Source: Centipeda artemidis DSM 19719 (GTDB lineage: Bacteria > Bacillota > Negativicutes > Selenomonadales > Selenomonadaceae). From it: 64,000 nt of DNA. Shown here one piece after another: positions 1 through 64,000 of the stretch. Under the pieces are notes generated by a model. That model was not told the origin of the DNA. It searched no databases and saw only the letters and a program-made list of their open reading frames with translations. Positions within the stretch are counted from its first letter, which is position 1, and every line of letters starts with the position of its first letter. The stretch spans positions 53,360 to 117,359 of the forward strand of contig NZ_KE384552.1 in the NCBI RefSeq assembly GCF_000426665.1, given 5' to 3'. A program made the position numbers and the translations under genes.

Positions 1-316
1 GTTTCAATACCGCAAGCGGTATTCGCCTGTGTAACAATTAAGGACGTCTCTGGTATTGAGCAGATGTCTTGTTTCAATACCGCAAGTGGTATTCGCCTGT
101 GTAACTGTTTCTGATGGACGGAGAGGCAAAAGGTCGCGGGTTTCAATACCGCAAGCGGTATTCGCCTGTGTAACAAAACGCCCCTGCCGACCCTGCTAGG
201 ACGGCGCAAAGTTTCAATACCGCAAGCGGTATTCGCCTGTGTAACCTAAACAAGCTCTCTGGTATCTCACCCAGAAACTTCGTTTCAATACCGCAAGCGG
301 TATTCGCCTGTGTAAC
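1..316 (-). CRISPR. CRISPR array (end of a longer array)
   Basis: Five 35-bp repeats start at 1, 71, 140, 211 and 282, with four unique spacers of 34-36 bp. The array runs off the left edge. Each repeat contains an inverted repeat (AATACCGC, two bases, GCGGTATT). Repeat 2 has one change (CAAGTGGT instead of CAAGCGGT). Read on the minus strand the repeat ends in ATTGAAAC, the usual 8-nt 5' handle of type I-B and type III crRNAs, so the sense strand is probably minus and the leader lies to the right; this orientation is inference. No cas gene lies in the window, so the type cannot be set. Confidence 0.95.
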
Positions 317-660
317 AGCATACCCGCTAAAGCCGCGCGGGTGCTAGCGTAAATCGGTACATTTTGAAAACCTCGACGGTGGAATGCGGCTCTCCGGTCT
401 CGTCGGAGGTTTTCGCCCGATATGCACATTATAGCGATTTTTTCCCTTTTTGGCAATGTATTTTCGCCATTTTGAGGGGTATTTTGCTAAATTCGGGGGA
501 TTCTATGGGGCTTTTTCCCATGTTTTGGCGCGTGGGCAGAAAACCTCGACGGCACTATGCGGGTCGCAGGGTTCGCGGGAGGTTTTCTGTGTGGATGCCA
601 ATTCTGAAAATTAGAGTTTTTATCGAACATATAGGGAGTTTTATTAATGAAATGTTTATT
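317..660. other. AT-rich CRISPR flank, possible leader, with two related hairpins
   Basis: No convincing gene is seen between the last repeat and the repeat element at 733. Two imperfect inverted repeats share the left arm AAAACCTCGACGG: one spans about 367-413 and closes with CGTCGGAGGTTTT, the other spans about 538-588 and closes with GGGAGGTTTTCT. Their middles differ. If the array is read on the minus strand, this region is where the leader and its promoter should be. Confidence 0.45.
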
Positions 661-732
661 ATTTTTAATGTAAAAGGCGGTTACATGAATGTAACCGCCT
701 GAGAGATTTGTGATGTTGTGCGAGGGGGGAAT

Positions 733-862
733 GTAAGTGACGCGGAAGTTTGGATGCAGAGCAGGGAATGAGAGAAACACAAGCGCCGGCGTAGTTTAAG
801 ACCTACGTCGACGAAGCGTTCGACGAAACGACGACGCTAGGCGCGAAAATCCCGCGTCACGC
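733..862 (-). repeat. Family A repeat at the 3' end of the LysR gene
   Basis: About 130 bp, bounded by GTGACGCGG and its inverse CCGCGTCAC, with an internal hairpin (GGCGTAG...CTACGTC). The right end reads GCGTGAC on the minus strand and supplies the TGA stop of the LysR gene. Strand is given as that of the adjacent gene. Confidence 0.85.
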
Positions 863-1780
863 CCTCACGCCTAGTCCTTGAGGGCGGTCTTTTCCTTCTA
901 TCAGCATCTCCTTCGTCAGTGTCCTCAGATAGTTCATGACGAGACGCACGTCGTCGAGGGTTTGGCGTCCTTTTTTGACGACGAGTCCGCTGTTGATGAA
1001 GATGGGGTCAAACAGTGGGATCTGTACGAAGTCGTCGGAGGGGAGGACGGACGGGCGCGCGAGGATAGTGGATGCGATGCCGCTGCGGACGAGGTTTTTG
1101 ACGGTGTGGAGATAGGGCGAGTAGTGAATGACGTTCGGTTTTTCGCCGATGTGTCCGAAGGCGTCCTGCACGAGCCGGTCGATGAAGAAGCTGCTGTCGA
1201 GCATGACGAGGGGCTCGTCGCACAGTTCGCGGATGCTGACGGTGTGGCGTTTTGCGAGGGGATGTTCAAAGCGCGTGACGAAGGTGCATTCGCAGTCAAA
1301 GAGTTTCGAGTAGTTCAGGCGCGCGCTGAAGTCAACGGTGTAGTTGGTGAGGGCGAAGTCGAGTTTTTCTTCTTCAACCATTTGAAGGGCGCTGACGCCG
1401 CCGGTTTCGATGATTTCGAGTTCGATTTCGGGGTGCGCTTCGTGAAATTCGCCGAGAAGATATGGCAAAAAAACGACGCCGAGCTGGAGCGGCATGGCGA
1501 TGCGGACTTTTGCGTGGCGGTGCGCCATGTCGCGAATCTCGTCGTCGAGGCGGGTGACTTCGCCGAGGATGAAGGAGATTTTGCTGAGGAGTTTTGCGCC
1601 GTCGCTCGTGACGGTGATTTTGCGTCCTTCGCGGTGAAAGAGGTTGAGCCCGGTTTCGGTCTCGATCGCCTGCATGGCGACGGTGACGGTTGGCTGGGAG
1701 ACGTGGAGCTGCTCCGCCGCCTTGGTGATATTTTGCCACTGACAGACTTCATAAAAATACCGCATTTGTACGAGCGTCAT
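857..1780 (-). CDS. LysR-family transcriptional regulator
   Basis: A 307-residue LysR-type regulator. The N-terminal winged helix-turn-helix (about residues 1-60) is clear: MTLVQMRYFYEVCQ, then ITKAAEQLHVSQPTVTVAMQ and FHREGRKITVT. The rest is the usual periplasmic-binding-like effector domain (about 90-295). GGAAGGAGA lies just upstream of the ATG. Such proteins are tetrameric DNA-binding regulators that respond to a small effector, often acting on a divergent gene; here the divergent side holds only a small unknown ORF at 2024, so the target cannot be named. The TGA stop falls inside a family A repeat. Confidence 0.9.
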   Translation of the reverse strand: MTLVQMRYFYEVCQWQNITKAAEQLHVSQPTVTVAMQAIETETGLNLFHREGRKITVTSDGAKLLSKISFILGEVTRLDDEIRDMAHRHAKVRIAMPLQLGVVFLPYLLGEFHEAHPEIELEIIETGGVSALQMVEEEKLDFALTNYTVDFSARLNYSKLFDCECTFVTRFEHPLAKRHTVSIRELCDEPLVMLDSSFFIDRLVQDAFGHIGEKPNVIHYSPYLHTVKNLVRSGIASTILARPSVLPSDDFVQIPLFDPIFINSGLVVKKGRQTLDDVRLVMNYLRTLTKEMLIEGKDRPQGLGVRA

Positions 1781-2023
1781 AGGGTCATCTCCTTCCGCCG
1801 CCTACGGGCGTCTCCAACTGTGCTGTGTTATTAGTTTACTATATATATAAATATTCAAATATGATAAATATCACAAAAAAGATAGTTTTCATCGATAGTC
1901 TCGCACTATTTTTTGATGAAAAAGGGGTATTTCTCTTTTGGTCGTGTTCGTGCTATGTTAATCCTAGTTCAAATGCGCCGATGTGCGGCGCTTTACGATA
2001 TGTATGCGAAAGGGGAATTTACG

Positions 2024-2188
2024 ATGGCGGTATATTTTGCAGATGCGGTAGAGCGTTTTGTTGAGGATATGCTGGAGGCGAACGCGGACAATCTGAAGGC
2101 GTTCGAGACGAAGCCGGGTGTGTATTCGAATGTGGATCCGGAGACGCATCACGAGGTTGAGATTCCCGATGTGCATTTGACGAAGTGA
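2024..2188 (+). CDS. Small acidic hypothetical protein (54 aa)
   Basis: Encodes 54 residues starting MAVYFADAVERFVEDMLEA and ending IPDVHLTK. It is acidic with an amphipathic N-terminal helix and no Cys pairs or membrane segment. The start was chosen because AAAGGGG lies 7 nt upstream of this ATG; in-frame upstream ATGs lack such a site. It is transcribed divergently from the LysR gene and followed by a good terminator, which supports a real short transcript. Family not recognised. Confidence 0.6.
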   Translation: MAVYFADAVERFVEDMLEANADNLKAFETKPGVYSNVDPETHHEVEIPDVHLTK

Positions 2189-2200
2189 AATCGTACGGTG

Positions 2201-2229
2201 AAGAGTGGTCTGTGGATCGCTCTTTTTTT
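2201..2229 (+). terminator. Rho-independent terminator after the small ORF
   Basis: Stem AAGAGTG/CGCTCTT (one G-U pair) followed by a run of seven T residues, 12 nt after the stop at 2188. Confidence 0.75.
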
Positions 2230-2308
2230 GTTGGGGTTTTGTGGTATGTGAGGATTGGGAAAATGTTATAGGGCGGTGTAAGGCTAGATTATAAGGGGAT
2301 GTTATAGC

Positions 2309-2611
2309 GCGGCTCAGGGTATCTTTCTCGCTGCTTCGCAAACGTCGCGGCAGGTCGGTATCGCTATATCGTTCATTCCGCCGCACAGTCCGTTGGACTG
2401 CAAAGCGGCGGTCTCACATGAACGTAAGTGACGCGGAAGTTTGGATGCAGAACAAGGAATGAGGAGGACACAAGGGAAGGCGTAGATGAAACCTACGTCG
2501 ACCGCAGTGTCCGACGATATGACACAGTTATGCGCCAAAATCCCACGTCACGCCTAAGCGCCCCCCTTCGGGTAAATACTCCACAGCATCGATAAGATAC
2601 CCGTTCGCCAC
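2309..2611. mobile_element. Family B MITE-like element, interrupted by a family A repeat
   Basis: Left end GCGGCTCAGGGTATCTT and right end GATAAGATACCCGTTCGCC are imperfect inverted repeats of each other. The body (CATTCCGCCGCACAG, GGACTGCAAAGCGGCG, CCCTTCGGG) matches the 194-bp copy at 21042. This copy is longer because a complete family A repeat (2424-2554) lies inside it. It encodes no protein. Confidence 0.75.
2424..2554. repeat. Family A repeat nested in a family B element
   Basis: Complete copy with GTAAGTGACGCGG at the left and CCACGTCACGCC at the right. Family B sequence continues on both sides, so this copy arrived after the family B element. It is one of the few copies not lying at a gene end. 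Confidence 0.8.
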
Positions 2612-2652
2612 ATGATAGGTAACGGCGGTACAATCCCACATCCGACCGCAAT

Positions 2653-2778
2653 GCAAGTGACGCGGAAGTTTGGATGCATAGCTAGGCATGAGGAGAATCC
2701 AAGCGACGGCGTAGAAAAGCTACTACGAGCGCAGAATTCGACGAATAACGACGCTATGCGCGAAAATCCCGCGCCACA
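2653..2778 (-). repeat. Family A repeat, outer copy of a tandem pair downstream of hypE
   Basis: Left end GCAAGTGACGCGG, hairpin core GGCGTAG...CTACGAGC, right end CCCGCGCCAC. A second copy follows after 20 bp in the same orientation. Confidence 0.75.
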
Positions 2779-2797
2779 TCTCACAACACACCGTACA

Positions 2798-2914
2798 GTA
2801 AGTGATGAGATAGCTTGGATGCATAGCTAGGAAGTGAGGAGAACGCGAGGAAGGCGTAGTTTAAGACCTACGTCGACGAAATGACGACGCTAGGCGCCAA
2901 GATAGCCATCACGA
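2798..2914 (-). repeat. Family A repeat abutting the hypE stop codon
   Basis: Diverged copy: GTAAGTGATGAG at the left, core GGCGTAGTTTAAGACCTACG, right end GGCGCCAAGATAGCCATCACG. It ends one base before the hypE stop codon. Confidence 0.75.
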
Positions 2915-3922
2915 TCAGCAGATGCGAGGGACAAGTTCACCCGCCGGCATATCCACAACACGAATCCCGCCGAGGGGCGTGCGTATCCCGACGGCGCCGG
3001 GAGCGTCGGCGGTGGTCTCGCCGATGACGACCGCCTCTTTGCCGTACGCATTCTCATGCATGACGGAAAGGACGCGCGCGGTATCCTCGGGCGGAACGAA
3101 GGCGAGGAGTTTGCCTTCGTTGGCAAGTGTGAGGGGATCGAAGCCGAGCAGTTCGCAAACGCCCTGCACTTCGGGACGTACGTGGATCGCTTCCTCATCG
3201 AGGAGGATACCGACGCCCGCCGCGCCCGCGATCTCGTTCAGCGATGCCGCGACGCCGCCGCGTGTGGGGTCGCGCAGGACGGCGATGCCGGGCGCGGTCT
3301 TTAGCATCTCTTCAACCATATGGGAGAGTGGGGCGCAGTCGCTCGTGATGCCGGGCGGGAGGGTGAGATTATGCCGTGCTGCCATGACGGTGGCGGCGTG
3401 GTCGCCGAGTGTGCCGGAGACGATGATGTCCATGCCGGGGCGCACGTTCGTCGGGGAAATGTCCGCGCCCTCGATGAGCCGCCCGACGCCCGCGGTGTTG
3501 ATATAGATGCCGTCGCCCGCGCCGCGCGGGACGACCTTGGTATCGCCCGTGACGATGAGGACGCCCGCCTCCTCTGCCGCTGTGCGAATGTCTGCAACGA
3601 TGCGGCGCAATGTTTCCATCGAAAAGCCCTCTTCGAGGATGAGGGCGAGCGAGAGGTACTCGGGGTGCGCGCCCGACATGGCGAGGTCGTTGACTGTGCC
3701 GCAGACGGCGAGCCGCCCGATGCTGCCGCCCGGGAAAAAATGCGGCTGTACGACGTAGGAATCTGTGGTAAACGCGATTTTCCCCTCTGCCGGCAGAACC
3801 ACGCCGTCATGCAGTCCGTTCAGCAGGGTATTGCCGAGCGCGGGGAGGACGATCTCCTCGGTCAGTGCGCGCGACAGCCGCCCGCCCGCGCCGTGCGCGA
3901 GTGTAATCATGTCATGCTCCAT
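2915..3922 (-). CDS. hypE: Hydrogenase maturation protein HypE
   Basis: HypE (335 aa) dehydrates the thiocarboxamide on its own C-terminal cysteine to a thiocyanate, the source of the cyanide ligands of the [NiFe] centre. The protein ends in PRIC, the essential terminal Cys motif, and has the AIR-synthase-like fold (LAHGAGGRLSRALTEE at the N-terminus, IVTGDTKVV and DPTRGGVAASLNEIA further on). The start ATG at 3922 has GGGGAGG 7 nt upstream and overlaps the end of hypD by 11 nt. It is the last gene of the hyp cluster; a family A repeat follows immediately. Confidence 0.95.
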   Translation of the reverse strand: MEHDMITLAHGAGGRLSRALTEEIVLPALGNTLLNGLHDGVVLPAEGKIAFTTDSYVVQPHFFPGGSIGRLAVCGTVNDLAMSGAHPEYLSLALILEEGFSMETLRRIVADIRTAAEEAGVLIVTGDTKVVPRGAGDGIYINTAGVGRLIEGADISPTNVRPGMDIIVSGTLGDHAATVMAARHNLTLPPGITSDCAPLSHMVEEMLKTAPGIAVLRDPTRGGVAASLNEIAGAAGVGILLDEEAIHVRPEVQGVCELLGFDPLTLANEGKLLAFVPPEDTARVLSVMHENAYGKEAVVIGETTADAPGAVGIRTPLGGIRVVDMPAGELVPRIC

Positions 3923-5021
3923 AGCGAAACCTCCCCGCACCGTATTTGTACCACGCGGCGCATGTGCCCTCGACGGACACCATGCAGGGCCCGACGGCGT
4001 GCTCGGGCACACAGCCCCGTCCAAAAAGGCCGCAGTCCTTCGGCACGATTTTCCCGCGCAAGACCTCGCCGCAACGGCATCCGCGCCGTCCGTCGGGGAC
4101 GTCGATCGCGCCGAGAGGGCGCACGGCGGCAAAATCATAGGCGGCGTATTCTGCGCGCATTCTGAGCCCCGAGGCGGGGATCACGCCGAGCCCGCGCCAT
4201 GCGGTCTCCGCCGGCTCGTAGACGCGTTCCACCGCCGCGCGCGCCGCGGGGTTGCCATCCGGGCGCACGACGCTCTCGTAGGCGTTCTCGATGCGCGCCT
4301 CGCCCGCCGCAACTTGCCGTACGAGCATCCGAAGGGCGCGCAGGATCTCGTCGGGGCGAAATCCGCCGACGACGCCCGGCACATGATAGTCCTCGGCGAG
4401 GAAGTCAAAAAGCCGCGTTCCTGTGACGACGGCGACATGCCCGGGCAGGAGGAATCCGTCGACCTGCGCGGTAGGGTCGTCGAGGAGGGCGCGCATGACG
4501 GGCGGGACGAGTTTTTGCGCGGAGAGCAGGAAGAAATTTTTAAGTCCTTGCCGCTCCGCCGCGAGTACTGCCGCCGCCTCGGTCGGGGCGGTCGTTTCGA
4601 AGCCGACCGCGAGGAATACGATTTTTTTCTCAGGATGCGCCGCCGCAGCCGCGAGTGCATCGAGCGGCGAGTAGACGACGCGGACGTCCGCGCCCGCCGC
4701 CTGCGCCGCGGCGAGGCTCGATGTGCTCCCGGGGACTTTCAGCATGTCGCCGAAGGTCGTGATGATGACGTCCTCCTGCCCCGCGTACGCAATCGCGGCG
4801 TCGATGTAGGCGTCGTGCGTGACGCAGACGGGACAGCCGGGGCCTGAGACGAGCTCGATTTCCTCGGGGAGGATCTGGCGCAGTCCCGCACGGAAAATCG
4901 CGACGGTGTGCGTGCCGCAGACCTCCATAATGCGGATGCGGCGTCCAAGGGGGGCGAGCAGGCGGTGCATTTCGCCTGTGACCTCCGCCGTGAGCGCGCG
5001 CATGTCGTTTGCTGTCTGCAT
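3912..5021 (-). CDS. hypD: Hydrogenase maturation protein HypD
   Basis: HypD (369 aa) is the iron-sulfur scaffold that, with HypC, holds the Fe(CN)2CO unit during [NiFe] cofactor assembly. Conserved motifs are visible: IMEVCGTHT, SGPGCPVCVT, VGFETTAP and a Cys-rich C-terminal part (GCRCGEVLRG, DCGLFGRGC) consistent with the [4Fe-4S] cluster. The start is set at 5021, where ATG overlaps the hypC stop (TGATG); in-frame codons further upstream lie within hypC. Confidence 0.95.
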   Translation of the reverse strand: MQTANDMRALTAEVTGEMHRLLAPLGRRIRIMEVCGTHTVAIFRAGLRQILPEEIELVSGPGCPVCVTHDAYIDAAIAYAGQEDVIITTFGDMLKVPGSTSSLAAAQAAGADVRVVYSPLDALAAAAAHPEKKIVFLAVGFETTAPTEAAAVLAAERQGLKNFFLLSAQKLVPPVMRALLDDPTAQVDGFLLPGHVAVVTGTRLFDFLAEDYHVPGVVGGFRPDEILRALRMLVRQVAAGEARIENAYESVVRPDGNPAARAAVERVYEPAETAWRGLGVIPASGLRMRAEYAAYDFAAVRPLGAIDVPDGRRGCRCGEVLRGKIVPKDCGLFGRGCVPEHAVGPCMVSVEGTCAAWYKYGAGRFRYGA

Positions 5022-5266
5022 CAGTGCGTCCTCAAGGCGTCGACCGTGCGCGGCGCGCCCTGCATCTCTGCGCGCAGGGCTTCCATCGCGCGCACCTCTT
5101 CCTCGTCTACGATCTGCATCGCAAAGCCCGCGTGGACGAGCACATAGTCGCCCACCGCCGCTTCGGGCAGGAGCATCAGGCTCGCCGCGCGGCGCACGCC
5201 CTGCACCTCCACCGAGGCGAGCCGGTCTTCGATTGAGATGACGCGAGCGGGTACTGCTAGGCACAT
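5021..5266 (-). CDS. hypC: Hydrogenase assembly chaperone HypC
   Basis: 81-residue HypC/HupF chaperone. It begins MCLAVPARV; the Cys at position 2 is the conserved residue that binds the iron unit and the large-subunit precursor. Length is normal for the family. It opens the distal hypCDE part of the cluster, separated from hypF by about 460 bp of repeats, so it may need its own promoter or readthrough. Confidence 0.95.
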   Translation of the reverse strand: MCLAVPARVISIEDRLASVEVQGVRRAASLMLLPEAAVGDYVLVHAGFAMQIVDEEEVRAMEALRAEMQGAPRTVDALRTH

Positions 5267-5454
5267 AGTTATCCTTCTTTCTATCGATGACGCGGGATTT
5301 TCGCATCATTTAGGTTATGGTAAATCGGCGGGATTTTCGCGTTGCGTTGTTTGTTATTGTACGGCGGTAAGTTACGCCGCCGTGGATCGCTCGAGGGCGC
5401 AGCGGCGCGACGCCCCTACGGGGGCGGTATAGATGCCGGGTTTGCCTATTTATC
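5267..5454. other. Intergenic stretch upstream of hypC, no gene seen
   Basis: Contains short fragments resembling family A right ends (GCGGGATTTTCGC) and GC-rich inverted repeats. No ORF with a ribosome site and no clear promoter was recognised. Confidence 0.4.
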
Positions 5455-5577
5455 GGTTGGCGCGCGTAGATCGGAGGAGGGCACGGCACGCCGTGCCCCT
5501 ACAAGGCGCGCATATGTCGTATCCCTTGCCCACGAAGTGCGGAGATATAGAATGCTATGCGCCAAAATCCCACCTAA
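5455..5577. repeat. Family E repeat (copy 1) with GC-rich palindrome
   Basis: Shares GGGCACGGCACGCCGTGCCC followed by CTACAA and GCGCGCATA with 17215-17345, and like that copy ends in a family A right end (GCGCCAAAATCCCAC). Confidence 0.6.
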
Positions 5578-5589
5578 TACCATCGCAAC

Positions 5590-5754
5590 GTAAGTGATGC
5601 GGAAGTTTGGATGCAGAGCAAGGAAGGCGGCGGATTTACGAAATACTATCAATCCATGCCGCTCTCCGTAGGGGCACGGCGTGCCGTGCCCTGTATCAAT
5701 GAACGGCGGCGTAACGTGCGGATGCAGCTATGCGCCAAAATCCCGCATCACGCC
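5590..5754 (-). repeat. Chimeric family A repeat that encodes the HypF C-terminus
   Basis: Family A left end (GTAAGTGATGCGGAAGTTTGG) and right end (GCGCCAAAATCCCGCATCACGCC) flank a different middle containing GGCACGGCGTGCCGTGCCC. The right end overlaps the last codons of hypF and provides its TAG stop. Confidence 0.75.
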
Positions 5755-8088
5755 TACTGCCGCCTGTCCATACGCCACGCCCCCATCGTTCGGCGGTACG
5801 GTATGCGGCAGGAGGACGCGGTATTTGTCGCGGATGAAGAGGAGCAGCAGTTCCACGAGGAGTGCGTTCTGGAACACGCCGCCGGAGAGGGCGACGGTGC
5901 GAAGCCCGGTCTCGCGTGAAAGGCGGTCGAGGAGGTCGCAGGTCGCGGCGGCGAGTGTGACGTGGAAGTCGAGGGCGCGCCCGGCGCGCTCTTCGTCCGA
6001 GAGCTGTTCCGCTTCGTCCGCGATCGTCCGAAGCACAGGCATGAAGTCGATCGTCAGCGGCGCACCGCGCTCATCCGCCCCCCGCAAGGCATACCGCAGT
6101 ACTCGCCCGCGCCGCTGCGCCCTGCGCGCGCATTGTTCGAGCTCAATTGCCGCCTGCCCTTCGTAGGTGTTCACATAGGTGATGCCGAGGAGCGCCGCCG
6201 CGGCGTCAAAGAGCCGCCCGACGCTCGATGTAAGCGGCGCGTTGACGCCCGCCGCCGTCGCCTGCATGAGGAGCTGCCATCCGGGCGGGAGCTGCGCCGC
6301 AAAGCCGGGACACTTCTTCTTGAGCTTTTTCCCATGCACGCCATAGAGCGTCCACAGCGCGAGCCGCCACGGCTCTGCGGCGGCTTTGTCACCGCCCGGG
6401 AGGGGCATATACGCAAAATGCCCGAGCCGCTCATAGCCCGAAAGATCGGCGGCGAGAAATTCCCCGCCCCACGCGCGCCCGTCGTCCCCGTAGCCCGTGC
6501 CGTCAAACGCCGCGCCGAGGACGCGCTCCGTGCATCCGTGCTCGGCGAGCACCGCCGCGATATGCGCGTGATGATGCTGGACGCGGACGAGGGGGATGCC
6601 CTCCGCCGCCGCGCGCGCTTCGAGATACCGTGTCGATAAATAATTCGGGTGCAGGTCGGCGACGAGGAGCTGCGGATGCACGTCGAACAGCCGCTCATAA
6701 TGCGCGATCGTCCCCTCGTAGGACGCGCGCACCTTTGCATTCGTGAGGTCGCCGATGTGCTCGCTGAGGAAGGCTTCGCGCCCGCGCGTGAGGCAAAATG
6801 TGCTCTTGAGCTCCGCACCGCCCGCAAGCACCGAGATTTTTGAATCAAAAGGAAGCGCGACGGGTGTCGGCGCAAAGCCGCGGCTGCGGCGCAAAATCAT
6901 ACGCCCGCCCGCCGCCATCCGTACGACGGAGTCGTCCACGCGGTGCGCGATTTCGCGATTGTGCGTGAGGATCGCGTCGGCGATGTCCCGGAGTTCTCGC
7001 TCCGCCGCCGCGTCCTCGTAGAGGATCGGTTCGCCGCTCATGTTCGCGCTCGTCATGACCCAGAGGTCGCCCGGCGCGAGCAGGAGGAGGTGAACGGGCG
7101 CGTAGGGGAGCATCACGCCGAGATACGCGTTCCCCGGCGCAACGGACGGCGCGGCGTCCCCGGCAATGCCGCCGCCGGCATTCGCCGCCCTATGCCTCCG
7201 CAGGAGGACGATCGGCGCGACGGGCGACGTGAGCCACCGCTCCTCGTCCGCCGATACTTCGCACAGCTCCCGCACGGTCTCCGGTGATCCCGCCATCACG
7301 GCGAGCGCCTTGTCCTCGCGGTGTTTGCGTGCGCGCAGACGCGTGACCGCCGCTTCGCTCCGTGCATCGCAGACGAGATGATAGCCGCCGATGCCCTTCA
7401 CCGCGACGATGCCGCCCGCGGCGACGATGCGCCGCGTCTCGGCGATCGCATCTCCGTCAAACGCCCCCGTCTCCGTCAGCAGGCGGTACGCGGGTCCGCA
7501 GTCCGCGCAGGCGTTCGGCTGCGCGTGAAATCTGCGGTCGGCGGGATCGTCATATTCGCTTTGACACGCATCGCACATGCGGAACGCCGCCATCGTCGTG
7601 AGCGGACGGTCGTACGGCACGCCGCGGATGATGGAGTAGCGCGGGCCGCAGTTCGTACAGTTCGTAAAGGCGTAGCCGTGCCGACGATCGCGCGCATCCA
7701 TGGTCTCGCGCCTGCAATCGGCGCAGACGGCGAGATCGGGCGAGACGAGCGTGCGCGGCGCGTCCCCCGCAGGGCTTGGCAGGATGCGAAAATCCTGTGC
7801 TCCAACGGGGGGAATCTCGCGCACGGTCACCGCCGTCACGGACGCGGCGAGCGGCGCCTCGTCGCGCAGAGCCGCCGCGAACGCATCGAGCGATGCCGCC
7901 GCGCCCTCCGCCTCGATGCCGACGCCCGCGCTGTCATTGAGTACCCATCCGCCGAGCCCACAGCGCATAGCAAGCCGATAGACAAACGGGCGAAACCCGA
8001 CCCCCTGCACGATCCCTGAGACACGAAAGGCGCGCCGCTCAGCGGCGCACCTCTCTCCGCTCTGCGCGGACAATCGTTCCTCCATCAT
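5728..8088 (-). CDS. hypF: Carbamoyltransferase HypF
   Basis: HypF (786 aa) activates carbamoyl phosphate and passes the carbamoyl group to HypE for cyanide ligand synthesis. Domains in order: acylphosphatase-like (VSGIVQGVGFRPFVYRLA, about residues 20-105), two zinc fingers (CADCRRE with NCTNCGPRY; CDACQSEYDD with CADCGP), YrdC-like domain (about 200-390) and Kae1-like domain (VQHHHAHIAAVLAEHG). ATGA overlap with the protease gene fixes the start at 8088. The last residues, VMRDFGA, and the stop are encoded by a family A repeat end, so the original C-terminus has been replaced. Confidence 0.95.
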   Translation of the reverse strand: MMEERLSAQSGERCAAERRAFRVSGIVQGVGFRPFVYRLAMRCGLGGWVLNDSAGVGIEAEGAAASLDAFAAALRDEAPLAASVTAVTVREIPPVGAQDFRILPSPAGDAPRTLVSPDLAVCADCRRETMDARDRRHGYAFTNCTNCGPRYSIIRGVPYDRPLTTMAAFRMCDACQSEYDDPADRRFHAQPNACADCGPAYRLLTETGAFDGDAIAETRRIVAAGGIVAVKGIGGYHLVCDARSEAAVTRLRARKHREDKALAVMAGSPETVRELCEVSADEERWLTSPVAPIVLLRRHRAANAGGGIAGDAAPSVAPGNAYLGVMLPYAPVHLLLLAPGDLWVMTSANMSGEPILYEDAAAERELRDIADAILTHNREIAHRVDDSVVRMAAGGRMILRRSRGFAPTPVALPFDSKISVLAGGAELKSTFCLTRGREAFLSEHIGDLTNAKVRASYEGTIAHYERLFDVHPQLLVADLHPNYLSTRYLEARAAAEGIPLVRVQHHHAHIAAVLAEHGCTERVLGAAFDGTGYGDDGRAWGGEFLAADLSGYERLGHFAYMPLPGGDKAAAEPWRLALWTLYGVHGKKLKKKCPGFAAQLPPGWQLLMQATAAGVNAPLTSSVGRLFDAAAALLGITYVNTYEGQAAIELEQCARRAQRRGRVLRYALRGADERGAPLTIDFMPVLRTIADEAEQLSDEERAGRALDFHVTLAAATCDLLDRLSRETGLRTVALSGGVFQNALLVELLLLFIRDKYRVLLPHTVPPNDGGVAYGQAAVGVMRDFGA

Positions 8089-8615
8089 GCGATCCGCACG
8101 CTGCGCTGCATCCCGCGCGGCGTGGGCACTGCGCCCCACCGTACGAGTTCCTCCACCGCACGCGCGGCAAAGGACGGCAGCGCCGCCGCCATCTCGGGGC
8201 TGAGCGTGAGTCCCGCCGACAGCTCGTACGGCTGCATCCCGAGGACTACGACCTGCGGGATCGCGCGATCCGTGACCGTGAGCCACGCGAGCACGTCCTG
8301 AATGCCGATCTCGTGCGAGGAGAGTTTTTCCTGAAAATGCGCCATCACGGCGTCGTTCTCGAACCGGTAGACTTTCCCCGGCGCACCGCCCCCCGAAATC
8401 GCGTCGAGGATGAGCAGACGCTGCGTCCCTGTGACGAAGTGCAGCAGCTCTGGACCGAGCGTGCCGCCGTCGAGCAGGCGCACCTCCTCGGGGAAGTTCC
8501 ATCCCTCCCGGAGATACTCCATCGCGCGCACGCCGAATCCCTCGTCGCGCAGGATGATGTTGCCGATGCCGAGCACCGTGATGGGTGCGACCTCGACCAG
8601 CGATTCATCGTTCAT
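8085..8615 (-). CDS. [NiFe]-hydrogenase maturation protease
   Basis: 176-residue HyaD/HoxM-type endopeptidase that removes the C-terminal tail of the large subunit after nickel insertion. Motifs: GIGNIILRDEGFGVRAMEYL with the metal-sensing acidic residue, LLDGGTLG, ILDAISGG and SSHEIGIQDVLAWL. The ATG at 8615 overlaps the hypB stop by 4 nt and has a GGGGGA site. Its presence matches the 24-residue extension after the DPCMACSTH motif of the large subunit. Confidence 0.93.
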   Translation of the reverse strand: MNDESLVEVAPITVLGIGNIILRDEGFGVRAMEYLREGWNFPEEVRLLDGGTLGPELLHFVTGTQRLLILDAISGGGAPGKVYRFENDAVMAHFQEKLSSHEIGIQDVLAWLTVTDRAIPQVVVLGMQPYELSAGLTLSPEMAAALPSFAARAVEELVRWGAVPTPRGMQRSVRIA

Positions 8616-9280
8616 CGTGCTCCCCCTTCCCTCTTTGCGGCGACCGCCGCGCGCAGCCATGCGAGCCACTGTGCCATGCCGTCCTCCATACGTGCGGAGA
8701 CGGGCAGGACGGCGATGCCCGGATGCAGCGCTGCGATGTCCCGCCGCGCCGCCGCCATGTCAAAATCGGTGTACGGCAGCAGATCGCATTTATTCAGCAA
8801 TGCCGCCGCAGACTCTTTGAAAATGAGCGGGTACTTGAGCGGTTTATCGTCGCCCTCCGTGACGGAGAGGACAACCGCCTTTGCGTCCTCGCCGAGCGCG
8901 AACTCGGCGGGGCAGACGAGATTGCCGACGTTCTCGATGACGATGAGGTCGAGCGCGGTGAGATCGAGCTGCGCAAATGCCGCTGCGACCATCGCCGCGT
9001 CGAGATGACAGCCGCCGCTCGTGTTGATCTGCACGACGGGCGCACCGCAGCGCTCGATGCGCGCCGCGTCCTTGTCCGTAAAGAGATCGCCCTCGACGAC
9101 CGCCGTGCGCAGCTCCCCAGCGAGCGCGGCGAGCGTCTTCTCAAGGAGCGTCGTCTTGCCCGCCCCGGGCGAGCCAAGGAGGTTCAGCGCGTAGATCCCA
9201 TGCCGCGCGAGGAGCGCGGCATTCTCTGCCGCCGCGTTCTCGTTGCGCCCGAGGATGGCCGCCTTCACGAGTACCTTCAT
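8612..9280 (-). CDS. hypB: Hydrogenase nickel incorporation GTPase HypB
   Basis: 222-residue SIMIBI-class GTPase that delivers Ni to the hydrogenase with HypA. P-loop GSPGAGKTTLLEK (about residues 36-48), metal/G2 region EGDLFTDKDA and NTSGGCHLDA, G4 LLNKCDLLPY. It lacks the N-terminal CxxCGC nickel site and the His-rich stretch found in many HypB proteins; a CxxCGC motif instead starts the small protein at 9630-9875 three genes upstream in the operon, so the site may have been split off. Confidence 0.95.
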   Translation of the reverse strand: MKVLVKAAILGRNENAAAENAALLARHGIYALNLLGSPGAGKTTLLEKTLAALAGELRTAVVEGDLFTDKDAARIERCGAPVVQINTSGGCHLDAAMVAAAFAQLDLTALDLIVIENVGNLVCPAEFALGEDAKAVVLSVTEGDDKPLKYPLIFKESAAALLNKCDLLPYTDFDMAAARRDIAALHPGIAVLPVSARMEDGMAQWLAWLRAAVAAKREGGAR

Positions 9281-9284
9281 CGTA

Positions 9285-9623
9285 TCATTCCATCTCTATA
9301 TAGTCGACGCGCATCTCGCGTCCGCCCGTCATCTCCAGCCCGCCCCCGCAGAGGGGACACAGGAGATCCTGCGGGCGTATATGCATCTCCCTGCCGCAGT
9401 CATGACAACGCCCCGTCAACGGCACGCGCTCCCATGTGAGCGCCGCCCCCGCCGCGATCGTTCCCCGCACAAGGGAGTCAAAGGCGAGGGAGAGCGACTC
9501 CGTTTCGACGCCTGCGAGTTCGCCGAGGATCAGATGTACCTCTGCAATATGCCGGGCATCATTTTGCCGTGCGTAGTCCATCGCAATGTCGACGATGCCC
9601 TCGGCGAGTGCCATCTCGTGCAT
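9285..9623 (-). CDS. hypA: Hydrogenase nickel metallochaperone HypA
   Basis: 112-residue HypA. It begins MHEMALAEGIVDIAMDY; the N-terminal Met-His is the Ni ligand. The zinc-binding part is CHDCGREMH...CPLCGG (about residues 70-92). Length is standard. It lies 4 nt upstream of hypB and 6 nt after the small CxxCGC protein. Confidence 0.95.
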   Translation of the reverse strand: MHEMALAEGIVDIAMDYARQNDARHIAEVHLILGELAGVETESLSLAFDSLVRGTIAAGAALTWERVPLTGRCHDCGREMHIRPQDLLCPLCGGGLEMTGGREMRVDYIEME

Positions 9624-9629
9624 AGAGGA

Positions 9630-9875
9630 TTACAGCTCCGCCGTGAGACCGTGCGCCTCGATCGTGCGCGCGATCTCCATGAGTTTCGTCTTCGCGGGGC
9701 TATAGTCCACGGTCGTCTCTCCGTCATGCACATGGATATGCACATAGAGGACGCCGGGGAGACCGAGCAGCGCGTTTTGCACCGCCGCCGCGTTCTCCTC
9801 CGTATAGCCCCGCACAAAGAACTGCATATGCGTTGTGCTCTCGGCGATCTCGCCGCAGCCGCAGTCTTTACACAT
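9630..9875 (-). CDS. Small CxxCGC protein with HMA-like fold, in hydrogenase operon
   Basis: 81 residues starting MCKDCGCGEIAES, like the high-affinity nickel motif that opens E. coli-type HypB (CxxCGC). The rest (MQFFVRGYTEENAAAVQNA, GVLYVHIHVHDGETTVDY, then a C-terminal helix) has a beta-alpha-beta-beta-alpha-beta pattern like a heavy-metal-associated domain, with His-x-His-x-His in one strand. The start at 9875 has AAGGAG 9 nt upstream; a longer form from 9971 (113 aa, ATGA overlap with cytochrome b) is also possible. Inferred role: nickel binding or transfer alongside HypA/HypB. Confidence 0.7.
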   Translation of the reverse strand: MCKDCGCGEIAESTTHMQFFVRGYTEENAAAVQNALLGLPGVLYVHIHVHDGETTVDYSPAKTKLMEIARTIEAHGLTAEL

Positions 9876-9967
9876 CGGATCATTCTCCTTCAGCGCAGGA
9901 ATCTGTACCTGCCGCTTCACATAATTGCGCATCTTGTGCAATGCGCGTTCACAATCATACAGCCCAA

Positions 9968-10651
9968 TCATTCAACATCTCTTGCGTCCGCCGGGGTATG
10001 CCGGAGCAGCTTGCTGCCCGCGAACATACTCGAGACTTCCGCTTCTCCTTCCATAAATTCCGATCGTACGACCAGATAGAAATGCCCGATGGCAAAGAGG
10101 ATGATGACCCACGCCATGTAATGATGGACGACGTGCGCCATGTACTCTCCGCCGAGGATGCGGTTCACCCAGCCGAATAGGATGCCGCCAATGGCGCTCG
10201 GCTCGGTCATGTAGTACATCGCGAATCCCGTCAGCACCTCGACCGCGACCATGCCGTAGAGCCCCGCGTACGCGGCGCGTGCGAGCGGATTGCGCAGGAA
10301 CGGCTTGTGCGAGAGTTTCAGGAACATGTAGTGCCGCGCGACCTCGATGGCGTCGCGGTAGTACATGAGACTCCAAAAATGCGGGAAGAGCCGGTCGCCG
10401 CGGTTGATGATAAACCCGTACACGCGCCCGATGAAGCCCGCGCAGAACGCGAACGCCGCGACAAAGTGAATGTTGCGGATGAGATTCATGAGGAGCGGCG
10501 AGTAGGTCGGCTCTGAGAACAGCATCGTCGGCGGCTTCGTGATGAGCAGCCCCGTCACGGACAGCACAACGATGGCAGCGACCATCAGCCAGTGAAAGAT
10601 GCGCAGGAAGGGACTAAAGAGGTAGTATTCCTTCCGTTCTTCTTGTTTCAT
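9968..10651 (-). CDS. hyaC: [NiFe]-hydrogenase cytochrome b subunit
   Basis: 227-residue membrane di-haem cytochrome b of the HyaC/HupC type, which passes electrons from the small subunit to the quinone pool. Four hydrophobic helices are visible, with candidate haem-ligand His residues in FHWLMVAAIVV, NIHFVAAFAFC, MAHVVHHYMAWV and GHFYLVV. It sits directly after the large-subunit gene, as is usual for group 1 uptake hydrogenases. Confidence 0.93.
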   Translation of the reverse strand: MKQEERKEYYLFSPFLRIFHWLMVAAIVVLSVTGLLITKPPTMLFSEPTYSPLLMNLIRNIHFVAAFAFCAGFIGRVYGFIINRGDRLFPHFWSLMYYRDAIEVARHYMFLKLSHKPFLRNPLARAAYAGLYGMVAVEVLTGFAMYYMTEPSAIGGILFGWVNRILGGEYMAHVVHHYMAWVIILFAIGHFYLVVRSEFMEGEAEVSSMFAGSKLLRHTPADARDVE

Positions 10652-10663
10652 GATGCGCGCCCC

Positions 10664-12577
10664 CTATTCGTCTACACGGATGCCCGCATAGGGATCTGTG
10701 GTCACGACGCGGATCGTCTCCCCCTTTGCGTTGAAGAGATGCGTCGAACACGCCATGCAGGGGTCAAAGGAGCGCACCGCCTTGACGATCTCGAGCGGCT
10801 TATCGGGGATCTTGACGGGCGTATCCATCATGGACGCCTCGAACGCGCCGTGCCCCTCCGCGTCGTCGCGCGGGCAGGCATTCCACGTCGTCGGGACGAC
10901 CGCCTGATAGTTCGCGACCTTGCCGTCCTTGATGACGACCCAATGACTGAGACCGCCGCGCGGGGCTTCGTAGAATCCGACGCCCTTTGCTTCCTTCGGC
11001 CACGAGGAGGGTTCCCACTTCTCGTTGTTGACGACCGTCGTGTCGCCGCTCTTGATGTTCGCGACAAGTTTGTCAAAGAAATATTTGCTGATCTCGGCTT
11101 GGAGCTGCGCGTCGAGCGCGCGCGCCGCCGTGCGTCCGACGGTCGAGGGCAGCCACGCTTCGGGCGGGACGCCGAGGACTTTGGTCACGGCGTCGACCTG
11201 ATCGACGATCATCTGCTCCGCCCATGTGAGTGTCCCAAGCAGTCCCTGTTTTGCCTTCGTATAGAGGACGATGTAGCGCGCGAGTGGGCCGACCTCGCAG
11301 AGCTTGCCGCGCCATTTGGGGGTCTTTAGCCAAGAGTATTTGCCCTGTTCGTTGAGCGCCTTCCACTCGGTCTTTGTGCCTTCCTTCGGCTCGGTGTAGT
11401 TCGGCTCCGTGACGCCCTCCCACGGATGGAGCGCGTTCTTGTCGCCATTCGGATATTTGTACCACGCGTGATCGACGCTCTCGGCGATGCCTGCGGGATC
11501 GGAGACGTCCTCCATCGTGAACTCATGCACCTTTGCCTGCATGACGCCGCCCGCGAAGTCCTCGACGACGCCGTTGCAGCGCACGAGGAGGTTCTTGAAG
11601 AAATCGCCGTTCGTCGCGCCCGAGAAGGGTTCCTCGGGGAACATGCCGAACGCGAGGCAGCGCTTTTTCGCAAGTCCGCCGCCGTGTGTATAGCCCTGCT
11701 TGACGTACATCGCGCCGATGGCGAGCACATCCGGCAGATAGTAGTCGTTCATCATGTCCCGCGCCGCGTTGATGGAGCGGTCGACGATAGCGAGCCGCGC
11801 CGCATTGATCGGGGCGTTGCCGTCCTCCATGGAGATGGAGCAGGGCATCCCGCCGAGAACGTAGTGCGGGTGCGGGTTCTTGCCGCCGAAGACGACGTGC
11901 GGGATAACGAGGTCCTTTTGTTTATCCAGCATCTCGAGGTAATGCGAGATCGCCATGAGGTGCACCTCAGGCGGCAGCATTTGAAAATCGGGGTGATCCC
12001 ACCACTGCGCGGAGAAGATGCCGAGCTGTCCGCTCTCGACGATCTTTTGAATCTTTGCCTTGAGCGCGGCGTAGTAGGAGGGCGTCGCGACAGGCATATC
12101 GTGCGGGTACGCCTCGGTGTCGAGTCCCGCGGGGCCGCGGAAGGGCAGGCGGTAGGTATCGAGCACCGTATTCTGGAGCGCCGCCGTCGCCGCGGGATCG
12201 GCTTTGAGCGCTTCGATGGGGCTCACCCAGTCCAGCGCGTGCAGATGATAGAAGTGGACAATATGATCGTGTTCTCCGAGCGATGCCGCGATGATGTTGC
12301 GAATGTAATGCGCGTTCTTCGGGATCGTGATGCCGAACGCATCCTCCACGGCGCGCAGACAGCCGAGCGCATGGGACGACGTGCAGACGCCGCAGATACG
12401 CTGGATATACGCCCACGCGTCGCGCGGGTCACGGTCGTGCATGACGAGCTCGAGCCCGCGCCATGCCGTGCCGGAAGAGATCGCATCCTGTACTTTCCCC
12501 GTTGCCTCGTCGACCTGAATCTCGACGCGCAGATGTCCCTCGATACGGGTAATCGGATCTACAACAACGTGTTTCAT
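10664..12577 (-). CDS. hyaB: [NiFe]-hydrogenase large subunit
   Basis: 637-residue catalytic subunit carrying the NiFe(CN)2CO centre. The two nickel-binding motifs are intact: RICGVCTSSHALGCLRAVEDA near residue 60 and DPCMACSTH near the C-terminus. Processing after that His would remove about 24 residues, matching the protease encoded at 8085-8615. The N-terminus VVVDPITRIEGHLRVEI is typical of group 1 membrane-bound uptake enzymes. The ATG overlaps the small-subunit stop (ATGA). Confidence 0.96.
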   Translation of the reverse strand: MKHVVVDPITRIEGHLRVEIQVDEATGKVQDAISSGTAWRGLELVMHDRDPRDAWAYIQRICGVCTSSHALGCLRAVEDAFGITIPKNAHYIRNIIAASLGEHDHIVHFYHLHALDWVSPIEALKADPAATAALQNTVLDTYRLPFRGPAGLDTEAYPHDMPVATPSYYAALKAKIQKIVESGQLGIFSAQWWDHPDFQMLPPEVHLMAISHYLEMLDKQKDLVIPHVVFGGKNPHPHYVLGGMPCSISMEDGNAPINAARLAIVDRSINAARDMMNDYYLPDVLAIGAMYVKQGYTHGGGLAKKRCLAFGMFPEEPFSGATNGDFFKNLLVRCNGVVEDFAGGVMQAKVHEFTMEDVSDPAGIAESVDHAWYKYPNGDKNALHPWEGVTEPNYTEPKEGTKTEWKALNEQGKYSWLKTPKWRGKLCEVGPLARYIVLYTKAKQGLLGTLTWAEQMIVDQVDAVTKVLGVPPEAWLPSTVGRTAARALDAQLQAEISKYFFDKLVANIKSGDTTVVNNEKWEPSSWPKEAKGVGFYEAPRGGLSHWVVIKDGKVANYQAVVPTTWNACPRDDAEGHGAFEASMMDTPVKIPDKPLEIVKAVRSFDPCMACSTHLFNAKGETIRVVTTDPYAGIRVDE

Positions 12578-13662
12578 TCGTGCACCTCTTTCTCATGCGC
12601 CGCAAGCTCTTTCTCGTGGAGATGCTTCTGCACGAGACTTGCGCCCGCGTGCGCCGCAACGCCGACTGCGGTCGCTACGGCAAGACCTGCGCCAACCATG
12701 TCGACGTCGATGCCGTTATACTCCGGGAGCCGGCGCGAGAACGGCGCCTGATCCCAGAAATTCGCGTTGCTGCACCCGATGCACGCCGCGCCCGATTGAA
12801 TCGGATACGACATGCCCTGATACCAGCGGAGATTGCCGCAGGAGTTGTACGTCTCGGGGCCCCTGCAGCCGAGATGATAGAGACACCAGCCCGCCTTTGC
12901 GCCCTCGTCGTCGTAGCGCTCGGCGAACATGCCCGCGTCAAAGAACGGGCGGCGGTAGCAGGTGTCGTGAATACGGTTGCCGTAGAACTGTTTCGGACGT
13001 CCCTCCGCATCGAGCGGCGGCAGCGTGCCGAAGAGGGCGACGTGCATAAGAACGCCCGTCATGACCTCGGGGATCGGCGGGCAGCCGGGGACGGCGATGT
13101 AGGGTTTCGCTCCGATGAGCGAGCGGATGCCGCGCGACTCCGTGGGATTCGGCGCCGCCGCCTGAATACCTCCCGAGGTGGCGCAGGTGCCGTAGGCGAC
13201 GACCGCCTTTGCCCCCTCGGCGACGCGTTTGAGCGTGTGCTCGAAGGAATGCCCGCCCGACATGCAGGTGTATGCATGTGTGCCGACCGCAACGCCGCCC
13301 TCGACGGCGAGAATGTATTCGCCGTGATACTTCTCCATTGTCTTTTCGAGGTGCTCCTCGAACGGCGCGCCGCAGCCCGCGCTCAGCACATGGCTGTACT
13401 CGAGCGCAATGCAGTTCAGTACGAGGTCGGAGGCGAGCGGCGCCCCCGAGCGGATGAACGACTCGTCACAGCCCGTACACTCGTGGCCGTGCAGCCAAAT
13501 GACGACCGGCAGCGGTTTGACCTCCGCCGCCTCAACGACCTTCGTGAGGTTGTCCGTGCTCAATCCCATGAGCGACGTCAGCGTAACGCAGGTTTTCAAA
13601 AAGCTGCGCCGGCTCATACCCTTCGCCAGGTATGCCTCCCATAGACTCTCCCTCTTGTCCAC
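12574..13662 (-). CDS. hyaA: [NiFe]-hydrogenase small subunit, Tat-exported
   Basis: About 362 residues. A twin-arginine signal (SRRSFLKTCVTLTSLMG) shows that the heterodimer acts outside the cytoplasmic membrane. Cluster ligands are visible: HECTGCDES, GTCATSGG and PGCPPIPEV for the proximal cluster, then CYRRP, CLYHLGCRGP, NSCGN and ACIGCSN for the others. A hydrophobic C-terminal helix (VDMVGAGLAVATAVGVAA) would anchor the complex beside cytochrome b. GTG at 13662 was chosen because AGGAGG lies 7 nt upstream; a TTG at 13680 precedes that site. First gene of the hydrogenase operon. Confidence 0.94.
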   Translation of the reverse strand: MDKRESLWEAYLAKGMSRRSFLKTCVTLTSLMGLSTDNLTKVVEAAEVKPLPVVIWLHGHECTGCDESFIRSGAPLASDLVLNCIALEYSHVLSAGCGAPFEEHLEKTMEKYHGEYILAVEGGVAVGTHAYTCMSGGHSFEHTLKRVAEGAKAVVAYGTCATSGGIQAAAPNPTESRGIRSLIGAKPYIAVPGCPPIPEVMTGVLMHVALFGTLPPLDAEGRPKQFYGNRIHDTCYRRPFFDAGMFAERYDDEGAKAGWCLYHLGCRGPETYNSCGNLRWYQGMSYPIQSGAACIGCSNANFWDQAPFSRRLPEYNGIDVDMVGAGLAVATAVGVAAHAGASLVQKHLHEKELAAHEKEVHE

Positions 13663-13716
13663 GCTCCTGCCTCCTAACAATAATACACAGGCGATTGCCT
13701 TTCGGCGCGGATAATA

Positions 13717-13748
13717 AATTCTTCCTATGAAGAATTCTTATTATTATA
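13717..13748 (-). promoter_or_regulatory. Candidate hydrogenase operon promoter with inverted-repeat operator
   Basis: On the minus strand a TATAAT (13748-13743) is followed at the expected start-site position by the perfect inverted repeat AATTCTTC-CTAT-GAAGAATT (13717-13736). No good -35 is seen. It is not an FNR box. The layout suggests repressor or activator control of the hydrogenase operon; the regulator is unknown. Confidence 0.5.
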
Positions 13749-13829
13749 CACCCGACGGGGCGAAAAAGATATATAATTCGCCCTCTTCCTCCAATCATTT
13801 TTATCTGCGCCAATCCCAATTTTATATAT

Positions 13830-14115
13830 AAAAAGGGGACCGCCTCCCGTGCCAAATGCACGACAAACAATCCCTCTGCATCCTGCGCGGCTGCTCATTC
13901 CGCACGGTAAGATCGCAAGCAGGTCTTGCGGCAGCGGTTATTCGTCGTTTCCTTTTCGATATGGGAAGGCGCGCGCATTTCTGCGCGTACCCGGTGCGCG
14001 CGGGGCGGAAGTCCCCCGGCGCAGGCGCAATATCATAGGCGAAGCCCTTAGATATTTTTGCTCGGAAACGCGGGACGATAGTAATTCTCTATCTGTCCCA
14101 TAGTTATTTAATGAT
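13830..14115 (-). ncRNA. Candidate structured non-coding RNA, about 285 nt
   Basis: No convincing ORF. Minus-strand transcription from the promoter at 14122-14150 would give, in order: a hairpin GGGACAGATAG/CTATCGTCCC, a hairpin around GGGCTTCGCCT closed by ATATC/GATAT, a GC-rich stem GGGG/CCCC, CGCGC/GCGCG, GCAAG/CTTGC, CGTGC-ATTTG-GCACG and finally GGGA-GGCGG-TCCC followed by CTTTTT. It does not match the tmRNA, SRP RNA or RNase P signatures I know. It could also be a long leader of the hydrogenase operon. Confidence 0.4.
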
Positions 14116-14121
14116 AGCTTC

Positions 14122-14150
14122 ATACTATCAGGATTCGCGTCCGCTGTCAA
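14122..14150 (-). promoter_or_regulatory. Sigma-A-type promoter for candidate RNA
   Basis: Minus strand: TTGACA (14150-14145), 17-nt spacer, TAGTAT (14127-14122). It points into a gene-free stretch and, beyond it, the hydrogenase operon. Confidence 0.55.
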
Positions 14151-14182
14151 TAATCTACGCGAATCGGCCGGAAAAATTTTAT

Positions 14183-15094
14183 TTATTGTTTGAATTTCAT
14201 CCTGTGCGCGAGTTTTTTCACCGTATCGCGCTCTTTCTCCGCCATGGTGTCCGGGCGGATCTCTGCCGGCTCGCCGTTGCGCGTGCTGTGGGCGAGTTCC
14301 TTCTCGTCCGCGCCGACGGCAATCACCGCGTAGGTGCTGACGGTGTTTTTCTTGAGATCTATGACGCGCTGCTGGAGCGTGTAGCGCAGCTCCTTGTAGT
14401 CCTCGTCATGCATGGCGCGGGCGAACTGCGCGCGCCCAAGCTCGTTGTAGAGGATGAGCTGCCAGTAGGAAATGGTGCCGTCTTTATTCCGGTGCATTTT
14501 GCCGCGGTCAACGAACCACCCGCGCCGCTCGTCGCCCTCAACGAAGACCCAGTGCCCCTCTGCAAGTGTGGGCGCTTTGAGATGGGGATTTACTTCGTAG
14601 ATCTTATCGATCAGCTTTTCGATCTCCGCGGTCACCTCGTCCACGGCGGCATTGATCTCATCCTCATCTTCCGTATCCGCCGTCCTGTCTGCGGCCATGG
14701 CGCTCTGCCATGCGTCCTTATCGCCGACATACGCATACCCCACCGGGCGGTCGTCTTTCGTGGGCGGGGCATCCGTTTCGTGTGCGGCATCGGCGCGCGC
14801 ACCATGCTCATCGGATGATACAGTGCTTTTTTCCTCTGTGCTGTCTTGGCCGCTTTCCTTGCCATTCTGTTTGACGCGGGTATCCTGCGGTTCCTCAACT
14901 TCGCCGCCGAGTTCGTCCATCTCCTCGGCGAGCTTCTTATCCTCGCTTGCGGGAGCGTCGTTCTTCGCCTCGTCTGCAGATGTTTCCTCCGCTGTGGTCA
15001 CCGTGTGGCTCTCCGATTTCTCCGCTGCGATACCGCAAACGGGGAGGAGTAAAATCCCTGCAGCGAGAAGATATGCGAACGATTTTGTTTGCAT
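14183..15094 (-). CDS. Secreted hypothetical protein with acidic linker
   Basis: 303 residues. A signal peptide (FAYLLAAGILLLPVCGIAA) is followed by a low-complexity acidic and Ser/Thr-rich linker (about residues 25-125) and a compact C-terminal part (about 150-303) with many aromatic residues (EGHWVFVEGDERRGWFVDRG, ISYWQLILYNELGRAQFA). The C-terminal part resembles small surface or envelope proteins that report on cell stress, but I do not recognise a named family. It is 29 nt downstream of the M23 peptidase and probably co-transcribed. Confidence 0.75.
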   Translation of the reverse strand: MQTKSFAYLLAAGILLLPVCGIAAEKSESHTVTTAEETSADEAKNDAPASEDKKLAEEMDELGGEVEEPQDTRVKQNGKESGQDSTEEKSTVSSDEHGARADAAHETDAPPTKDDRPVGYAYVGDKDAWQSAMAADRTADTEDEDEINAAVDEVTAEIEKLIDKIYEVNPHLKAPTLAEGHWVFVEGDERRGWFVDRGKMHRNKDGTISYWQLILYNELGRAQFARAMHDEDYKELRYTLQQRVIDLKKNTVSTYAVIAVGADEKELAHSTRNGEPAEIRPDTMAEKERDTVKKLAHRMKFKQ

Positions 15095-15123
15095 GACAAG
15101 ATTCCTTTCTCTCTATCTCTCTA

Positions 15124-16137
15124 TCAAAGGTACGGTGCCGGGTTCACGGGCTGTCCGTTCAGGCGCACCTCATAGTGCAGATGCGGCCCGGTGGAATGCC
15201 CTGTCGAGCCGACATAGGCGATGATCTGACCGCGGCGCACCTGTTCGCCCGCCGTAACGGCAACCGCCGAGGCGTGCCCGTAGCGGGTCATGACACCATT
15301 TCCATGATCGATATCAACCATGTTGCCGTAGCCGCTCCCGCTCCACCCGGCGGCAGTGACGACGCCGTCGGCAGTCGCCGTGATGGGTGTGCCGGTGTCG
15401 GCGGCAATATCGATGCCCTGATGGAACTCCGCTCCGCCAAAACGCAGACCGTAGGGCGAGCTGATGAAGCCGTCCGTCGGCCATCCGGTCGGGGTCGTGA
15501 CGGGCGCTGTGCCGCCAAGGCCAGACGCTCCCGGGTAGTTCTTCTGCACGATGCCGCTGAGTTCATCGAGCGATGCACGGCGCACGCCGATATGCCGCTC
15601 GAGCGCCGCGAGTGCCTCGCTGAGGTCGTCCGTTGTCGCACTGTGGGGCACCCCGCCCGTAGGCGCGGCGTCTCCGACCTGCGGATTGTCGTCCTCAGGC
15701 TGCGTCTCAGGGGCGCCGACGATGGCGCGCAGTCCGTCCTCCGTGCGGCGGAGCTTGCCCAGCTCCTCTTCGAGCGCGGCAGCTTTTTTCGACACCGTGA
15801 GGATCTGCTCCTGCTGTATGCGGTTCGCCTCGCGCAGCTGTGCCGTCTCCGCCTCATGACGGTAAGAGTGCATGAGCGTGTAGACTGAGAGCGCGGATGC
15901 GCCGATGAGTACGGCAAGTCCCGCGCCCGCCCCGACGGCAAGCATCCGCACAGCGCGCAGGGAGAGATGTACCGAGCGCGTCACATCGCTCTCTGTGTCA
16001 AAGAGCCGGAGTGTAAAGCGTTTTCCCACAGCTTCTGTGGATGTGGGAGGAACGGTAATGTGATTTGTGCTGTTGTTTATGCTGTTATCTTCGTTGTTGT
16101 TTATGTTGTTTGTGTTATTATCCATGTTATTTCCCAT
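15124..16137 (-). CDS. M23-family peptidoglycan endopeptidase, membrane-anchored
   Basis: 337 residues. N-terminal Asn-rich cytoplasmic tail (about 1-27), a transmembrane helix (MLAVGAGAGLAVLIGASAL), a coiled coil (EAETAQLREANRIQQEQ to about residue 130), and a C-terminal LytM/M23 domain with the zinc motifs HQGIDIAADTG (HxxxD) and GPHLHYEVRL (HxH). It should cut peptide cross-bridges in the cell wall or help control other hydrolases. The coiled coil plus LytM layout is that of EnvC/MepM-like proteins; the catalytic residues look complete. Confidence 0.88.
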   Translation of the reverse strand: MGNNMDNNTNNINNNEDNSINNSTNHITVPPTSTEAVGKRFTLRLFDTESDVTRSVHLSLRAVRMLAVGAGAGLAVLIGASALSVYTLMHSYRHEAETAQLREANRIQQEQILTVSKKAAALEEELGKLRRTEDGLRAIVGAPETQPEDDNPQVGDAAPTGGVPHSATTDDLSEALAALERHIGVRRASLDELSGIVQKNYPGASGLGGTAPVTTPTGWPTDGFISSPYGLRFGGAEFHQGIDIAADTGTPITATADGVVTAAGWSGSGYGNMVDIDHGNGVMTRYGHASAVAVTAGEQVRRGQIIAYVGSTGHSTGPHLHYEVRLNGQPVNPAPYL

Positions 16138-16228
16138 GTTATCGGTGGATTCTTATCGCCGATATTGAATGAATACTCCTCTATGCAGGCGTTCATATTT
16201 TTCGTTCCTCTATCCTACTCTGCACAAA

Positions 16229-16257
16229 TGAAAACCTGCTGAGTTTTCAGCAGGTCG
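16229..16257 (-). terminator. Terminator after the toxin-antitoxin remnant
   Basis: Stem CCTGCTGA/TCAGCAGG, followed on the minus strand by TTTTCATTT. It begins directly after the TAA of the YoeB-like fragment. Confidence 0.65.
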
Positions 16258-16493
16258 TTATTCGTAATGTCCTTTGCACGACAAAAGTTCTATAAAGTCG
16301 TTTGTGATGCGATAGACGAGCCGATTCTGCTCGTCAATGCGTCCGGATCGATCAATTCATGAGGGATACCTTTGCCGGCATTGAGCTGTGAGATTCCTCG
16401 CCGAAGATGTCTCATATTGCTCTCTGAGCAGAACACGTCTGAAATTCTCTCTGCTGATTCTGTATCGCAAAGTTCTACGTTCTCATGCGACAT
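16258..16493 (-). pseudogene. Broken YefM-YoeB toxin-antitoxin pair
   Basis: From an ATG at 16493 with a GGAG site, the reading frame gives a YefM/Phd-type antitoxin C-terminal half (CSESNMRHLRRGISQLNAGK, GIPHELID). In another frame the DNA continues as a Txe/YoeB toxin tail: RIDEQNRLVYRITNDFIELL, then SCKGHYE and TAA at 16258. The antitoxin N-terminus and most of the toxin are missing, and the joint is a frameshift. A family B element lies just upstream and may have caused the loss. The residual 69-codon ORF could still be translated. Confidence 0.7.
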
Positions 16494-16528
16494 ATCGTTA
16501 CTCCTACTACAAGGTTTTGTATTTAATC

Positions 16529-16656
16529 GCGGCTCAGGGTATCTTTCTCGCTGCTTCGCAACGGAAAATACGCTGTTTCTTCGGTTCGGGGGCATATTCT
16601 TGTCGCTGCGCAAACGGCGTGCGCGTCACGCCCGATGATAAAAGATACTGCGCCGC
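16529..16656. mobile_element. Family B MITE-like element, internally deleted
   Basis: Left end GCGGCTCAGGGTATCTTTC is nearly identical to 2309 and 21042; right end AAAAGATACTGCGCCGC is its degenerate inverse. Only about 128 bp, so most of the body is missing. It lies just upstream of the antitoxin remnant. Confidence 0.6.
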
Positions 16657-16853
16657 ACCGCCGGGCAGTACTGCGGCGCGGCGACATCTGTACGGAACGA
16701 AAATGTCGGAGCACGCCGCCCCCTATGGGGGTAAAAGCTCCGCGACCGCGAATACGCCCCCTCACCGTGCGATAGAAAACGGCGATACACCTCATACGGC
16801 AATCAACGGCACACCGTACATCCGCTTATATAGCGGAAAGATATACGTTCCAT
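16657..16853. other. Intergenic stretch, no gene recognised
   Basis: Between the family B element and the long palindrome. No ORF with a ribosome site is supported; short GC-rich repeats are present. Confidence 0.4.
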
Positions 16854-16911
16854 GCCGCCATATATCGATACAGGGCACGGCGTGCCGTGCCCTGTATCGA
16901 TATATGGCGGC
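16854..16911. repeat. 58-bp perfect palindrome
   Basis: Two 28-bp arms (GCCGCCATATATCGATACAG and GGCACGGC, then the inverse) separated by GT. Parts recur at 5650-5700 and 21383. As DNA it could form a cruciform; as RNA a very stable hairpin. Confidence 0.85.
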
Positions 16912-17206
16912 GTAACGTATCGCTTGATTATGAGGTCATACACGTATGGCGTTACCTTTGGGCGGCGAACGGTGTGCGCTCTCGTGGCGCTTAGCATCAC
17001 CCGAAGGGGCGGGGCGGCGCGGATAGATGCGAGATACGAGGATGTGAGAACGCCGCCATACGGCTCTCGGAGCAGTGCGACCTAGAGCCGTGGCGGCGTA
17101 CTTTCTAGGTATCATGCATGGACTGCCGTCCCGTTTGCGCTGCGGAACGAAGCGCACACCTGAGCCGCGAAGGAAAACCTAAGATGCCAAAATCCCGCAT
17201 CATACC
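16891..17206. repeat. Family D repeat (copy 1), about 315 bp
   Basis: Long match to 21383-21705: CCTGTATCGATAT, GGCGGCGAACGGTGTG, GCTTAGCATCACCCGAAG, ACGGCTCTCGGAGC, ACTGCCGTCCCGTTTGCGCT. Both copies end in a family A right end (GCCAAAATCCCGC). No conserved reading frame is seen. Confidence 0.8.
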
Positions 17207-17214
17207 TTTCCTAT

Positions 17215-17345
17215 CGATACGCGCGCGTCAATCGCTAGAGGGCACGGCACGCCGTGCCCCTACAATGCGCGCATACATTGACACGACATCCCACGATGTT
17301 AAAAAACATGAAACAGCTAGGCGCGAAAATCCCGCGTCACGTCCT
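17215..17345. repeat. Family E repeat (copy 2)
   Basis: GGGCACGGCACGCCGTGCCC followed by CTACAATGCGCGCATAC as at 5455-5577, again finishing in a family A right end (AGGCGCGAAAATCCCGCGTC). Confidence 0.6.
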
Positions 17346-17360
17346 ACGACAGCCCGTAAA

Positions 17361-17497
17361 GTAAGTGACATGCAAGCTTGGATGTATAGCTAGGCATGAG
17401 GAGAATCCAAGCGAAGGCGTAGTTCAAAGCTACGTCGAGTGCAGTATTCGACGAATAACGACGCTAGACGCCAAGATCGCATGGCACGCCTCACGCC
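17361..17497 (-). repeat. Family A repeat at the 3' end of the DUF4446 gene
   Basis: GTAAGTGACATGCAAGCTTGG at the left, core GGCGTAGTTCAAAGCTACGTCG, right end GCATGGCACGCCTCACGCC, ending at the TAA of the gene on its right. Confidence 0.8.
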
Positions 17498-18019
17498 TTA
17501 CCAGCGGATAGGCAGCGCCTGCCCCATTGCCTCCTTTAATACGCCTTGCTCCTCATCCGTCAGCGCATAATCGGATGTTCCCCCCTTGATGGGTTTGATA
17601 TAACTGCGTGAATCGTCGCGGGCAAAGATGCTGGAAAAGATGATGCCGTCGTTGTTCGCGTCAAGCATAGCGACCGCATAGCTGAGGTCGCCGCCCATGT
17701 CCTCAAACGCACGGAAGCGCACAGAGGCAGTACGGACAAGGGTGCGGCGCAGGAATTGGCGGATGAGTTCATTTTCCTCAAGGAGGCGTGCATTGGTCGC
17801 GGCGACCGTCTCGACCTCCCTGACATGCTTGATGAGCATACTCTCCAGATCCTCAACCTCCGTGCCGCGCATCATTTCGCGGTAACGGCTGCGCATCCCT
17901 GAGATTCGTATCATTTGATAGAGAACAAGGATTAACAACACTACAATGAGAATCATGGAGGCGAGCAAGAGCGTCGCTTCATGCGCTCCAATATAATTCA
18001 CAAGATTTTGCAGAAACAC
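17498..18019 (-). CDS. DUF4446 family membrane protein
   Basis: 173 residues from a GTG at 18019 (GGGAAGAAAGAA upstream). One N-terminal transmembrane helix (ATLLLASMILIVVLLILVLY), a coiled coil (about residues 45-100), then the DUF4446 core (VRTASVRFRAFEDMGGDLSY and AMLDANNDGIIFSSIFARDD). The family is found downstream of parAB in Firmicutes, as here, 28 nt after parB. Its function is not known; co-location suggests a link with chromosome segregation or the cell envelope. Confidence 0.85.
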   Translation of the reverse strand: MFLQNLVNYIGAHEATLLLASMILIVVLLILVLYQMIRISGMRSRYREMMRGTEVEDLESMLIKHVREVETVAATNARLLEENELIRQFLRRTLVRTASVRFRAFEDMGGDLSYAVAMLDANNDGIIFSSIFARDDSRSYIKPIKGGTSDYALTDEEQGVLKEAMGQALPIRW

Positions 18020-18047
18020 TTCTTTCTTCCCTTCTTTGGTTCTTCGC

Positions 18048-19127
18048 TCAGACGGTGAAATTCTGCGTGGAAACGGCACGCAGCGCCGCGCGCTTATCCT
18101 CCTTCGCTGCCCCGTCCGCAGCCGTGAGGAGTCCGAGGAGCCGTTCGAGGTCGTCCGCGGAGAAATAGCTGATCTCGAGCTTCCCTTTGCCCTCTTCGCG
18201 CCCTGCCCGGATCGAGACTTTCGTCCCAAGGCTGCGTGTCAAACGTTCCTCCGCCTCGCGAACGAAAATATCGGGAGCGGAGCGCTGCGCGGGTGCCGCA
18301 GACGTTTTTTTGAGGGCATTCGGGTCTTTGACGAGCCGCTTGACGAGCGCTTCGACGCCGCGCGCGGTGAGCTCATGCTCTTGGATGTATTCGGCGGCTT
18401 CACTCTGGAGCGTCTTGCTCTCAAGGGCGAGGAGCGGCCGTACCTGCCCCACGCTGAGGACGCCGTTCGCGAGAAATGCCTGCACGGAGGCGGCGAGCCG
18501 CAAAAGGCGGACGCTGTTGGCGATCGCCGATCGGCTGCGCGCAACGCGGCGGGCAAGCTGTTCCTGAGAGAGTTTGAACTCGCCGAGGAGGCGCTCGTAG
18601 GCACGCGCTTCTTCGATGGGGTTCAGATCCTCGCGCTGGAGGTTCTCTATGAGCGCCATCTCGGCGAGCTCGGCATCCGCTGCAATGCGAAACACCGCAG
18701 GGACTTCGGTAAGCCCCGCGAGCTTTGCCGCGCGCAGGCGGCGCTCACCCGCAATCAGTTCGTATGCACCGCTGCCGATGTCGCGGACGATGAGAGGCTG
18801 GAGGATGCCGTGCTGCGCGATGGATTCCCGCAGTTCCTCAAGAGCGCCCTCATCGAATTCGCGGCGCGGCTGGAACCGGTTCGGCTGTATACGGTCTATG
18901 GAAAGAAGCGCCGGGGTTCCGGCACTGCCTGCGGAATACGGAGGCACCGCCCCTGCGGTTTTCACAGAACTTCCTTTTCCTTTGGCGGCGGATGCCGCCG
19001 GTTTCTTTGTCCCGGATGTTTTTGCACCCGCAGGATTGGGAGATGCGGAGCCCTCGGGTGCCAGGATGTTTTTCCCGAGTCCGAATGCGCCGAGTCCGCG
19101 TCCGAGTCCGCTTTTATTTTTCTTCAC
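18048..19127 (-). CDS. parB: Chromosome-partitioning protein ParB (Spo0J)
   Basis: 359-residue ParB, the CTP-dependent clamp that loads at parS and spreads on the DNA. N-terminus KSGLGRGLGAFGLGKN is the ParA-stimulating tail with its Arg. The CTP-binding domain contains PNRFQPRREFDE, GILQPLIVR and GERRLRAAK; ENLQREDLNPIEEA follows. The helix-turn-helix for parS recognition is LSQEQLARRVARSRSAIANS. The linker at about residues 20-60 is Ala/Pro/Ser-rich. Overlaps parA by 14 nt. Matching parS sites lie at 21005 and within lonB. Confidence 0.97.
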   Translation of the reverse strand: MKKNKSGLGRGLGAFGLGKNILAPEGSASPNPAGAKTSGTKKPAASAAKGKGSSVKTAGAVPPYSAGSAGTPALLSIDRIQPNRFQPRREFDEGALEELRESIAQHGILQPLIVRDIGSGAYELIAGERRLRAAKLAGLTEVPAVFRIAADAELAEMALIENLQREDLNPIEEARAYERLLGEFKLSQEQLARRVARSRSAIANSVRLLRLAASVQAFLANGVLSVGQVRPLLALESKTLQSEAAEYIQEHELTARGVEALVKRLVKDPNALKKTSAAPAQRSAPDIFVREAEERLTRSLGTKVSIRAGREEGKGKLEISYFSADDLERLLGLLTAADGAAKEDKRAALRAVSTQNFTV

Positions 19128-19878
19128 GCTGCATCACCTCCCTCGCAAGTTCTATATACATCTCCGCCCCGCGCGACGTGATGTCGTAGGACGTGATGGG
19201 CTGCCCGAATGACGGAGCTTCGGAGAGCCGGACGTTGCGCGGGATAAGCGTTTGATAGAGGGCGGCGCCAAAGACGCCGCGCACCTCATCGACGACCTGT
19301 GCGGCGATGCGCGTGCGCCCGTCGTACATGGTCATGACGACGCCCTGCACAGTGAGCGCAGGGTTCGCGCTCTCCTGCACGAGCCCGATGGTGTTCATGA
19401 GCTGTGCGACACCCTCCAGCGCGTAGAATTCGCACTGGATGGGGATGAGAACGGCATGTGCCGCGGTGAGTGCATTGAGCGTTAAAAATCCAAGTGAGGG
19501 CGGGCAGTCGATGAAGATGTAATCATAGTCCCGCTCCCCCTCTGCGATGGCGTCGCGCAGGCGTGTCTCGCGCCGATCGAGCCCCGCGAGCTCGACTTCA
19601 GCGCCCGCAAGCTCGACATTCGCGGGGAGGATATCGACACGGTAGTCCGATGCGATGCACGCATCGCGCAGGCGCGCCCCCGCGATGAGCACTTCGTAGG
19701 TGGTCGCGGTCAGCGTATTTTTTTCAATGCCAAATCCGCTGGTTGCGTTGCCCTGCGGGTCGATATCGACGAGCAAAACGCGGCGTTTCGCACGTGCAAT
19801 TGCGGCGGCGAGATTCACCGCCGTCGTTGTTTTGCCGACGCCGCCCTTTTGACTTGCGATCGCGATGATATGTGCCAC
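19114..19878 (-). CDS. parA: Chromosome-partitioning ATPase ParA (Soj)
   Basis: 254-residue ParA/Soj ATPase that forms a DNA-bound gradient driving ParB-parS complexes apart. Deviant Walker A SQKGGVGKTTTAVNLA, Walker A' LLVDIDPQGNATSG, Walker B IFIDCPPSLGFLTLNAL. GTG start at 19878 chosen for AAAGGA 7 nt upstream and the standard N-terminus (AHIIAIASQKGG). The coding sequence continues into parB with an overlap. Confidence 0.97.
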   Translation of the reverse strand: MAHIIAIASQKGGVGKTTTAVNLAAAIARAKRRVLLVDIDPQGNATSGFGIEKNTLTATTYEVLIAGARLRDACIASDYRVDILPANVELAGAEVELAGLDRRETRLRDAIAEGERDYDYIFIDCPPSLGFLTLNALTAAHAVLIPIQCEFYALEGVAQLMNTIGLVQESANPALTVQGVVMTMYDGRTRIAAQVVDEVRGVFGAALYQTLIPRNVRLSEAPSFGQPITSYDITSRGAEMYIELAREVMQREEK

Positions 19879-19915
19879 GGGATCATCCTTTCCGCATCTT
19901 CTTTCGTATTCCCGG

Positions 19916-20878
19916 TTAGAACAGCACCTTCGCAAGGCGGAGGTATTCGGGATCGAGTTTCTTCTTATTGTTCACGGCATCGTAGAGGTTGACCGAGACG
20001 ACATGTCCCTTGCTGTAGCCGAACACGACGCCGGAGAGTCCGGAGATGAGGGCGAGTGCCGCCTGTTCGCCGAGCTGGCTGGCGCGGACGCGGTCAATGA
20101 CGGACGGGGCACCGCCGCGCTGAATATGACCGAGCACGGAGACGCGCGTCTCGATGTCCGTGTGCTGCGCAATGTAGTCGCAGATGTCCTGTCCCTTTGC
20201 GGCACCCTCGGCAACAACGATGAGGATGTAGCGCTTTCCCTTTTCGTAGGCGACGGCGAGATTTTCAGTGATCTCGGCGATGTCAAACTCCTCCTCGGGG
20301 ACAAGGATGTATTCCGCACCGCCGGAGATGCCCGCAACGAGAGCAAGCCAGCCGCAGTTGCGCCCCATGACCTCGAGGACAATGACGCGGCGATGCGCCG
20401 AGGCGGTGTCACGCAGCTTGTTGATGGCATCAATGATCGTGTTCGCCGCCGTATCGCAGCCGATCGTGTAGTCCATGCCCCAGACATCGTTGTCGATCGT
20501 TCCCGGCAACCCGACGATGGGGAAGCCATACTCCTCGGACAGGAGCTGTGCCCCGCGCAGCGAGCCGTCACCGCCGATGACACAGAGTCCCTCGATACCG
20601 CGCTTAATGAGATTTTCATGTCCGAGGCGCCGCCCCTCCGGCGTTGTCCAGCGTTTGCACCGCGCCGTCCCGAGGAATGTGCCGCCGCGCTGGATAATAT
20701 CACCGACATCCTTAGACTCGAGCTCGCGTAGATCCTCTTCGAGCAGCCCGTGATAGCCGTCGTTGATGCCCCACACCCGGACTCCCTCGTAAAGCGCCGT
20801 CCGTGCCACGGCACGTGCCGCCGCATTCATGCCGGGGCTGTCTCCCCCGCTCGTCATGATGGCAATGCTCTTTAACAT
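19916..20878 (-). CDS. pfkA: ATP-dependent 6-phosphofructokinase
   Basis: 320 residues, the exact usual bacterial length. It phosphorylates fructose 6-phosphate in glycolysis. Motifs: IAIMTSGGDSPGMNAAARAV (ATP site), GGDGSLRGA, PGTIDNDV with TIGCDTA (catalytic Asp region), GRNCGWLAL and LGHIQRGGAPS. ATG at 20878 has GGGGAGGAA upstream. It lies 37 nt upstream of parA in the same direction, so parAB may be co-transcribed with this metabolic gene. Confidence 0.97.
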   Translation of the reverse strand: MLKSIAIMTSGGDSPGMNAAARAVARTALYEGVRVWGINDGYHGLLEEDLRELESKDVGDIIQRGGTFLGTARCKRWTTPEGRRLGHENLIKRGIEGLCVIGGDGSLRGAQLLSEEYGFPIVGLPGTIDNDVWGMDYTIGCDTAANTIIDAINKLRDTASAHRRVIVLEVMGRNCGWLALVAGISGGAEYILVPEEEFDIAEITENLAVAYEKGKRYILIVVAEGAAKGQDICDYIAQHTDIETRVSVLGHIQRGGAPSVIDRVRASQLGEQAALALISGLSGVVFGYSKGHVVSVNLYDAVNNKKKLDPEYLRLAKVLF

Positions 20879-20963
20879 GACCGTTCCTCCCCTACCCGGT
20901 TGTAAAATGCGTGCAGACGCCCGCATCCATTTTCCTAAACTCCCTTCATCATATCACAAATGA

Positions 20964-20994
20964 CAAAAAAAATCCCCTCTTTTTTCAAGGGGAT
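20964..20994 (-). terminator. Terminator downstream of the dnaB operon
   Basis: Minus strand: ATCCCCTTGAAAAAAGAGGGGAT followed by seven more T residues. It separates the dnaB side from pfkA, so pfkA must start its own transcript. Confidence 0.8.
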
Positions 20995-21004
20995 GGGGGG
21001 AGAT

Positions 21005-21020
21005 TGTTTCACGTGAAACA
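21005..21020. other. parS site (ParB-binding centromere)
   Basis: TGTTTCACGTGAAACA, the perfect 16-bp parS consensus, in the gap upstream of pfkA and about 1.1 kb from parA. A diverged version (TGTTTCATGTGAAATA) lies at about 21268. Confidence 0.92.
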
Positions 21021-21041
21021 AAAATTTATTTGGTTTTTAGA

Positions 21042-21235
21042 GCGGCTCAGGGTATCTTTCTCCACGCTCCGCAAACGATGCGGCAGAACAATATCGCTAT
21101 ATAGTTCATTCCGCCGCACAGTCTTTTGGACTGCAAAGCGGCGTTCTGACAAATCACTGTCTAGGATCACTACGAGCCGCATCGCCCTTCGGGTTTCATG
21201 CTGCGCGTTGTCGATAAGATACCCCCGTTCGCCGC
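21042..21235. mobile_element. Family B MITE-like element, 194-bp reference copy
   Basis: Ends GCGGCTCAGGGTATCTTTC and GATAAGATACCC-CCGTTCGCCGC are inverted repeats. The interior has no reading frame. Used as the uninterrupted reference for the copy at 2309-2611. Confidence 0.75.
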
Positions 21236-21382
21236 ATGATACATTACATAATAATCGATATGTGTGTGTTTCATGTGAAATAATTGGGGAAGGGCGTTAA
21301 ATAGCGCAATTTATTTTTGTAATGACGATAGAGACGACGGAATATTTCCCCTGCACGTTGTGTACGACATGATGTGATGCGT

Positions 21383-21705
21383 CCTGTATCGATATACGGC
21401 GGCATAACGTATCGCACGTTATTTGTTGTCATACGCGCGCGGTTACCTATGGGCGGCGAACGGTGTGCTCTCTCGTGACGCTTAGCATCACCCGAAGGGC
21501 GGGGCGGCACGAATAGATGTAAGATGTGGGAATGTGAGAACGCTGTCATACGGCTCTCGGAGCTGTGCGACCTAGAGCCGTGGCAGTGTGCTTTCCAGGC
21601 ATCATAAATGGACTGCCGTCCCGTTTGCGCTGCGGAACGAAGTGCACACCTGAGCCGCGAGGTAAAATCAAAAAGTACGATGCGCCAAAATCCCGCGTCA
21701 CGTCT
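21383..21705. repeat. Family D repeat (copy 2)
   Basis: Matches 16891-17206 over its length, with scattered substitutions, and again ends GCGCCAAAATCCCGCGTCAC, a family A right end. Confidence 0.8.
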
Positions 21706-21722
21706 CTCCTATACAGGAATCC

Positions 21723-21852
21723 TAAGTGGGACGTCAGCTTTGATGCATAGCGAGGAACGAGAAGGACGCGAGGGCAGGCGTAGATGAAACCTACGTCAAC
21801 CGACGCGTCCGACGATGTGACAAAGCTAGGCGCAAAGATCACGTTCCACGTC
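21723..21852 (-). repeat. Family A repeat abutting the dnaB stop codon
   Basis: Left TAAGTGGGACGTCAGCTTTGA, core GGCGTAGATGAAACCTACGTC, right end GGCGCAAAGATCACGTTCCACG, ending beside the dnaB TGA. Confidence 0.75.
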
Positions 21853-23175
21853 TCAGGGTTCGCGGGCAAGATCTCGAAACCTCGTATACTCCTTCTGAAA
21901 ATACATTTTTATCGTATCGGTTGCGCCGTTGCGGTGCTTTGCGATGCTGAGCTCGGTGATATTGGCGTTCTCGGTGTCTTGGTTGTAGTAGTCCTCACGA
22001 TAGAGGAACATGACGATATCCGCATCCTGCTCGATGGAGCCGGATTCGCGCAGGTCAGAGAGCATGGGACGTTTATCCGATCGTCCTTCGGTGGCACGTG
22101 AGAGCTGCGAGAGGACGACAATCGGCACGTTCAGCTCACGCGCGAGAATCTTCAATGAGCGTGTCATCTCGGCAACAGCAAGCGTGCGGTTTTCCACGCG
22201 CCCCGGTGCCTGAATGAGCTGGAGGTAATCGATGGCGATGAGGTCGAGCCCATGTTCCGCCTTGAGCCGGCGCGCACGTGAGCGAATGTCCATAACTGTC
22301 GTGCTGCTCGTATCGTCGAAATAAAGGTGCGTCTTCATCATGCGATCCGCCACCTTTACAAGACGCTCCCACTCCACCTCGTCGAGCTCGCCGCGCGCGA
22401 GATGGGTCGCGTCAATTTGTCCTTCGGCACAGAAAATACGGTGCATGAGCTGTTCACGCGGCATCTCAAGGGAGAAAAATGCGACGGTTTTCCCCTGCAG
22501 TGCGGCATGGGTGGCGACATTCAGGACGAATGCGGTTTTTCCCATCGCAGGGCGCGCCGCAACGATGATGAGGTCAGAGGGCTGCAAGCCGCGTGTCACG
22601 CTGTCAAGCGAGGCGAGTCCTGTCGGGAGACCCGTGATACCGCCCTTTGACTCCGAGAGCTCACTGATGCGCTCCACAGCGTCAAAGACGACGCGCTCTG
22701 CAGGCGTAAACTCTGCGGTGTTCTGCCCGCTGCTGATGGCAAAGATCTTGCGTTCTGCGTCGCTGAGCTGCTGCCCGATCTCGTCGCTGCCCTCATATGC
22801 CGCGCCTGCAATCTCTGTACTGACATCGATGAGACTGCGCAAAATCGATTTCTCCTTGACGATTTTGGCGTAGTGTTCGAGATTTGCCGTGCTGGGGACA
22901 GCATTCGTCAGGTTGGCAAGGAAAGAGATACCGCCGACCTGATCCAAATGCCCCGCCTTTTTTAGTGCCTCGGTCACGGTCACGATATCCACGGGTTCGC
23001 CCGCGCGCACGAGCCCCTCCATCGCGGAGAAGGCTGCGCGGTGCGCCTGGCGGTAGAAGTCCTCTGCTCGCAGGAGCTCGAGCGCCTGCGTCGCGGCGTT
23101 TGCCTTGAGCATCATCGCACCGAGGACGGAGAGTTCCGCCTCGATACTCTGGGGGGGGATGCGTCCTTCCTGCAT
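21853..23175 (-). CDS. dnaB: Replicative DNA helicase DnaB
   Basis: 440-residue DnaB hexameric helicase. The N-terminal domain (MQEGRIPPQSIEAELSVLG) is followed by a RecA-like ATPase with Walker A AARPAMGKTAF, FFSLEMPREQL, Walker B LIAIDYLQLI and SQLSRATEGR. ATG at 23175 has AAAGGAG 7 nt upstream. The gene order yybS-gdpP-rplI-lonB-dnaB in the transcription direction is the origin-proximal cluster seen in many Firmicutes. Confidence 0.97.
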   Translation of the reverse strand: MQEGRIPPQSIEAELSVLGAMMLKANAATQALELLRAEDFYRQAHRAAFSAMEGLVRAGEPVDIVTVTEALKKAGHLDQVGGISFLANLTNAVPSTANLEHYAKIVKEKSILRSLIDVSTEIAGAAYEGSDEIGQQLSDAERKIFAISSGQNTAEFTPAERVVFDAVERISELSESKGGITGLPTGLASLDSVTRGLQPSDLIIVAARPAMGKTAFVLNVATHAALQGKTVAFFSLEMPREQLMHRIFCAEGQIDATHLARGELDEVEWERLVKVADRMMKTHLYFDDTSSTTVMDIRSRARRLKAEHGLDLIAIDYLQLIQAPGRVENRTLAVAEMTRSLKILARELNVPIVVLSQLSRATEGRSDKRPMLSDLRESGSIEQDADIVMFLYREDYYNQDTENANITELSIAKHRNGATDTIKMYFQKEYTRFRDLAREP

Positions 23176-23209
23176 TACTCGACTCCTTTCAGCTTGATTT
23201 TTATATTCT

Positions 23210-25555
23210 TCATGCGCTCTTTTCCTCCGGCACAGGCGCTTTCCATGCGTCATTCGCAAAGAGTACGTCAAACGCCTCCTCCGCATGTTTCAGGCGGCGG
23301 ATATCCAGCCCCAGATGTTCCTCGGGGATGTCCTTCTCGTTTTCCCACGGAATGATGAGCGTTGTGATGCCCGCCTGCCGCGCGCCGTATGCCTTCTCAA
23401 AGACGCCGCCCACGGGTTTGATCTCCCCTTGCAGAGAGATCTCGCCCGTCACCGCCACGTCCTGACGGATCGGCGCACCCGTCACCGCACTGACGATCGC
23501 CGTCAGAATCGCTGTGCCTGCGCTGGGACCGTCGATGTTGCCGCCGCCGATCACGTTGACATGGATGTCATAGTCGTGGAGGTCACGCCCCGTCAATCGG
23601 CGCATCACAGCTGCCGCGTTAAACACAGAGTCCTTTGCCATGCTGCCCGCCGTCTCGTTGAAGCGCACCGTTCCTTTCCCCTTCTCTGCGGCAGGGAACG
23701 CCACCGCCTCAATCTCGATGATCGACCCAAGAAAGCCCGCTACGCCAAGCCCGAAGACGCGCCCCACGGCAGGCGTGTCGGACGCCTTCTTGCGCCCGAA
23801 CGGATACAGGCGGCTTACCTGAACCACCTCGTAGATGTCGTCCTTCGTCACCGTCACACGCAGAGCGCGCAGGGCTTCACTCTTCTTCTTGATTGTTTCA
23901 CGTGAAACAGTATCACCGAATTGCGGCTCGGCAGGAGTGATGTCCGGCGCATCCGGTTTTAAGCCCCGCTCATTCCCGCTCTCGCCCCCGATTGTTTCAC
24001 GTGAAACAGTTCCGCCGGACACTATCGTGTCGGGAACGGCATCCGGCGCAGCCATTTTTAAGCCCTGCTTACTTTTTTCCTCTTCCCCGATTGTTTCACG
24101 TGAAATATTTTCATCGGATAGTTTCGTGCCGCGAGCGGTGTCCGGCGCAGCCATTTTTAAGCCCTGCTTTTTTGGCAAGTCGGACACCCGACCGCCCCCT
24201 ATACCCTCATCCGCACTATTTGTTTCACGTGAAACAATCTCCTCTATCTCGGGGTCGGTGAGCCGATTCACCGCGAGACTATACGCATCCGCGAGGATAT
24301 TGATCGCCTTGCGGCCCTCGATCGTGTATTCACTGATCAGCTCCGCGACGCCCTCCCCGAGCGTCACATGCAGCCGCCGCGCCGCGTTCTCCACGATCCG
24401 CAGGATGTGTGCGGGCGTCAGCGGCTCGAAGTAGATCTCCGCACAGCGCGACCTGAGCGCCGGGTTGATGTGATCTGCATCGCGCGTCGTCGCTCCGATC
24501 AGCACGAAGTCCGCGGGCGCCCCTTCCTCGAACAGCTTCTTGATGTAGGGCGGCACCCGTTTATCATCAGGATCGTAATACGCCGACTCAAAATACGCGC
24601 GTTTGTCCTCGAGTACCTTAAGCAGCTTGTTTTGCAGCATCTCGTCCATCTCGCCGATCTCGTCGATGAAGAGGATGCCACCGTGCGCTTCCGTGACGAG
24701 CCCCGGCTTTGGCTCGGGGACGCCGCTGTCCGCAAGGCTCTTCTGTGCTCCCTGATAAATGGGGTCATGCACCGAGCCGAGCAGGGGATTCGTCATATCG
24801 CGCGGATCCCAGCGCAGCGTCGTCCCGTCCGTCTCCACAAACGGCGCGCTCTCCCCAAAGGGAGAGACGGCGCGTTTTTTCGCCGCCTCGAGCACAAGGC
24901 GAGCCGCTGTCGTTTTCCCGACGCCTGGCGGTCCGTAGAGCAGGAGGTGCTGCGGGTAGGGCGAGCTGAGCTTTGCCATGAGCGACCTCACGGCGCGCTC
25001 CTGCCCAATGATCTCGTCAAAGTTCTGCGGGCGCAGGAGTTCCATCACCGACTGTGTGAGCCGGATATTCTCGAGGGCTTCGAGGTCTTCGCGCTTTTTC
25101 TTATCATGCGGCGACTCCGCGCCGGGACTCTCCTCGGAGATGACCTGACGGCGGATGTCCTCGACGTACTCCTCGTGATCCTGTTCGAGTTTTTCCGTGA
25201 CCTTGCGCTCGATGCGATCCTCAAGATCCCGGCGCACGCGAATGCGCGCGATCTCCTCCGTCATGCGGACAAGGATCTCCGGGATCTCCGTCTCGGACGG
25301 CGGCGGCGCGAGCATCGGATCCTCTTCGAGGATGCGCATGAGGGCGAGAACGCGCTCGCGGCGATTCTCCGAGCGCATGAGCGCCATTGCGTTCATCTTA
25401 CCCGCCTGTATGACGAGGTTTTCCGTCCCCATCATATCTGCGAGCATACGAAAGATAGCGGCAATCTCGATGTCGAGCGCCGTCTCCCCCGTGGGAGCGG
25501 GCAGGGCATCGGATGTGCCGCCGTGACTGCCAAACAAATCCTTAAAAAACGACAT
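23210..25555 (-). CDS. lonB: ATP-dependent protease LonB with parS-bearing insertion
   Basis: 781-residue LonB-type protease. The N-terminal region (about 1-165) has long helices; the AAA+ domain has Walker A LLYGPPGVGKTTAARL, Walker B GGILFIDEIGEM and sensor LIGATTRDADHINPALRSR. The protease domain (about 560-781) has the catalytic Ser in DGPSAGTAI and Lys in GGVFEKAYGA. Between them, residues about 440-555 are a low-complexity insertion of repeats containing SRETI and KQGLKMAAPD. Each SRET codon block is a parS site. The insertion is not expected for this family. Confidence 0.93.
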   Translation of the reverse strand: MSFFKDLFGSHGGTSDALPAPTGETALDIEIAAIFRMLADMMGTENLVIQAGKMNAMALMRSENRRERVLALMRILEEDPMLAPPPSETEIPEILVRMTEEIARIRVRRDLEDRIERKVTEKLEQDHEEYVEDIRRQVISEESPGAESPHDKKKREDLEALENIRLTQSVMELLRPQNFDEIIGQERAVRSLMAKLSSPYPQHLLLYGPPGVGKTTAARLVLEAAKKRAVSPFGESAPFVETDGTTLRWDPRDMTNPLLGSVHDPIYQGAQKSLADSGVPEPKPGLVTEAHGGILFIDEIGEMDEMLQNKLLKVLEDKRAYFESAYYDPDDKRVPPYIKKLFEEGAPADFVLIGATTRDADHINPALRSRCAEIYFEPLTPAHILRIVENAARRLHVTLGEGVAELISEYTIEGRKAINILADAYSLAVNRLTDPEIEEIVSRETNSADEGIGGGRVSDLPKKQGLKMAAPDTARGTKLSDENISRETIGEEEKSKQGLKMAAPDAVPDTIVSGGTVSRETIGGESGNERGLKPDAPDITPAEPQFGDTVSRETIKKKSEALRALRVTVTKDDIYEVVQVSRLYPFGRKKASDTPAVGRVFGLGVAGFLGSIIEIEAVAFPAAEKGKGTVRFNETAGSMAKDSVFNAAAVMRRLTGRDLHDYDIHVNVIGGGNIDGPSAGTAILTAIVSAVTGAPIRQDVAVTGEISLQGEIKPVGGVFEKAYGARQAGITTLIIPWENEKDIPEEHLGLDIRRLKHAEEAFDVLFANDAWKAPVPEEKSA
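23894..23909. other. parS site inside lonB (1 of 4)
   Basis: Perfect TGTTTCACGTGAAACA, read in frame on the minus strand as V-S-R-E-T. Confidence 0.9.
23993..24008. other. parS site inside lonB (2 of 4)
   Basis: Perfect 16-bp consensus, 99 bp from the first, in the same codon phase. Confidence 0.9.
24092..24107. other. parS-like site inside lonB (3 of 4)
   Basis: TGTTTCACGTGAAATA, one mismatch to consensus, another 99 bp on; encodes I-S-R-E-T. Confidence 0.8.
24221..24236. other. parS site inside lonB (4 of 4)
   Basis: Perfect consensus, 129 bp (43 codons) from the third site, in the same frame. Confidence 0.9.
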
Positions 25556-25558
25556 AGA

Positions 25559-26002
25559 CTATTCCTTACGAACGTGAATCTTGATCGTCGTGGCGATGCT
25601 CGGATGCACCTTCACGACTGCCTCGTAAATGCCCTCGCTCGTCACTTCGCTGCGGATCGCAATCTTGCGGCGGTCGACGTCGATATTCTGCTTCTTCAGC
25701 GCCTCGGCGACGTCTTTCCCCGTCACCGCGCCGAAGAGCCGGCCGTTCTCGCCGATGCGCACGGGGATGTCCACCGTGACCTTTTCGAGCTGCGCCGCCA
25801 TCAGCCGCGCCTCGTCCTCCGCCATGGCGTCCTTGCGTGCCTTTGACCCCGCCTGCGCCTTTGCCACGTTCACGTTCTCCGCGCTCGCGGGCAGCGCCAG
25901 TTTCTTCGGCAGGAGGAAATTGCGTCCGTAACCGTCCGCGACTTCCACGATCTCGCCTTTTTTCCCGATATTTTTAACGTCAGCCTGTAGTATCACTTTC
26001 AC
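25559..26002 (-). CDS. rplI: 50S ribosomal protein L9
   Basis: 147 residues, standard for bL9. N-terminal domain KVILQADVKNIGKKGEIVEV and GYGRNFLLPKKLA, long connecting helix rich in Ala/Lys, C-terminal RNA-binding domain (NGRLFGAVTGKDVAEAL). GTG at 26002 chosen because it gives the canonical VKVIL start with GAGGAG 10 nt upstream. It overlaps the end of gdpP by 23 nt. Confidence 0.97.
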   Translation of the reverse strand: MKVILQADVKNIGKKGEIVEVADGYGRNFLLPKKLALPASAENVNVAKAQAGSKARKDAMAEDEARLMAAQLEKVTVDIPVRIGENGRLFGAVTGKDVAEALKKQNIDVDRRKIAIRSEVTSEGIYEAVVKVHPSIATTIKIHVRKE

Positions 26003-27986
26003 TGCGGTCACTCTCCTCTATATATTTCCTTGCCTGTTCGATGACGGCGGCGCGCACCTCGCGCAGCGGGACGTTCTTCACCTGTGCGCCCGCGACGTTC
26101 GCGTGTCCGCCTCCGCCGAACTGCTCCATAATCACCTGCACGTTCATATCGCCTGAGGCACGCGCGCTGATGCCAACCGTGTCGGCGGTCATTTGGAACA
26201 CATAGATGCTCATGCGCACCCCGTCCACGCGCAGCATCCCGTCCGCAGCCTGCGAGGCGATGATCTGCCCGTTCTGAATCTGCTCGGGGATGCTGCCGAC
26301 GATGAGCCCGCCGGGGAAAAACTCCGCCGTCGCCTTCGCGCGTGCGAGCGCGACCGTCGTCTCGTAGTCGCTCTGAAAGAGGCTGCGCACGAGCACGGGA
26401 TCCGCCCCCGCGCGGCGCAGGTACGCCGCCGCGTCGAACGTGCGGATGCCGGTGTTCACGTTGAAATTCTTCGTATCGACGACAATGCCCGAGTAGAGCG
26501 CCGTTGCCTCGAACTTCGTCGGGCGGATGTTCTCGCCGAAATACATGAGCAGTTCCGTCACCAGCTCGCTCGCCGAGCTCGAAGCGGTCTCGATGTAAAC
26601 GAGCAGGGGATTTTTGACAAAATGCTCACTGCGGCGGTGGTGGTCAATGACGACCACCTTCGGGATGCGCTCGAGCAGCGACGGATCCGCGAGAATGTGG
26701 GGGATATGCGCGTCAACCACGACGAGAAGCGCCGCCGCGGACGCGACGCTCGCGATGTCCCCCGCACGGACAAAGACGTCCGCATAGGACTCGTCCTTGC
26801 GCAGGACGTCTTCGAACCGGTCGATGCCCTCGTTCATATCACTGAGGACAATGTGCGCCTTTTTCCCGAGCGCGCGTGCCATGCACAGCGTACCCATCGC
26901 CGCACCGAAGCAGTCATAGTCCTCGTTGTGATGTCCCATGATATATACTTCGTCCGCGCCCTCCATGATGTCGCGCAGGGCGTGTGCCACAACGCGCGCC
27001 TTCACCCGCGTGTGTTTTTCAACCGCCTTTGCCTTTCCGCCAAAGAACTGCGTCTTGCCGCCGATATCGAGCGCGACCTGATCGCCGCCGCGTCCGAGCG
27101 CGAGGTCGAGTTTTGCCTCCGCCTCCTCGCCGAGAGCCTTGAGCGACTGATCCGTCGCGAGCGACAGCCCGATCGAGAGCGTCACGGGCAGTCCCTTCGT
27201 ATTCGTGAGCTTACGCACCTGATCGAGGATGTCAAATTTCTCCGCGATCGCGTGGTCGAGCGCCGCGCGATCGAGCAGCGCGACGAACTCGCCGTCCGAG
27301 ACACTGCGCATGAACCCCCCGAGTCCCTCCATCCACGCGTCAAGCCGCTCGCGCACAGCGAGCAGCAGCAGAGAGCGCTCCGCCTCGGTCTGCCCCTGCA
27401 TGATCTCATCAAAATTATCGATTTGGATATAAAGGAGGGCAGTACGGCTTGCATGAAACCGCATCTCGAGGTTCGCCTGCTCCGTCTCGTCCTCTACGTA
27501 GAACGCCATCAGCGGGTCGTGCTGTGCAGGCGTCGGCAGCGGGCGATGATAGACGCGATACGTCCGTCCTTCGTGCGTAAAACGGTACTCGCCCTCCATC
27601 CCCCAAAGGGGCTCGATCACGAGTTCCTGCCAAAAATCCGCCACGGCAGTTCCTTGCTCCGGCGGGGGCGTCCCGAGATAGTCGCCAAGCTGACGATTGC
27701 ACCACTCGAGATGACCATCCTTGCTCACAACGAGGATCGCCTGCGGCAGTCGATCCACCGCATAGTTCATTACCTCGTTTACATTACGGATAATGCCCAT
27801 ACAGTAGCGTTCAAATCGCCGCTCTCTGTCATGACAACGTTCCCACGCGAACGCGGCAAGAGCAGCCCACAAAACGAGCGCCGCCATGCCGACATAGGTA
27901 TTGTAACAGAACGTCACGAGCGCAAGCGCAAGCATGACGATCAAATGAATCGTCAAATCGATCCACGCGGATAAATTCCGCGGCAT
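25980..27986 (-). CDS. gdpP: Cyclic-di-AMP phosphodiesterase GdpP
   Basis: 668 residues. Two N-terminal transmembrane helices (about 8-50), a PAS-like domain (LPQAILVVSKDGHLEWCN), a degenerate GGDEF domain (SVSDGEFVALL in place of GGDEF), then DHH (MGHHNEDYDCFGAAMG, VVDAHIP, VIDHHRRSEHF) and DHHA1 (QFGGGGHANVAGAQV). It hydrolyses c-di-AMP to pApA and so affects potassium balance and cell-wall stress. All metal-binding motifs are present. Part of the yybS-gdpP-rplI-lonB-dnaB operon. Confidence 0.95.
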   Translation of the reverse strand: MPRNLSAWIDLTIHLIVMLALALVTFCYNTYVGMAALVLWAALAAFAWERCHDRERRFERYCMGIIRNVNEVMNYAVDRLPQAILVVSKDGHLEWCNRQLGDYLGTPPPEQGTAVADFWQELVIEPLWGMEGEYRFTHEGRTYRVYHRPLPTPAQHDPLMAFYVEDETEQANLEMRFHASRTALLYIQIDNFDEIMQGQTEAERSLLLLAVRERLDAWMEGLGGFMRSVSDGEFVALLDRAALDHAIAEKFDILDQVRKLTNTKGLPVTLSIGLSLATDQSLKALGEEAEAKLDLALGRGGDQVALDIGGKTQFFGGKAKAVEKHTRVKARVVAHALRDIMEGADEVYIMGHHNEDYDCFGAAMGTLCMARALGKKAHIVLSDMNEGIDRFEDVLRKDESYADVFVRAGDIASVASAAALLVVVDAHIPHILADPSLLERIPKVVVIDHHRRSEHFVKNPLLVYIETASSSASELVTELLMYFGENIRPTKFEATALYSGIVVDTKNFNVNTGIRTFDAAAYLRRAGADPVLVRSLFQSDYETTVALARAKATAEFFPGGLIVGSIPEQIQNGQIIASQAADGMLRVDGVRMSIYVFQMTADTVGISARASGDMNVQVIMEQFGGGGHANVAGAQVKNVPLREVRAAVIEQARKYIEESDRSESDTTG

Positions 27987-28080
27987 AGAATCACCTTCTT
28001 CCGAAATGTGAGAAGTGCATCCTCACCGTTTCGCATTCCCCCGGGCGGGGTATTATTGCAAGTTTATATCTAATATACGG

Positions 28081-29049
28081 TTATTGTATATTTTGTTTAT
28101 CGATACCGAGTTTTTTCCGATAGTCATAGACCATGTCAAACAACCCCGTCCACGAGACGACCTGCGTCACGAGCCCGTTGATCGCAACGAACACATAGAG
28201 CAGCGTGCGGACAAAGGGCGCAACCTCAAAGCGTGTCATCATAAAGTGCATCAGCGAGAGCCCTTGGATGAGTCCCGCAAAAAACGAGATAAGATACGCG
28301 TTGAGCGCCGCCTCGTACAGCAGCGTAACATCTCTTGTAGAGCCCCAGTACAGCCCCACAATAGCAAATCCGAAGAGATACGGGAAGAACACCGGAAACC
28401 GCCACATCGTAAACGACGGCAGCGCACGGGATGCAATGCCCATGCGCCGCAACACCCGCTGCAGGATCGTCAGCGACAGTGCCGCCTCCGCGAGTGCACT
28501 CACGATGAGAAGCGCAGGCAGCATCTGCACGAAGAGCGTTAGCATTTGCTCTCCGGCCGCGCGCAGCTCCGTGATCTCCGTCTCCGCGATGCCGAGCGAC
28601 CGATAGATCTCGATCGTCCGGTCGAGCGCCGCCGTCATATCCGCCGCGTCGATCATCAGCGGATTGAGCCCAAAGAGCGCGAACATCAGCGCCGCGCCCA
28701 TGACCTTGCCGCCGAGTGACGCCGCCGCCCCCGCAAAGAGCGTCTGCACCGCCGAACGATCACGCCGTACGAGCGCCCCGAGCACGAGCCCCGTCGGCGC
28801 AAACGCCAACACAAAGAACGCGCCCATCACAGGCGTCGCAAAGAGCATCAGGAGGAGAAGAGACGCGGCTGTCATCAGCACGCCCCATTTGAGCCCAACA
28901 CGCACGACCACGAGCGCCACAAACACCGGCCAGAGCAGCCCCAGCACCATCGTCAGCATGGGCAGATAGATCGCGGCGAGCGCATAGACCACCGCCGCGG
29001 CCGTCATCACCCCCGCCGTCGCAGCAGGGCGCGCACCTTGCTCGTTCAT
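28081..29049 (-). CDS. YybS-like (DUF2232) membrane protein
   Basis: 322 residues with about eight hydrophobic helices, for example AAAVVYALAAIYLPMLTMVL, GVLMTAASLLLLMLFA and FPYLFGFAIVGLYW. The order yybS-gdpP-rplI is conserved in Firmicutes and supports the call. The start at 29049 follows AAAGGA; longer forms from upstream ATGs are possible. Function unknown; the fold resembles ECF-transporter S components. Confidence 0.85.
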   Translation of the reverse strand: MNEQGARPAATAGVMTAAAVVYALAAIYLPMLTMVLGLLWPVFVALVVVRVGLKWGVLMTAASLLLLMLFATPVMGAFFVLAFAPTGLVLGALVRRDRSAVQTLFAGAAASLGGKVMGAALMFALFGLNPLMIDAADMTAALDRTIEIYRSLGIAETEITELRAAGEQMLTLFVQMLPALLIVSALAEAALSLTILQRVLRRMGIASRALPSFTMWRFPVFFPYLFGFAIVGLYWGSTRDVTLLYEAALNAYLISFFAGLIQGLSLMHFMMTRFEVAPFVRTLLYVFVAINGLVTQVVSWTGLFDMVYDYRKKLGIDKQNIQ

Positions 29050-29203
29050 CCCGTATCCTTTCCGCGGCGTGCCGCCCGTCATTTCCATCCCATAAAATAC
29101 GTTCCTATTATAGCAGGTTTTTAGCATACTGTCACGAAAACACATAACAGGACAAGCGTTATGGCACAGCTGTGCACAAAAATCCCGTAGATAAAACCGT
29201 ACA

Positions 29204-29869
29204 GTGCGTGACACGGAAGTTTCGATGCATAACAAGGAATGAGGAGCGCACGAGGGGAAGGCGCAGCCAAAACCTACGTCGACGAAGCGTTCGCCAAAAC
29301 CGACGACGCTGGGCGCGAAAATACCATGTCACGCCTCTGCTTCCCGCCGCAACCTAAGTGAAGGGCAAGCTTGGATGGATCGCAAGGAATGAGAAAAATA
29401 CAAGCGACGGCGTAGTCGAAAGCCTACGTCGAGCGCAGTATTTTTTGCAGTGAGAACGTGAACCCGCAACGAGCCGCAGCCTAAGTGACACGGAAGTTTC
29501 GATGCATAGCTAGGAATTGCGGCAAACGCGAGGAAGGCGCAGCCAAAACCTACGTTGACGAAGCGTTTGCCAAAAATGACGACGCCTAGGCGCGCGTCAC
29601 ACCGCCGCAACCCGAGTGAAGGGCAAGCTTGGATGGATCGCAAGGAATGAGAAAAATACAAGCGAACTCGTAGATGAAACCTACGCCCCTTACAATATTT
29701 TTGCAGTGAGGACGTGAACCCGCAACGAGCCGCGGCCTAAGTGACGCAGAAGTTTGGATGCAGAACAAGGAACAAGAAAAATACAAGCGAAGGCGTAGTC
29801 GAAAGCCTACGTCGAGCGCAGTATTTTTCGCAGTGACACAGTTATGCGCCAAAATCCTGCGTCACGTCA
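29204..29869 (-). repeat. Tandem array of five family A repeats at the 3' end of the MutS-like gene
   Basis: Copies start at about 29204, 29354, 29481, 29611 and 29736, all in one orientation. Copies 1 and 3 (GGCGCAGCCAAAACCTACG) form one subtype; copies 2 and 4 (AAGGGCAAGCTTGGATGGATCG) form another, so a two-copy unit was probably duplicated. The last copy supplies the TGA of the MutS-like gene. Confidence 0.85.
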
Positions 29870-31640
29870 ATATGCCTGCCATGCGGAGTAAGTATTGCGC
29901 ATTCGTCGTCCTGCATCTTCCCTCGCGTATCTTGAAATCAAAGAGAATCCTATCCCCCTCGTAGTGCTCCTCAAAGTGTGCATTCCTGATCGGAATGCCT
30001 TCCTTGCCGAGATCACACAGCTCAAAGTCGTGTGTCGTGACGATCGTGATTGCGTGCGGCAGCGTCAGGTGGCGGATCGCCTCGCGCGCGCCGACGATGC
30101 GGTCGGCGGAGTTCGTCCCGCGGAATATTTCGTCAATCAGGATGAGCATGGGGCGCCCCTTGCGGCTGTATGCCATCATCTTTTTGATGCGCAGGAGCTC
30201 GGCGTAGAACGTCGAGATGCCGCCCGCGAGATCGTCCTGAATCTGTATCGACGTGTAGACTGCCATCGGTGTCAGCGCAAAGGATTTTGCACAGACGGGT
30301 GCACCCGCGTATGCCAGTACCATGTTAGAGCCCAGCACACGCATATACGTTGTCTTACCGGACATATTCGATCCCGTGATCACGAGCGCCCCCGCCGAAA
30401 GATCCGCATCGTTCGGTGTGCCCGCCTCCTCCGTGAGTACGAACGGCATCGCATCCCGCGCCACAAGGCGCGGCGACGCCTCGTCGAGGAAGGTCGGGAA
30501 CGCGTGCACTTCGCGCGTGTGCCCGATCATCGCGAGCGAGAGCAAGACCTCCATCTCCGCCCACACCTCAAGCCACCCGGGCGCCGCAGCCCCCGCTCGG
30601 CTGCGCCACCGTGCAAAATATGCGCGGCAGTGGAAATCCCACAAAAACAGCGCATTTGCAAGGACGAAAAAGACAAAGTTCCGCCGCATCGCCACGCAGT
30701 CCGCAAGCCGCGTCAGGCTGCTCTGCGCCCGCGTCGCACGCATGGGCGTTGAGAGCGGGGCAAGCGTCTCACGCAGGGCATCCCCGCGCAGCGGTGCACG
30801 CTCGAGCGCACGAAAGATATTCCCGTAGAGCCGCAGCTCCTGCGCCATCCGTCCGAGCGGCGCGAGCACGCGCTGTGTGCGCGGGTAAAAGACGAGCGCG
30901 AGCGCCATATTGAGCGACCATATCGTGAGCGGCAGTCCCCACGTCCCGCCGCCGAGCAGCGCCCACAGCAGCGCCGCAAATCCCGCGAGCGAGAATACCG
31001 CCCCCACCGCGCAGTATAGGCGGGGCGAGATGGAGACCTGCTGCGCGAGCTCCCGCACGAGCGCACGCGTGTCGTGCCCATCCGGCAGCCGCACCCCGCG
31101 CGCCGTGAGCTCGAGGCAGAGCAGGGGATGCGCCAGCAGCTCCGCCACCGCCGCCTGCCGCCGCCGCGTCCGCATGAGATCACGCGGCGTCGCCGTGAGC
31201 GCGCGGGCAAGCCGATCCCGCCCTGCGAGTGTGCGCGCACAGCACAGGTACTGATAGAGCGACGCCGTACCGAAGATATGCAGATCCGCATCGGGCGGAC
31301 GCTTCGCCTTGCGGTACTGCGCCCCCGTCACCGGCTCGCTTTTCCACGTTCCCGCAAACCGCGCCAGATACCCCGCCACGACCGAGAGATACGCCTCCAT
31401 GAAGCGCCGCCGCCTCTCCAGGCGCGCGTGCCGCGCCACGAGCACGGCAAAGAGGACGACGAGGAACAGCCCGAGCAGCATCTCTCCCGCCGCTCCGCGA
31501 TCATATCCGTGGATCAGCGCCGCCCCCGCCGCTGGGAACACAAGCGTACGCGCGAACACGAGCCGCCGATGCTCCCTGCGCAGGGATGCCGCGAGCATGA
31601 GTGCATTTTCCCATGCGTTTTCATAAAAATCTTTCTTCAA
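29862..31640 (-). CDS. Membrane-associated MutS-like ATPase
   Basis: About 592 residues. The N-terminal two-thirds has two hydrophobic pairs (LVFPAAGAALIHGYDRGAAG with MLLGLFLVVLFAVLVARHA; VGAVFSLAGFAALLWALLGG) and helical lever-like segments. The C-terminal part is a MutS/Rad50-type ATPase: Walker A VITGSNMSGKTTYMRVLGSN, signature DDLAGGISTFYAELLRIK, Walker B ILIDEIFRGTNSADR and ITIVTTHDFEL. No mismatch-recognition or Smr domain. Similar proteins form an uncharacterised MutS-related family. TTG at 31640 (AAGGAG 10 nt upstream) is the best start; upstream codons lack a site. The stop lies in a family A repeat. Confidence 0.85.
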   Translation of the reverse strand: MKKDFYENAWENALMLAASLRREHRRLVFARTLVFPAAGAALIHGYDRGAAGEMLLGLFLVVLFAVLVARHARLERRRRFMEAYLSVVAGYLARFAGTWKSEPVTGAQYRKAKRPPDADLHIFGTASLYQYLCCARTLAGRDRLARALTATPRDLMRTRRRQAAVAELLAHPLLCLELTARGVRLPDGHDTRALVRELAQQVSISPRLYCAVGAVFSLAGFAALLWALLGGGTWGLPLTIWSLNMALALVFYPRTQRVLAPLGRMAQELRLYGNIFRALERAPLRGDALRETLAPLSTPMRATRAQSSLTRLADCVAMRRNFVFFVLANALFLWDFHCRAYFARWRSRAGAAAPGWLEVWAEMEVLLSLAMIGHTREVHAFPTFLDEASPRLVARDAMPFVLTEEAGTPNDADLSAGALVITGSNMSGKTTYMRVLGSNMVLAYAGAPVCAKSFALTPMAVYTSIQIQDDLAGGISTFYAELLRIKKMMAYSRKGRPMLILIDEIFRGTNSADRIVGAREAIRHLTLPHAITIVTTHDFELCDLGKEGIPIRNAHFEEHYEGDRILFDFKIREGRCRTTNAQYLLRMAGILT

Positions 31641-31809
31641 AAGGACGCCTCTCCTTCCAATCTTTTTGTAACAATGGCAACGTATATTATAAATCATCCG
31701 CACCAAAAAAGACAGTGCGGGCGCCGTATCATAATCTGACCGGACGAATCGTTCGCCCAAAAGAGATGTTTTTCATGATGGCTTTTGGAACGCCGGAAAG
31801 CTCAACCTG

Positions 31810-32094
31810 ATGAGCGTCCTCATGATCATCTTCACGGTCATTGAGCTGCGCAAAAAGACCGACCGGTATCACGAGATCATCCTCTATCGGGAGGGCATCG
31901 CCATTCGGAATGAAACGGCGGGGGAGGAATACTTCGCGCCCAAAGAAGCGATCTCCTTTTCACGGGATCTCGCCGCCGATACCGTCACCATCCGCGCCGC
32001 AGCGCTGCCGCACACCCTCGTGCTGCGGTTTGGCACCGGCATCTTCTCCGATGAGGGCGTGCTGCAAAACAATCTCGAACGATATTTCTTCTAA
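31810..32094 (+). CDS. Hypothetical protein (94 aa)
   Basis: 94 residues starting MSVLMIIFTVIELRKKTDR and ending LQNNLERYFF, with one short hydrophobic N-terminal stretch and a beta-rich remainder (YHEIILYREGIAIRN, TVTIRAAALPHTLVLRFG). GGAAAG is 9 nt upstream. Family not recognised. In-frame coding-like sequence continues beyond its TAA, so it may be a truncated form of a longer gene. Confidence 0.5.
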   Translation: MSVLMIIFTVIELRKKTDRYHEIILYREGIAIRNETAGEEYFAPKEAISFSRDLAADTVTIRAAALPHTLVLRFGTGIFSDEGVLQNNLERYFF

Positions 32095-32345
32095 CGGCGC
32101 GCCGCCTATGAGGAGCTGCTGCATGAGGGAACTGTGCAGCAGCCCCTTTTCGCATCCGACAAAAAGACGGTCGACAAAGCAGCACCTATTACTTTTCACC
32201 GGGCGTATACAATCCCGCCAAGGAATTATACTCCGCGCAGTCGGACATGGAGGACGCGATGCGGCGCACCGCCGTGCTTCTCGAGACCATGCACATCCCC
32301 TATGAAGTAACAGAAAAAGAAGAATGGCGCCCGTTCCTTTTGTGA
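32095..32345 (+). pseudogene. Degraded coding remnant
   Basis: Directly after the stop at 32094 the same frame continues AAYEELLHEGTVQQPLFASD, and after a frame change the sequence reads TYYFSPGVYNPAKELYSAQS, then DMEDAMRRTAVLLETMHIPY and ends WRPFLL-stop at 32345. Both parts look protein-like but lack a start and are out of frame with each other. Could be one gene broken by a stop and a frameshift; family not recognised. Confidence 0.35.
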
Positions 32346-32393
32346 CGCGGCACCCGCCGAATACTTATGAATACGGAGGAGGAGCAGGGGACT

Positions 32394-32564
32394 ATGACCG
32401 CTGAAGACAGCGCAGTTCGCCGCCTAGAGGCGGCAATCGCAGCACTGAATGTGCGGATGCGCGGCGCTGCCGGGGATCTCGACTACGAGTCCTATCTGCA
32501 CGAAAAGCGCACCCTTGAGCGTGCGCTCCATTCCCTCAAGCAGAGACAGCAACAGACAAAATGA
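32394..32564 (+). CDS. Small hypothetical helical protein (56 aa)
   Basis: 56 residues, MTAEDSAVRRLEAAIAALNV to LKQRQQQTK, almost entirely charged amphipathic helix and likely a coiled coil. Start chosen at 32394, where GGAGGAGGAG lies 9 nt upstream; ATG at 32367 is an alternative. It has no relative I recognise and precedes another small gene at 32636. Confidence 0.55.
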   Translation: MTAEDSAVRRLEAAIAALNVRMRGAAGDLDYESYLHEKRTLERALHSLKQRQQQTK

Positions 32565-32635
32565 AACCGGAATCATTTCATTCTGATTTCAGCGACATAT
32601 GATAGACTGAACATACGAAAGAAAGGAAGATACCT

Positions 32636-32911
32636 ATGTCACAGCGTATGACGATGGAAGAAGTCCTCAAAGAATACGGCGTACCGCAGCTGCGGCTGGA
32701 TGTCCATGCGACGCGCAGCGACCTGCTGAAACTCCGCGAAAAGCTCATCGCGATCCGCGATCTCTCCGACGGGCGCGAACAGGGCTATCTCGACATCGAC
32801 TGCAAACTCTACATCGATGTTGACGATATCGACCGCTATTTGTCGGGAGAGCTCGATACGGTGGGGGAGATTTATGCGTTTCCGGAAGATGTGAAGTCTT
32901 ATAAGGAGTGA
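32636..32911 (+). CDS. Hypothetical protein (91 aa)
   Basis: 91 residues with GAAAGGAAG before the ATG. Sequence MSQRMTMEEVLKEYGVPQLR, then DLLKLREKLIAIRDLSD and YLDIDCKLYIDVDDIDRYLS; acidic, mixed alpha/beta. Family not recognised. Its TGA stop is the first TGA of a family A repeat end (GTGACGCGGG). Confidence 0.65.
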   Translation: MSQRMTMEEVLKEYGVPQLRLDVHATRSDLLKLREKLIAIRDLSDGREQGYLDIDCKLYIDVDDIDRYLSGELDTVGEIYAFPEDVKSYKE

Positions 32912-33037
32912 CGCGGGATTTTGGCGCATAGCTGTGTCATTTTCGTCAAACGCTTCGTCGACGTAGGGCTCATCTACGCCTTCCTCGCGTTTTCCTCAAT
33001 TCCTTGCTCTGCATCCAAACTTCCGCGTCACTTACTG
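32906..33037 (+). repeat. Family A repeat carrying the stop of the gene ending at 32911
   Basis: Inverse orientation to the copies on the left: GTGACGCGGGATTTTGGCGC next to the stop, core GACGTAGGGCTCATCTACGCC, far end CTTCCGCGTCACTTAC. A second partial right end follows at about 33050. Confidence 0.85.
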
Positions 33038-33141
33038 TACGGTTTGATCTGCGGGATTTTGGCGTATAGCGGTGTCATTTCATACGGCGATTCGTTATGC
33101 CGCCCTAAATCGTTTGAGGGCTCAGCCGCGCGGCGTTTGCC

Positions 33142-33174
33142 GCAGCCATTTTTAAGCCCCGCTTTTTTGGCAAG
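33142..33174. repeat. 33-bp motif shared with the lonB insertion
   Basis: GCAGCCATTTTTAAGCCCCG plus CTTTTTTGGCAAG matches 24147-24179 inside lonB with one mismatch. It lies in the loop of an inverted repeat (GGCGTTTGCC/GGCAAATGCC) in non-coding DNA. Confidence 0.7.
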
Positions 33175-33256
33175 GCAAATGCCAAGCGGCGCCGCCGCGG
33201 GACAAATAGACGTAAACATCATACACCGAATTTTACATAAAAAAGGAGAATCATAA

Positions 33257-33937
33257 ATGAACCTCAAGAAAATCCTTGCAGCCGCGATGATCACCTCCAT
33301 GACCGTCGCAGCCGCACCGATCATCGTACCGAACGCCGTGCAGGGTGTCCTCATTTCAGAGGCGGAGGCAGCCCGCGGCGGCGCCCGTATCGCACCGCGC
33401 TCCGCCCCCGCCGCACCAAAGGCGGCACCCGCACAGCGCGGCAGCGGCAAATCCGTCTCCGGCAACGGAGGCAGCTACGCTCCTTCAAAGAGTGCGAACG
33501 ACCTCGGCAAGACCGCCCCGAACGCCGCCTCCGCCAAACCCGGCGCGGCGGCGGGCACGGCAAACGCCGCAAGGAGCGGCACCGGCTGGGGCAACGCCCT
33601 GCGCAGCATCGGGTTCCTCGCGGGCGGAATGCTCCTCGGCTCCATGCTCGCCTCCATGTTCGGGCTCGGCAGCGGCTTCCTCACCGACATCCTCGGCGTC
33701 CTTGCAAACGTCGCTCTCGTCTTTATCGCTGTCATGGCGATCCGCTGGATCTGGAACCGCTTCCGCGGTCGTAAAGAAGAGGAGAACGTCTATCGCAGTG
33801 CTCCGCGCAGGCAGGACATCGCCCCGCGTCCCACCGTCACCGACATCCGTCCGCAGGGCGTCTCCGCTCCCTTGCCGACCGATATAAATATGGACGACAG
33901 CCCCCGCAGCATTGCCGACCGCTATCGCAATCGCTAA
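33257..33937 (+). CDS. Secreted or membrane protein with glycine-zipper helices
   Basis: 226 residues, AAAAAGGAG upstream. Signal peptide (ILAAAMITSMTVAAAPIIVP), an Ala/Pro/Gly-rich linker (about 40-115), two adjacent hydrophobic segments (SIGFLAGGMLLGSMLASMFG and ILGVLANVALVFIAVMAIRW), then a charged tail. The layout resembles the N-terminal part of Tim44-like-domain membrane proteins, but the Tim44 domain itself is absent. Function unknown. Confidence 0.75.
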   Translation: MNLKKILAAAMITSMTVAAAPIIVPNAVQGVLISEAEAARGGARIAPRSAPAAPKAAPAQRGSGKSVSGNGGSYAPSKSANDLGKTAPNAASAKPGAAAGTANAARSGTGWGNALRSIGFLAGGMLLGSMLASMFGLGSGFLTDILGVLANVALVFIAVMAIRWIWNRFRGRKEEENVYRSAPRRQDIAPRPTVTDIRPQGVSAPLPTDINMDDSPRSIADRYRNR

Positions 33938-33994
33938 AACGAGAATGCACCTAAACTGCCCGCGAGGGCGGTTTGATCAATAAAGGAGAGTACC

Positions 33995-34369
33995 ATGCTT
34001 CCTGAAAAATTCTTTGACTGCCTGAAATATGAAGGCGTCGTTGCCATCGGCACCGCCTCCGCAAGCGGCGAAGCACATATCGCGAATACGTGGAACAGCT
34101 ACCTGATCGTCACGGACGAGGAGCAGATCCTCATCCCGGCGGCAGGGATGCGCAAGACCGAGAAGAACAGCAAAGAGAACCCCCATGTCGAACTCACACT
34201 CGGAGCGCGCGAAGTCGAGGGATATATCGGCCCCGGCACCGGATTTCTGCTCACGGGAACCGCATCCTTCCTCAAAGAGGGCACATTATTCACCCGCATG
34301 AAAGAAAAATGCCCCTTTGCCGCACGCGTCCTTGTTTTCACCCCGGAAAGCTGCCGCCAAACACTATAA
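33995..34369 (+). CDS. Pyridoxamine 5'-phosphate oxidase-like flavoprotein
   Basis: 124 residues with a split-barrel fold: GVVAIGTASASGEAHIANTW, EEQILIPAAGMRKTEKNSKE and VELTLGAREVEGYIGPGTGF. Members usually bind FMN or haem as homodimers; many are uncharacterised. AAAGGAG precedes the ATG. A candidate terminator follows. Confidence 0.8.
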   Translation: MLPEKFFDCLKYEGVVAIGTASASGEAHIANTWNSYLIVTDEEQILIPAAGMRKTEKNSKENPHVELTLGAREVEGYIGPGTGFLLTGTASFLKEGTLFTRMKEKCPFAARVLVFTPESCRQTL

Positions 34370-34395
34370 TTTCATAGCATCACTGCATCTAAAAT

Positions 34396-34438
34396 AACCG
34401 CTGCGCGTTTATATTTCGCTCGGCGGTCTTATTTTTTC
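34396..34438 (+). terminator. Terminator after the PNPOx-like gene
   Basis: Imperfect stem ACCGCTGCGCG/CGCTCGGCGGT followed by CTTATTTTTT. Confidence 0.6.
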
Positions 34439-34457
34439 CTCTAAAACCGTCTGTAGG

Positions 34458-34498
34458 AAAATAAATAAAAATCAATTCAATAAAATAAATATAAATAT
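34458..34498. other. Very AT-rich stretch with ATAAATA repeats
   Basis: Repeated AAATAAATA/ATAAATA units continuing to about 34515, between the terminator and the divergent gmhA promoter region. No known site recognised. Confidence 0.4.
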
Positions 34499-34681
34499 CT
34501 ATAAATAAAGATAAATAGCCTTAAATTCGATGAAGATCCTCCCTCTGAACAGTGCGAAACATTCGTATTCTGTTGCTGCACGCATATAGATCCCGGGAAG
34601 CCCCCGCGTATCGTCCCCGGCAACTGCCGGGTACAGCGTATCACCGCCGGGCATAACACTGTATGTGCCAAGGGAACGCAT
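34499..34681 (-). CDS. Possible small protein (60 aa), divergent from gmhA
   Basis: ATG at 34681 is preceded by GAGGAGAGAGGTG. Sequence starts MRSLGTYSVMPGGDTLYPAV and ends EFKAIYLYL. The good ribosome site is the main support; composition is not decisive and no family is recognised. Confidence 0.3.
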   Translation of the reverse strand: MRSLGTYSVMPGGDTLYPAVAGDDTRGLPGIYMRAATEYECFALFRGRIFIEFKAIYLYL

Positions 34682-34694
34682 CACCTCTCTCCTC

Positions 34695-34722
34695 TTGAAA
34701 AAGCCGGCCGAACCGCTATAAT
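34695..34722 (+). promoter_or_regulatory. Sigma-A-type promoter of gmhA-like gene
   Basis: TTGAAA (34695-34700), 16-nt spacer, TATAAT (34717-34722), 37 nt before the start codon. Confidence 0.75.
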
Positions 34723-34759
34723 AGAAGATACAGTAAGACATAAATAAAGGAGCAACATT

Positions 34760-35425
34760 ATGGTCAAACCATCCACCTACGCCGTCGTCGATACGCTCAT
34801 TGCACGCTATCCCGCACTCGAGGGATGCGGCACCGACATCCGCGCGGCCATCACGGCGCTCTGTGAATGCTACCGGGCGGGCGGCAAGCTCATCGTCTGC
34901 GGTAACGGCGGCTCCGCCTCGGACGCCGAGCACATCGTCGGCGAGCTGATGAAAGGGTTCCTCCTGCCGCGCCACCTCGATGAGGCAATGCTCGATAAGC
35001 TTCACGCGGTATGTGACGCGAAAGATCCGCGCGCCGTCGATTATTTCATGCAGAACTTACAGGGTGCACTGCCTGCGATCTCGCTGCCTTCCCAGCTCGC
35101 CATCAGCACGGCGTTCTCAAACGACCAGGCGCCCGATCTGACGTTTGCGCAGCAGGTATTGGGGCTGGGGAAGGAGGGGGATATACTCCTCGGCATTACG
35201 ACCTCAGGCAATTCAAAGAATGTCATCTATGCATTTGAGATCGCAAAAGCACTCGGTCTTACGACGGTCGCTCTCACCGGAACACACGGCGGGCGCGTCG
35301 CGGCAGACGATCTTGCGGATATCGTAATCAAGGCGCCCGCAAGCGAGACGTACGTCATTCAAGAATATCATCTGCCGATCTATCATGCTCTGTGTATAGC
35401 TGCCGAGGAGGAATTCTTCGGATAG
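34760..35425 (+). CDS. gmhA: SIS-domain sugar-phosphate isomerase, GmhA-like
   Basis: 221 residues. SIS domain with LIVCGNGGSASDAEHIVGEL (the GmhA/DiaA signature), FSNDQAPDLTFAQQ, ILLGITTSGNSKNVIYAFEI and ALTGTHGGRV. GmhA turns sedoheptulose 7-phosphate into D-glycero-D-manno-heptose 7-phosphate, the first step to lipopolysaccharide heptose, which fits a diderm Firmicute. DiaA-like proteins share this fold, so the assignment is likely but not certain. AAAGGAGC precedes the ATG. Confidence 0.8.
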   Translation: MVKPSTYAVVDTLIARYPALEGCGTDIRAAITALCECYRAGGKLIVCGNGGSASDAEHIVGELMKGFLLPRHLDEAMLDKLHAVCDAKDPRAVDYFMQNLQGALPAISLPSQLAISTAFSNDQAPDLTFAQQVLGLGKEGDILLGITTSGNSKNVIYAFEIAKALGLTTVALTGTHGGRVAADDLADIVIKAPASETYVIQEYHLPIYHALCIAAEEEFFG

Positions 35426-35426
35426 A

Positions 35427-35562
35427 CGTGAGGCGCGATCTTTGCGCACAGCGTTGTCATTTGTCGAATACTTCGCTTGACGTAGCTCTTAACTACGCCG
35501 GCGCTCATATTCTCCGCATTCCTAGCTGTGCATCAAAGCTTGCGCCTCACTCAGGTTGCGGC
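35427..35562 (+). repeat. Family A repeat at the 3' end of gmhA
   Basis: Begins ACGTGAGGCGCGATCTTTGC beside the gmhA TAG; core GACGTAGCTCTTAACTACGCC; ends GCGCCTCACTCAGGTTGCGG. A partial second right end follows at about 35576. Confidence 0.8.
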
Positions 35563-35627
35563 TATGATGCGGGACTTTGGCGCACAGCGATCACGCTTCA
35601 CTGTACCGATAAACAAGGAGGATGACC

Positions 35628-37136
35628 ATGCCCTTAACCCACGCCGACTTTATGAAGCTCGCAAACGGCAGCGACATCCGCGGCGTCGCCGTTCCCGGCG
35701 TTCCAGGCGAGCCCGTAACGCTGACCCCGGAGGCGGCGAACCGTATCGCGGCCGGCTTCATCCGTTTCCTCGCGGAAAAGACGGGCAAACACCCCGACGA
35801 ACTGCGCATCGCCGTCGGGCACGACTCGCGCATCTCCGCACTCGCCATCAAGGACTGCGTGCTGACGGGCATCACCCACACGGGCGCACACGGCATCGAC
35901 TGCGTACTCGCCTCGACGCCAGCCATGTTCATGGCGACCATCTTTGAGGATACTGCCGCCGACGGCTCCGTCATGATCACCGCGAGCCATCTCCCGTACA
36001 ACCGCAACGGGCTGAAATTTTTCACCCCGGCAGGCGGCACGGACAAAGAGGATATCATCAAAATCCTCACATACGCATCGGAGGCGGAGGAGGCGCACGG
36101 TACGCTCGACCATGTGATGAAATTTGACCTCATCGGGCGTTACAGCGAATATCTCGTGGACAAAATCCGCACGGCGCTCGGCGGCGGTGCGCAGCCGCTC
36201 ACAGGAATGCATATCGTCGTCGATGCGGGCAACGGCGCGGGCGGCTTTTTCGCCGGCCGCATCCTCACCCCGCTCGGCGCGGACACGACGGGCAGCCGCT
36301 ACCTCGACCCGGACGGGCGTTTCCCGAACCACGTGCCGAACCCCGAGGATCCCGCCGCCATGCGCGCCGTCAAGGAAGCCGTCATCGAGTCGGACGCCGA
36401 CCTCGGGCTCATCTTCGACACCGATGTCGACCGCATGAGCGCCGTACTCGCAGACGGCACGGACATCAGCAGGAACGCCCTCATTGCCATGATGGCGGCG
36501 ATTCTCGCCCCCGACTATCCGGGCAGCACCATCGTCACCGACTCCGTGACCTCCGACGGGCTCACCGAGTTCCTCGAAAATCATCTCGGGCTCAAACATC
36601 TCCGCTACATGCGCGGCTACAAGAACGTCATCAACGAATGTATCCGCCGGAATGAAGCAGGGGAGGTCTCCCCGCTCGCGATTGAGACCTCGGGGCACGG
36701 CGCGCTCAGTGAGAACTACTACCTCGACGACGGCGCGTATCTCGCGGTGAAACTCCTCATCGCCGCCGCAAAAGCGCACAGCGAGGGGCGCACCCTCGCG
36801 GATCTCATCGCCCCGCTGCGCGCCCCCAAGGAAGCGCGCGAGCTGCGCATCAAAATTGAAGGCGCGGACGATGTCAAAGCATACGGCACGAAGGTTCTCG
36901 CTGCATTCGAGCAGCGCGTACGGGATGCGGGTCTCTCGATTGCCGCCCCCTCCTACGAGGGCGTACGCGTCGTTTTCCCGGACGGCTGGGCACTCCTGCG
37001 CATATCCCTGCACGATCCGAATATGCCGCTCAATATCGAGTCGAACGCCGAGGGCGGCGCAGATGAGATTGAACGGCGCGTTAAATCATTTCTTTCCGGC
37101 TTTGACCATATCAATCTATCTTGTTTTAGCGTATAG
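35628..37136 (+). CDS. Phosphomannomutase/phosphoglucomutase
   Basis: 502 residues of the alpha-D-phosphohexomutase family. Active-site phosphoserine loop ITASHLPYNRNGLKFF (Ser in TASH), substrate motifs VGHDSRISALAIKD, LIFDTDVDRMSAV (metal loop DxDxD) and ETSGHGALSENYYLDDGAYL. It interconverts hexose 1- and 6-phosphates for surface polysaccharide synthesis. ATG at 35628 has AAGGAGG 6 nt upstream; ATG at 35622 abuts that site and is less likely. Confidence 0.9.
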   Translation: MPLTHADFMKLANGSDIRGVAVPGVPGEPVTLTPEAANRIAAGFIRFLAEKTGKHPDELRIAVGHDSRISALAIKDCVLTGITHTGAHGIDCVLASTPAMFMATIFEDTAADGSVMITASHLPYNRNGLKFFTPAGGTDKEDIIKILTYASEAEEAHGTLDHVMKFDLIGRYSEYLVDKIRTALGGGAQPLTGMHIVVDAGNGAGGFFAGRILTPLGADTTGSRYLDPDGRFPNHVPNPEDPAAMRAVKEAVIESDADLGLIFDTDVDRMSAVLADGTDISRNALIAMMAAILAPDYPGSTIVTDSVTSDGLTEFLENHLGLKHLRYMRGYKNVINECIRRNEAGEVSPLAIETSGHGALSENYYLDDGAYLAVKLLIAAAKAHSEGRTLADLIAPLRAPKEARELRIKIEGADDVKAYGTKVLAAFEQRVRDAGLSIAAPSYEGVRVVFPDGWALLRISLHDPNMPLNIESNAEGGADEIERRVKSFLSGFDHINLSCFSV

Positions 37137-37309
37137 TACAGAATACTCCTACCACACACTTCCTTCTTCAATAGAGAGGCAGTGCGTTTTTCATAAAAAG
37201 GATATATTTTCTGCTTGGACTGTGCTATAATGAAAAAAATATGTAAATATATCTGCAATCAAATTAATGTTCTTATTGGGGAGAATATGGCAGCTGGGGG
37301 GATGCCTGT

Positions 37310-39031
37310 ATGAACAAGATTGTATCTTTCCCGCGGGGCAATTGGATTACCCTGCTTTCCGTTACATTGCTGACACTCATCGTTGCCTCGGCATGGCATA
37401 CACTCAAGACACCGCTCGATCCCTCGATCCAGGCGGAGTACGCGTACATCGAGGGCGAACCGGACTATAAGGATGTCATTGGATTCCGTGCGGATCGCTA
37501 CGATTGGTACCCTTATGATTTTCCGGTGCCGCCAAAGGTGCCGAAGGGAACGACGACCGTTTATATTTCGTTTGAGATTCCGGTTTCGGCACGGTTCGTC
37601 GGCGATCACATCCTTTTCACAACGTCAAATCAGGACGCCTATGTCTACGTGGACAACGATCTCGTCTACACACACGGCGATTGGTCGTCGCTGCTCGACA
37701 CGCGCGGGCGTGCGTTTCACTATGTGCACTTTGACAGCAATCTCGCGGGCAAGCGCCTGACCATCATGCTGCACAGCACCGATCCGAACTGGCTCGGCAG
37801 CATCGGCTATCTCGCATTTGGCAACGAGGGCAGCCTTATACGCAAACTCAGTACGACGGATGCCATCTACATCTCGAGTTTGTCGATTGCCGTCACGCTG
37901 ATCATGCTCCTACTCGTGGGGCTCATGTGGCGCGACTCGACACACAGGCGAAAGACCCATCTCTATCTCATCACATTCCTCGGCGTCTTTATCCTATGGA
38001 CGGCGGGAACCTCATCGTTCTTTCCCCGCGTCTTCGGCATGAGCCACCTATGGTGGGAGCTCCATCTCGTCACGCTTTATATCCTGCCGCTTTCCGTGAT
38101 CCCGGTCATCCGGGAGATCGTCTCGCCGCGCTTCATCGGGCGGATCCAATCGACCTGGCGCATCTTTGTCCTGGTCTTTGCCGTCTCATCGCTGACCGAG
38201 ATTGTCGGTCTGAGCGGCTATACGAATTTCCTCTACATCTATTATCCGGTTCTGCTCGTCGGGTTCCTCGTACTCATCCACGCCGTGATCCGCTCGAGCT
38301 GGAAGCATCACCCTGCGTGCCGCTACGCCTCTTTGACGCTCATCTCGTTCGTCATCTTCGGCGGCATCGACGCCTATCATTGGGAGTACCATCAAACGGC
38401 GGTCATGCTCGCAACGACGGTATTTTCCGTCTATACGACCCTGCCGTTCATCTTCTTCCTCATGCGCGAGCAAATGCTGAGTGACGCAAAACTCGCCCGC
38501 GAGAATACGGAGCTCTCGCAGGAGCTGCGCGAGTCGCAGGAAGAGGCGGTGCGGGACGCACTCACGGGCTGCTATAACCGGCTCCAGCTCCAAAAAAGTT
38601 TCGATGCATTTTCTGCGCTTGCCAATGAGCGCGGATTCAAATTCTCGTTTGCGATCTTTGATGTGGATCATTTCAAGTCGGTCAACGATACGAAGGGGCA
38701 TCTCGAGGGTGATAACGTACTCAAAAAGATCGCGCGCACCGTACACGACGAGATCGACCGCCGCCATGTGTTCATCCGCTACGGCGGCGACGAGTTTATA
38801 CTGCTCGCCCTGCACTATGATCTCGAGACGATGGCCGCATTCTGCGAGGAGCTGCGCCGCAAGCTCGAGGCCGCCCTCGCCGGTGTGACCATGAGCTTTG
38901 GCGTATCCACATGGCACGGAGACAAGGATCGCCTGCGCGCCCTCATTGACCGTGCCGACCGCGCGCTCTACGTCTCCAAGGAAAAGGGGCGCAACGCCGT
39001 CTCCACCGAGAACGAGGAGACCGACGGCTAG
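37310..39031 (+). CDS. Membrane diguanylate cyclase (GGDEF)
   Basis: 573 residues. An N-terminal helix, an extracytoplasmic beta-rich domain (about 35-190) and six or seven further helices (about 195-400) resemble the 7TM receptors with extracellular modules. A short coiled coil (ARENTELSQELRESQEEAV) leads to the GGDEF domain: DALTGCYNRL, FDVDHFKSVNDTKGHLEGD, IRYGGDEFILL. The active-site residues are complete, so it should make c-di-GMP. The RxxD product-inhibition site five residues before GGDEF is absent. Confidence 0.92.
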   Translation: MNKIVSFPRGNWITLLSVTLLTLIVASAWHTLKTPLDPSIQAEYAYIEGEPDYKDVIGFRADRYDWYPYDFPVPPKVPKGTTTVYISFEIPVSARFVGDHILFTTSNQDAYVYVDNDLVYTHGDWSSLLDTRGRAFHYVHFDSNLAGKRLTIMLHSTDPNWLGSIGYLAFGNEGSLIRKLSTTDAIYISSLSIAVTLIMLLLVGLMWRDSTHRRKTHLYLITFLGVFILWTAGTSSFFPRVFGMSHLWWELHLVTLYILPLSVIPVIREIVSPRFIGRIQSTWRIFVLVFAVSSLTEIVGLSGYTNFLYIYYPVLLVGFLVLIHAVIRSSWKHHPACRYASLTLISFVIFGGIDAYHWEYHQTAVMLATTVFSVYTTLPFIFFLMREQMLSDAKLARENTELSQELRESQEEAVRDALTGCYNRLQLQKSFDAFSALANERGFKFSFAIFDVDHFKSVNDTKGHLEGDNVLKKIARTVHDEIDRRHVFIRYGGDEFILLALHYDLETMAAFCEELRRKLEAALAGVTMSFGVSTWHGDKDRLRALIDRADRALYVSKEKGRNAVSTENEETDG

Positions 39032-39049
39032 AAATCTTCCATATGCCAA

Positions 39050-39082
39050 AGGTCATCCGCAGCAAACTGTGGCGGGTGACCT
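39050..39082 (+). terminator. Possible terminator hairpin after the diguanylate cyclase gene
   Basis: AGGTCATCCGC/GCGGGTGACCT stem with one wobble pair, followed only by ATTTG, so the T tract is poor. Confidence 0.4.
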
Positions 39083-39147
39083 ATTTGATTGAAAATTTTT
39101 CATGCTGCAAGCCTTCGGAACGGCTTGCGGCACCGGGAGGAGTCTTT

Positions 39148-39546
39148 ATGCATACGGTATCGTCCCTGCGCTTTTTCACCATGGTGGGTCGATTGTCCCG
39201 GCGCAGTTTTGCCCTAACGCTCGCCGCGCTGTTCGGCGGGACGGGGCTTTTTCTCACGTTTTATAATAATCTGACTCTCCCGATTGTCTACGGTGTCTCC
39301 ACTTCTTTCCCCGGTGAGCCGCTTCGGGCATTCCGGCTCCTCAACACCGCAAGTTCTCTGCCTGCATTCTTCATCGGTCTGTTCCTCTTCCCGCTGCTCG
39401 CCGTCCCCGCCGCCATTCTCTCATTCCACAATGCGGTGCCGAGCCTGATCTCCGCTGCGCTCGTCTCACTCACCGTCCTCTGCTGCATCGTCAGTATTGT
39501 CAGTATCGCCCGTTTGCTCCAAAAGGACACCCGACAATACATTTGA
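39148..39546 (+). CDS. Short DUF805-like membrane protein
   Basis: 132 residues from ATG 39148 (GGGAGGAG upstream). The start VGRLSRRSFALTLAALFGGT matches the second DUF805 unit of the gene at 40226 (SGRLSRRDFALTVGILFGGS). It has three hydrophobic helices but lacks the RRLHD motif in the middle, so it looks like a shortened relative. Confidence 0.7.
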   Translation: MHTVSSLRFFTMVGRLSRRSFALTLAALFGGTGLFLTFYNNLTLPIVYGVSTSFPGEPLRAFRLLNTASSLPAFFIGLFLFPLLAVPAAILSFHNAVPSLISAALVSLTVLCCIVSIVSIARLLQKDTRQYI

Positions 39547-39593
39547 GCTGCGGCACGTTTCTATGGTATAATGATAAACGTACGATCATCGTA
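39543..39593 (+). promoter_or_regulatory. Promoter of the DUF805 gene with palindrome
   Basis: TTGAGC (39543-39548), 18 nt, TATAAT (39567-39572). Just downstream is the palindrome TACGATCATCGTA (39581-39593), a possible operator. Confidence 0.55.
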
Positions 39594-39610
39594 TTATGAA
39601 AGGAGCTGTT

Positions 39611-40114
39611 ATGCACACCATCGACAACGGAATCAAGGAGAACTTCTTCAACTATGAAGGACGTCTCAATCGGAAACGCTATCTCTTCCGCAACCTTGCG
39701 CTGTTCGGCATCGGCTTTGCACTTTACATCATCATCATGATCCTCTTTATAATCGCCGCCGGCATCCAGCCGCAGCCCGCACAGAACGGGGGGGCACTTA
39801 CGGCGGCGATGCTCGGTCTATATGGTCTGTTCTTCCTGCTCTGCCTGCCGCTCACGGTCTCCGCCTACATGCTGATGATCCGCCGTCTGCACGATCTCAA
39901 TATGTCGGGCTTCTTCTGCCTCCTGAATTTCGTGCCGCTCGTCAACATCGGCCTCGGGCTCTACCTGTTCTTCAAAAAGGGAACCGAGGGCGACAACGAC
40001 TACGGTTCCGATCCTCTCGATATGACGGGGTATGTCTACGGCGAGACTGCGCCCGCAGTGCCGGAGCATAACGACAATCCCTACGCCCGCACAGATACCG
40101 CGCCGAAAGAATAA
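39611..40114 (+). CDS. DUF805 family membrane protein
   Basis: 167 residues with AAAGGAGC before the ATG. Contains the family features: YEGRLNRKRYLFRNLALFG, three to four helices, MIRRLHDLNMSGFFCLL and KGTEGDNDYGSDPL. DUF805 proteins are small inner-membrane proteins of unknown role, often in multiple copies. Confidence 0.88.
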   Translation: MHTIDNGIKENFFNYEGRLNRKRYLFRNLALFGIGFALYIIIMILFIIAAGIQPQPAQNGGALTAAMLGLYGLFFLLCLPLTVSAYMLMIRRLHDLNMSGFFCLLNFVPLVNIGLGLYLFFKKGTEGDNDYGSDPLDMTGYVYGETAPAVPEHNDNPYARTDTAPKE

Positions 40115-40130
40115 TATCATATGAAACGAG

Positions 40131-40175
40131 GGGGTGCCGCACGAGTTTGTTTCGTGTGACACCCCTTTGCTTTTC
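40131..40175 (+). terminator. Terminator between DUF805 genes
   Basis: GGGGGTGCCGCACGA / TCGTGTGACACCCC stem-loop followed by TTTGCTTTTCC. Confidence 0.65.
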
Positions 40176-40225
40176 CTCTGCACAGCTTTTAATGTTTTCA
40201 CGATACCGTAAATGAAAGGATTCCC

Positions 40226-41821
40226 ATGCACCCGATCGACCATGGCTTCCGCGCCCACTTCTTCGCGTGGCGCGGCCGTCTCAACCGCATGCGTCATTTC
40301 AAGCGGCAGCTTGCCGTCTTCGGCCTCATGTGCGCAGCGATGCTCCTGCTTGCCTCCGTCTTAGATCTGCTCAGTCCGCATTTGCGCCATAGTGAAATCG
40401 TCACATGGATCATCATAGCTCTCATGGGGGTCGTGGTACTTACATACGCTGTATCCAGTGTCATGCTCCAGATTCGCCGCCTGCACGACCTTAACCTGTC
40501 AGGCTTCTTCCTGCTGCTCCGCCTCGTCCCGTTCGTCGATGTCATCCTCTGTCTGTATCTCATATTTGCAAAGGGAACGGAGGGCGACAACCGGTTCGGT
40601 CACGATCCGCTCGGATCCGCCGACATACGCGATTTCACGAAAGAACCACCCCCCGTATGCGCCGCCCCCGGCACACCCGCCACACAGCAAGGCGAAAATC
40701 ACAATAGGCACACAAAGAAGGGAGAATATATCCCCCTTGATCTTTTTTCCCGCAGCGGCAGGCTCTCGCGGCGTGATTTTGCACTGACCGTCGGCATCCT
40801 ATTCGGGGGCTCCGGCCTTATATTCCTGCTCCTAGAGGTGCTCTCCATTCCTCTCATCTACTACGTCGCGGCATTTTTCTTTCGCGATATGACGGCTGCA
40901 TTCTGGACGATGATGACCGGCGCTTGGTTCATCGCCTGTATCGCCGTTTGCCTCGCCCTGTTGACGCTCTCGCTCCCCGCCGTCATTCGCCGTCTGCACG
41001 ATATGAACTGCAGCGGCTGGCTCGCCCTGCCGCTCGTCCCGTGCTCGCTCATCATCCTTGGGCTCACGCTCGTCTCGTCCCTCCTAAGCATCGGCATTAC
41101 CTTGTCGGTGATGATCAGCGGCACCCCGACCGGATACATCGGCGGATTCCACTTGACGACTGATATGAATGATATTCTCGACGGCTCGATTTTTTTCATC
41201 GTTCTCATATTTATGGTCACCCTTCCGCTCCTATCAGCCTACGCTGCATTTCTCTTCTTCAAAAAAGGCAGTCCCGTTGAGAACCGCTGGGGGGCTCCGT
41301 CTATCTCTAATAAGCTCCCGCCTATGCGCGCGGCCTTCCTTTCCACGAACGGCGGTATTGAGCGCAGGCCGTTCATCGTACAAACGCTGTTGCTCCTTAC
41401 TGCCGCGGGCATCATCGTCCCAACTGCCCTATATCTCGTCAGCGTTCCGATATTCTTTATCCTCATAGGGCTCGGCCTCCTGCCATTCGGCACACATATG
41501 CACCTATTCGCCATGGCTCCGGCGCTTTATCCCATCGCTGCGCTCCCGCTCGTCATCCGCCGCCTGCGCACGCTTGGACGCAGTCCCTATGAAGCGGTCT
41601 TTGTCTTCGCTCCGCTCATTCCCATTCCCTTCGCGCTCTTGCCGATATCGGAATCCTTCGGTATCCTGCAATTTATCTCATTCGCCCACGATATACCGCT
41701 CCGCAGGCTCCTCGACCCGCTCGTCGTCGCGCCAACCGACGGCTCCCTCATGTTCGCCGCATTCTCCTTCGTCTGTGCCGTCGCCGGCATCATCGGCATT
41801 GCCCGACTCGTCAAAAAATGA
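40226..41821 (+). CDS. Triple DUF805-repeat membrane protein
   Basis: 531 residues made of three DUF805-like units: residues about 1-140 (WRGRLNRMRHFKRQLAVFG, IRRLHDLNLSGFF), about 170-365 (SGRLSRRDFALTVG, IRRLHDMNCSGWLA) and about 375-531 (NGGIERRPFIVQTLLLL, IRRLRTLGRSPYEA). The third has a weakened signature. About a dozen hydrophobic helices are expected. The fused layout is unusual for a family whose members normally have about 120-170 residues. Confidence 0.85.
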   Translation: MHPIDHGFRAHFFAWRGRLNRMRHFKRQLAVFGLMCAAMLLLASVLDLLSPHLRHSEIVTWIIIALMGVVVLTYAVSSVMLQIRRLHDLNLSGFFLLLRLVPFVDVILCLYLIFAKGTEGDNRFGHDPLGSADIRDFTKEPPPVCAAPGTPATQQGENHNRHTKKGEYIPLDLFSRSGRLSRRDFALTVGILFGGSGLIFLLLEVLSIPLIYYVAAFFFRDMTAAFWTMMTGAWFIACIAVCLALLTLSLPAVIRRLHDMNCSGWLALPLVPCSLIILGLTLVSSLLSIGITLSVMISGTPTGYIGGFHLTTDMNDILDGSIFFIVLIFMVTLPLLSAYAAFLFFKKGSPVENRWGAPSISNKLPPMRAAFLSTNGGIERRPFIVQTLLLLTAAGIIVPTALYLVSVPIFFILIGLGLLPFGTHMHLFAMAPALYPIAALPLVIRRLRTLGRSPYEAVFVFAPLIPIPFALLPISESFGILQFISFAHDIPLRRLLDPLVVAPTDGSLMFAAFSFVCAVAGIIGIARLVKK

Positions 41822-41842
41822 AAATTGAGCCGCAATGAAAAG

Positions 41843-41886
41843 AACGGAGCCGATGCACAGCGAAAATGTGCGTCGGCTCCGTTTTC
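41843..41886. terminator. Bidirectional terminator between DUF805 and gyrA
   Basis: AACGGAGCCGATGCACA / TGTGCGTCGGCTCCGTTTTC stem-loop. It serves the convergent genes on both sides. Confidence 0.85.
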
Positions 41887-41906
41887 TATGCGGGTTTTAT
41901 ATTTTC

Positions 41907-44354
41907 TTATTCCATCGGCGGATCGACGGTCATGTTCATGGTTGCCATGGAGGCGACGCGGTCGTTCTCGGCGATGGTCATGAGCTTGACGCCCTGCGTG
42001 TTGCGGCTGATGAGGGAAATCTCGTCGACGGTCGTGCGGATGACGATGCCCTCGGTCGTGATGAGCATCAGCTCTTGACTGCCGCGGACGACGCGGATGC
42101 CGACGACGGGTCCCGTTTTCTCCGTGACCTTCATATTGATAAGCCCTTTGCCGCCGCGCGTCTGCGTGCGGTACTCGTCCGCCGCGGTGCGCTTGCCGTA
42201 GCCGCCCTCGGTGACGGTGAGCACCTCCGAACCGCTCTTGAGGATGTCCATGGCGACGACCTCGTCCCCGTCGGAGAGGGTGATGCCGCGCACGCCGCGC
42301 GCGATGCGTCCCATGGAGCGCACGCCGTCCTCGGGGAAGGTGATCGCCTTGCCGTGGCGCGTGCCGAGCATGATGCGGTTCTCGCCGTCCGTGAACTTCA
42401 CGCCGATGAGTTCGTCGTCCTCGTCGAGGTTGACGGCGCGCAGTCCGCTCTTCCTGATATTCGCAAATTCGGCGAGCGGGGTCTTTTTCACGACGCCCTT
42501 GCGCGTGCCAAGGAAGAGGAAGCGGTCGGGCTTGAACTCGCGTACCTGAATGACGGCGGTGATGCGCTCGTCCGCTTCGACGGCGAGCAGGTTGACGATC
42601 GCCGTGCCCTTTGCAGCGCGCCCGCTCTCGGGGATTTCGTATGCCTTCAGCACAAAGGCGCGCCCACGGTTCGTAAAGAAGAGGATCTCGTGATGCGTGG
42701 TCGTGATGAGGAGATCGCTCACGATGTCCGTTTCCTTTGTCCCCATGCCCTTCACCCCGACGCCGCCGCGCCGCTGCCGGCGGTAGGTGTCGAGCGGGAT
42801 GCGCTTGATGTAGTTGCTCATGGTGAGGGTGACGACGACGTCCTCCTCCGCGATGAGGTCTTTGATGTCCATCTCGCTCGCGTCGAACGTGATCTCTGTG
42901 CGGCGCTCGTCGCCGTACTTGTCGCGCACCTCGATGAGCTCGTTTTTGATGATGGCGAGGACTTTATTGCGGTCGGCAAGGATGCTCTTGAACTCTTCGA
43001 TCGCGGCGAGCACCTCTTGATACTCCTGCTCGATCTTTTCGCGTTCGAGTCCCGTGAGACGCTGGAGACGCAGATCGAGGATCGCCTGCGCCTGTTTTTC
43101 GGTGAGCTTGAAGCCCTCCATGAGCGCAGTGCGCGCGATGTCGGCGGTGCGGCTCTCGCGGATGGTCGTGATCACGGCGTCGAGGTGATCGAGCGCGATG
43201 GTCAGTCCTTCGAGGATATGGGCGCGTGCCTCCGCCTTTGCGAGCTCGTACTGCGTGCGCCGCGTGATGACGGTCTCTTGGTGACTAATATAATGCCCAA
43301 GGACTGACCGCAAATTCATGATAACGGGCTGTCCGTCCACGAGCGCGAGCATGATGACGCCGAAGCTGTCTTGGAGCTGCGTGTGTTTATAAAGTTGGTT
43401 GAGGATGACGTTCGGCGCGCTGTCGCGGCGCAGCTCGATGACGATGCGCATCCCGCTGCGGTCGGATTCGTCGCGCAAATCGGTGATGCCGTCGATCTGC
43501 TTGTCGCGGACGAGTTCGGCGATTTTCTCGATAAGCCGCGCCTTGTTGACCTGATACGGGAGCTCCGTGACGATGATGCGCGGCTTGCCGTTACTCATGG
43601 TCTCGATGTGGGCGCGCGCGCGCATCTTGATGACGCCGCGTCCCGTGGTATATGCCTTGCGGATCTCCTCCGTGCCGAGGATGAGCCCCGCCGTCGGGAA
43701 GTCGGGGCCTTTGATGACGCCCATCAGCTCCTCGACGGTCGTATCCGGGTTGTCGATGAGCATGAGCGTGCCGTTGATGACCTCGGTCATGTTGTGCGGC
43801 GGGATGTTCGTCGCCATGCCGACCGCGATGCCCGCTGTGCCGTTGACGAGGAGCTGCGGGAACTTTGCCGGCAGGACGGTCGGTTCTTTCTCCGAGCCGT
43901 CGTAGTTGTCCGTGAAGTCGACCGTTTCCTTGTCGATGTCGCGCAGCATCAGCTCCGAGATTTTCGACATGCGCACTTCGGTGTAGCGCATCGCCGCCGC
44001 CGAATCGCCGTCGACCGAGCCGAAATTGCCGTGCCCGTCGGCGAGCATGTAGCGCATGGAGAAATCCTGCGCCATGCGCACGATGGCGTCGTAGACGGAG
44101 CTGTCGCCGTGCGGGTGATATTTACCGAGCACTTCACCGACGATACGCGCCGATTTTTTGTACGGCTTCGTGCTCGTCATGCCGGAGCCCTGCATCGCGT
44201 AGAGGATGCGGCGGTGCACCGGCTTGAGCCCGTCGCGCACGTCCGGCAGTGCGCGCGCCACGATGACGCTCATCGCGTAGTCGATGTAGGAGTTCTTCAT
44301 CTCGTGCTCGAGATTGACCGGGACGACGCGGCCCTCTCCAAAATTCAAATCCAA
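41907..44354 (-). CDS. gyrA: DNA gyrase subunit A
   Basis: About 815 residues. It breaks and rejoins DNA in gyrase; the catalytic Tyr is in [12 protein letters not shown] (about Tyr124). The quinolone region reads [14 protein letters not shown], with the susceptible Ser and Asp. The C-terminal pinwheel carries a GyrA box ([12 protein letters not shown]). TTG at 44354 is preferred (AGAGGTG upstream, product [13 protein letters not shown] like relatives); ATG at 44381 would add nine residues. gyrB is not in the window. Confidence 0.96.
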
Positions 44355-44441
44355 AATGTCACCTCTTCGTGTTCGTCTCATAAAAATCCACGGTCATTAT
44401 AGCATTTTCACGGGGAAAAGTCTACGCACGGGGCGACAGGA

Positions 44442-44515
44442 TTGCCGATAACGGCAAAATTATCGGATTTTATCATTTGTATTACGTTGTTTTCTTGCCG
44501 ATTATATCCTATAAT
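44442..44515 (+). promoter_or_regulatory. Fic gene promoter with repeated TTGCCGAT motifs
   Basis: -35 TTGTTT (44487-44492), 17 nt, -10 TATAAT (44510-44515). TTGCCG-ATAA-CGGCAA forms an inverted repeat at 44442-44457, TTGCCGATTA recurs inside the spacer at 44495, and a partial inverse lies at about 44455-44466. They look like binding sites for a repressor, plausibly the gene's own HTH protein. Confidence 0.6.
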
Positions 44516-44535
44516 AAGAAATATGGAGGTAGTTT

Positions 44536-45432
44536 ATGACGTATGTATCGGTGTCGGAACTGGCGAAAAAGTGGGAGATCTCAGAGCGCACCGTGCGCAA
44601 TTACTGTGCGGCAGGGCGTATTCCAAACGCCTTTATCACGGGCAAGACATGGAACATCCCCGCGGACACGCAGCGTCCGGGGCGCGCAAATGCGAGGTCA
44701 ACCACGCCGAAGAATCTGGCGGAGGTGCTGCGCGCAGAAAAAAAAGACCGCGTCAAGGGCGGCATCTATCACAAGATACAAATCGAATTTACCTATAATT
44801 CCAACCATATGGAGGGAAGCCGCCTGACCCACGACCAAACGCGTTATATTTACGAAACGAACACGATTGCCGCAGAAACCGGAGCGGTCAATGTCGACGA
44901 TATCGTGGAAACGGCAAACCACTTCCGCTGTATCGACCTCGCCATCGAGCAGGCAAATTACGCACTGAGCGAAGTTTTTATCAAGACGCTCCACCGAACG
45001 CTCAAGACCGGAACCCGCGACGCACGCATAGGGCGGTTCCCGGCGGGCGCATACAAAACGCTGCCCAACGAGGTCGGCGGGCGCCGTACCGCGGCGCCGG
45101 AAGAGGTACCGGAACGAATCCGGGCACTGCTGCGCCGCTACCGCATCGTGAAGAAAAAAACATTCGAAGACCTCATCTCGTTTCACTATGAATTTGAGGC
45201 AATCCACCCGTTCCAGGACGGCAACGGACGCGTGGGGCGGCTGATCCTGCTGAAAGAATGCCTCCGACACGGCATTGTTCCGTTTATCATCGACGAAGAC
45301 CTAAAAATGTTCTATTACCGCGGGCTGCGCGAATGGACGTCGGAACGCGGCTATCTGATAGATACCTGCCTTTCGGCGCAGGATAAATTCAAGGCGTATC
45401 TGGACTATTTCCGCGTGCCGTACAGGAAATAG
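44536..45432 (+). CDS. Fic-family protein with N-terminal helix-turn-helix
   Basis: 298 residues. Residues 1-45 (YVSVSELAKKWEISERTVRN, RIPNAFITGKTWNIP) form a MerR/excisionase-like HTH. The Fic domain has the complete active site IHPFQDGNGRVGRLILL (catalytic His), so it should transfer AMP or another nucleotide moiety to a target. The inhibitory helix motif SNHMEG (S/TxxxEG, about residue 93) is in the same chain, N-terminal to the Fic core, as in class II Fic proteins. GGAGG precedes the ATG. Confidence 0.9.
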   Translation: MTYVSVSELAKKWEISERTVRNYCAAGRIPNAFITGKTWNIPADTQRPGRANARSTTPKNLAEVLRAEKKDRVKGGIYHKIQIEFTYNSNHMEGSRLTHDQTRYIYETNTIAAETGAVNVDDIVETANHFRCIDLAIEQANYALSEVFIKTLHRTLKTGTRDARIGRFPAGAYKTLPNEVGGRRTAAPEEVPERIRALLRRYRIVKKKTFEDLISFHYEFEAIHPFQDGNGRVGRLILLKECLRHGIVPFIIDEDLKMFYYRGLREWTSERGYLIDTCLSAQDKFKAYLDYFRVPYRK

Positions 45433-45460
45433 ACCCGAGTATATAGGAAAGGCGGTCACT

Positions 45461-46507
45461 ATGTCTAACATCATCCATATCGCCCCGGACGACACGGCGG
45501 GGATAAGTGCCGTGCGCGCCCTCTTAGAGCACGAGGGGCTGCGGCTCGACGCGCATGTGGACTACACCTGCGCGATCCGCGATGCGGACGGCACATTTAT
45601 TGCGACGGGGAGCTGTGCGGGGAATACACTGCGCTGTTTTGCGGTCGTCACCGAACACCGCGGCGAGGGGATGCTGCGCCGTTTGCTCGATCACCTCATG
45701 GGCGTACAGGCGGCGCGCGGGAACGGGAACGTCTTTCTCTATACGAAACCGACGACCGCACCGTATTTTAAGCAGCTCGGATTCTACGAGGTCGCACGCG
45801 TGCCGAACCGCGTGGTCTTTATGGAGAACCGCCCCGACGGATTTTCCGGAATGCTTGCCAAATGGAAGGCGGAGACACCCGCCGGCACGTATGAGAATAT
45901 CGGCGCGGTCGTTCTGAATGCGAATCCCTTCACACTCGGGCACCAGTATCTCATCGAATACGCCGCCGCGCGCAGCGACCTCCTGCACGTCTTTATCGTC
46001 AGTGAGGACGTGAGCTTTTTCCCCGGCGCCGTGCGTGAACGGCTTGTGCGGGCGGGGACGGCGCATTTGCCGAACGTCGTCTGCCACGCGAGCGGCCCCT
46101 ATATCGTCAGTCAGGCGACGTTCCCGAGCTATTTCCAAAAGGATGAGGACGAGGCGATCCGCGGACATGCGGCGCTTGACCTCGTCGTCTTTACCGAGAT
46201 TGCCGCCGCGCTCGGCATCACGCGCCGCTTCGTCGGTGCGGAGCAGGCGAGTCACGTCACGAGCCTCTACAACGACAGTATGCACCGCCTCCTCCCGCAG
46301 GCGGGCATCACCTGCGAGATCATCCCGCGCAAGGAGCACGCGGGCGCGCCCATCAGCGCATCGAGCGTCCGCACCTGCATCCGCGAGGGGCGCATGAAAG
46401 AGCTTGCCGATCTCGTCCCCGCGCCGACGCTTGCCTATCTGACGTCCGAGGAGAGCGCCGATGTGCGCCGTGCAATCCGGCGCGCCGAGAACGTCGTACA
46501 TTATTGA
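45461..46507 (+). CDS. citC: Citrate lyase ligase (CitC-like)
   Basis: 348 residues. N-terminal GNAT-like domain (about 15-125, HRGEGMLRRLLDHLMG) and a nucleotidyltransferase domain with NANPFTLGHQYLIEYAA and ISASSVRTCIREG, the fold of [citrate (pro-3S)-lyase] ligase, which acetylates the prosthetic group of citrate lyase. GGAAAGGCGG is upstream, 28 nt after the Fic gene. No citD, citE or citF lies in the window, so its partner enzyme must be elsewhere. Confidence 0.88.
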   Translation: MSNIIHIAPDDTAGISAVRALLEHEGLRLDAHVDYTCAIRDADGTFIATGSCAGNTLRCFAVVTEHRGEGMLRRLLDHLMGVQAARGNGNVFLYTKPTTAPYFKQLGFYEVARVPNRVVFMENRPDGFSGMLAKWKAETPAGTYENIGAVVLNANPFTLGHQYLIEYAAARSDLLHVFIVSEDVSFFPGAVRERLVRAGTAHLPNVVCHASGPYIVSQATFPSYFQKDEDEAIRGHAALDLVVFTEIAAALGITRRFVGAEQASHVTSLYNDSMHRLLPQAGITCEIIPRKEHAGAPISASSVRTCIREGRMKELADLVPAPTLAYLTSEESADVRRAIRRAENVVHY

Positions 46508-46583
46508 ACATCCCAAAATAACAGAACACTGCATGAAAAAGCTGCCGCATGACAAATACGACAGCTTTTCTCGTCTATAAATA

Positions 46584-47093
46584 TTATGCTGCGCCGCGGA
46601 AAAACCAGTTCGAAAGAACGGGCGTCCCTCCTAAATAATAGAATAGCCCCCATATGCCCCAGAAAACGGCGACGCTCACCCCTATCGCGATATAGCGCCC
46701 GCGCTTTTCCATACCGTCAAAAAAATATCGCAGAAGCAGCAGCGCGACCAGTTGAATCACGATGTACGACACCACGAGAACCGTAATCTCAAACAGCCGA
46801 TCTTCCAGAAACTCCGGCTCTACCAAAAGGAGCGCCGCGCCGTACAGGAGGAAAAACCCGCCCCCGGCAGCGAGACAGAGCCGTCTCCACGGGATTTCCT
46901 TGACAATAGGAACAAACGGAACGATCACCAAAATCGCGGGAACGGCGACCCCGACGCCGTATGCGCCGCCCTTGCCGCACACAATCAGCGTATAGACAGC
47001 GAGAAATATCAAATCAAAGGCAAAATAAAACGACACCGCCATGTAAACGGCCAGTGAAATACAGCGCATCCGATCCGAAGTATCTCGATCCAT
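46584..47093 (-). CDS. Hypothetical membrane protein, four or five helices
   Basis: 169 residues. GGAGGAAAGGAA precedes ATG 47093. Hydrophobic segments: VSFYFAFDLIFLAVYTLIV, VGVAVPAILVIVPFV, LCLAAGGGFFLLYGAALLL, ITVLVVSYIVIQLVALLLL and IGVSVAVFWGIWGLFYYLG. No polar signature recognised. Convergent with citC. Confidence 0.75.
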   Translation of the reverse strand: MDRDTSDRMRCISLAVYMAVSFYFAFDLIFLAVYTLIVCGKGGAYGVGVAVPAILVIVPFVPIVKEIPWRRLCLAAGGGFFLLYGAALLLVEPEFLEDRLFEITVLVVSYIVIQLVALLLLRYFFDGMEKRGRYIAIGVSVAVFWGIWGLFYYLGGTPVLSNWFFRGAA

Positions 47094-47200
47094 TTCCTTT
47101 CCTCCATGGACGCAGCACATCGGGTTGGAACTCTGCGCCCCCGCAGGATTCGACGAATAACGACGCTAGGCACGAAAATCCCGCCTCTCATCACCGCAAC

Positions 47201-47332
47201 GTAAGTGACGCGGAAGTTTGGATGCAGAACAAGGAACAAGAAAAATACAAGCGAAGGCGTAGTTAAAGACCTACGTCGAGCGCAGTATTTTTCGCAGTGA
47301 CGCAGTTATGCGCCAAAATCCCGCGTCACGCC
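47201..47332 (-). repeat. Family A repeat at the 3' end of the dCMP deaminase gene
   Basis: Complete copy GTAAGTGACGCGGAAGTTTGG to CCCGCGTCACGCC, ending at the TAA. A right-half copy (47146-47195) precedes it. Confidence 0.85.
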
Positions 47333-47812
47333 TTACGTCTCCACCGGCGTGAACGACACCGGCACCTCCGTCAAATCCGTCTCCATCCGCCGGCACACAA
47401 CGCCCGCAGAGGCGAGCATCCGCTTCGACGCCTTCGTGCTGTCGGTGGCGGCGTATTTATCGGAGAGATAGACAACCTCGCGGATGCCGCTCTGGATGAT
47501 GGCTTTGCAGCACTCGTTGCACGGAAAAAGAGAGACGTAGATGCGGCAGCCCTTGAGCGATGTGCTCGCGTTGAGGATGGCGTTGAGCTCGGCGTGGACG
47601 ACGTAGGGATATTTTTGATCGGCGAACTCACCCGTCCGCCCCCACGGGTACTCGCTGTCATCGCACCCGTTCGGCATCCCGTTGTAACCGACGCCGACGA
47701 TGTGCTTATCCTCGTTGACGATGCACGCGCCGACCTGCGTGTGCGGGTCTTTGCTCCGATAGGCGGAGAAAATCGCGATGCCCATAAAATACTCGTCCCA
47801 TGTGATGATCAT
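47333..47812 (-). CDS. dCMP/deoxycytidylate deaminase family (ComEB-like)
   Basis: 159 residues. Zinc deaminase motifs: VVHAELNAIL (HAE) and SLFPCNECCKAII (PCxxC). N-terminus ITWDEYFMGIAIFSAYRSKD is typical of dCMP deaminases, which make dUMP for thymidylate synthesis. ATG at 47812 has AGAGGAAG upstream. Followed closely (in coordinates) by the MgtC-like gene, from which it is separated by 21 nt, so the two are probably co-transcribed. Confidence 0.92.
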   Translation of the reverse strand: MIITWDEYFMGIAIFSAYRSKDPHTQVGACIVNEDKHIVGVGYNGMPNGCDDSEYPWGRTGEFADQKYPYVVHAELNAILNASTSLKGCRIYVSLFPCNECCKAIIQSGIREVVYLSDKYAATDSTKASKRMLASAGVVCRRMETDLTEVPVSFTPVET

Positions 47813-47833
47813 TGTACTTCCTCTTTTCCACAA

Positions 47834-48511
47834 TCAAGCCACGTCCACGCGGAGCACCCCGTCCACCTGCCGCAGCGCATCCACGATAAAGGCGGGTTTG
47901 ATGTTCTCCGTGTTAAAAACCTCAAAGCTGACATAAATGCGCCGCTCTCCCGCCTGCGGCGCCTCGTCCTCGTCCGTATGCACCTTCACCCCGCGCGAGC
48001 GCAGGTGGAGATCCTCGATGCACGCGCTGATGCGCATGATCTGTCCCGGGCGGTCGACCGTGTGCACCGAGAGCGAAAGCAGGCGGTCGCTGTCCACCCA
48101 CGCATCGAGCCGCGAGAGATTGCCGAGGACGAGGAACACGATGAGCGTCGTCACCGTCGCGCTGAAGTAAAATCCCGCGCCGACCGCGAGTCCAACGCCC
48201 GCCACGACCCAAAGGCACGCCGCCGTCGTCAGTCCCGTGACGGTCAGCCCCTCCTTCATAATCGCGCCCGCCCCGAGGAAGCCGATACCGCTGACGACCT
48301 GCGCCGCGAGCCGCGCGGGATCGGCGTTCGTCTTGCCCTCGACGTTGTCGTAGAGCGCCTCGGACATGATCATGATGAGACACGAGCCGAGCGAGACGAG
48401 CATGTTCGTTCTGAGACCCGCCGATTTGTGCCGCATCTGCCGCTCGTAGCCGATGATGCCGCCCATGATGCACGAGAGCACGAGCCGCAGACAGATTTCC
48501 CATTCTTGCAT
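47834..48511 (-). CDS. MgtC/SapB family membrane protein
   Basis: 225 residues. The MgtC/SapB domain has LRLVLSCIMGGIIGYERQMR, SAGLRTNMLVSLGSCLIMI and VSGIGFLGAGAIMKEG with four to five helices; the C-terminal part (about 145-225) is an ACT-like soluble domain. Members are linked to Mg2+ limitation and acid stress, with an unclear biochemical role. ATG at 48511 chosen after GGAAAGG. Confidence 0.9.
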   Translation of the reverse strand: MQEWEICLRLVLSCIMGGIIGYERQMRHKSAGLRTNMLVSLGSCLIMIMSEALYDNVEGKTNADPARLAAQVVSGIGFLGAGAIMKEGLTVTGLTTAACLWVVAGVGLAVGAGFYFSATVTTLIVFLVLGNLSRLDAWVDSDRLLSLSVHTVDRPGQIMRISACIEDLHLRSRGVKVHTDEDEAPQAGERRIYVSFEVFNTENIKPAFIVDALRQVDGVLRVDVA

Positions 48512-48567
48512 ATGTAAAAATACCTTTCCGGTGAGAACAAAACATAAAATTAACACATTGTCATAAG

Positions 48568-48781
48568 TTATCCCCAGCTGTGTAAAAGTCTGTGGATAAA
48601 TTTGTGTAAAAGCCCGAAAACGCCTTTATCCACATATCTTTGCACAGTGTGGATAAAAAATCCGAACGATGCTCCGATTTCTGTGGATAATGTGGATAAA
48701 GCAGTGGATAACCCCATATATAGAACCTGAAAAGTATCTGAATCCTATATTTTGTAGTATACTTTATCTTACTTATCCACA
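48568..48781. other. DnaA-box cluster, candidate replication-origin or DnaA-binding locus
   Basis: Six perfect TTATCCACA boxes on either strand start at 48591, 48626, 48648, 48682, 48691 and 48773, with near-matches at 48568 (TTATCCCCA) and 48703 (AGTGGATAA). Boxes at 48682 and 48691 are directly adjacent. An AT-rich stretch (48711-48772) lies between box groups. The last box lies in the 3' end of the CYTH gene. Confidence 0.85.
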
Positions 48782-49272
48782 GACCGGAGTGGATGAACAC
48801 CGCGTTCCTCCGCTGTCCACAGTATGTAGGGATGCGCGATCAGCGACGAATTGTAGTAACGTTTTTCCCCCGTAACTTCTCTTGTTATCCACTGAGGGAG
48901 GTCGATTTTCTCCTGCTCATCGCCGAGCTCCACCTCGGCAACGCAGAGCCCTGCGTTCGCCCCGTGAAAGATATCGACCTCCCACAGATGCCCCGCGTGC
49001 GGGAGTCGATACCGCGTTTTTTCGACAAGCGGCGCATCGCAGAGCGCGAGTAATTCCCGCGCGTCGGCGGCGGGGATCTCATACTCGAACTCCGCGCGCG
49101 CGGCACCGACGTTTTTCCCTTTTATCGTCAGATAAGCACGCTCTCCCGCGATGCGCACCCGCACCGTCCGTGCGGGATCGCGCGAGAGATACCCCTGCGC
49201 GATCGGCGTTCCGGCAGTATCCGGATGAAAATCCTCCCGCACAAGAAATTTTCGCTCGATTTCAACCCCCAT
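48769..49272 (-). CDS. CYTH-domain protein (triphosphate-tunnel enzyme family)
   Basis: 167 residues. N-terminal signature MGVEIERKFLV (ExExK) and alternating charged beta strands (RTVRVRIAGERAYLTIKG, AEFEYEIP, KTRYRLPHAGHLWEVDIF, CVAEVELGDE) form a CYTH tunnel domain. Members hydrolyse inorganic triphosphate or similar substrates. ATG at 49272; GGGACG lies about 10 nt upstream. Its last codons overlap a DnaA box. Confidence 0.9.
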   Translation of the reverse strand: MGVEIERKFLVREDFHPDTAGTPIAQGYLSRDPARTVRVRIAGERAYLTIKGKNVGAARAEFEYEIPAADARELLALCDAPLVEKTRYRLPHAGHLWEVDIFHGANAGLCVAEVELGDEQEKIDLPQWITREVTGEKRYYNSSLIAHPYILWTAEERGVHPLRSVDK

Positions 49273-49416
49273 GAGAACCGCGTCCCTTCTATGAATACTT
49301 GATGAAATAGGTTGCATAATGGCGCCGTTTGCTATATATTATTGTGATACCAAGGGAATATTATATAGTAGTATAATCTAGAATGACGTGAAAGTGCAAG
49401 GAGAACAGTTAAACCA

Positions 49417-50769
49417 TTGAGCAAATTACCACCTCCGCTCCGACCGACAAAACCAAAGAAACGTATCTGGCCGTTTGTCGTCCTCGGTACGATCTTCATC
49501 TTTGTCCTCGCGGCGATCGCGGGCGTGTTCTTCGCCGAGAGCAGTCTGCTCGACAAGCGCAGTGACACGCAGCAAAAGGAAGAGCTCCTGACCGCCAAGG
49601 ACAAGGCGACCATCATGATCATGGGCGTCGACGAGCGCGCGGACGACGTGGGACGCAGCGACACGCTCATGGTCGCGACCATCGACCCGGCGAAAAAGGA
49701 GACGGCGCTCCTCTCCATCCCGCGCGACACACGCGTCGCCATCCCGCGCAACGGCTACGATAAAATCAACGCCGCATACGCCTACGGCGGCGAGAAGCTC
49801 ACACAGCGCACGGTCGAGGATTTCCTCGGCATCCGCATCGACCATTATGTCATCATCAACACGCACGCCTTTCAAAAGATTGTCGACGCCATCGGCGGCA
49901 TCGACATCAACGTGGAAAAGCGCATGTACTATGAAGACCCGTGGGACGATGACGGCGGTCTCATCATTGATCTCCGCCCCGGGATGCAGCACATGGACGG
50001 CAAAACCGCCGTCACCTACGTGCGCTACCGCGACGAGGAGGGGGACATCGGGCGTGTCCGGCGGCAGCAAAAGTTTATGAAGGCGTGCGTCGACGCCATC
50101 ACCACACCCGCCATCCTCCCGCGTCTGCCGGGCATTATCAGCAGCGTCATCGACAGCGTAAAGACCGATCTCTCCCTGCGCCAGCTCCTCGAGTTCGCGG
50201 GGACACTGCGCGAATCCCAGGCGCACGGTCTGCGCACCGAGATGGTTCCCGGGCGCCCGATGTATATCGACGAGGTGAGCTACTGGATTCCGAACATGTC
50301 GGAGCTCCGCCGCTCCATGGCGAGCAACCTCGGCATCGTCCTCAGCTCCGCCGAGCGCAGCCGCATGGAACGCGCCGTGCGCGAGTACGAGGAATCCATC
50401 CCGGCGGGCGCCACCGAGCTCCCGGCAGGCGATACCTCCGTCGGGCATGCCGTCAGCGCGGACGAGGCGCGCGGAGAAAAGAGCGGCAAAAAGGATGCGG
50501 AGGACAAAGACGTCAAGAGCGGCGGCAAATCCTCCAAATCCCGAACGCCGGGCAGTTCCTCCTCCGCATCCGACAAAGACGAGGACACACCGTCCTCCAC
50601 CCGCACGCGCGGGAGCACCGGCGGCAGCTCATCGACGAAGTCCTCGGACACCGGGCGCCATGCCTCCTCGCGTGAGAACGGCAGCAGTACCGACGCACGC
50701 AGTTCTTCCGGCGGAGCACAAAGCAACGCCCCCACACGGGGCACTCCCGGCACCGGGAAACAAGAGTAA
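49417..50769 (+). CDS. LytR-CpsA-Psr family cell-wall ligase
   Basis: 450 residues. One N-terminal transmembrane helix (WPFVVLGTIFIFVLAAIAGV), an LCP domain (about 65-235: IMIMGVDERADDVGRSDTLM, LLSIPRDTRVAIP, INAAYAYGG, VTYVRYRDEEGDIGRVRRQQ) and a long disordered Ser/Gly/Lys-rich tail (about 330-450). LCP enzymes transfer glycopolymers from lipid carriers to peptidoglycan. Catalytic Arg and Asp residues are in place. Start codon is TTG with AAGGAG 12 nt upstream. Confidence 0.9.
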   Translation: MSKLPPPLRPTKPKKRIWPFVVLGTIFIFVLAAIAGVFFAESSLLDKRSDTQQKEELLTAKDKATIMIMGVDERADDVGRSDTLMVATIDPAKKETALLSIPRDTRVAIPRNGYDKINAAYAYGGEKLTQRTVEDFLGIRIDHYVIINTHAFQKIVDAIGGIDINVEKRMYYEDPWDDDGGLIIDLRPGMQHMDGKTAVTYVRYRDEEGDIGRVRRQQKFMKACVDAITTPAILPRLPGIISSVIDSVKTDLSLRQLLEFAGTLRESQAHGLRTEMVPGRPMYIDEVSYWIPNMSELRRSMASNLGIVLSSAERSRMERAVREYEESIPAGATELPAGDTSVGHAVSADEARGEKSGKKDAEDKDVKSGGKSSKSRTPGSSSSASDKDEDTPSSTRTRGSTGGSSSTKSSDTGRHASSRENGSSTDARSSSGGAQSNAPTRGTPGTGKQE

Positions 50770-50798
50770 TTTAGGAGAAAGAAAGGAAGTCCATCACC

Positions 50799-52040
<1,242 letters not shown>

Positions 52041-52042
52041 GG

Positions 52043-52172
52043 CGTGAGCCGCGATCTTTGCGCACAGCGTTGTCATATCGGTGAACGCTTCGCTAGGAGT
52101 AGCTTTTTACTACGCCGTCGCTCGCGTTCACCTCATTCCTAGCCGTGCATCAAAGCTTACGGCTCACTCACT
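52043..52172 (+). repeat. Family A repeat at the 3' end of the malic enzyme gene
   Basis: GCGTGAGCCGCGATCTTTGC beside the stop, GGAGTAGCTTTTTACTACGCC core, end TTACGGCTCACTCACTGTACGG. The ends are changed to GTGAGCCG/CGGCTCAC together, so the terminal pairing is kept. A short extra right end lies at 52183-52202. Confidence 0.8.
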
Positions 52173-52219
52173 GTACGGTGTGGCGTGACGCGGGATTTTC
52201 GCTTTTCACTTGGCTATAC

Positions 52220-52250
52220 AAAAAAGGACACGATGAAACGTGTCCTTTTT
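52220..52250. terminator. Terminator upstream of the HxlR gene
   Basis: AAAAAGGACACG-ATGAAA-CGTGTCCTTTTT, a perfect 12-bp stem with T tract on both strands. Confidence 0.85.
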
Positions 52251-52279
52251 CTATCGGTAATGATTACGGGAGAGATTTT

Positions 52280-52633
52280 ATGAAGGAAGCAAGCTGTATC
52301 CCACAGGGAACAGAAATCGAACGCACCGGATTTCACTATACACTGTCGCTGATCGGCGGTAAATATAAAATGGCTGTGCTCTACCTGCTCGCAGAACACG
52401 ACGCCCTGCGGCACAACGAGCTGCACCGCCGCATTACGGGCATATCGTTCAAGACCCTCGCCTCCGTACTGCGCGCACTCGCCCGTGACGGACTCGTTGC
52501 GCGGACGGAATACCCGCAGATTCCTCCCAAAGTAGAGTATGCGCTCACACAGCACGGACGCTCGCTGATCCCCATCCTCTACATGATGTGCGATTGGGGG
52601 GAGCGCCACCGCAATATGCGCAAAACCCTATGA
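52280..52633 (+). CDS. HxlR-family winged-helix regulator
   Basis: 117 residues from ATG 52280 (GGGAGAG upstream). HxlR fold: LSLIGGKYKMAVLYLL, ALRHNELHRRITGISFKTLA, YPQIPPKVEYALTQHGRSLI. Cys at position 6 (KEASCIPQG) matches the redox-sensing N-terminal Cys of YodB-type HxlR proteins, which repress quinone and azo reductases until oxidised or alkylated. The convergent neighbour is such a reductase, and an inverted repeat lies on that gene's promoter. Confidence 0.88.
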   Translation: MKEASCIPQGTEIERTGFHYTLSLIGGKYKMAVLYLLAEHDALRHNELHRRITGISFKTLASVLRALARDGLVARTEYPQIPPKVEYALTQHGRSLIPILYMMCDWGERHRNMRKTL

Positions 52634-53182
52634 CAACGCCGCCGCAAAGCGGGCATATTCCTGCGCGCTCGCCTCAACCTCCCACGCAGGCGAGCTGTAA
52701 TCTTCGCCCGGCACATCTTCGGCGCCGTAGAAGACAAAGAACGATCGGTAATCCGCGCGGCAGTAGATGCGCAGCATCGTTTCAAACGGTGCGAGGAGTT
52801 CCGCGAGCGTATAGTGATAACGGCCGCCGCGGTCATAATCCTCCGCGCGGATGCCGGTACTGACAGCAAGAGCGATTTTGCGCCCCGCGAGCTTGTCCCC
52901 GCCGTTTCTCCCATAGGCCCATCCGTGTGTCAGCACCGTATCAAACCATGCTTTGAGGATCGGCGGACAGGAAAACCAATAAAACGGGAACTGAAAGATC
53001 AAGCTGCCGTGCGTCTCAACCAAATGCTGCTCGCGTGCCGCATCAATGCAGCCGTCCGGATAGACGTCCGCAAGCACATGAATCGTATATTGATCAGGAT
53101 ACTTTTGCAGCTCACTGAGCCAGCGTTTATTGATCACAGAGTCTTTCAGCGCGGGATGCGCCGCAATAACGAGTGTTTTCAT
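52628..53182 (-). CDS. Flavodoxin-fold NAD(P)H quinone reductase
   Basis: 184 residues of the NQO1/MdaB/KefF family: MKTLVIAAHPALKDSVINKR, LIFQFPFYWFSCPPILKAWF, VLTHGWAYG. It should use FMN or FAD and NAD(P)H for two-electron reduction of quinones, avoiding radicals. ATG at 53182; the preceding TTG is less likely. It overlaps the convergent HxlR gene by 6 nt. Confidence 0.9.
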   Translation of the reverse strand: MKTLVIAAHPALKDSVINKRWLSELQKYPDQYTIHVLADVYPDGCIDAAREQHLVETHGSLIFQFPFYWFSCPPILKAWFDTVLTHGWAYGRNGGDKLAGRKIALAVSTGIRAEDYDRGGRYHYTLAELLAPFETMLRIYCRADYRSFFVFYGAEDVPGEDYSSPAWEVEASAQEYARFAAALS

Positions 53183-53193
53183 CAAAGCACCTC

Positions 53194-53239
53194 ACTTTCT
53201 TCTCGAAGAAAGTATAGCGCTGCCGCACCGCGGTGACAA
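53194..53239 (-). promoter_or_regulatory. Quinone reductase promoter with HxlR-type operator
   Basis: Minus strand: TTGTCA (53239-53234), 17 nt, TATACT (53216-53211). The perfect palindrome ACTTTCTTC-TC-GAAGAAAGT (53194-53213) overlaps the -10 and start site, the place for a repressor. Confidence 0.75.
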
Positions 53240-53260
53240 GAACGCACCTTTGCGCACAGT

Positions 53261-53278
53261 ACTTACCTCGGAGAAAGT
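53261..53278. promoter_or_regulatory. Second, weaker operator-like palindrome
   Basis: ACTTACCTC-GGAGAAAGT, a diverged version of the 53194-53213 palindrome, upstream of the -35. Confidence 0.5.
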
Positions 53279-53375
53279 ATTCGACATGATGCGGCACAAA
53301 ACAAAGATATGTTTTCAAAAAATTAACATCTCATTGCAGGAAAACCACATCCGCTTAACGAAATCAAATACAACA

Positions 53376-53407
53376 AAAAGAGACTGTCATGTGAAACAGT
53401 CTCTTTT
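53376..53407 (+). terminator. Hairpin with T tract upstream of the zinc-ribbon gene
   Basis: AAAAGAGACTGT/ACAGTCTCTTTT, 12-bp stem with 8-nt loop, ending 26 nt before the next start codon. No plus-strand gene precedes it, so it may end a short unannotated transcript or act as an attenuator. Confidence 0.7.
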
Positions 53408-53433
53408 CATCAGCATATCAAGGAGGGAACGAT

Positions 53434-54024
53434 ATGGAACCGGGAAAGTTAAACTGCCCGAACTGCGGCAGTGAAAATACGTCGTCCATTCCACTGGTCT
53501 ATAAGAGCGGTCACGGCACGGGCACTGCGGTGCATCGTGAGGTTGTCGGTTACGATGTCAAGGTCGAAACAACCCAACACTTTGACGGACATATCGAAAC
53601 AAAAGAGGTGGGCAATCGCCCCATCTATGAAAACGTGTCACATACGACGCATACGATGACCGACCTCGCACGCGAGGTTGCGCCGCCCTCGGAACCAAAG
53701 CTGAAAGAGATGCCAAATTCTCTTGTCTCCGTGGGCTGCGGTGCGATCGGCTGCCTGATGCCGATCACGTTGGCGATCATTTATTTCGTTGCGAAGTATC
53801 AATTTAACAAGGATATTTGGGCATGGATGGATTACCTTATGTATGCATTTATCGCTTGTACCGTCTTTTTCCTGATAAAAGCATATCCCGGTATGAAAAA
53901 AGCCAATGAAGCGGTACAGGCGGAAAATGATGCGGCGATGGCACGATATCGCAATCGTTTGGAAGCGTGGAACCGGAGCTATATCTGCAATCGCTGCGGG
54001 CATAAATTCGTTGTCGATGATTAA
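53434..54024 (+). CDS. Zinc-ribbon membrane protein, unknown function
   Basis: 196 residues with AAGGAGGGAA upstream. Cys pairs at both ends (LNCPNCGSE and YICNRCGHKF) suggest one zinc ribbon formed by, or two half-ribbons at, the termini. Two transmembrane helices in the middle (GCLMPITLAIIYFVAKY and YLMYAFIACTVFFLIKA). The N-terminal third is soluble and His-rich (TTQHFDGHIETKE, HTTHTMTD). Family not recognised. Confidence 0.75.
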   Translation: MEPGKLNCPNCGSENTSSIPLVYKSGHGTGTAVHREVVGYDVKVETTQHFDGHIETKEVGNRPIYENVSHTTHTMTDLAREVAPPSEPKLKEMPNSLVSVGCGAIGCLMPITLAIIYFVAKYQFNKDIWAWMDYLMYAFIACTVFFLIKAYPGMKKANEAVQAENDAAMARYRNRLEAWNRSYICNRCGHKFVVDD

Positions 54025-54037
54025 GCGCCGGTACAAT

Positions 54038-54079
54038 ATAAAAGGACTGCAGCACGAATTCGTGCTGCAGTCCTTTTAT
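54038..54079. terminator. 42-bp perfect palindrome, bidirectional terminator
   Basis: Arm ATAAAAGGACTGCAGCACGA plus A and its exact inverse with no loop base, ending in TTTTAT on both strands; serves the convergent genes at 53434 and 54172. Confidence 0.85.
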
Positions 54080-54171
54080 GTTGATGTCGATTTATTTTCG
54101 ATAAAATCCGGAGGATCCTTCGGTTGTTTCCGGTTCGGGAAATGAGATATAAAATCTGCCCGTCTTTTGTC

Positions 54172-54465
54172 TTAATTGGCATAGAGCAATATCTCCTCTC
54201 GTTCAAGATTCTCTCGAAAATGCGGGGGTTTTGGCATACAAGTGATGATGTCGACGTCCTTTTCGAGGGCTTCTACAATATCCTGACGAAATCCGCTGAG
54301 TTCAAAAAGCCCTTGGATACGACCTCCCTCGATATGCAAATCCACGTCGCTCTCCTCGGTCGCTTCACCGCGCGCATACGAGCCGAAGAGATACACCTTT
54401 GCAACGCCGCGCGCTTTGCAGACGGGTGCGATCCGCTCCTTGACGGCGGGAATGGTGAGCAGCAT
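54172..54465 (-). CDS. MNT-type nucleotidyltransferase (MntA-like)
   Basis: 97 residues of the minimal nucleotidyltransferase family: VYLFGSYARGEATEESDVDL (GSxAxGxxxxxSDxDL) with the third acidic residue in the VDIITC region. Such proteins are usually antitoxins that AMPylate a HEPN toxin. No HEPN ORF with its RX4-6H motif lies on either side, so this copy looks orphaned. Confidence 0.85.
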   Translation of the reverse strand: MLLTIPAVKERIAPVCKARGVAKVYLFGSYARGEATEESDVDLHIEGGRIQGLFELSGFRQDIVEALEKDVDIITCMPKPPHFRENLEREEILLYAN

Positions 54466-54733
54466 GGGAGATTCCTCCTCTCTCGTCGGTTTTTCTTGAT
54501 TTCATTCTATCGCAGGGAAGGAGCACTGTCAATTGCTTCATAGGAAGGGTGACAATATGAAAAAAGACAATCCTAAATTACAATAATGAGTATGGGACAC
54601 GGCAGCACCTTCTGTTCTGTTTTTGTGGTGAAAGCATTGCAACACATAGAGCGCTGCCTGTCTTTTTTTACTGTCCCACTTCATTTTACAATGAACATCT
54701 GCTGCATGTCTGGTATCTATATTCAAATTCTTC
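54466..54733. other. Intergenic stretch, imperfect inverted repeat
   Basis: GGGACA...GGCAGC (54594) is mirrored by GCTGCC...TGTCCC (to 54677), with poly-T inside one arm. It could be a small relic of a mobile element. No supported gene. Confidence 0.35.
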
Positions 54734-54769
54734 TTGCAGGTTTATACGAGATGTGATATGATTATCATA
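54734..54769 (+). promoter_or_regulatory. Promoter and operator of the HPr-EIIC operon
   Basis: TTGCAG (54734-54739), 17 nt, TATGAT (54757-54762). The -10 is part of the palindrome TATGAT-T-ATCATA (54757-54769). Confidence 0.65.
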
Positions 54770-54830
54770 ATTCAGAAAAAGAGAGGGATTTATAACAAAA
54801 TAGCTTGGCTACTGAAGTATGCAGAAGAAT

Positions 54831-54879
54831 TCGGTATTAAGAGATGAGGGGTCTCCTTATCTCCTAATGCCGATTTTTT
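54831..54879 (+). promoter_or_regulatory. Leader terminator (attenuator) of the HPr-EIIC operon
   Basis: Stem 54831-54849 pairs with 54855-54873 in 18 of 19 positions, loop GGTCT, then TTTTTT. It lies between the promoter and the first gene (start 54906), so basal transcripts should stop here. The operon encodes a GlpP-type antiterminator. Confidence 0.85.
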
Positions 54880-54905
54880 ATTGATCAACGAAAGGAGGGA
54901 ACGAC

Positions 54906-55169
54906 ATGAAAGTGACGATCACCATGGAGAACCCCTCGGGGCTTCATGCACGTCCGGCCGTGCTGCTCGCCGACCGCGCGTCGAAGTTCGAGGCGGAGAT
55001 TCGTCTGTACGCGCACGGAAAGGAGGCAAAGGCAACGGACGTTCTCGAAATCATGGGACTCGGCATCACCTGCGGCAGCGAGATCACGGTCGAGGCTTCC
55101 GGGCCGGAAGCGACGGCCGCGGTGTATACGCTTGCGGGCATGCTCGCCGCAAAGGATATCTACCGGTAA
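54906..55169 (+). CDS. HPr-family phosphocarrier with Asp at the regulatory position
   Basis: 87 residues. The phospho-accepting His is in NPSGLHARPAVLLADRASKF (His14). Without any gap, the position of the regulatory Ser46 of classical HPr is Asp45 (KATDVLEIMGLGI), so HPr kinase could not act there and the protein would look permanently Ser-phosphorylated. AAAGGAGGGA precedes the ATG. First gene of the operon; may be a dedicated phosphocarrier or a regulatory HPr paralogue. Confidence 0.9.
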   Translation: MKVTITMENPSGLHARPAVLLADRASKFEAEIRLYAHGKEAKATDVLEIMGLGITCGSEITVEASGPEATAAVYTLAGMLAAKDIYR

Positions 55170-55203
55170 GTAACGGTGCGTTTTTGACATCGAGGTGAAC
55201 GAC

Positions 55204-56466
55204 ATGGAATTTCTGAACGAAGTTTTAGCATTGGGTCCGACGGTCATGATGCCCGTGATCTTCTTCATTCTGGGCATATGTTTCCGCCTGCCCGTCGGCA
55301 AGGCGTTCGAGGCGGGCATGCTCGTCGGCGTGGGCTTCACCGGCATCAACCTGATCGTGTCCATGCTGCTCGGAAGCCTGGGTCCCGCGTCCGAGGACAT
55401 GGTCGCGCGGTTCGGCGCGAGCCTGACGGTCATCGACGCCGGCTGGGCGACGAGCGCGGCGATCGGCTGGTCGTCGCCGCTGATCCCCATGGTGGTGCCG
55501 GGCGCAATCCTCCTCAATATCATCCTGCTCGCGCTCAAAAAGACGCAGATTTTGAATATCGATATTTTCAACTACTGGCTGATCCTCCTGCCGGGCTCCA
55601 TGATCTACTGCGAGACGGGCAGCCTCATGCTCGGAACGGCCGGATCGCTGATCCTCTATCTGATCGCCTTCATCATCGCCGACAAGACGGCGCCCGCGAT
55701 CCAGAAGATGTACAACCTCAAGGGCGTCGCATTCGTCCACGCGACCTGCGGCGTCTATGTGCCGATCGGCATCCTCGTCAATGCGGTTATCGAGCGCATT
55801 CCCGGCCTGAATCAAATCAACCTCAGTCCGGAGGGCGTCATCAATAAGCTCGGCGTGCTCGGCAAACCGATCACGCTCGCGACGATCCTCGGCGCGGGCA
55901 TGGGCATCCTCGCGGGCTGGGGCGTCGGTCAGTGCGCGTTCCTCGCCGTTCAAGTCGCCGCCGTCATGATTCTCCTGCCGAAGATGGTAGAGATCACGGT
56001 GGAGGGCGTCATGATTGTCCGCGACCAGGCCGAAACGGTGCTGAAAAAAGTCTTTCCGGGCAGGGAGTTCAACATCGGCATGGATACGGCGCTGCTCATC
56101 GGCGAGCCGTGCATCATCGCGACGGGACTCCTGCTCATCCCCGCGACGCTCTTTATCGCGATCATCCTGCCGGGCAACCGCATGCTGCCCTTCGTCGACC
56201 TCGCGTCCATCGTCTTCCTCATCTCGATGGTCGCGCCGTTCTGTAAGCGCAACATGTTCCGCATTTTCATCACAGGTCTCGTCATCGTAACGCTCGCGCT
56301 CTACGCGGGCAGCGATCTCTCGGGCGTCTACGGCATGGCGGCAGATCAGGCGAACGTCCGACTGCCGAGCAACGTGACGTCGACCGAGCTCGGAAACCTC
56401 GTGGCCGCGTACAATACGCCCGTCGGCTGGGCGCTGATTAAGCTTGGACAACTCATCGGCATGTGA
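55204..56466 (+). CDS. PTS EIIC component, galactitol type
   Basis: 420 residues with about ten helices, similar to GatC/SgcC EIIC proteins: TVMMPVIFFILGICFRLPVG, GVGFTGINLIVSMLLG, WSSPLIPMVVPGAI, FNIGMDTALLIGEPCIIATG. It would move a sugar alcohol or related sugar across the membrane. No EIIA or EIIB gene accompanies it, and the operon has its own sugar kinase, so it may work with EIIAB encoded elsewhere or transport without phosphorylation. GAGGTG lies 6 nt before ATG 55204. Confidence 0.9.
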   Translation: MEFLNEVLALGPTVMMPVIFFILGICFRLPVGKAFEAGMLVGVGFTGINLIVSMLLGSLGPASEDMVARFGASLTVIDAGWATSAAIGWSSPLIPMVVPGAILLNIILLALKKTQILNIDIFNYWLILLPGSMIYCETGSLMLGTAGSLILYLIAFIIADKTAPAIQKMYNLKGVAFVHATCGVYVPIGILVNAVIERIPGLNQINLSPEGVINKLGVLGKPITLATILGAGMGILAGWGVGQCAFLAVQVAAVMILLPKMVEITVEGVMIVRDQAETVLKKVFPGREFNIGMDTALLIGEPCIIATGLLLIPATLFIAIILPGNRMLPFVDLASIVFLISMVAPFCKRNMFRIFITGLVIVTLALYAGSDLSGVYGMAADQANVRLPSNVTSTELGNLVAAYNTPVGWALIKLGQLIGM

Positions 56467-56482
56467 CAAAGAGGCGATCAAT

Positions 56483-57508
56483 ATGAAACTCATCGGCATC
56501 GGCGACCTGCTCATCCCATCGTCGTATATAGAAGAAGGATTTGCATCGTACAGGGAGCGCGGCGTAACGGTCGAAACCGTCGACTGGCCGCTGCGGGACT
56601 ATGAGGAGCTGCAGAACATCAACCTGCGCGTAGAGACGGAGGGCAGCGAGGCCTACGACGTCCCGGATGCGCTCGTGGAGCAGCTGCGCGATGCGGAGAT
56701 TCTCATCACACAGTTCTGTCCCATTACGAAAAAGGTGCTGGACGCCTGCACAAAACTGAAGCTCGTCGGCGTCCTGCGCGCGGGCTATGAAAATATCAAC
56801 GTGCCGTACGCATCCGCGAAGGGCGTCGCCGTATTCCATACGCCGGGGCGGAACGCGACGGCGGTGGCGGACTTCACCGTCGGCATGCTGCTGGCCGAGT
56901 GCCGCAACATCGCGAAGGCGCACGCAAATTTGAAAGAAGGCCGCTGGGTCAGAGACTATGCGAACGCGGGCGCCGTGCCCGATCTGGAGGGCAAGACCGT
57001 CGGCATCATCGGCATGGGACAGGTCGGCGTCAAGGTCGCCCACCGTCTGCACGGGTTTGGCGTACGCCTCCTCGGTTACGATCCTTACGCGACGGTCTTT
57101 CCGGACTTCGTCACACAGGTCTCGCTCGACGATCTGCTCACGCAGGCGGACTTTGTCACGCTGCACAGCCGCCTTTCGGACGAAACGAAACACATGATGA
57201 ATGCGCGCGCGTTCTCGCTTATGAAGCCGTCGGCATATTTCGTCAACACGGCGCGCGCGGGACTCGTGGACGAGGCGGCGCTCGCCGACGCATTGCGGAA
57301 CAAGCGGCTGCGCGGCGCGGCGCTCGACGTCTTTGAACACGAACCGCCCGCGGCGGACGATCCTTTGGTACGGCTCCCGAACGTCACGATCACGCCGCAT
57401 CTGGCGGGCGGGACGACGGACGCGTTCCTGCGCTCGCCCGTCCTGCTCGCCGAGGCGATGGCGTCCGCACTCTCGGGCGACCGATCCTCGCACTGGATCG
57501 TACGATAG
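56483..57508 (+). CDS. D-2-hydroxyacid dehydrogenase family oxidoreductase (1)
   Basis: 341 residues. NAD fold VGIIGMGQVGVKVAHRLHGF; catalytic Arg in NTARAGLVDE, Glu in VFEHEP, His in TPHLAGGT. VLRAGYENINVPYASAKGVA and HTPGRNATAVADFTVGMLLA are typical of the SerA-like branch. Substrate unknown; presumably an intermediate of the operon's sugar or sugar-acid pathway. RBS AAAGAGG upstream; the gap to EIIC is 16 nt. Confidence 0.88.
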   Translation: MKLIGIGDLLIPSSYIEEGFASYRERGVTVETVDWPLRDYEELQNINLRVETEGSEAYDVPDALVEQLRDAEILITQFCPITKKVLDACTKLKLVGVLRAGYENINVPYASAKGVAVFHTPGRNATAVADFTVGMLLAECRNIAKAHANLKEGRWVRDYANAGAVPDLEGKTVGIIGMGQVGVKVAHRLHGFGVRLLGYDPYATVFPDFVTQVSLDDLLTQADFVTLHSRLSDETKHMMNARAFSLMKPSAYFVNTARAGLVDEAALADALRNKRLRGAALDVFEHEPPAADDPLVRLPNVTITPHLAGGTTDAFLRSPVLLAEAMASALSGDRSSHWIVR

Positions 57509-57522
57509 AAACGGGGTGCAGC

Positions 57523-58278
57523 ATGGAACTCGGACTGCATGGCAAAAACGCGCTTGTCACGGGCGGAACGAAGGGACTCGGCAAAGCGGTATGCGAACTG
57601 CTCGCGCAGGAGGGCGCGAACATCGTCGCGGTCAGCCGCCACGGAGACGAAGGAGAGGCGCTGGCGGCCGTGCTGCGTAAAACGTACGGCGTGCGCGCCG
57701 CCGGCCTCGCCTGCGACCTGAGCGGGACGGATCGGCAAAGCGCCGTCAGCGCGGCCGTCGATATCCTCGGTCCGCTCGATATCCTAGTCAACGCCGCAGG
57801 CATCTGGCCGCAGGCCTATGTCCTCGATATGGAGGAAGCGGATTTCCGGCGGACGCTTGACATCAATCTCGTCAGCCCGTTTGTCCTCTGCCGCGACTTT
57901 GCCCGGCACCTTGACGCTGACAGCCGGACGGGCAAAATCGTCAACGTCGTGTCGCAGGCGGCTTTTTGCGGATCGACGACGGGGCACGCGCACTATGCGG
58001 CATCCAAGGCGGGTCTCGTCGCCTTTACGGTATCGCTCGCGCGCGAACTCGCGCCGCGGGGCATCAACGTCAACGCGGTCGCGCCGGGCATCATGGACAC
58101 GCCCATGATCCGCGCGGCATTGGAGACGCGCATGGACTACTACTGCAAGCGCATCCCCCTGGGGCGCGTGGCAGAGGCGGAGGAGGTCGCCTACAGCGTC
58201 GTCTTCCTGTGTTCGAACAAGGCGGACTATCTGACGGGCATCACGCTGGACGCCACGGGCGGCATGCTGATGCGCTGA
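57523..58278 (+). CDS. Short-chain dehydrogenase/reductase
   Basis: 251 residues, classical SDR. Cofactor motif ALVTGGTKGLGKAVCELL, NAAG at LVNAAGIWPQ, catalytic YxxxK in AHYAASKAGLVAFTVSLA and C-terminal YLTGITLDATGGMLM. The Arg/His-containing loop AVSRHGDEGE after the second strand may accept NADP. Likely oxidises or reduces a polyol or ketose in the pathway. Starts 14 nt after the preceding gene. Confidence 0.92.
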   Translation: MELGLHGKNALVTGGTKGLGKAVCELLAQEGANIVAVSRHGDEGEALAAVLRKTYGVRAAGLACDLSGTDRQSAVSAAVDILGPLDILVNAAGIWPQAYVLDMEEADFRRTLDINLVSPFVLCRDFARHLDADSRTGKIVNVVSQAAFCGSTTGHAHYAASKAGLVAFTVSLARELAPRGINVNAVAPGIMDTPMIRAALETRMDYYCKRIPLGRVAEAEEVAYSVVFLCSNKADYLTGITLDATGGMLMR

Positions 58279-58305
58279 TCGGTCGATTGGAAGGAGGTTT
58301 TGAGC

Positions 58306-59835
58306 ATGACGAAATATTTGATCGGTATCGACGCCGGCAATACGTCGAGCAAAGCGGTCATCTTTGACGATACGGGCAAGGTCGTCGCCGCAGCCGCAAC
58401 GAAGAGCTCCGAACGCATGCATCTGGCGCCGCGGGGCAGGGGTTTCGAGGAGTTCGACGTCGACGAGCTGTGGCACATCGTCTCACAGTGCATCAAACAA
58501 GCGATCGAGGACGCCGGCATCGCACCGGAGGACATCGCGGGCATCGGCGTCACATCATTCGGCAACGGCGTCGTCTTTCTCGACGAAAAGGGCTGGTCGA
58601 TCGCGCCCGGCTGCTTTTCGCAGGACTACCGCGCGAACGATATCCTCGCACTGTATCAAAAGGACGGCACGTACGACAAGATCAACCGGATCGTGCACGG
58701 AACGCTCTTCGCGGGCGAACCCGGGCCGATCCTGCGCTGGTACAAGGAACACGAGCGCGCCGTCTACGACAGGATCGGCAGTGTGCTGATGTTCAAGGAC
58801 TATCTGATGTACCGCCTCTCTGGGGTTTTCGCCACGGATCTCAACATCATCGGCGGTTCGTTCCTCATCGATATGGACACCATGGAGTATTCGCGCGAGC
58901 TGCTCGATCTGTACGGCATTCCCGAGATGTTCGACAAGCTGCCCGCCCTGCATACAAGTCCCGAGCAGATCGTCGGAACGGTGACGGCAGAGGCCGCGCG
59001 GCAAACGGGACTCAAAGAGGGCACGCCGATCGCCGCAGGCATGATGGACATCCTCGCGAGCCTCGTCGGCGCCGGCGCGACGGGCGACGGCGTGATCACG
59101 TCGATCGCGGGCTCGTGGTGCATCAACGAGACGCATTCGACCCGCGTCATACCGAATGCATCCAGCAACATGCCCTACATCCACAAGAACGAATATCTGA
59201 ACTGCTCGTACACGGGCGCATCCGCCACGAACTACGAATGGTTCAACCACGTGCTCGGCGACAAGGCGCGCCTCGCTGCAGTCTACGAGCAGCGCGGCTA
59301 CTACGACGTGCTGAACGAGTGGATCCGCGCGGCGGAGCCGAATATGGACACGCCGTATTTCCAGCCGTTCATCGCCTCCCCGAGCATCCACGTCAACGCA
59401 CGCGCGGGTTTTACGAACATCAACACGCATACGAGCTACGGCGATCTCTGCTACGCGGTCGTCGAGGGCATCGCGTTCATCCACAAATTCCACATCGATT
59501 TCCTCATCCGTGCCGGCCTGCCCGCCACGCTGATCCGCCTGACGGGCGGCATGGCAAAAAGCCCCGTGTGGACGCAGATCTTTGCCGACACGATGCAGCT
59601 CCCCGTCGAGATCGTGGCGTCCGACGAGACGGGCGCACACGGCGTCGCCATCGTCGCGGGCATCGGCGCGGGCGTATATGAGAGCTACGAGGACGCCTTC
59701 GCGCGTTCTGTGAAACTGAAAGCGCCGGTGCTCCCGAATCCGGAAAAGGCCGCGTTCTACCGGGATCGCTACGCACAGTGGCAGCGGCTCAACGAACATC
59801 TCCTGCGTTACTGGGACGGAGCGGGCGATGGCTGA
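58306..59835 (+). CDS. FGGY-family carbohydrate kinase
   Basis: 509 residues. N-terminal ATPase signature YLIGIDAGNTSSKAVIFDD, second-domain motif LIRLTGGMAKSPVWTQIFAD and TGAHGVAIVAGIGAGVY. Overall layout resembles L-xylulose/3-keto-L-gulonate kinase (LyxK), but substrate cannot be fixed from sequence. ATG at 58306 has AAGGAGG 8 nt upstream. A soluble kinase in a PTS-type operon implies that at least one intermediate is phosphorylated inside the cell. Confidence 0.92.
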   Translation: MTKYLIGIDAGNTSSKAVIFDDTGKVVAAAATKSSERMHLAPRGRGFEEFDVDELWHIVSQCIKQAIEDAGIAPEDIAGIGVTSFGNGVVFLDEKGWSIAPGCFSQDYRANDILALYQKDGTYDKINRIVHGTLFAGEPGPILRWYKEHERAVYDRIGSVLMFKDYLMYRLSGVFATDLNIIGGSFLIDMDTMEYSRELLDLYGIPEMFDKLPALHTSPEQIVGTVTAEAARQTGLKEGTPIAAGMMDILASLVGAGATGDGVITSIAGSWCINETHSTRVIPNASSNMPYIHKNEYLNCSYTGASATNYEWFNHVLGDKARLAAVYEQRGYYDVLNEWIRAAEPNMDTPYFQPFIASPSIHVNARAGFTNINTHTSYGDLCYAVVEGIAFIHKFHIDFLIRAGLPATLIRLTGGMAKSPVWTQIFADTMQLPVEIVASDETGAHGVAIVAGIGAGVYESYEDAFARSVKLKAPVLPNPEKAAFYRDRYAQWQRLNEHLLRYWDGAGDG

Positions 59836-60409
59836 GGCGTTCATCCTGATCCCGTCCGTACGGGATATGAAAACACTGGACTGTGCGCTGCAATCCCGGC
59901 ACCGCGAGATTCTGCTGAGTACGGTATCCCATATCGGCAATCTCGCCGAACTCACGAGCCTCTGCCATAAGCACGGCAAAGAGGCGATCGTCAACCACGA
60001 ACTCATCGGCGGTCTCGGAAACGATACCGTCGCCTTTGAAATGCTGAAGAAAGCATACAAAGTGGACGCTGTCATCGGCGCGAACCCCTATCACATCAGC
60101 CGCGCGAAGGCGATCGGACTGAAGACGATCTGGAAGGTTCCGCTGCTCGATTCGCTTTCCCTCGAGATGGCCTTCCGCTCCATCGAGGTGACGAAGCCGG
60201 ACGCCGTCGAACTCCGCCCGGCGATCTGCGCGTACGACTTCCTCGACGTGTTCCGCAAGGCCTTTTCGGGCAAGATCTTTGCGAGCGGCTTCATCGATCG
60301 GAAGGAGTTTGCCGATCGGCTCCGTCGGCGCGGTTTCGACGGCATCATGACGAGCACGCGGGCGCTGTGGGAGCCGGGAGACCGGCCGCGCGCATCCGCG
60401 GGAAAATAA
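59828..60409 (+). CDS. GlpP-family antiterminator
   Basis: 193 residues of the glycerol-3-phosphate-responsive antiterminator family: ILIPSVRDMKTLDCALQSRH, LSTVSHIGNLAELTSLCHKH, EAIVNHELIGGLGNDTVAFE, DAVIGANPYHISRAKAIGL, VELRPAICAYDFLDVF, GFIDRKEFADRL. In B. subtilis GlpP binds the glp leader RNA and permits readthrough of a terminator when a phosphorylated ligand is present. Here it overlaps the kinase gene by 8 nt, and the operon leader carries a strong terminator. Confidence 0.9.
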   Translation: MAEAFILIPSVRDMKTLDCALQSRHREILLSTVSHIGNLAELTSLCHKHGKEAIVNHELIGGLGNDTVAFEMLKKAYKVDAVIGANPYHISRAKAIGLKTIWKVPLLDSLSLEMAFRSIEVTKPDAVELRPAICAYDFLDVFRKAFSGKIFASGFIDRKEFADRLRRRGFDGIMTSTRALWEPGDRPRASAGK

Positions 60410-60433
60410 CGTTTTTATAAGGGAGGAATATAC

Positions 60434-61318
60434 ATGCCCCTGGTCAATATGAAAAAAATGCTCGCCGACGCGCGGCGCGGCAAATATGCGATCGGCGCAT
60501 TCGACGTGAGCAATTTCGATATGGCGGCGGCGGTCACGGAAACCGCGCGGGAAGAGCGCTCCCCCGTCATCCTCATGGGACTGACCCCCGATCTCGCGGA
60601 CGGTAAGCTCCCCTACTGGCTCGACTCTGTCAAAGCACTTGCCGCCGCGGCGGACGTCCCGGTCGCGGTGCATCTCGATCACGCGACCGACCTCGACTTC
60701 ATCAAAGAATGTGTCGACGGCGGCTTTTCCTCCGTCATGTTCGACGGCTCCGTGCTCCCGCTGGAGGAGAACATCCGCAAAACGCGGGAGGTCGTCGCCT
60801 ACGCGCACCGGTTCGACGTAACCGTCGAGGCGGAACTCGGCCATGTGGGCGACGGCATCGTCGGCAGCAGCGAGATCGGCGCAGAGAAAAAAACGGGGTT
60901 CGACAACCCCGATGACTTCCTCACGCAGCCGGACGAGCTGGCCGACTTCATCGCCCGCACGGAGGCAGACTGTATCGCCGTCGCCGTAGGAACGGCGCAC
61001 GGCCTGTACGTGCATGAACCGAAACTCCATTTCGACCGGCTGGCGGCGCTGAACGACATCTCTCCCGTTCCCATGGTCATGCACGGCGGCTCGGGCACGC
61101 CGGACGATCAGATCCGAAAAGCCGTCGCGCTCGGCATCTGCAAGCTGAACATCTTCTCCGAGATGCTGACGGCATTCAACGGCGCACTGAAAGAAGAGCT
61201 CGCGCATGCGCAGCACCTCGCGATCTGGCCGCATCAGCTCTATCAAAAACCGCTCGCCGCGCTGCGCGAAGTCGTGCGGCGCAAGATCGCGCTCGTCGGC
61301 TCGGCCGGCAAGGCGTGA
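60434..61318 (+). CDS. Class II fructose/tagatose-bisphosphate-type aldolase
   Basis: 294 residues. Zinc ligands and active-site motifs: VAVHLDHATDLDFIKECVDG, VTVEAELGHVGDGIVGS, AVGTAHGLYVHEP and VMHGGSGTPDDQIRKAV. Cleaves a phosphorylated ketose into dihydroxyacetone phosphate (or a related compound) and an aldehyde, feeding glycolysis. AGGGAGGAA precedes the ATG. Confidence 0.93.
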   Translation: MPLVNMKKMLADARRGKYAIGAFDVSNFDMAAAVTETAREERSPVILMGLTPDLADGKLPYWLDSVKALAAAADVPVAVHLDHATDLDFIKECVDGGFSSVMFDGSVLPLEENIRKTREVVAYAHRFDVTVEAELGHVGDGIVGSSEIGAEKKTGFDNPDDFLTQPDELADFIARTEADCIAVAVGTAHGLYVHEPKLHFDRLAALNDISPVPMVMHGGSGTPDDQIRKAVALGICKLNIFSEMLTAFNGALKEELAHAQHLAIWPHQLYQKPLAALREVVRRKIALVGSAGKA

Positions 61319-61357
61319 CCGCAGCGGCATCCCGCCGAGAAAAGGAGGCTGTTTTCT

Positions 61358-62407
61358 ATGGATAAAACGAAGATTCTCTGCGTCGCCGACGGCGGCATCA
61401 CCACGGAGATGATGGAAGACTTTCGCCGCCTCGAGCGGTACGGCGCCGAGGTCACGATCGTCGAGGATACGGACATGTACGCCATGGGGCCGATCACCGA
61501 CCGCATGACGCTCATCGAACAGCAGGGCATCGACGCCGCGCCAAGCTGCGCGGCACTGCTGGAACACTGCGCGGACAAGGACATCATCGTCGTCCACGTC
61601 GCCTCCATTAACCGCGCGGTGCTCGCGCGCGCCCGGCGGCTCAAGGTGGCGGCCGTCCTGCGCGGCGGCTACGAGAACGCCGACGTGCCGCTGCTGACCG
61701 AACGCGGTGTTCTCCTCGTCAACGCGCCGTGGCGCAGCGCGAACGCCGTCGCCGACTTCACCGTCGGCATGATGATCGCAGAGAACAAGAACATCGCGCG
61801 CAGCCACCGGCACCTCATGGAGGGGACATGGCGCAAGTCCTACGTCAATCAATCCTATATCCACGACATGCGGAAAATGACCGTCGGCATCATCGGCTAC
61901 GGCTATATCGGTCGGCGCGTGCGGCAGCGGCTAAAGGGATTCGAATGCCGCGTACTGGTGCACGATCCCTATATCGATCCGCAGACAGCTGCCGATCAAG
62001 ACGTCTCCTTCGTCTCACTGGACGAGCTGCTCGCCCGGTCGGATATCGTCACGCTCCATCTGCGTCTCTCGGAGCAGACCTCGCATTTCATCGGCGCGGC
62101 GGAACTGGCGAAAATGAAGCCGACCGCGTACCTCATCAACACCGCGCGCGCCGGCCTTGTCGATACCGCCGCGCTCACGGAAGCGCTGCGCACGCACGCG
62201 ATCGGCGGCGCGGCTGTCGACGTCTACGATACGGAGCCGCTGCCCGCGGATCATCCCTATCTGCAGCTCGACAACATCACACTGACCAGCCACCTCGCCG
62301 GCACCTCCTGCGACACCATGCGAACATCCGTCGAGATCGGCCTGGAGGATCTGACGCGCTGTCTAAGAGGCGAGGAGATGGTCAACGTACGCAATATGCG
62401 GTCGTGA
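61358..62407 (+). CDS. D-2-hydroxyacid dehydrogenase family oxidoreductase (2)
   Basis: 349 residues, a paralogue of the one at 56483. NAD motif VGIIGYGYIGRRVRQRLKGF, Arg in NTARAGLVDT, Glu in VYDTEP, His in TSHLAGTS. The N-terminal domain starts with ILCVADGGITTEMMEDFRRL. AAAGGAGG precedes the ATG. Last gene of the operon; two diverged dehydrogenases suggest two different hydroxyacid or keto substrates, or one hetero-oligomer. Confidence 0.88.
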   Translation: MDKTKILCVADGGITTEMMEDFRRLERYGAEVTIVEDTDMYAMGPITDRMTLIEQQGIDAAPSCAALLEHCADKDIIVVHVASINRAVLARARRLKVAAVLRGGYENADVPLLTERGVLLVNAPWRSANAVADFTVGMMIAENKNIARSHRHLMEGTWRKSYVNQSYIHDMRKMTVGIIGYGYIGRRVRQRLKGFECRVLVHDPYIDPQTAADQDVSFVSLDELLARSDIVTLHLRLSEQTSHFIGAAELAKMKPTAYLINTARAGLVDTAALTEALRTHAIGGAAVDVYDTEPLPADHPYLQLDNITLTSHLAGTSCDTMRTSVEIGLEDLTRCLRGEEMVNVRNMRS

Positions 62408-62417
62408 CAATGATAAT

Positions 62418-62530
62418 ATTATAACCGCGATTCCAAACCCATCGACTTTCCCGCAAAAGCCTATTCCACTGCCGAGGAATTCATCGAAGATGTTTTGGAT
62501 ACTTCAAATCAAGCGCATCACAATATGTGA
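62418..62530 (+). pseudogene. Possible C-terminal coding remnant
   Basis: Frame without a start reads SKPIDFPAKAYSTAEEFIED, then VLDTSNQAHHNM and TGA at 62530. Protein-like but only about 35 codons; family not recognised. Confidence 0.2.
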
Positions 62531-62535
62531 AACAC

Positions 62536-62567
62536 AAAAAGGACAATCCGCATGGATTGTCCTTTTT
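62536..62567. terminator. Bidirectional terminator between the sugar operon and jag
   Basis: AAAAAGGACAATCC-GCAT-GGATTGTCCTTTTT, a perfect 14-bp stem. Confidence 0.9.
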
Positions 62568-62596
62568 GATTTGACAGCACCGATTCTTGAAGACCG

Positions 62597-63589
62597 TTAT
62601 TCAAACGATGTATCGTCATATCCGCCGCGGTTATAGCGGCGGCGCTTGGGAACGATGACGACGTAGCGGCGAGGATTCTCGCCGGCACTGTAGGTGGTGA
62701 CGCGGCGATTGTCCTGGAGCGCCATGTGGATGATCTTGCGTTCATGGCGGCTCATGGGTTCGAGACGGATCTCTTCGCCGATGCGGCATGCCTTGTCCGC
62801 GAGATGTCCCGCGAGGCGCGTGAGAGTCTCTTCGCGGCGCGCGCGGTAGTCCTCGACATCGAGGATGATGCGGGTATAGCCGCTGCCGGGATTCTTGTTG
62901 ACAACGAGATTGGTAAGATACTGGAGGGAGTCAAGCGTCTGCCCGTGCTTGCCGATCAAAATGCCGAGGTTGTCTCCCTGCATATTGTAAACGAGTCCGA
63001 TGGGGGTTTCGCTGGGGATGAGGGTGACGGTGAGTCCCATAGCGGCAAATATTTCGCTGAGGAATCCTTCGGCGCGGGCGCGCATCTCGGGCGATGCAGG
63101 GATGAGCGGCAGTTCGCCCTCTCTCTTGGCACGTTCTTCGTACCGCGGGCGATCATAGGAGGGGCGATCCTCCTGATGGCGTCGTGCAGAGCGTTCGCTG
63201 TTGTCGCGGTCATAGCGGCTGCGCCGCTCGGGACGTTCCGTGCGCTCAGGATGCACGGCGGATGTATGGCTGCCTTGCTCCGGTTTCGGAGCGCGGGCAC
63301 TGCTGCGAAGGTCGGTATGGAAACGTTTCTGCGGACGCGGGAATTCGTCTGCCGCTGCGGTGACGGTGGGGGCGGGAATATTGCTCGTTTCGCTGCGCTG
63401 CACAGGGATGACCGGGCGTGTCGTGACGCGGATGTGCGCCTCGCGCTTGCCCCAGAGTCCGAGGAATCCGCTCGAAGGTTCCTGTATGATTTCATAGGTG
63501 ACTTCGCTGCGTCCGCAGCCGAGCTTGTCAAGGGCGGCGGCGAGTGCGTCTTCTACGGTTTTTCCTGTGCTTTCTACGATTTCTGCCAT
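62597..63589 (-). CDS. jag: RNA-binding protein Jag (KhpB)
   Basis: 330 residues. Jag-N domain (VESTGKTVEDALAAALDKLG, SSGFLGLWGKREAHI), a long charged linker (about 75-165, rich in Arg, Glu, Ser and Pro), KH domain with GILIGKHGQTLDSLQYL and R3H domain (LEPMSRHERKIIHMAL, ENPRRYVVIVPKRR). KhpB binds RNA with KhpA and affects division and cell-wall synthesis. It follows yidC by 1 nt, the conserved rpmH-rnpA-yidC-jag order. Confidence 0.95.
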   Translation of the reverse strand: MAEIVESTGKTVEDALAAALDKLGCGRSEVTYEIIQEPSSGFLGLWGKREAHIRVTTRPVIPVQRSETSNIPAPTVTAAADEFPRPQKRFHTDLRSSARAPKPEQGSHTSAVHPERTERPERRSRYDRDNSERSARRHQEDRPSYDRPRYEERAKREGELPLIPASPEMRARAEGFLSEIFAAMGLTVTLIPSETPIGLVYNMQGDNLGILIGKHGQTLDSLQYLTNLVVNKNPGSGYTRIILDVEDYRARREETLTRLAGHLADKACRIGEEIRLEPMSRHERKIIHMALQDNRRVTTYSAGENPRRYVVIVPKRRRYNRGGYDDTSFE

Positions 63590-63590
63590 G

Positions 63591-64000
63591 TTATGCTGCC
63601 TCCTTGGGGGCGGTTTTTTCGTCGCCCCGGTACATCCACCACTGCTGCGCGATTTGGACGATGTTCATGGTGACCCAGTAGAGGACGAGTCCTGCGGGGA
63701 AGTTCAGACTGATCCAGCCGATGAAAAGCGGCATGACGGTCATCATGATTTTCATCTGCGGGTTCATCTCGGTGCTCGTCATTTTCTGCTGGAGGAATGT
63801 GGTCAATGCGGAGAGGACGGGCAGGATGTAAAGGGGATCCGGCGCGGAGAGGTGCGGGATCCAGAGAAACGCTTCGGCGGCTTCGCTCGGGTAGGCGAAG
63901 TTAAAGAGTGCGTAGTACATGCCCATGAGGATCGGCATCTGGACGAGGAGCGGGAGACAGCCCGCGAGCGGGTTGACCCCTGCCTGACGAAAGAGTTCTC
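63591..64000 (-). CDS. yidC: Membrane protein insertase YidC (partial, runs off right edge)
   Basis: C-terminal part of a Gram-positive-type YidC/Oxa1 insertase: ELFRQAGVNPLAGCLPLLVQ, MPILMGMYYALF, LTTFLQQKMT, PQMKIMMTVMPLFIGW, VLYWVTMNIVQIAQQWWM. It inserts proteins into the membrane with or without SecYEG. The N-terminal part lies beyond 64000, where rnpA, rpmH and probably dnaA would be expected. Confidence 0.95.
   Translation of the reverse strand, partial: ELFRQAGVNPLAGCLPLLVQMPILMGMYYALFNFAYPSEAAEAFLWIPHLSAPDPLYILPVLSALTTFLQQKMTSTEMNPQMKIMMTVMPLFIGWISLNFPAGLVLYWVTMNIVQIAQQWWMYRGDEKTAPKEAA

Follow-up and report, generated by a model that had tools for sequence, protein, structure and literature searches.

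An operon of eight genes, preceded by a promoter and a leader terminator, occupies positions 54734-62407 (forward strand) of the window, by which we mean the whole 64,000-nucleotide stretch of DNA analysed, from an oral Selenomonas-type bacterium. It is likely that this operon is controlled by antitermination, through its own GlpP-type protein sensing an intermediate of the pathway, with positive feedback. A preliminary description of this DNA had proposed such self-regulation, and it is the best-supported reading of the sequence data, given the co-occurrence of the leader with one clade of GlpP-type proteins and the covariation within the leader. The promoter, the 19-position terminator with its T6 run and the eight genes were found by sequence inspection and profile search where that description had placed them (Table 1), and folding confirmed the pairing of its leader hairpin. 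GlpP has so far been treated as a regulator of glycerol metabolism; if the reading is correct, a regulator known from glycerol is extended to other sugars, and there is a handle on a sugar pathway of oral anaerobes.

Table 1. Features of the operon and its leader (window positions).
Feature	Position	Strand	Details
Promoter	54734..54762	+	TTGCAG (54734-54739), 17-nt spacer, TATGAT (54757-54762), TG preceding the -10
Leader box AACAAAATA	54794..54802	+	5' of antiterminator; exact in 16/17 aligned leaders
Antiterminator hairpin	54810..54836	+	UACUGAA, 13-nt loop, UUCGGUA; MFE fold of 54789-54842 alone
Intrinsic terminator	54831..54879	+	Hairpin 54831-54873, 18/19 pairs, loop 5, then T6
HPr paralogue	54906..55169	+	PF00381, 83.8 bits; His in GLHARPA
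EIIC, galactitol family	55204..56466	+	PF03611, 220.9 bits; nearest solved chain 9u82
DH1, D-isomer 2-hydroxyacid dehydrogenase	56483..57508	+	PF02826/PF00389
Short-chain dehydrogenase/reductase (SDR)	57523..58278	+	PF13561
FGGY kinase, not GlpK	58306..59835	+	PF00370/PF02782; scores under the cut-offs of all NCBIfam kinases listed
Divergent GlpP-type antiterminator (predicted)	59828..60409	+	PF04309, 122.5 bits; separate clade
Class II aldolase, F_bP_aldolase family	60434..61318	+	PF01116, 292 bits
DH2, D-isomer 2-hydroxyacid dehydrogenase	61358..62407	+	PF02826/PF00389

The conserved part of the leader, which was absent from the preliminary description, consists of a second, competing hairpin and the box upstream of it. 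The sequence AACAAAAUA precedes this hairpin (UACUGAA-N13-UUCGGUA), whose 3' arm forms the beginning of the 5' arm of the terminator, the common stretch being 54831-54836. The terminator folds with -25.5 kcal/mol (z -6.4, matched by none of 200 shuffles) and is the only structure in the window that is significant by itself. The antiterminator of the window is by itself not unusual: its fold has -8.1 kcal/mol (z -0.9), 28 of 200 shuffles fold equally well, and its helix length is equalled in 11% of shuffles. The difference in energy between the two hairpins is consistent with a system that is off by default.

In the scheme that we infer, the nascent leader would form the terminator by default, and transcription would halt upstream of the HPr gene. 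When an intermediate of the pathway accumulates, it would be bound by the GlpP-type protein, which would then stabilize the alternative hairpin. Because this hairpin takes six bases of the terminator 5' arm, the terminator would be unable to form and the operon would be transcribed, glpP included, giving a positive feedback that starts from basal read-through.

Similar arrangements are known. GlpP bound to glycerol 3-phosphate (G3P) is reported to open the leader terminators of PglpD, PglpT and PglpFK (PMC9604022) and to bind the antiterminator (PMC7430163). The window protein belongs to the same family, PF04309, as GlpP of Bacillus subtilis and the canonical GlpPs of Negativicutes, and like theirs its leader has an intrinsic terminator. 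Canonical loci have a hairpin G(G/A)(A/G)CU-N13-14-AGUCC in 9 of 30 cases in the class, with a 3' arm that enters the terminator (overlap read by eye). Thus a competing hairpin and a terminator are found in both, but the stem here is UACUGAA/UUCGGUA rather than GGACU/AGUCC. The LicT/SacY/BglG antiterminators likewise act in catabolic operons, where they stabilize a hairpin that overlaps a terminator (PMC7430163). The layout is alike, whereas those proteins consist of CAT_RBD plus PRD domains, and a profile search of the bacterium's own genome found no CAT_RBD (the LicT-type RNA-binding domain).

The genes of the operon do not point to a named pathway. None of its enzymes reached an NCBIfam equivalog cut-off among the matches listed, and a literature search found no counterpart for the gene set as a whole, which agrees with the earlier statement that no described pathway has exactly this set. 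Neither EIIA nor EIIB is encoded in the operon, nor are glpF, glpK or glpD. The HPr paralogue, when aligned with the general HPr, has a His in GLHARPA and lacks a Ser at the Ser46 position. The start of glpP overlaps the stop of the kinase gene. The nearest solved chains are the AI-2 kinase LsrK for the FGGY kinase, AgaY for the aldolase and a phosphoglycerate dehydrogenase for DH1; naming a substrate from these was given up, as none is close enough. The operon bears comparison with the Ydj and gat/aga/kba pathways of enterobacteria, in that its class II aldolase is related to AgaY and YdjI, and the Gat-family EIIC, kinase and dehydrogenases are alike. It differs from them in adding the HPr paralogue, an EIIC without EIIA or EIIB, the FGGY kinase and the two 2-hydroxyacid dehydrogenases.

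The sixth gene, reported earlier as a GlpP-family member, indeed matches PF04309 well above the cut-off of 27 bits, and matches no other Pfam family. It is the only GlpP copy in its genome. Against solved structures it matches 3kts (E 2e-12) and 1vkf (E 1.1e-9), while an AlphaFold model made from five close sequences had a pLDDT of 49.6, too low for a fold search. PF04309 scores fall into a range of 115-145 bits for full-length divergent GlpPs and 158-216 bits for canonical proteins, the divergent counts leaving out fragments in G301 and G306 and matches below 28 bits. The window protein has 24-28% identity to 12 aligned canonical GlpPs, and no glp genes were recognized adjoining it. A tree was made with 30 canonical loci, 13 divergent loci and 25 phylum loci; two more phylum loci dropped out for want of a tblastn match, and these 27 had been chosen from a much larger set of matches. 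In this tree the window protein is separated from the canonical GlpPs by a branch with support 100/99, and is not found among them. Its clade contains 12 further Negativicute proteins and one from another class, with long branches inside it, about which the tree tool gave a warning.

An aldolase gene lies close to each of the 14 clade proteins in the tree (class II in 12, DeoC/LacD type in two), identified by BLAST and confirmed in part by Pfam. Relatives adjoin aldolases of the ketose-phosphate type, and some of them a glucitol PTS as well. It would appear that the clade has moved away from the glp genes, to be found elsewhere with glucitol PTS or other polyol/ketose-type operons. Every one of the 12 canonical GlpPs sampled has Lys at position 86 and Asp at position 58; in all eight clade members compared, these are replaced by Asn or Ser and by Glu respectively; at position 130 the canonical Leu/Met is Arg/Lys in six of the eight. 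Arg12, Asp66, Asp108, Glu128 and other residues are common to both groups.

These results bear on the ligand. The same mechanism could operate with a protein that still senses G3P or dihydroxyacetone phosphate (DHAP), the regulated genes alone having changed, and this we regard as rather unlikely. The shared residues would suit it, as would the aldolases, which are of kinds expected to yield DHAP, and so would G458, in which a Dak1 kinase gene and a glycerol-1-phosphate-dehydrogenase-like gene lie 5.5-9 kb downstream of glpP. The changes at positions 86, 58 and 130 argue against it, and DHAP would seem a poor choice of specific signal. G3P fits poorly with a genome that has no glycerol kinase GlpK above the 590-bit cut-off (best score 200.7) and no MIP/GlpF protein. 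Given these two search results and the changes at two invariant positions, a ligand other than G3P is plausible from the sequences, and most likely it would be the phosphate of a polyol, ketose or sugar acid, made in each case by the operon's own kinase or PTS. The best reading is that antitermination, with positive feedback, is the means by which a GlpP subfamily with an altered RNA target, and probably an altered ligand as well, governs non-glycerol operons.

The distribution of the leader was examined with covariance models. Model R1 found 17 sites (E < 1e-3) in 380 genomes of the class, with the stricter filters of such large scans, by which weak sites may be lost. Fifteen were the training set and two were new, upstream of HPr-EIIC in G331 and of DH1-SDR in G090. 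All 17 precede genes of such operons, and they occur in 11 of the 12 genomes carrying a full-length divergent GlpP. R1 misses G144 and one of the two GlpPs of G142, where only a variant leader is present. Model R3, made without any leader from the genus, found the window leader as its sole match in the window (E 0.0034, 224 kb). Among 14 genomes of the genus, GlpP, leader and EIIC (91-100% identical) are present in the same five. The leader recurs upstream of HPr, GlpP, FBA, DH1 or DH2 genes; one of these genes heads a glucitol PTS operon, and a single cluster in G081 has three such leaders. A match in G339 (E 0.003 with R1, 0.023 with R3) overlaps a reading frame on the opposite strand, with no operon gene found by tblastn, and is taken as false. 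A separate hit, in a Clostridiales MAG, adjoins unrelated frames, the box was not found, and it was judged to be chance.

Co-occurrence inside one operon is expected from linkage alone, as leader and operon travel together, and the leader might then be a riboswitch or another attenuator independent of GlpP. This is improbable. With its box and short hairpin, the conserved 50-nt element is smaller than most aptamers. The leader precedes differing genes, including the glucitol PTS operon, with the GlpP clade as the common factor, and canonical GlpP loci have the same layout. No Rfam family matched the window leader or three others examined (L042, L043, L046), and a riboswitch identity from Rfam was dropped; the only Rfam match in the window, to mir-4524 at 54033-54084, is below threshold and outside the leader.

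The antitermination reading can also be put more widely, and here the balance tilts slightly towards a family of RNA antiterminators that sense metabolites, of which GlpP would be one branch rather than a glycerol regulator as such. A second, sister branch in Negativicutes, to which one protein from another Bacillota class also belongs, would have changed its RNA target and also its ligand, now the phosphate of a polyol, ketose or sugar acid. It would run whole non-glycerol operons with positive feedback, in some cases from more than one leader simultaneously. The stems would drift by compensatory change, while the frame (A-rich box, short stem, loop of 12-14 nt) stays constant. Matched changes on the protein and RNA sides would make such a clade a natural series for how GlpP reads hairpin and ligand, and leader plus protein may form a portable switch.

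Conservation of the leader was assessed in 17 leaders from 11 genomes, using a model seeded on leaders picked by presence of the box, which in the one non-exact leader is replaced by AATAAAATA. The antiterminator helix is 96.6% paired, against at most 50.4% in slid controls. Three of its pairs show changes on both sides (UA/AU, AU/GC and CG/UA), although the number of such pairs (67/500) and of further pair types (411/500) is inside the shuffle range, and the covariation mostly divides a few clades. The terminator also covaries, with 74.1% of cells paired. That the hairpin is a plain terminator, serving upstream transcription or as a fixed attenuator, is very improbable: strong intergenic terminators are common and this one alone is significant by itself, but it follows a conserved promoter from which no gene separates it, and the competing helix overlaps it.

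The alignments omit the variant leaders (G144 and the second copy in G142), UGAAC-N14-GUUCA, and the G458 leader, GGGU-N12-ACCC. A helix search placed the G144 row in a different register, and gave for G458 and canonical rows L012 and L018 a helix differing from the stem read by eye; the G458 and G142/G144 stems are thus given as by-eye readings.

The palindrome noted earlier at the -10 (54758-54768) is present, but S. noxia, S. flueggei and C. periodontii lack it and F0473 has it with one mismatch. It is therefore probably incidental, and a role as operator was rejected on account of its loss in three of four relatives. The promoter itself is predicted from a consensus match, and its blocks are kept in four relatives.

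In the aligned leaders, the box AACAAAATA is followed by a hairpin that shares its 3′ arm with the beginning of the terminator, an arrangement absent from the preliminary description. The promoter, leader terminator and eight genes claimed there were all located (see table), and the terminator fold (−25.5 kcal/mol, z −6.4) was equalled by none of 200 shuffles. The −10 palindrome is also present in the window but is not conserved, being lost in three of four relatives and carrying one mismatch in the fourth.

Features of the window and gene layouts at related loci (DH1 and DH2, D-isomer 2-hydroxyacid dehydrogenases; SDR, short-chain dehydrogenase/reductase; FGGY, kinase; FBA, class II aldolase; G, genome; L, locus)
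Feature	Position	Description
Inverted repeat	54033-54084	
Upstream ORF	54172-54465 (−)	nucleotidyltransferase-type motif GSYARGEATEESDVDL, read by eye
Promoter	54734-54762 (+)	TTGCAG-17-TATGAT, upstream of leader
R3 match	54789-54839	only R3 match within window
Antiterminator hairpin	54810-54836	7-pair stem, 13-nt loop
Leader terminator	54831-54873	18/19 positions paired, T6
Operon	54906-62407	HPr, EIIC-GAT, DH1, SDR, FGGY kinase, G3P_antiterm (PF04309), F_bP_aldolase, DH2 (Pfam)
Operon HPr	54906-55169	first gene
EIIC	55204-56466	Gat family
Kinase stop/glpP start	59828-59835	overlap
Five genus genomes, G331		HPr-EIIC-DH1-SDR-FGGY-GlpP-FBA-DH2 (two contigs in G331)
G081, G090	L046 1-11190; L112 312-6880	DH2-GlpP-FBA-EIIB-EIIC-EIIA, sigma-54/PRD/EIIA activator, DH1-SDR-FGGY (G090 over two contigs)
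G141, G143, G142		GlpP, then FBA and zinc-type alcohol dehydrogenase (the dehydrogenase of G142 by BLAST and frame only)
G142 second copy, G144	L043 3664-4479; L045 10363-11217 (aldolase)	DeoC/LacD-type aldolase, GlpP, FGGY, SDR, DH1, EIIC
G458	L110 9308-10064	GlpP, FGGY, FBA, SorE-like dehydrogenase

In the alignment of 17 leaders (A7), 96.6% of cells in the seven-pair helix are paired, against 15-50% when the partner was slid by 1 to 3 columns as a control. Changes on both sides occur at three pairs (UA/AU, AU/GC and CG/UA). They affect 11 cells against a shuffled mean of 3.4 (none of 500 shuffles as high), and the covariation score was equalled in 1/500 shuffles, the count of such pairs in 67/500 and the count of pair types in 411/500; few independent events lie behind these counts, because the leader sequences are related. 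The window's 54-nt stretch folds into the antiterminator hairpin with a z of −0.9, which is no proof taken alone, and 11% of shuffles give a helix as long. The leader of G331, outside the training set of the leader covariance model R1, has a ten-pair helix in which G-C replaces an A-U pair of the window.

Full-length PF04309 proteins from 380 genomes of the class Negativicutes split by score into a canonical group (158-216 bits) and a divergent group (115-145 bits) of 13 proteins from 12 genomes. A tree of 68 proteins puts these 13, together with one protein from G458, a genome related at phylum level only, on one side of a branch supported at 100/99, although the program warned that long branches may affect joins inside the divergent clade. 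Selenomonas sp. F0473, S. noxia, S. flueggei and Centipeda periodontii carry clade members, in loci that match the window operon in all eight genes and their order.

R1, built from 15 leaders, was scanned over the 380 class genomes with the stricter filters for large scans and E up to 0.01, giving 18 matches. Seventeen (E ≤ 6.2e-4) come from 11 of the 12 genomes that have a divergent GlpP; 15 are training sequences, the new ones being G331:C119 and G090:C142 (genome:contig). They precede HPr (6), GlpP (2), FBA (5), DH2 (2) and DH1 (2). The eighteenth, in G339 (E 0.003), is at a site where the operon genes are absent. The remaining 368 genomes, which lack a divergent GlpP but in part have a canonical one, gave no match at E < 1e-3. 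A second model, R3, built from ten leaders all outside the genus, recovers all five genus leaders and that of G331 (E 0.0005-0.008 in 224 kb), and also gives G339 at 0.023. The same five of 14 genus genomes carry GlpP, leader and an EIIC of 91-100% identity, and in a leader search of 398 phylum genomes the matches were confined to the own genome and two relatives.

The own genome has a single PF04309 protein and a single R1 site, and no CAT_RBD antiterminator. Its FGGY proteins reach 200.7 bits against the glycerol kinase model (operon kinase 89; cut-off 590), and no MIP/GlpF protein was found in it. In this genome, therefore, no gene for glycerol uptake or glycerol kinase is evident that the operon GlpP could serve. 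The glpP start overlaps the kinase stop, which suggests coupled translation of the two. By analogy with B. subtilis, the terminator would keep the operon off by default; ligand-bound GlpP-type protein would bind the leader and tip folding from the terminator towards the hairpin, the weaker of the two (−8.1 kcal/mol), and read-through would yield more of the protein, as a feedback. The protein may also have a role in mRNA stability here.

Of 30 canonical loci of the class, 9 (L010, L012, L013, L014, L015, L017, L020, L023 and L029) have a hairpin of the form GGACU or GGGCU-N13-14-AGUCC upstream of a terminator, in a scan of about 1.5 kb each side of glpP, a range that misses more distant leaders. 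A tenth match, L005, does not fit the stem layout and was taken as chance. Inspection by eye shows the canonical 3′ arm running into the terminator and, in L012, glpF as the gene that follows. Canonical glpP copies stand in tandem at L010/L011 (G075/G077), one of them preceded by the canonical leader. Canonical and clade leaders share an A-rich stretch, a short stem, a 12-14 nt loop and a 3′ arm inside the terminator, whereas the letters of the stem differ. The proteins share Arg12, Asp66, Asp108 and Glu128, but position 86 is Lys in 12/12 canonical proteins and Asn or Ser in 8/8 clade proteins, Asp58 becomes Glu in 8/8, and Leu/Met130 becomes Arg/Lys in 6/8. The changed residues may line the ligand pocket; the structure model was of low quality and gave no positions for them. 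The open literature, as far as seen (PMC9604022, PMC3750489, PMC3997798, PMC7430163, with few subscription papers and none of the original GlpP work), describes neither a GlpP outside glycerol nor this gene set.

A neighbourhood search in other Negativicutes, proposed in the preliminary description, showed clade GlpP recurring beside related catabolic gene sets in several layouts. G081 and G090 retain DH2, FBA, DH1, SDR and FGGY, with three leaders each, and differ from the window type by EIIA/EIIB/EIIC and the large activator. In G143 a glucitol PTS comes next (equivalogs SrlA, 235.8 bits, cut-off 150, and SrlE, 464.6, cut-off 400); in G142 an EII-GUT gene lies at the contig end, 3′ of the GlpP, FBA and dehydrogenase genes; and no PTS gene was seen within the stretch listed for G141. 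At L043 and L045, which carry the most distant clade members of the Negativicutes, the class II aldolase is replaced by the DeoC/LacD type, and the leaders have a variant stem. DH1 of L045 (G144) is interrupted by other reading frames. In G458, SrlE and SrlA equivalogs lie some 7-8 kb upstream of GlpP, and the leader, which has a terminator, may also form a GGGU/ACCC hairpin. This genome also has Dak1 kinase and glycerol-1-phosphate-dehydrogenase-like genes 5.5-9 kb downstream, past an opposite-strand regulator gene, which speaks against the clade being cleanly separated from triose metabolism. No glpF, glpK or glpD was recognised in the clade-member stretches, part of whose frames were scanned with Pfam.

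The gene content suggests that the substrate enters through EIIC, is oxidised or reduced by DH1/SDR and phosphorylated by FGGY, and is then cleaved by the aldolase, perhaps to DHAP and an aldehyde or acid on which DH2 would act. Among the matches listed (25 of 233 for SDR), no operon enzyme reached an NCBIfam equivalog cut-off. EIIA and EIIB are absent from the operon; the own genome has four EIIA_2 and four PTS_IIB matches, all outside it. Accompanied by a cytoplasmic kinase, the EIIC is possibly a PTS-independent transporter. HPr kinase control acts at Ser46 of HPr. The operon HPr retains its His site, but this position, Ser in the general HPr (contig C11, 64124), is Asp (Asn in G331), so the operon HPr should escape this control. 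Upstream of the operon, the inverted repeat is probably a terminator near 53434-54024; it gave a below-threshold Rfam match to a microRNA on both strands.
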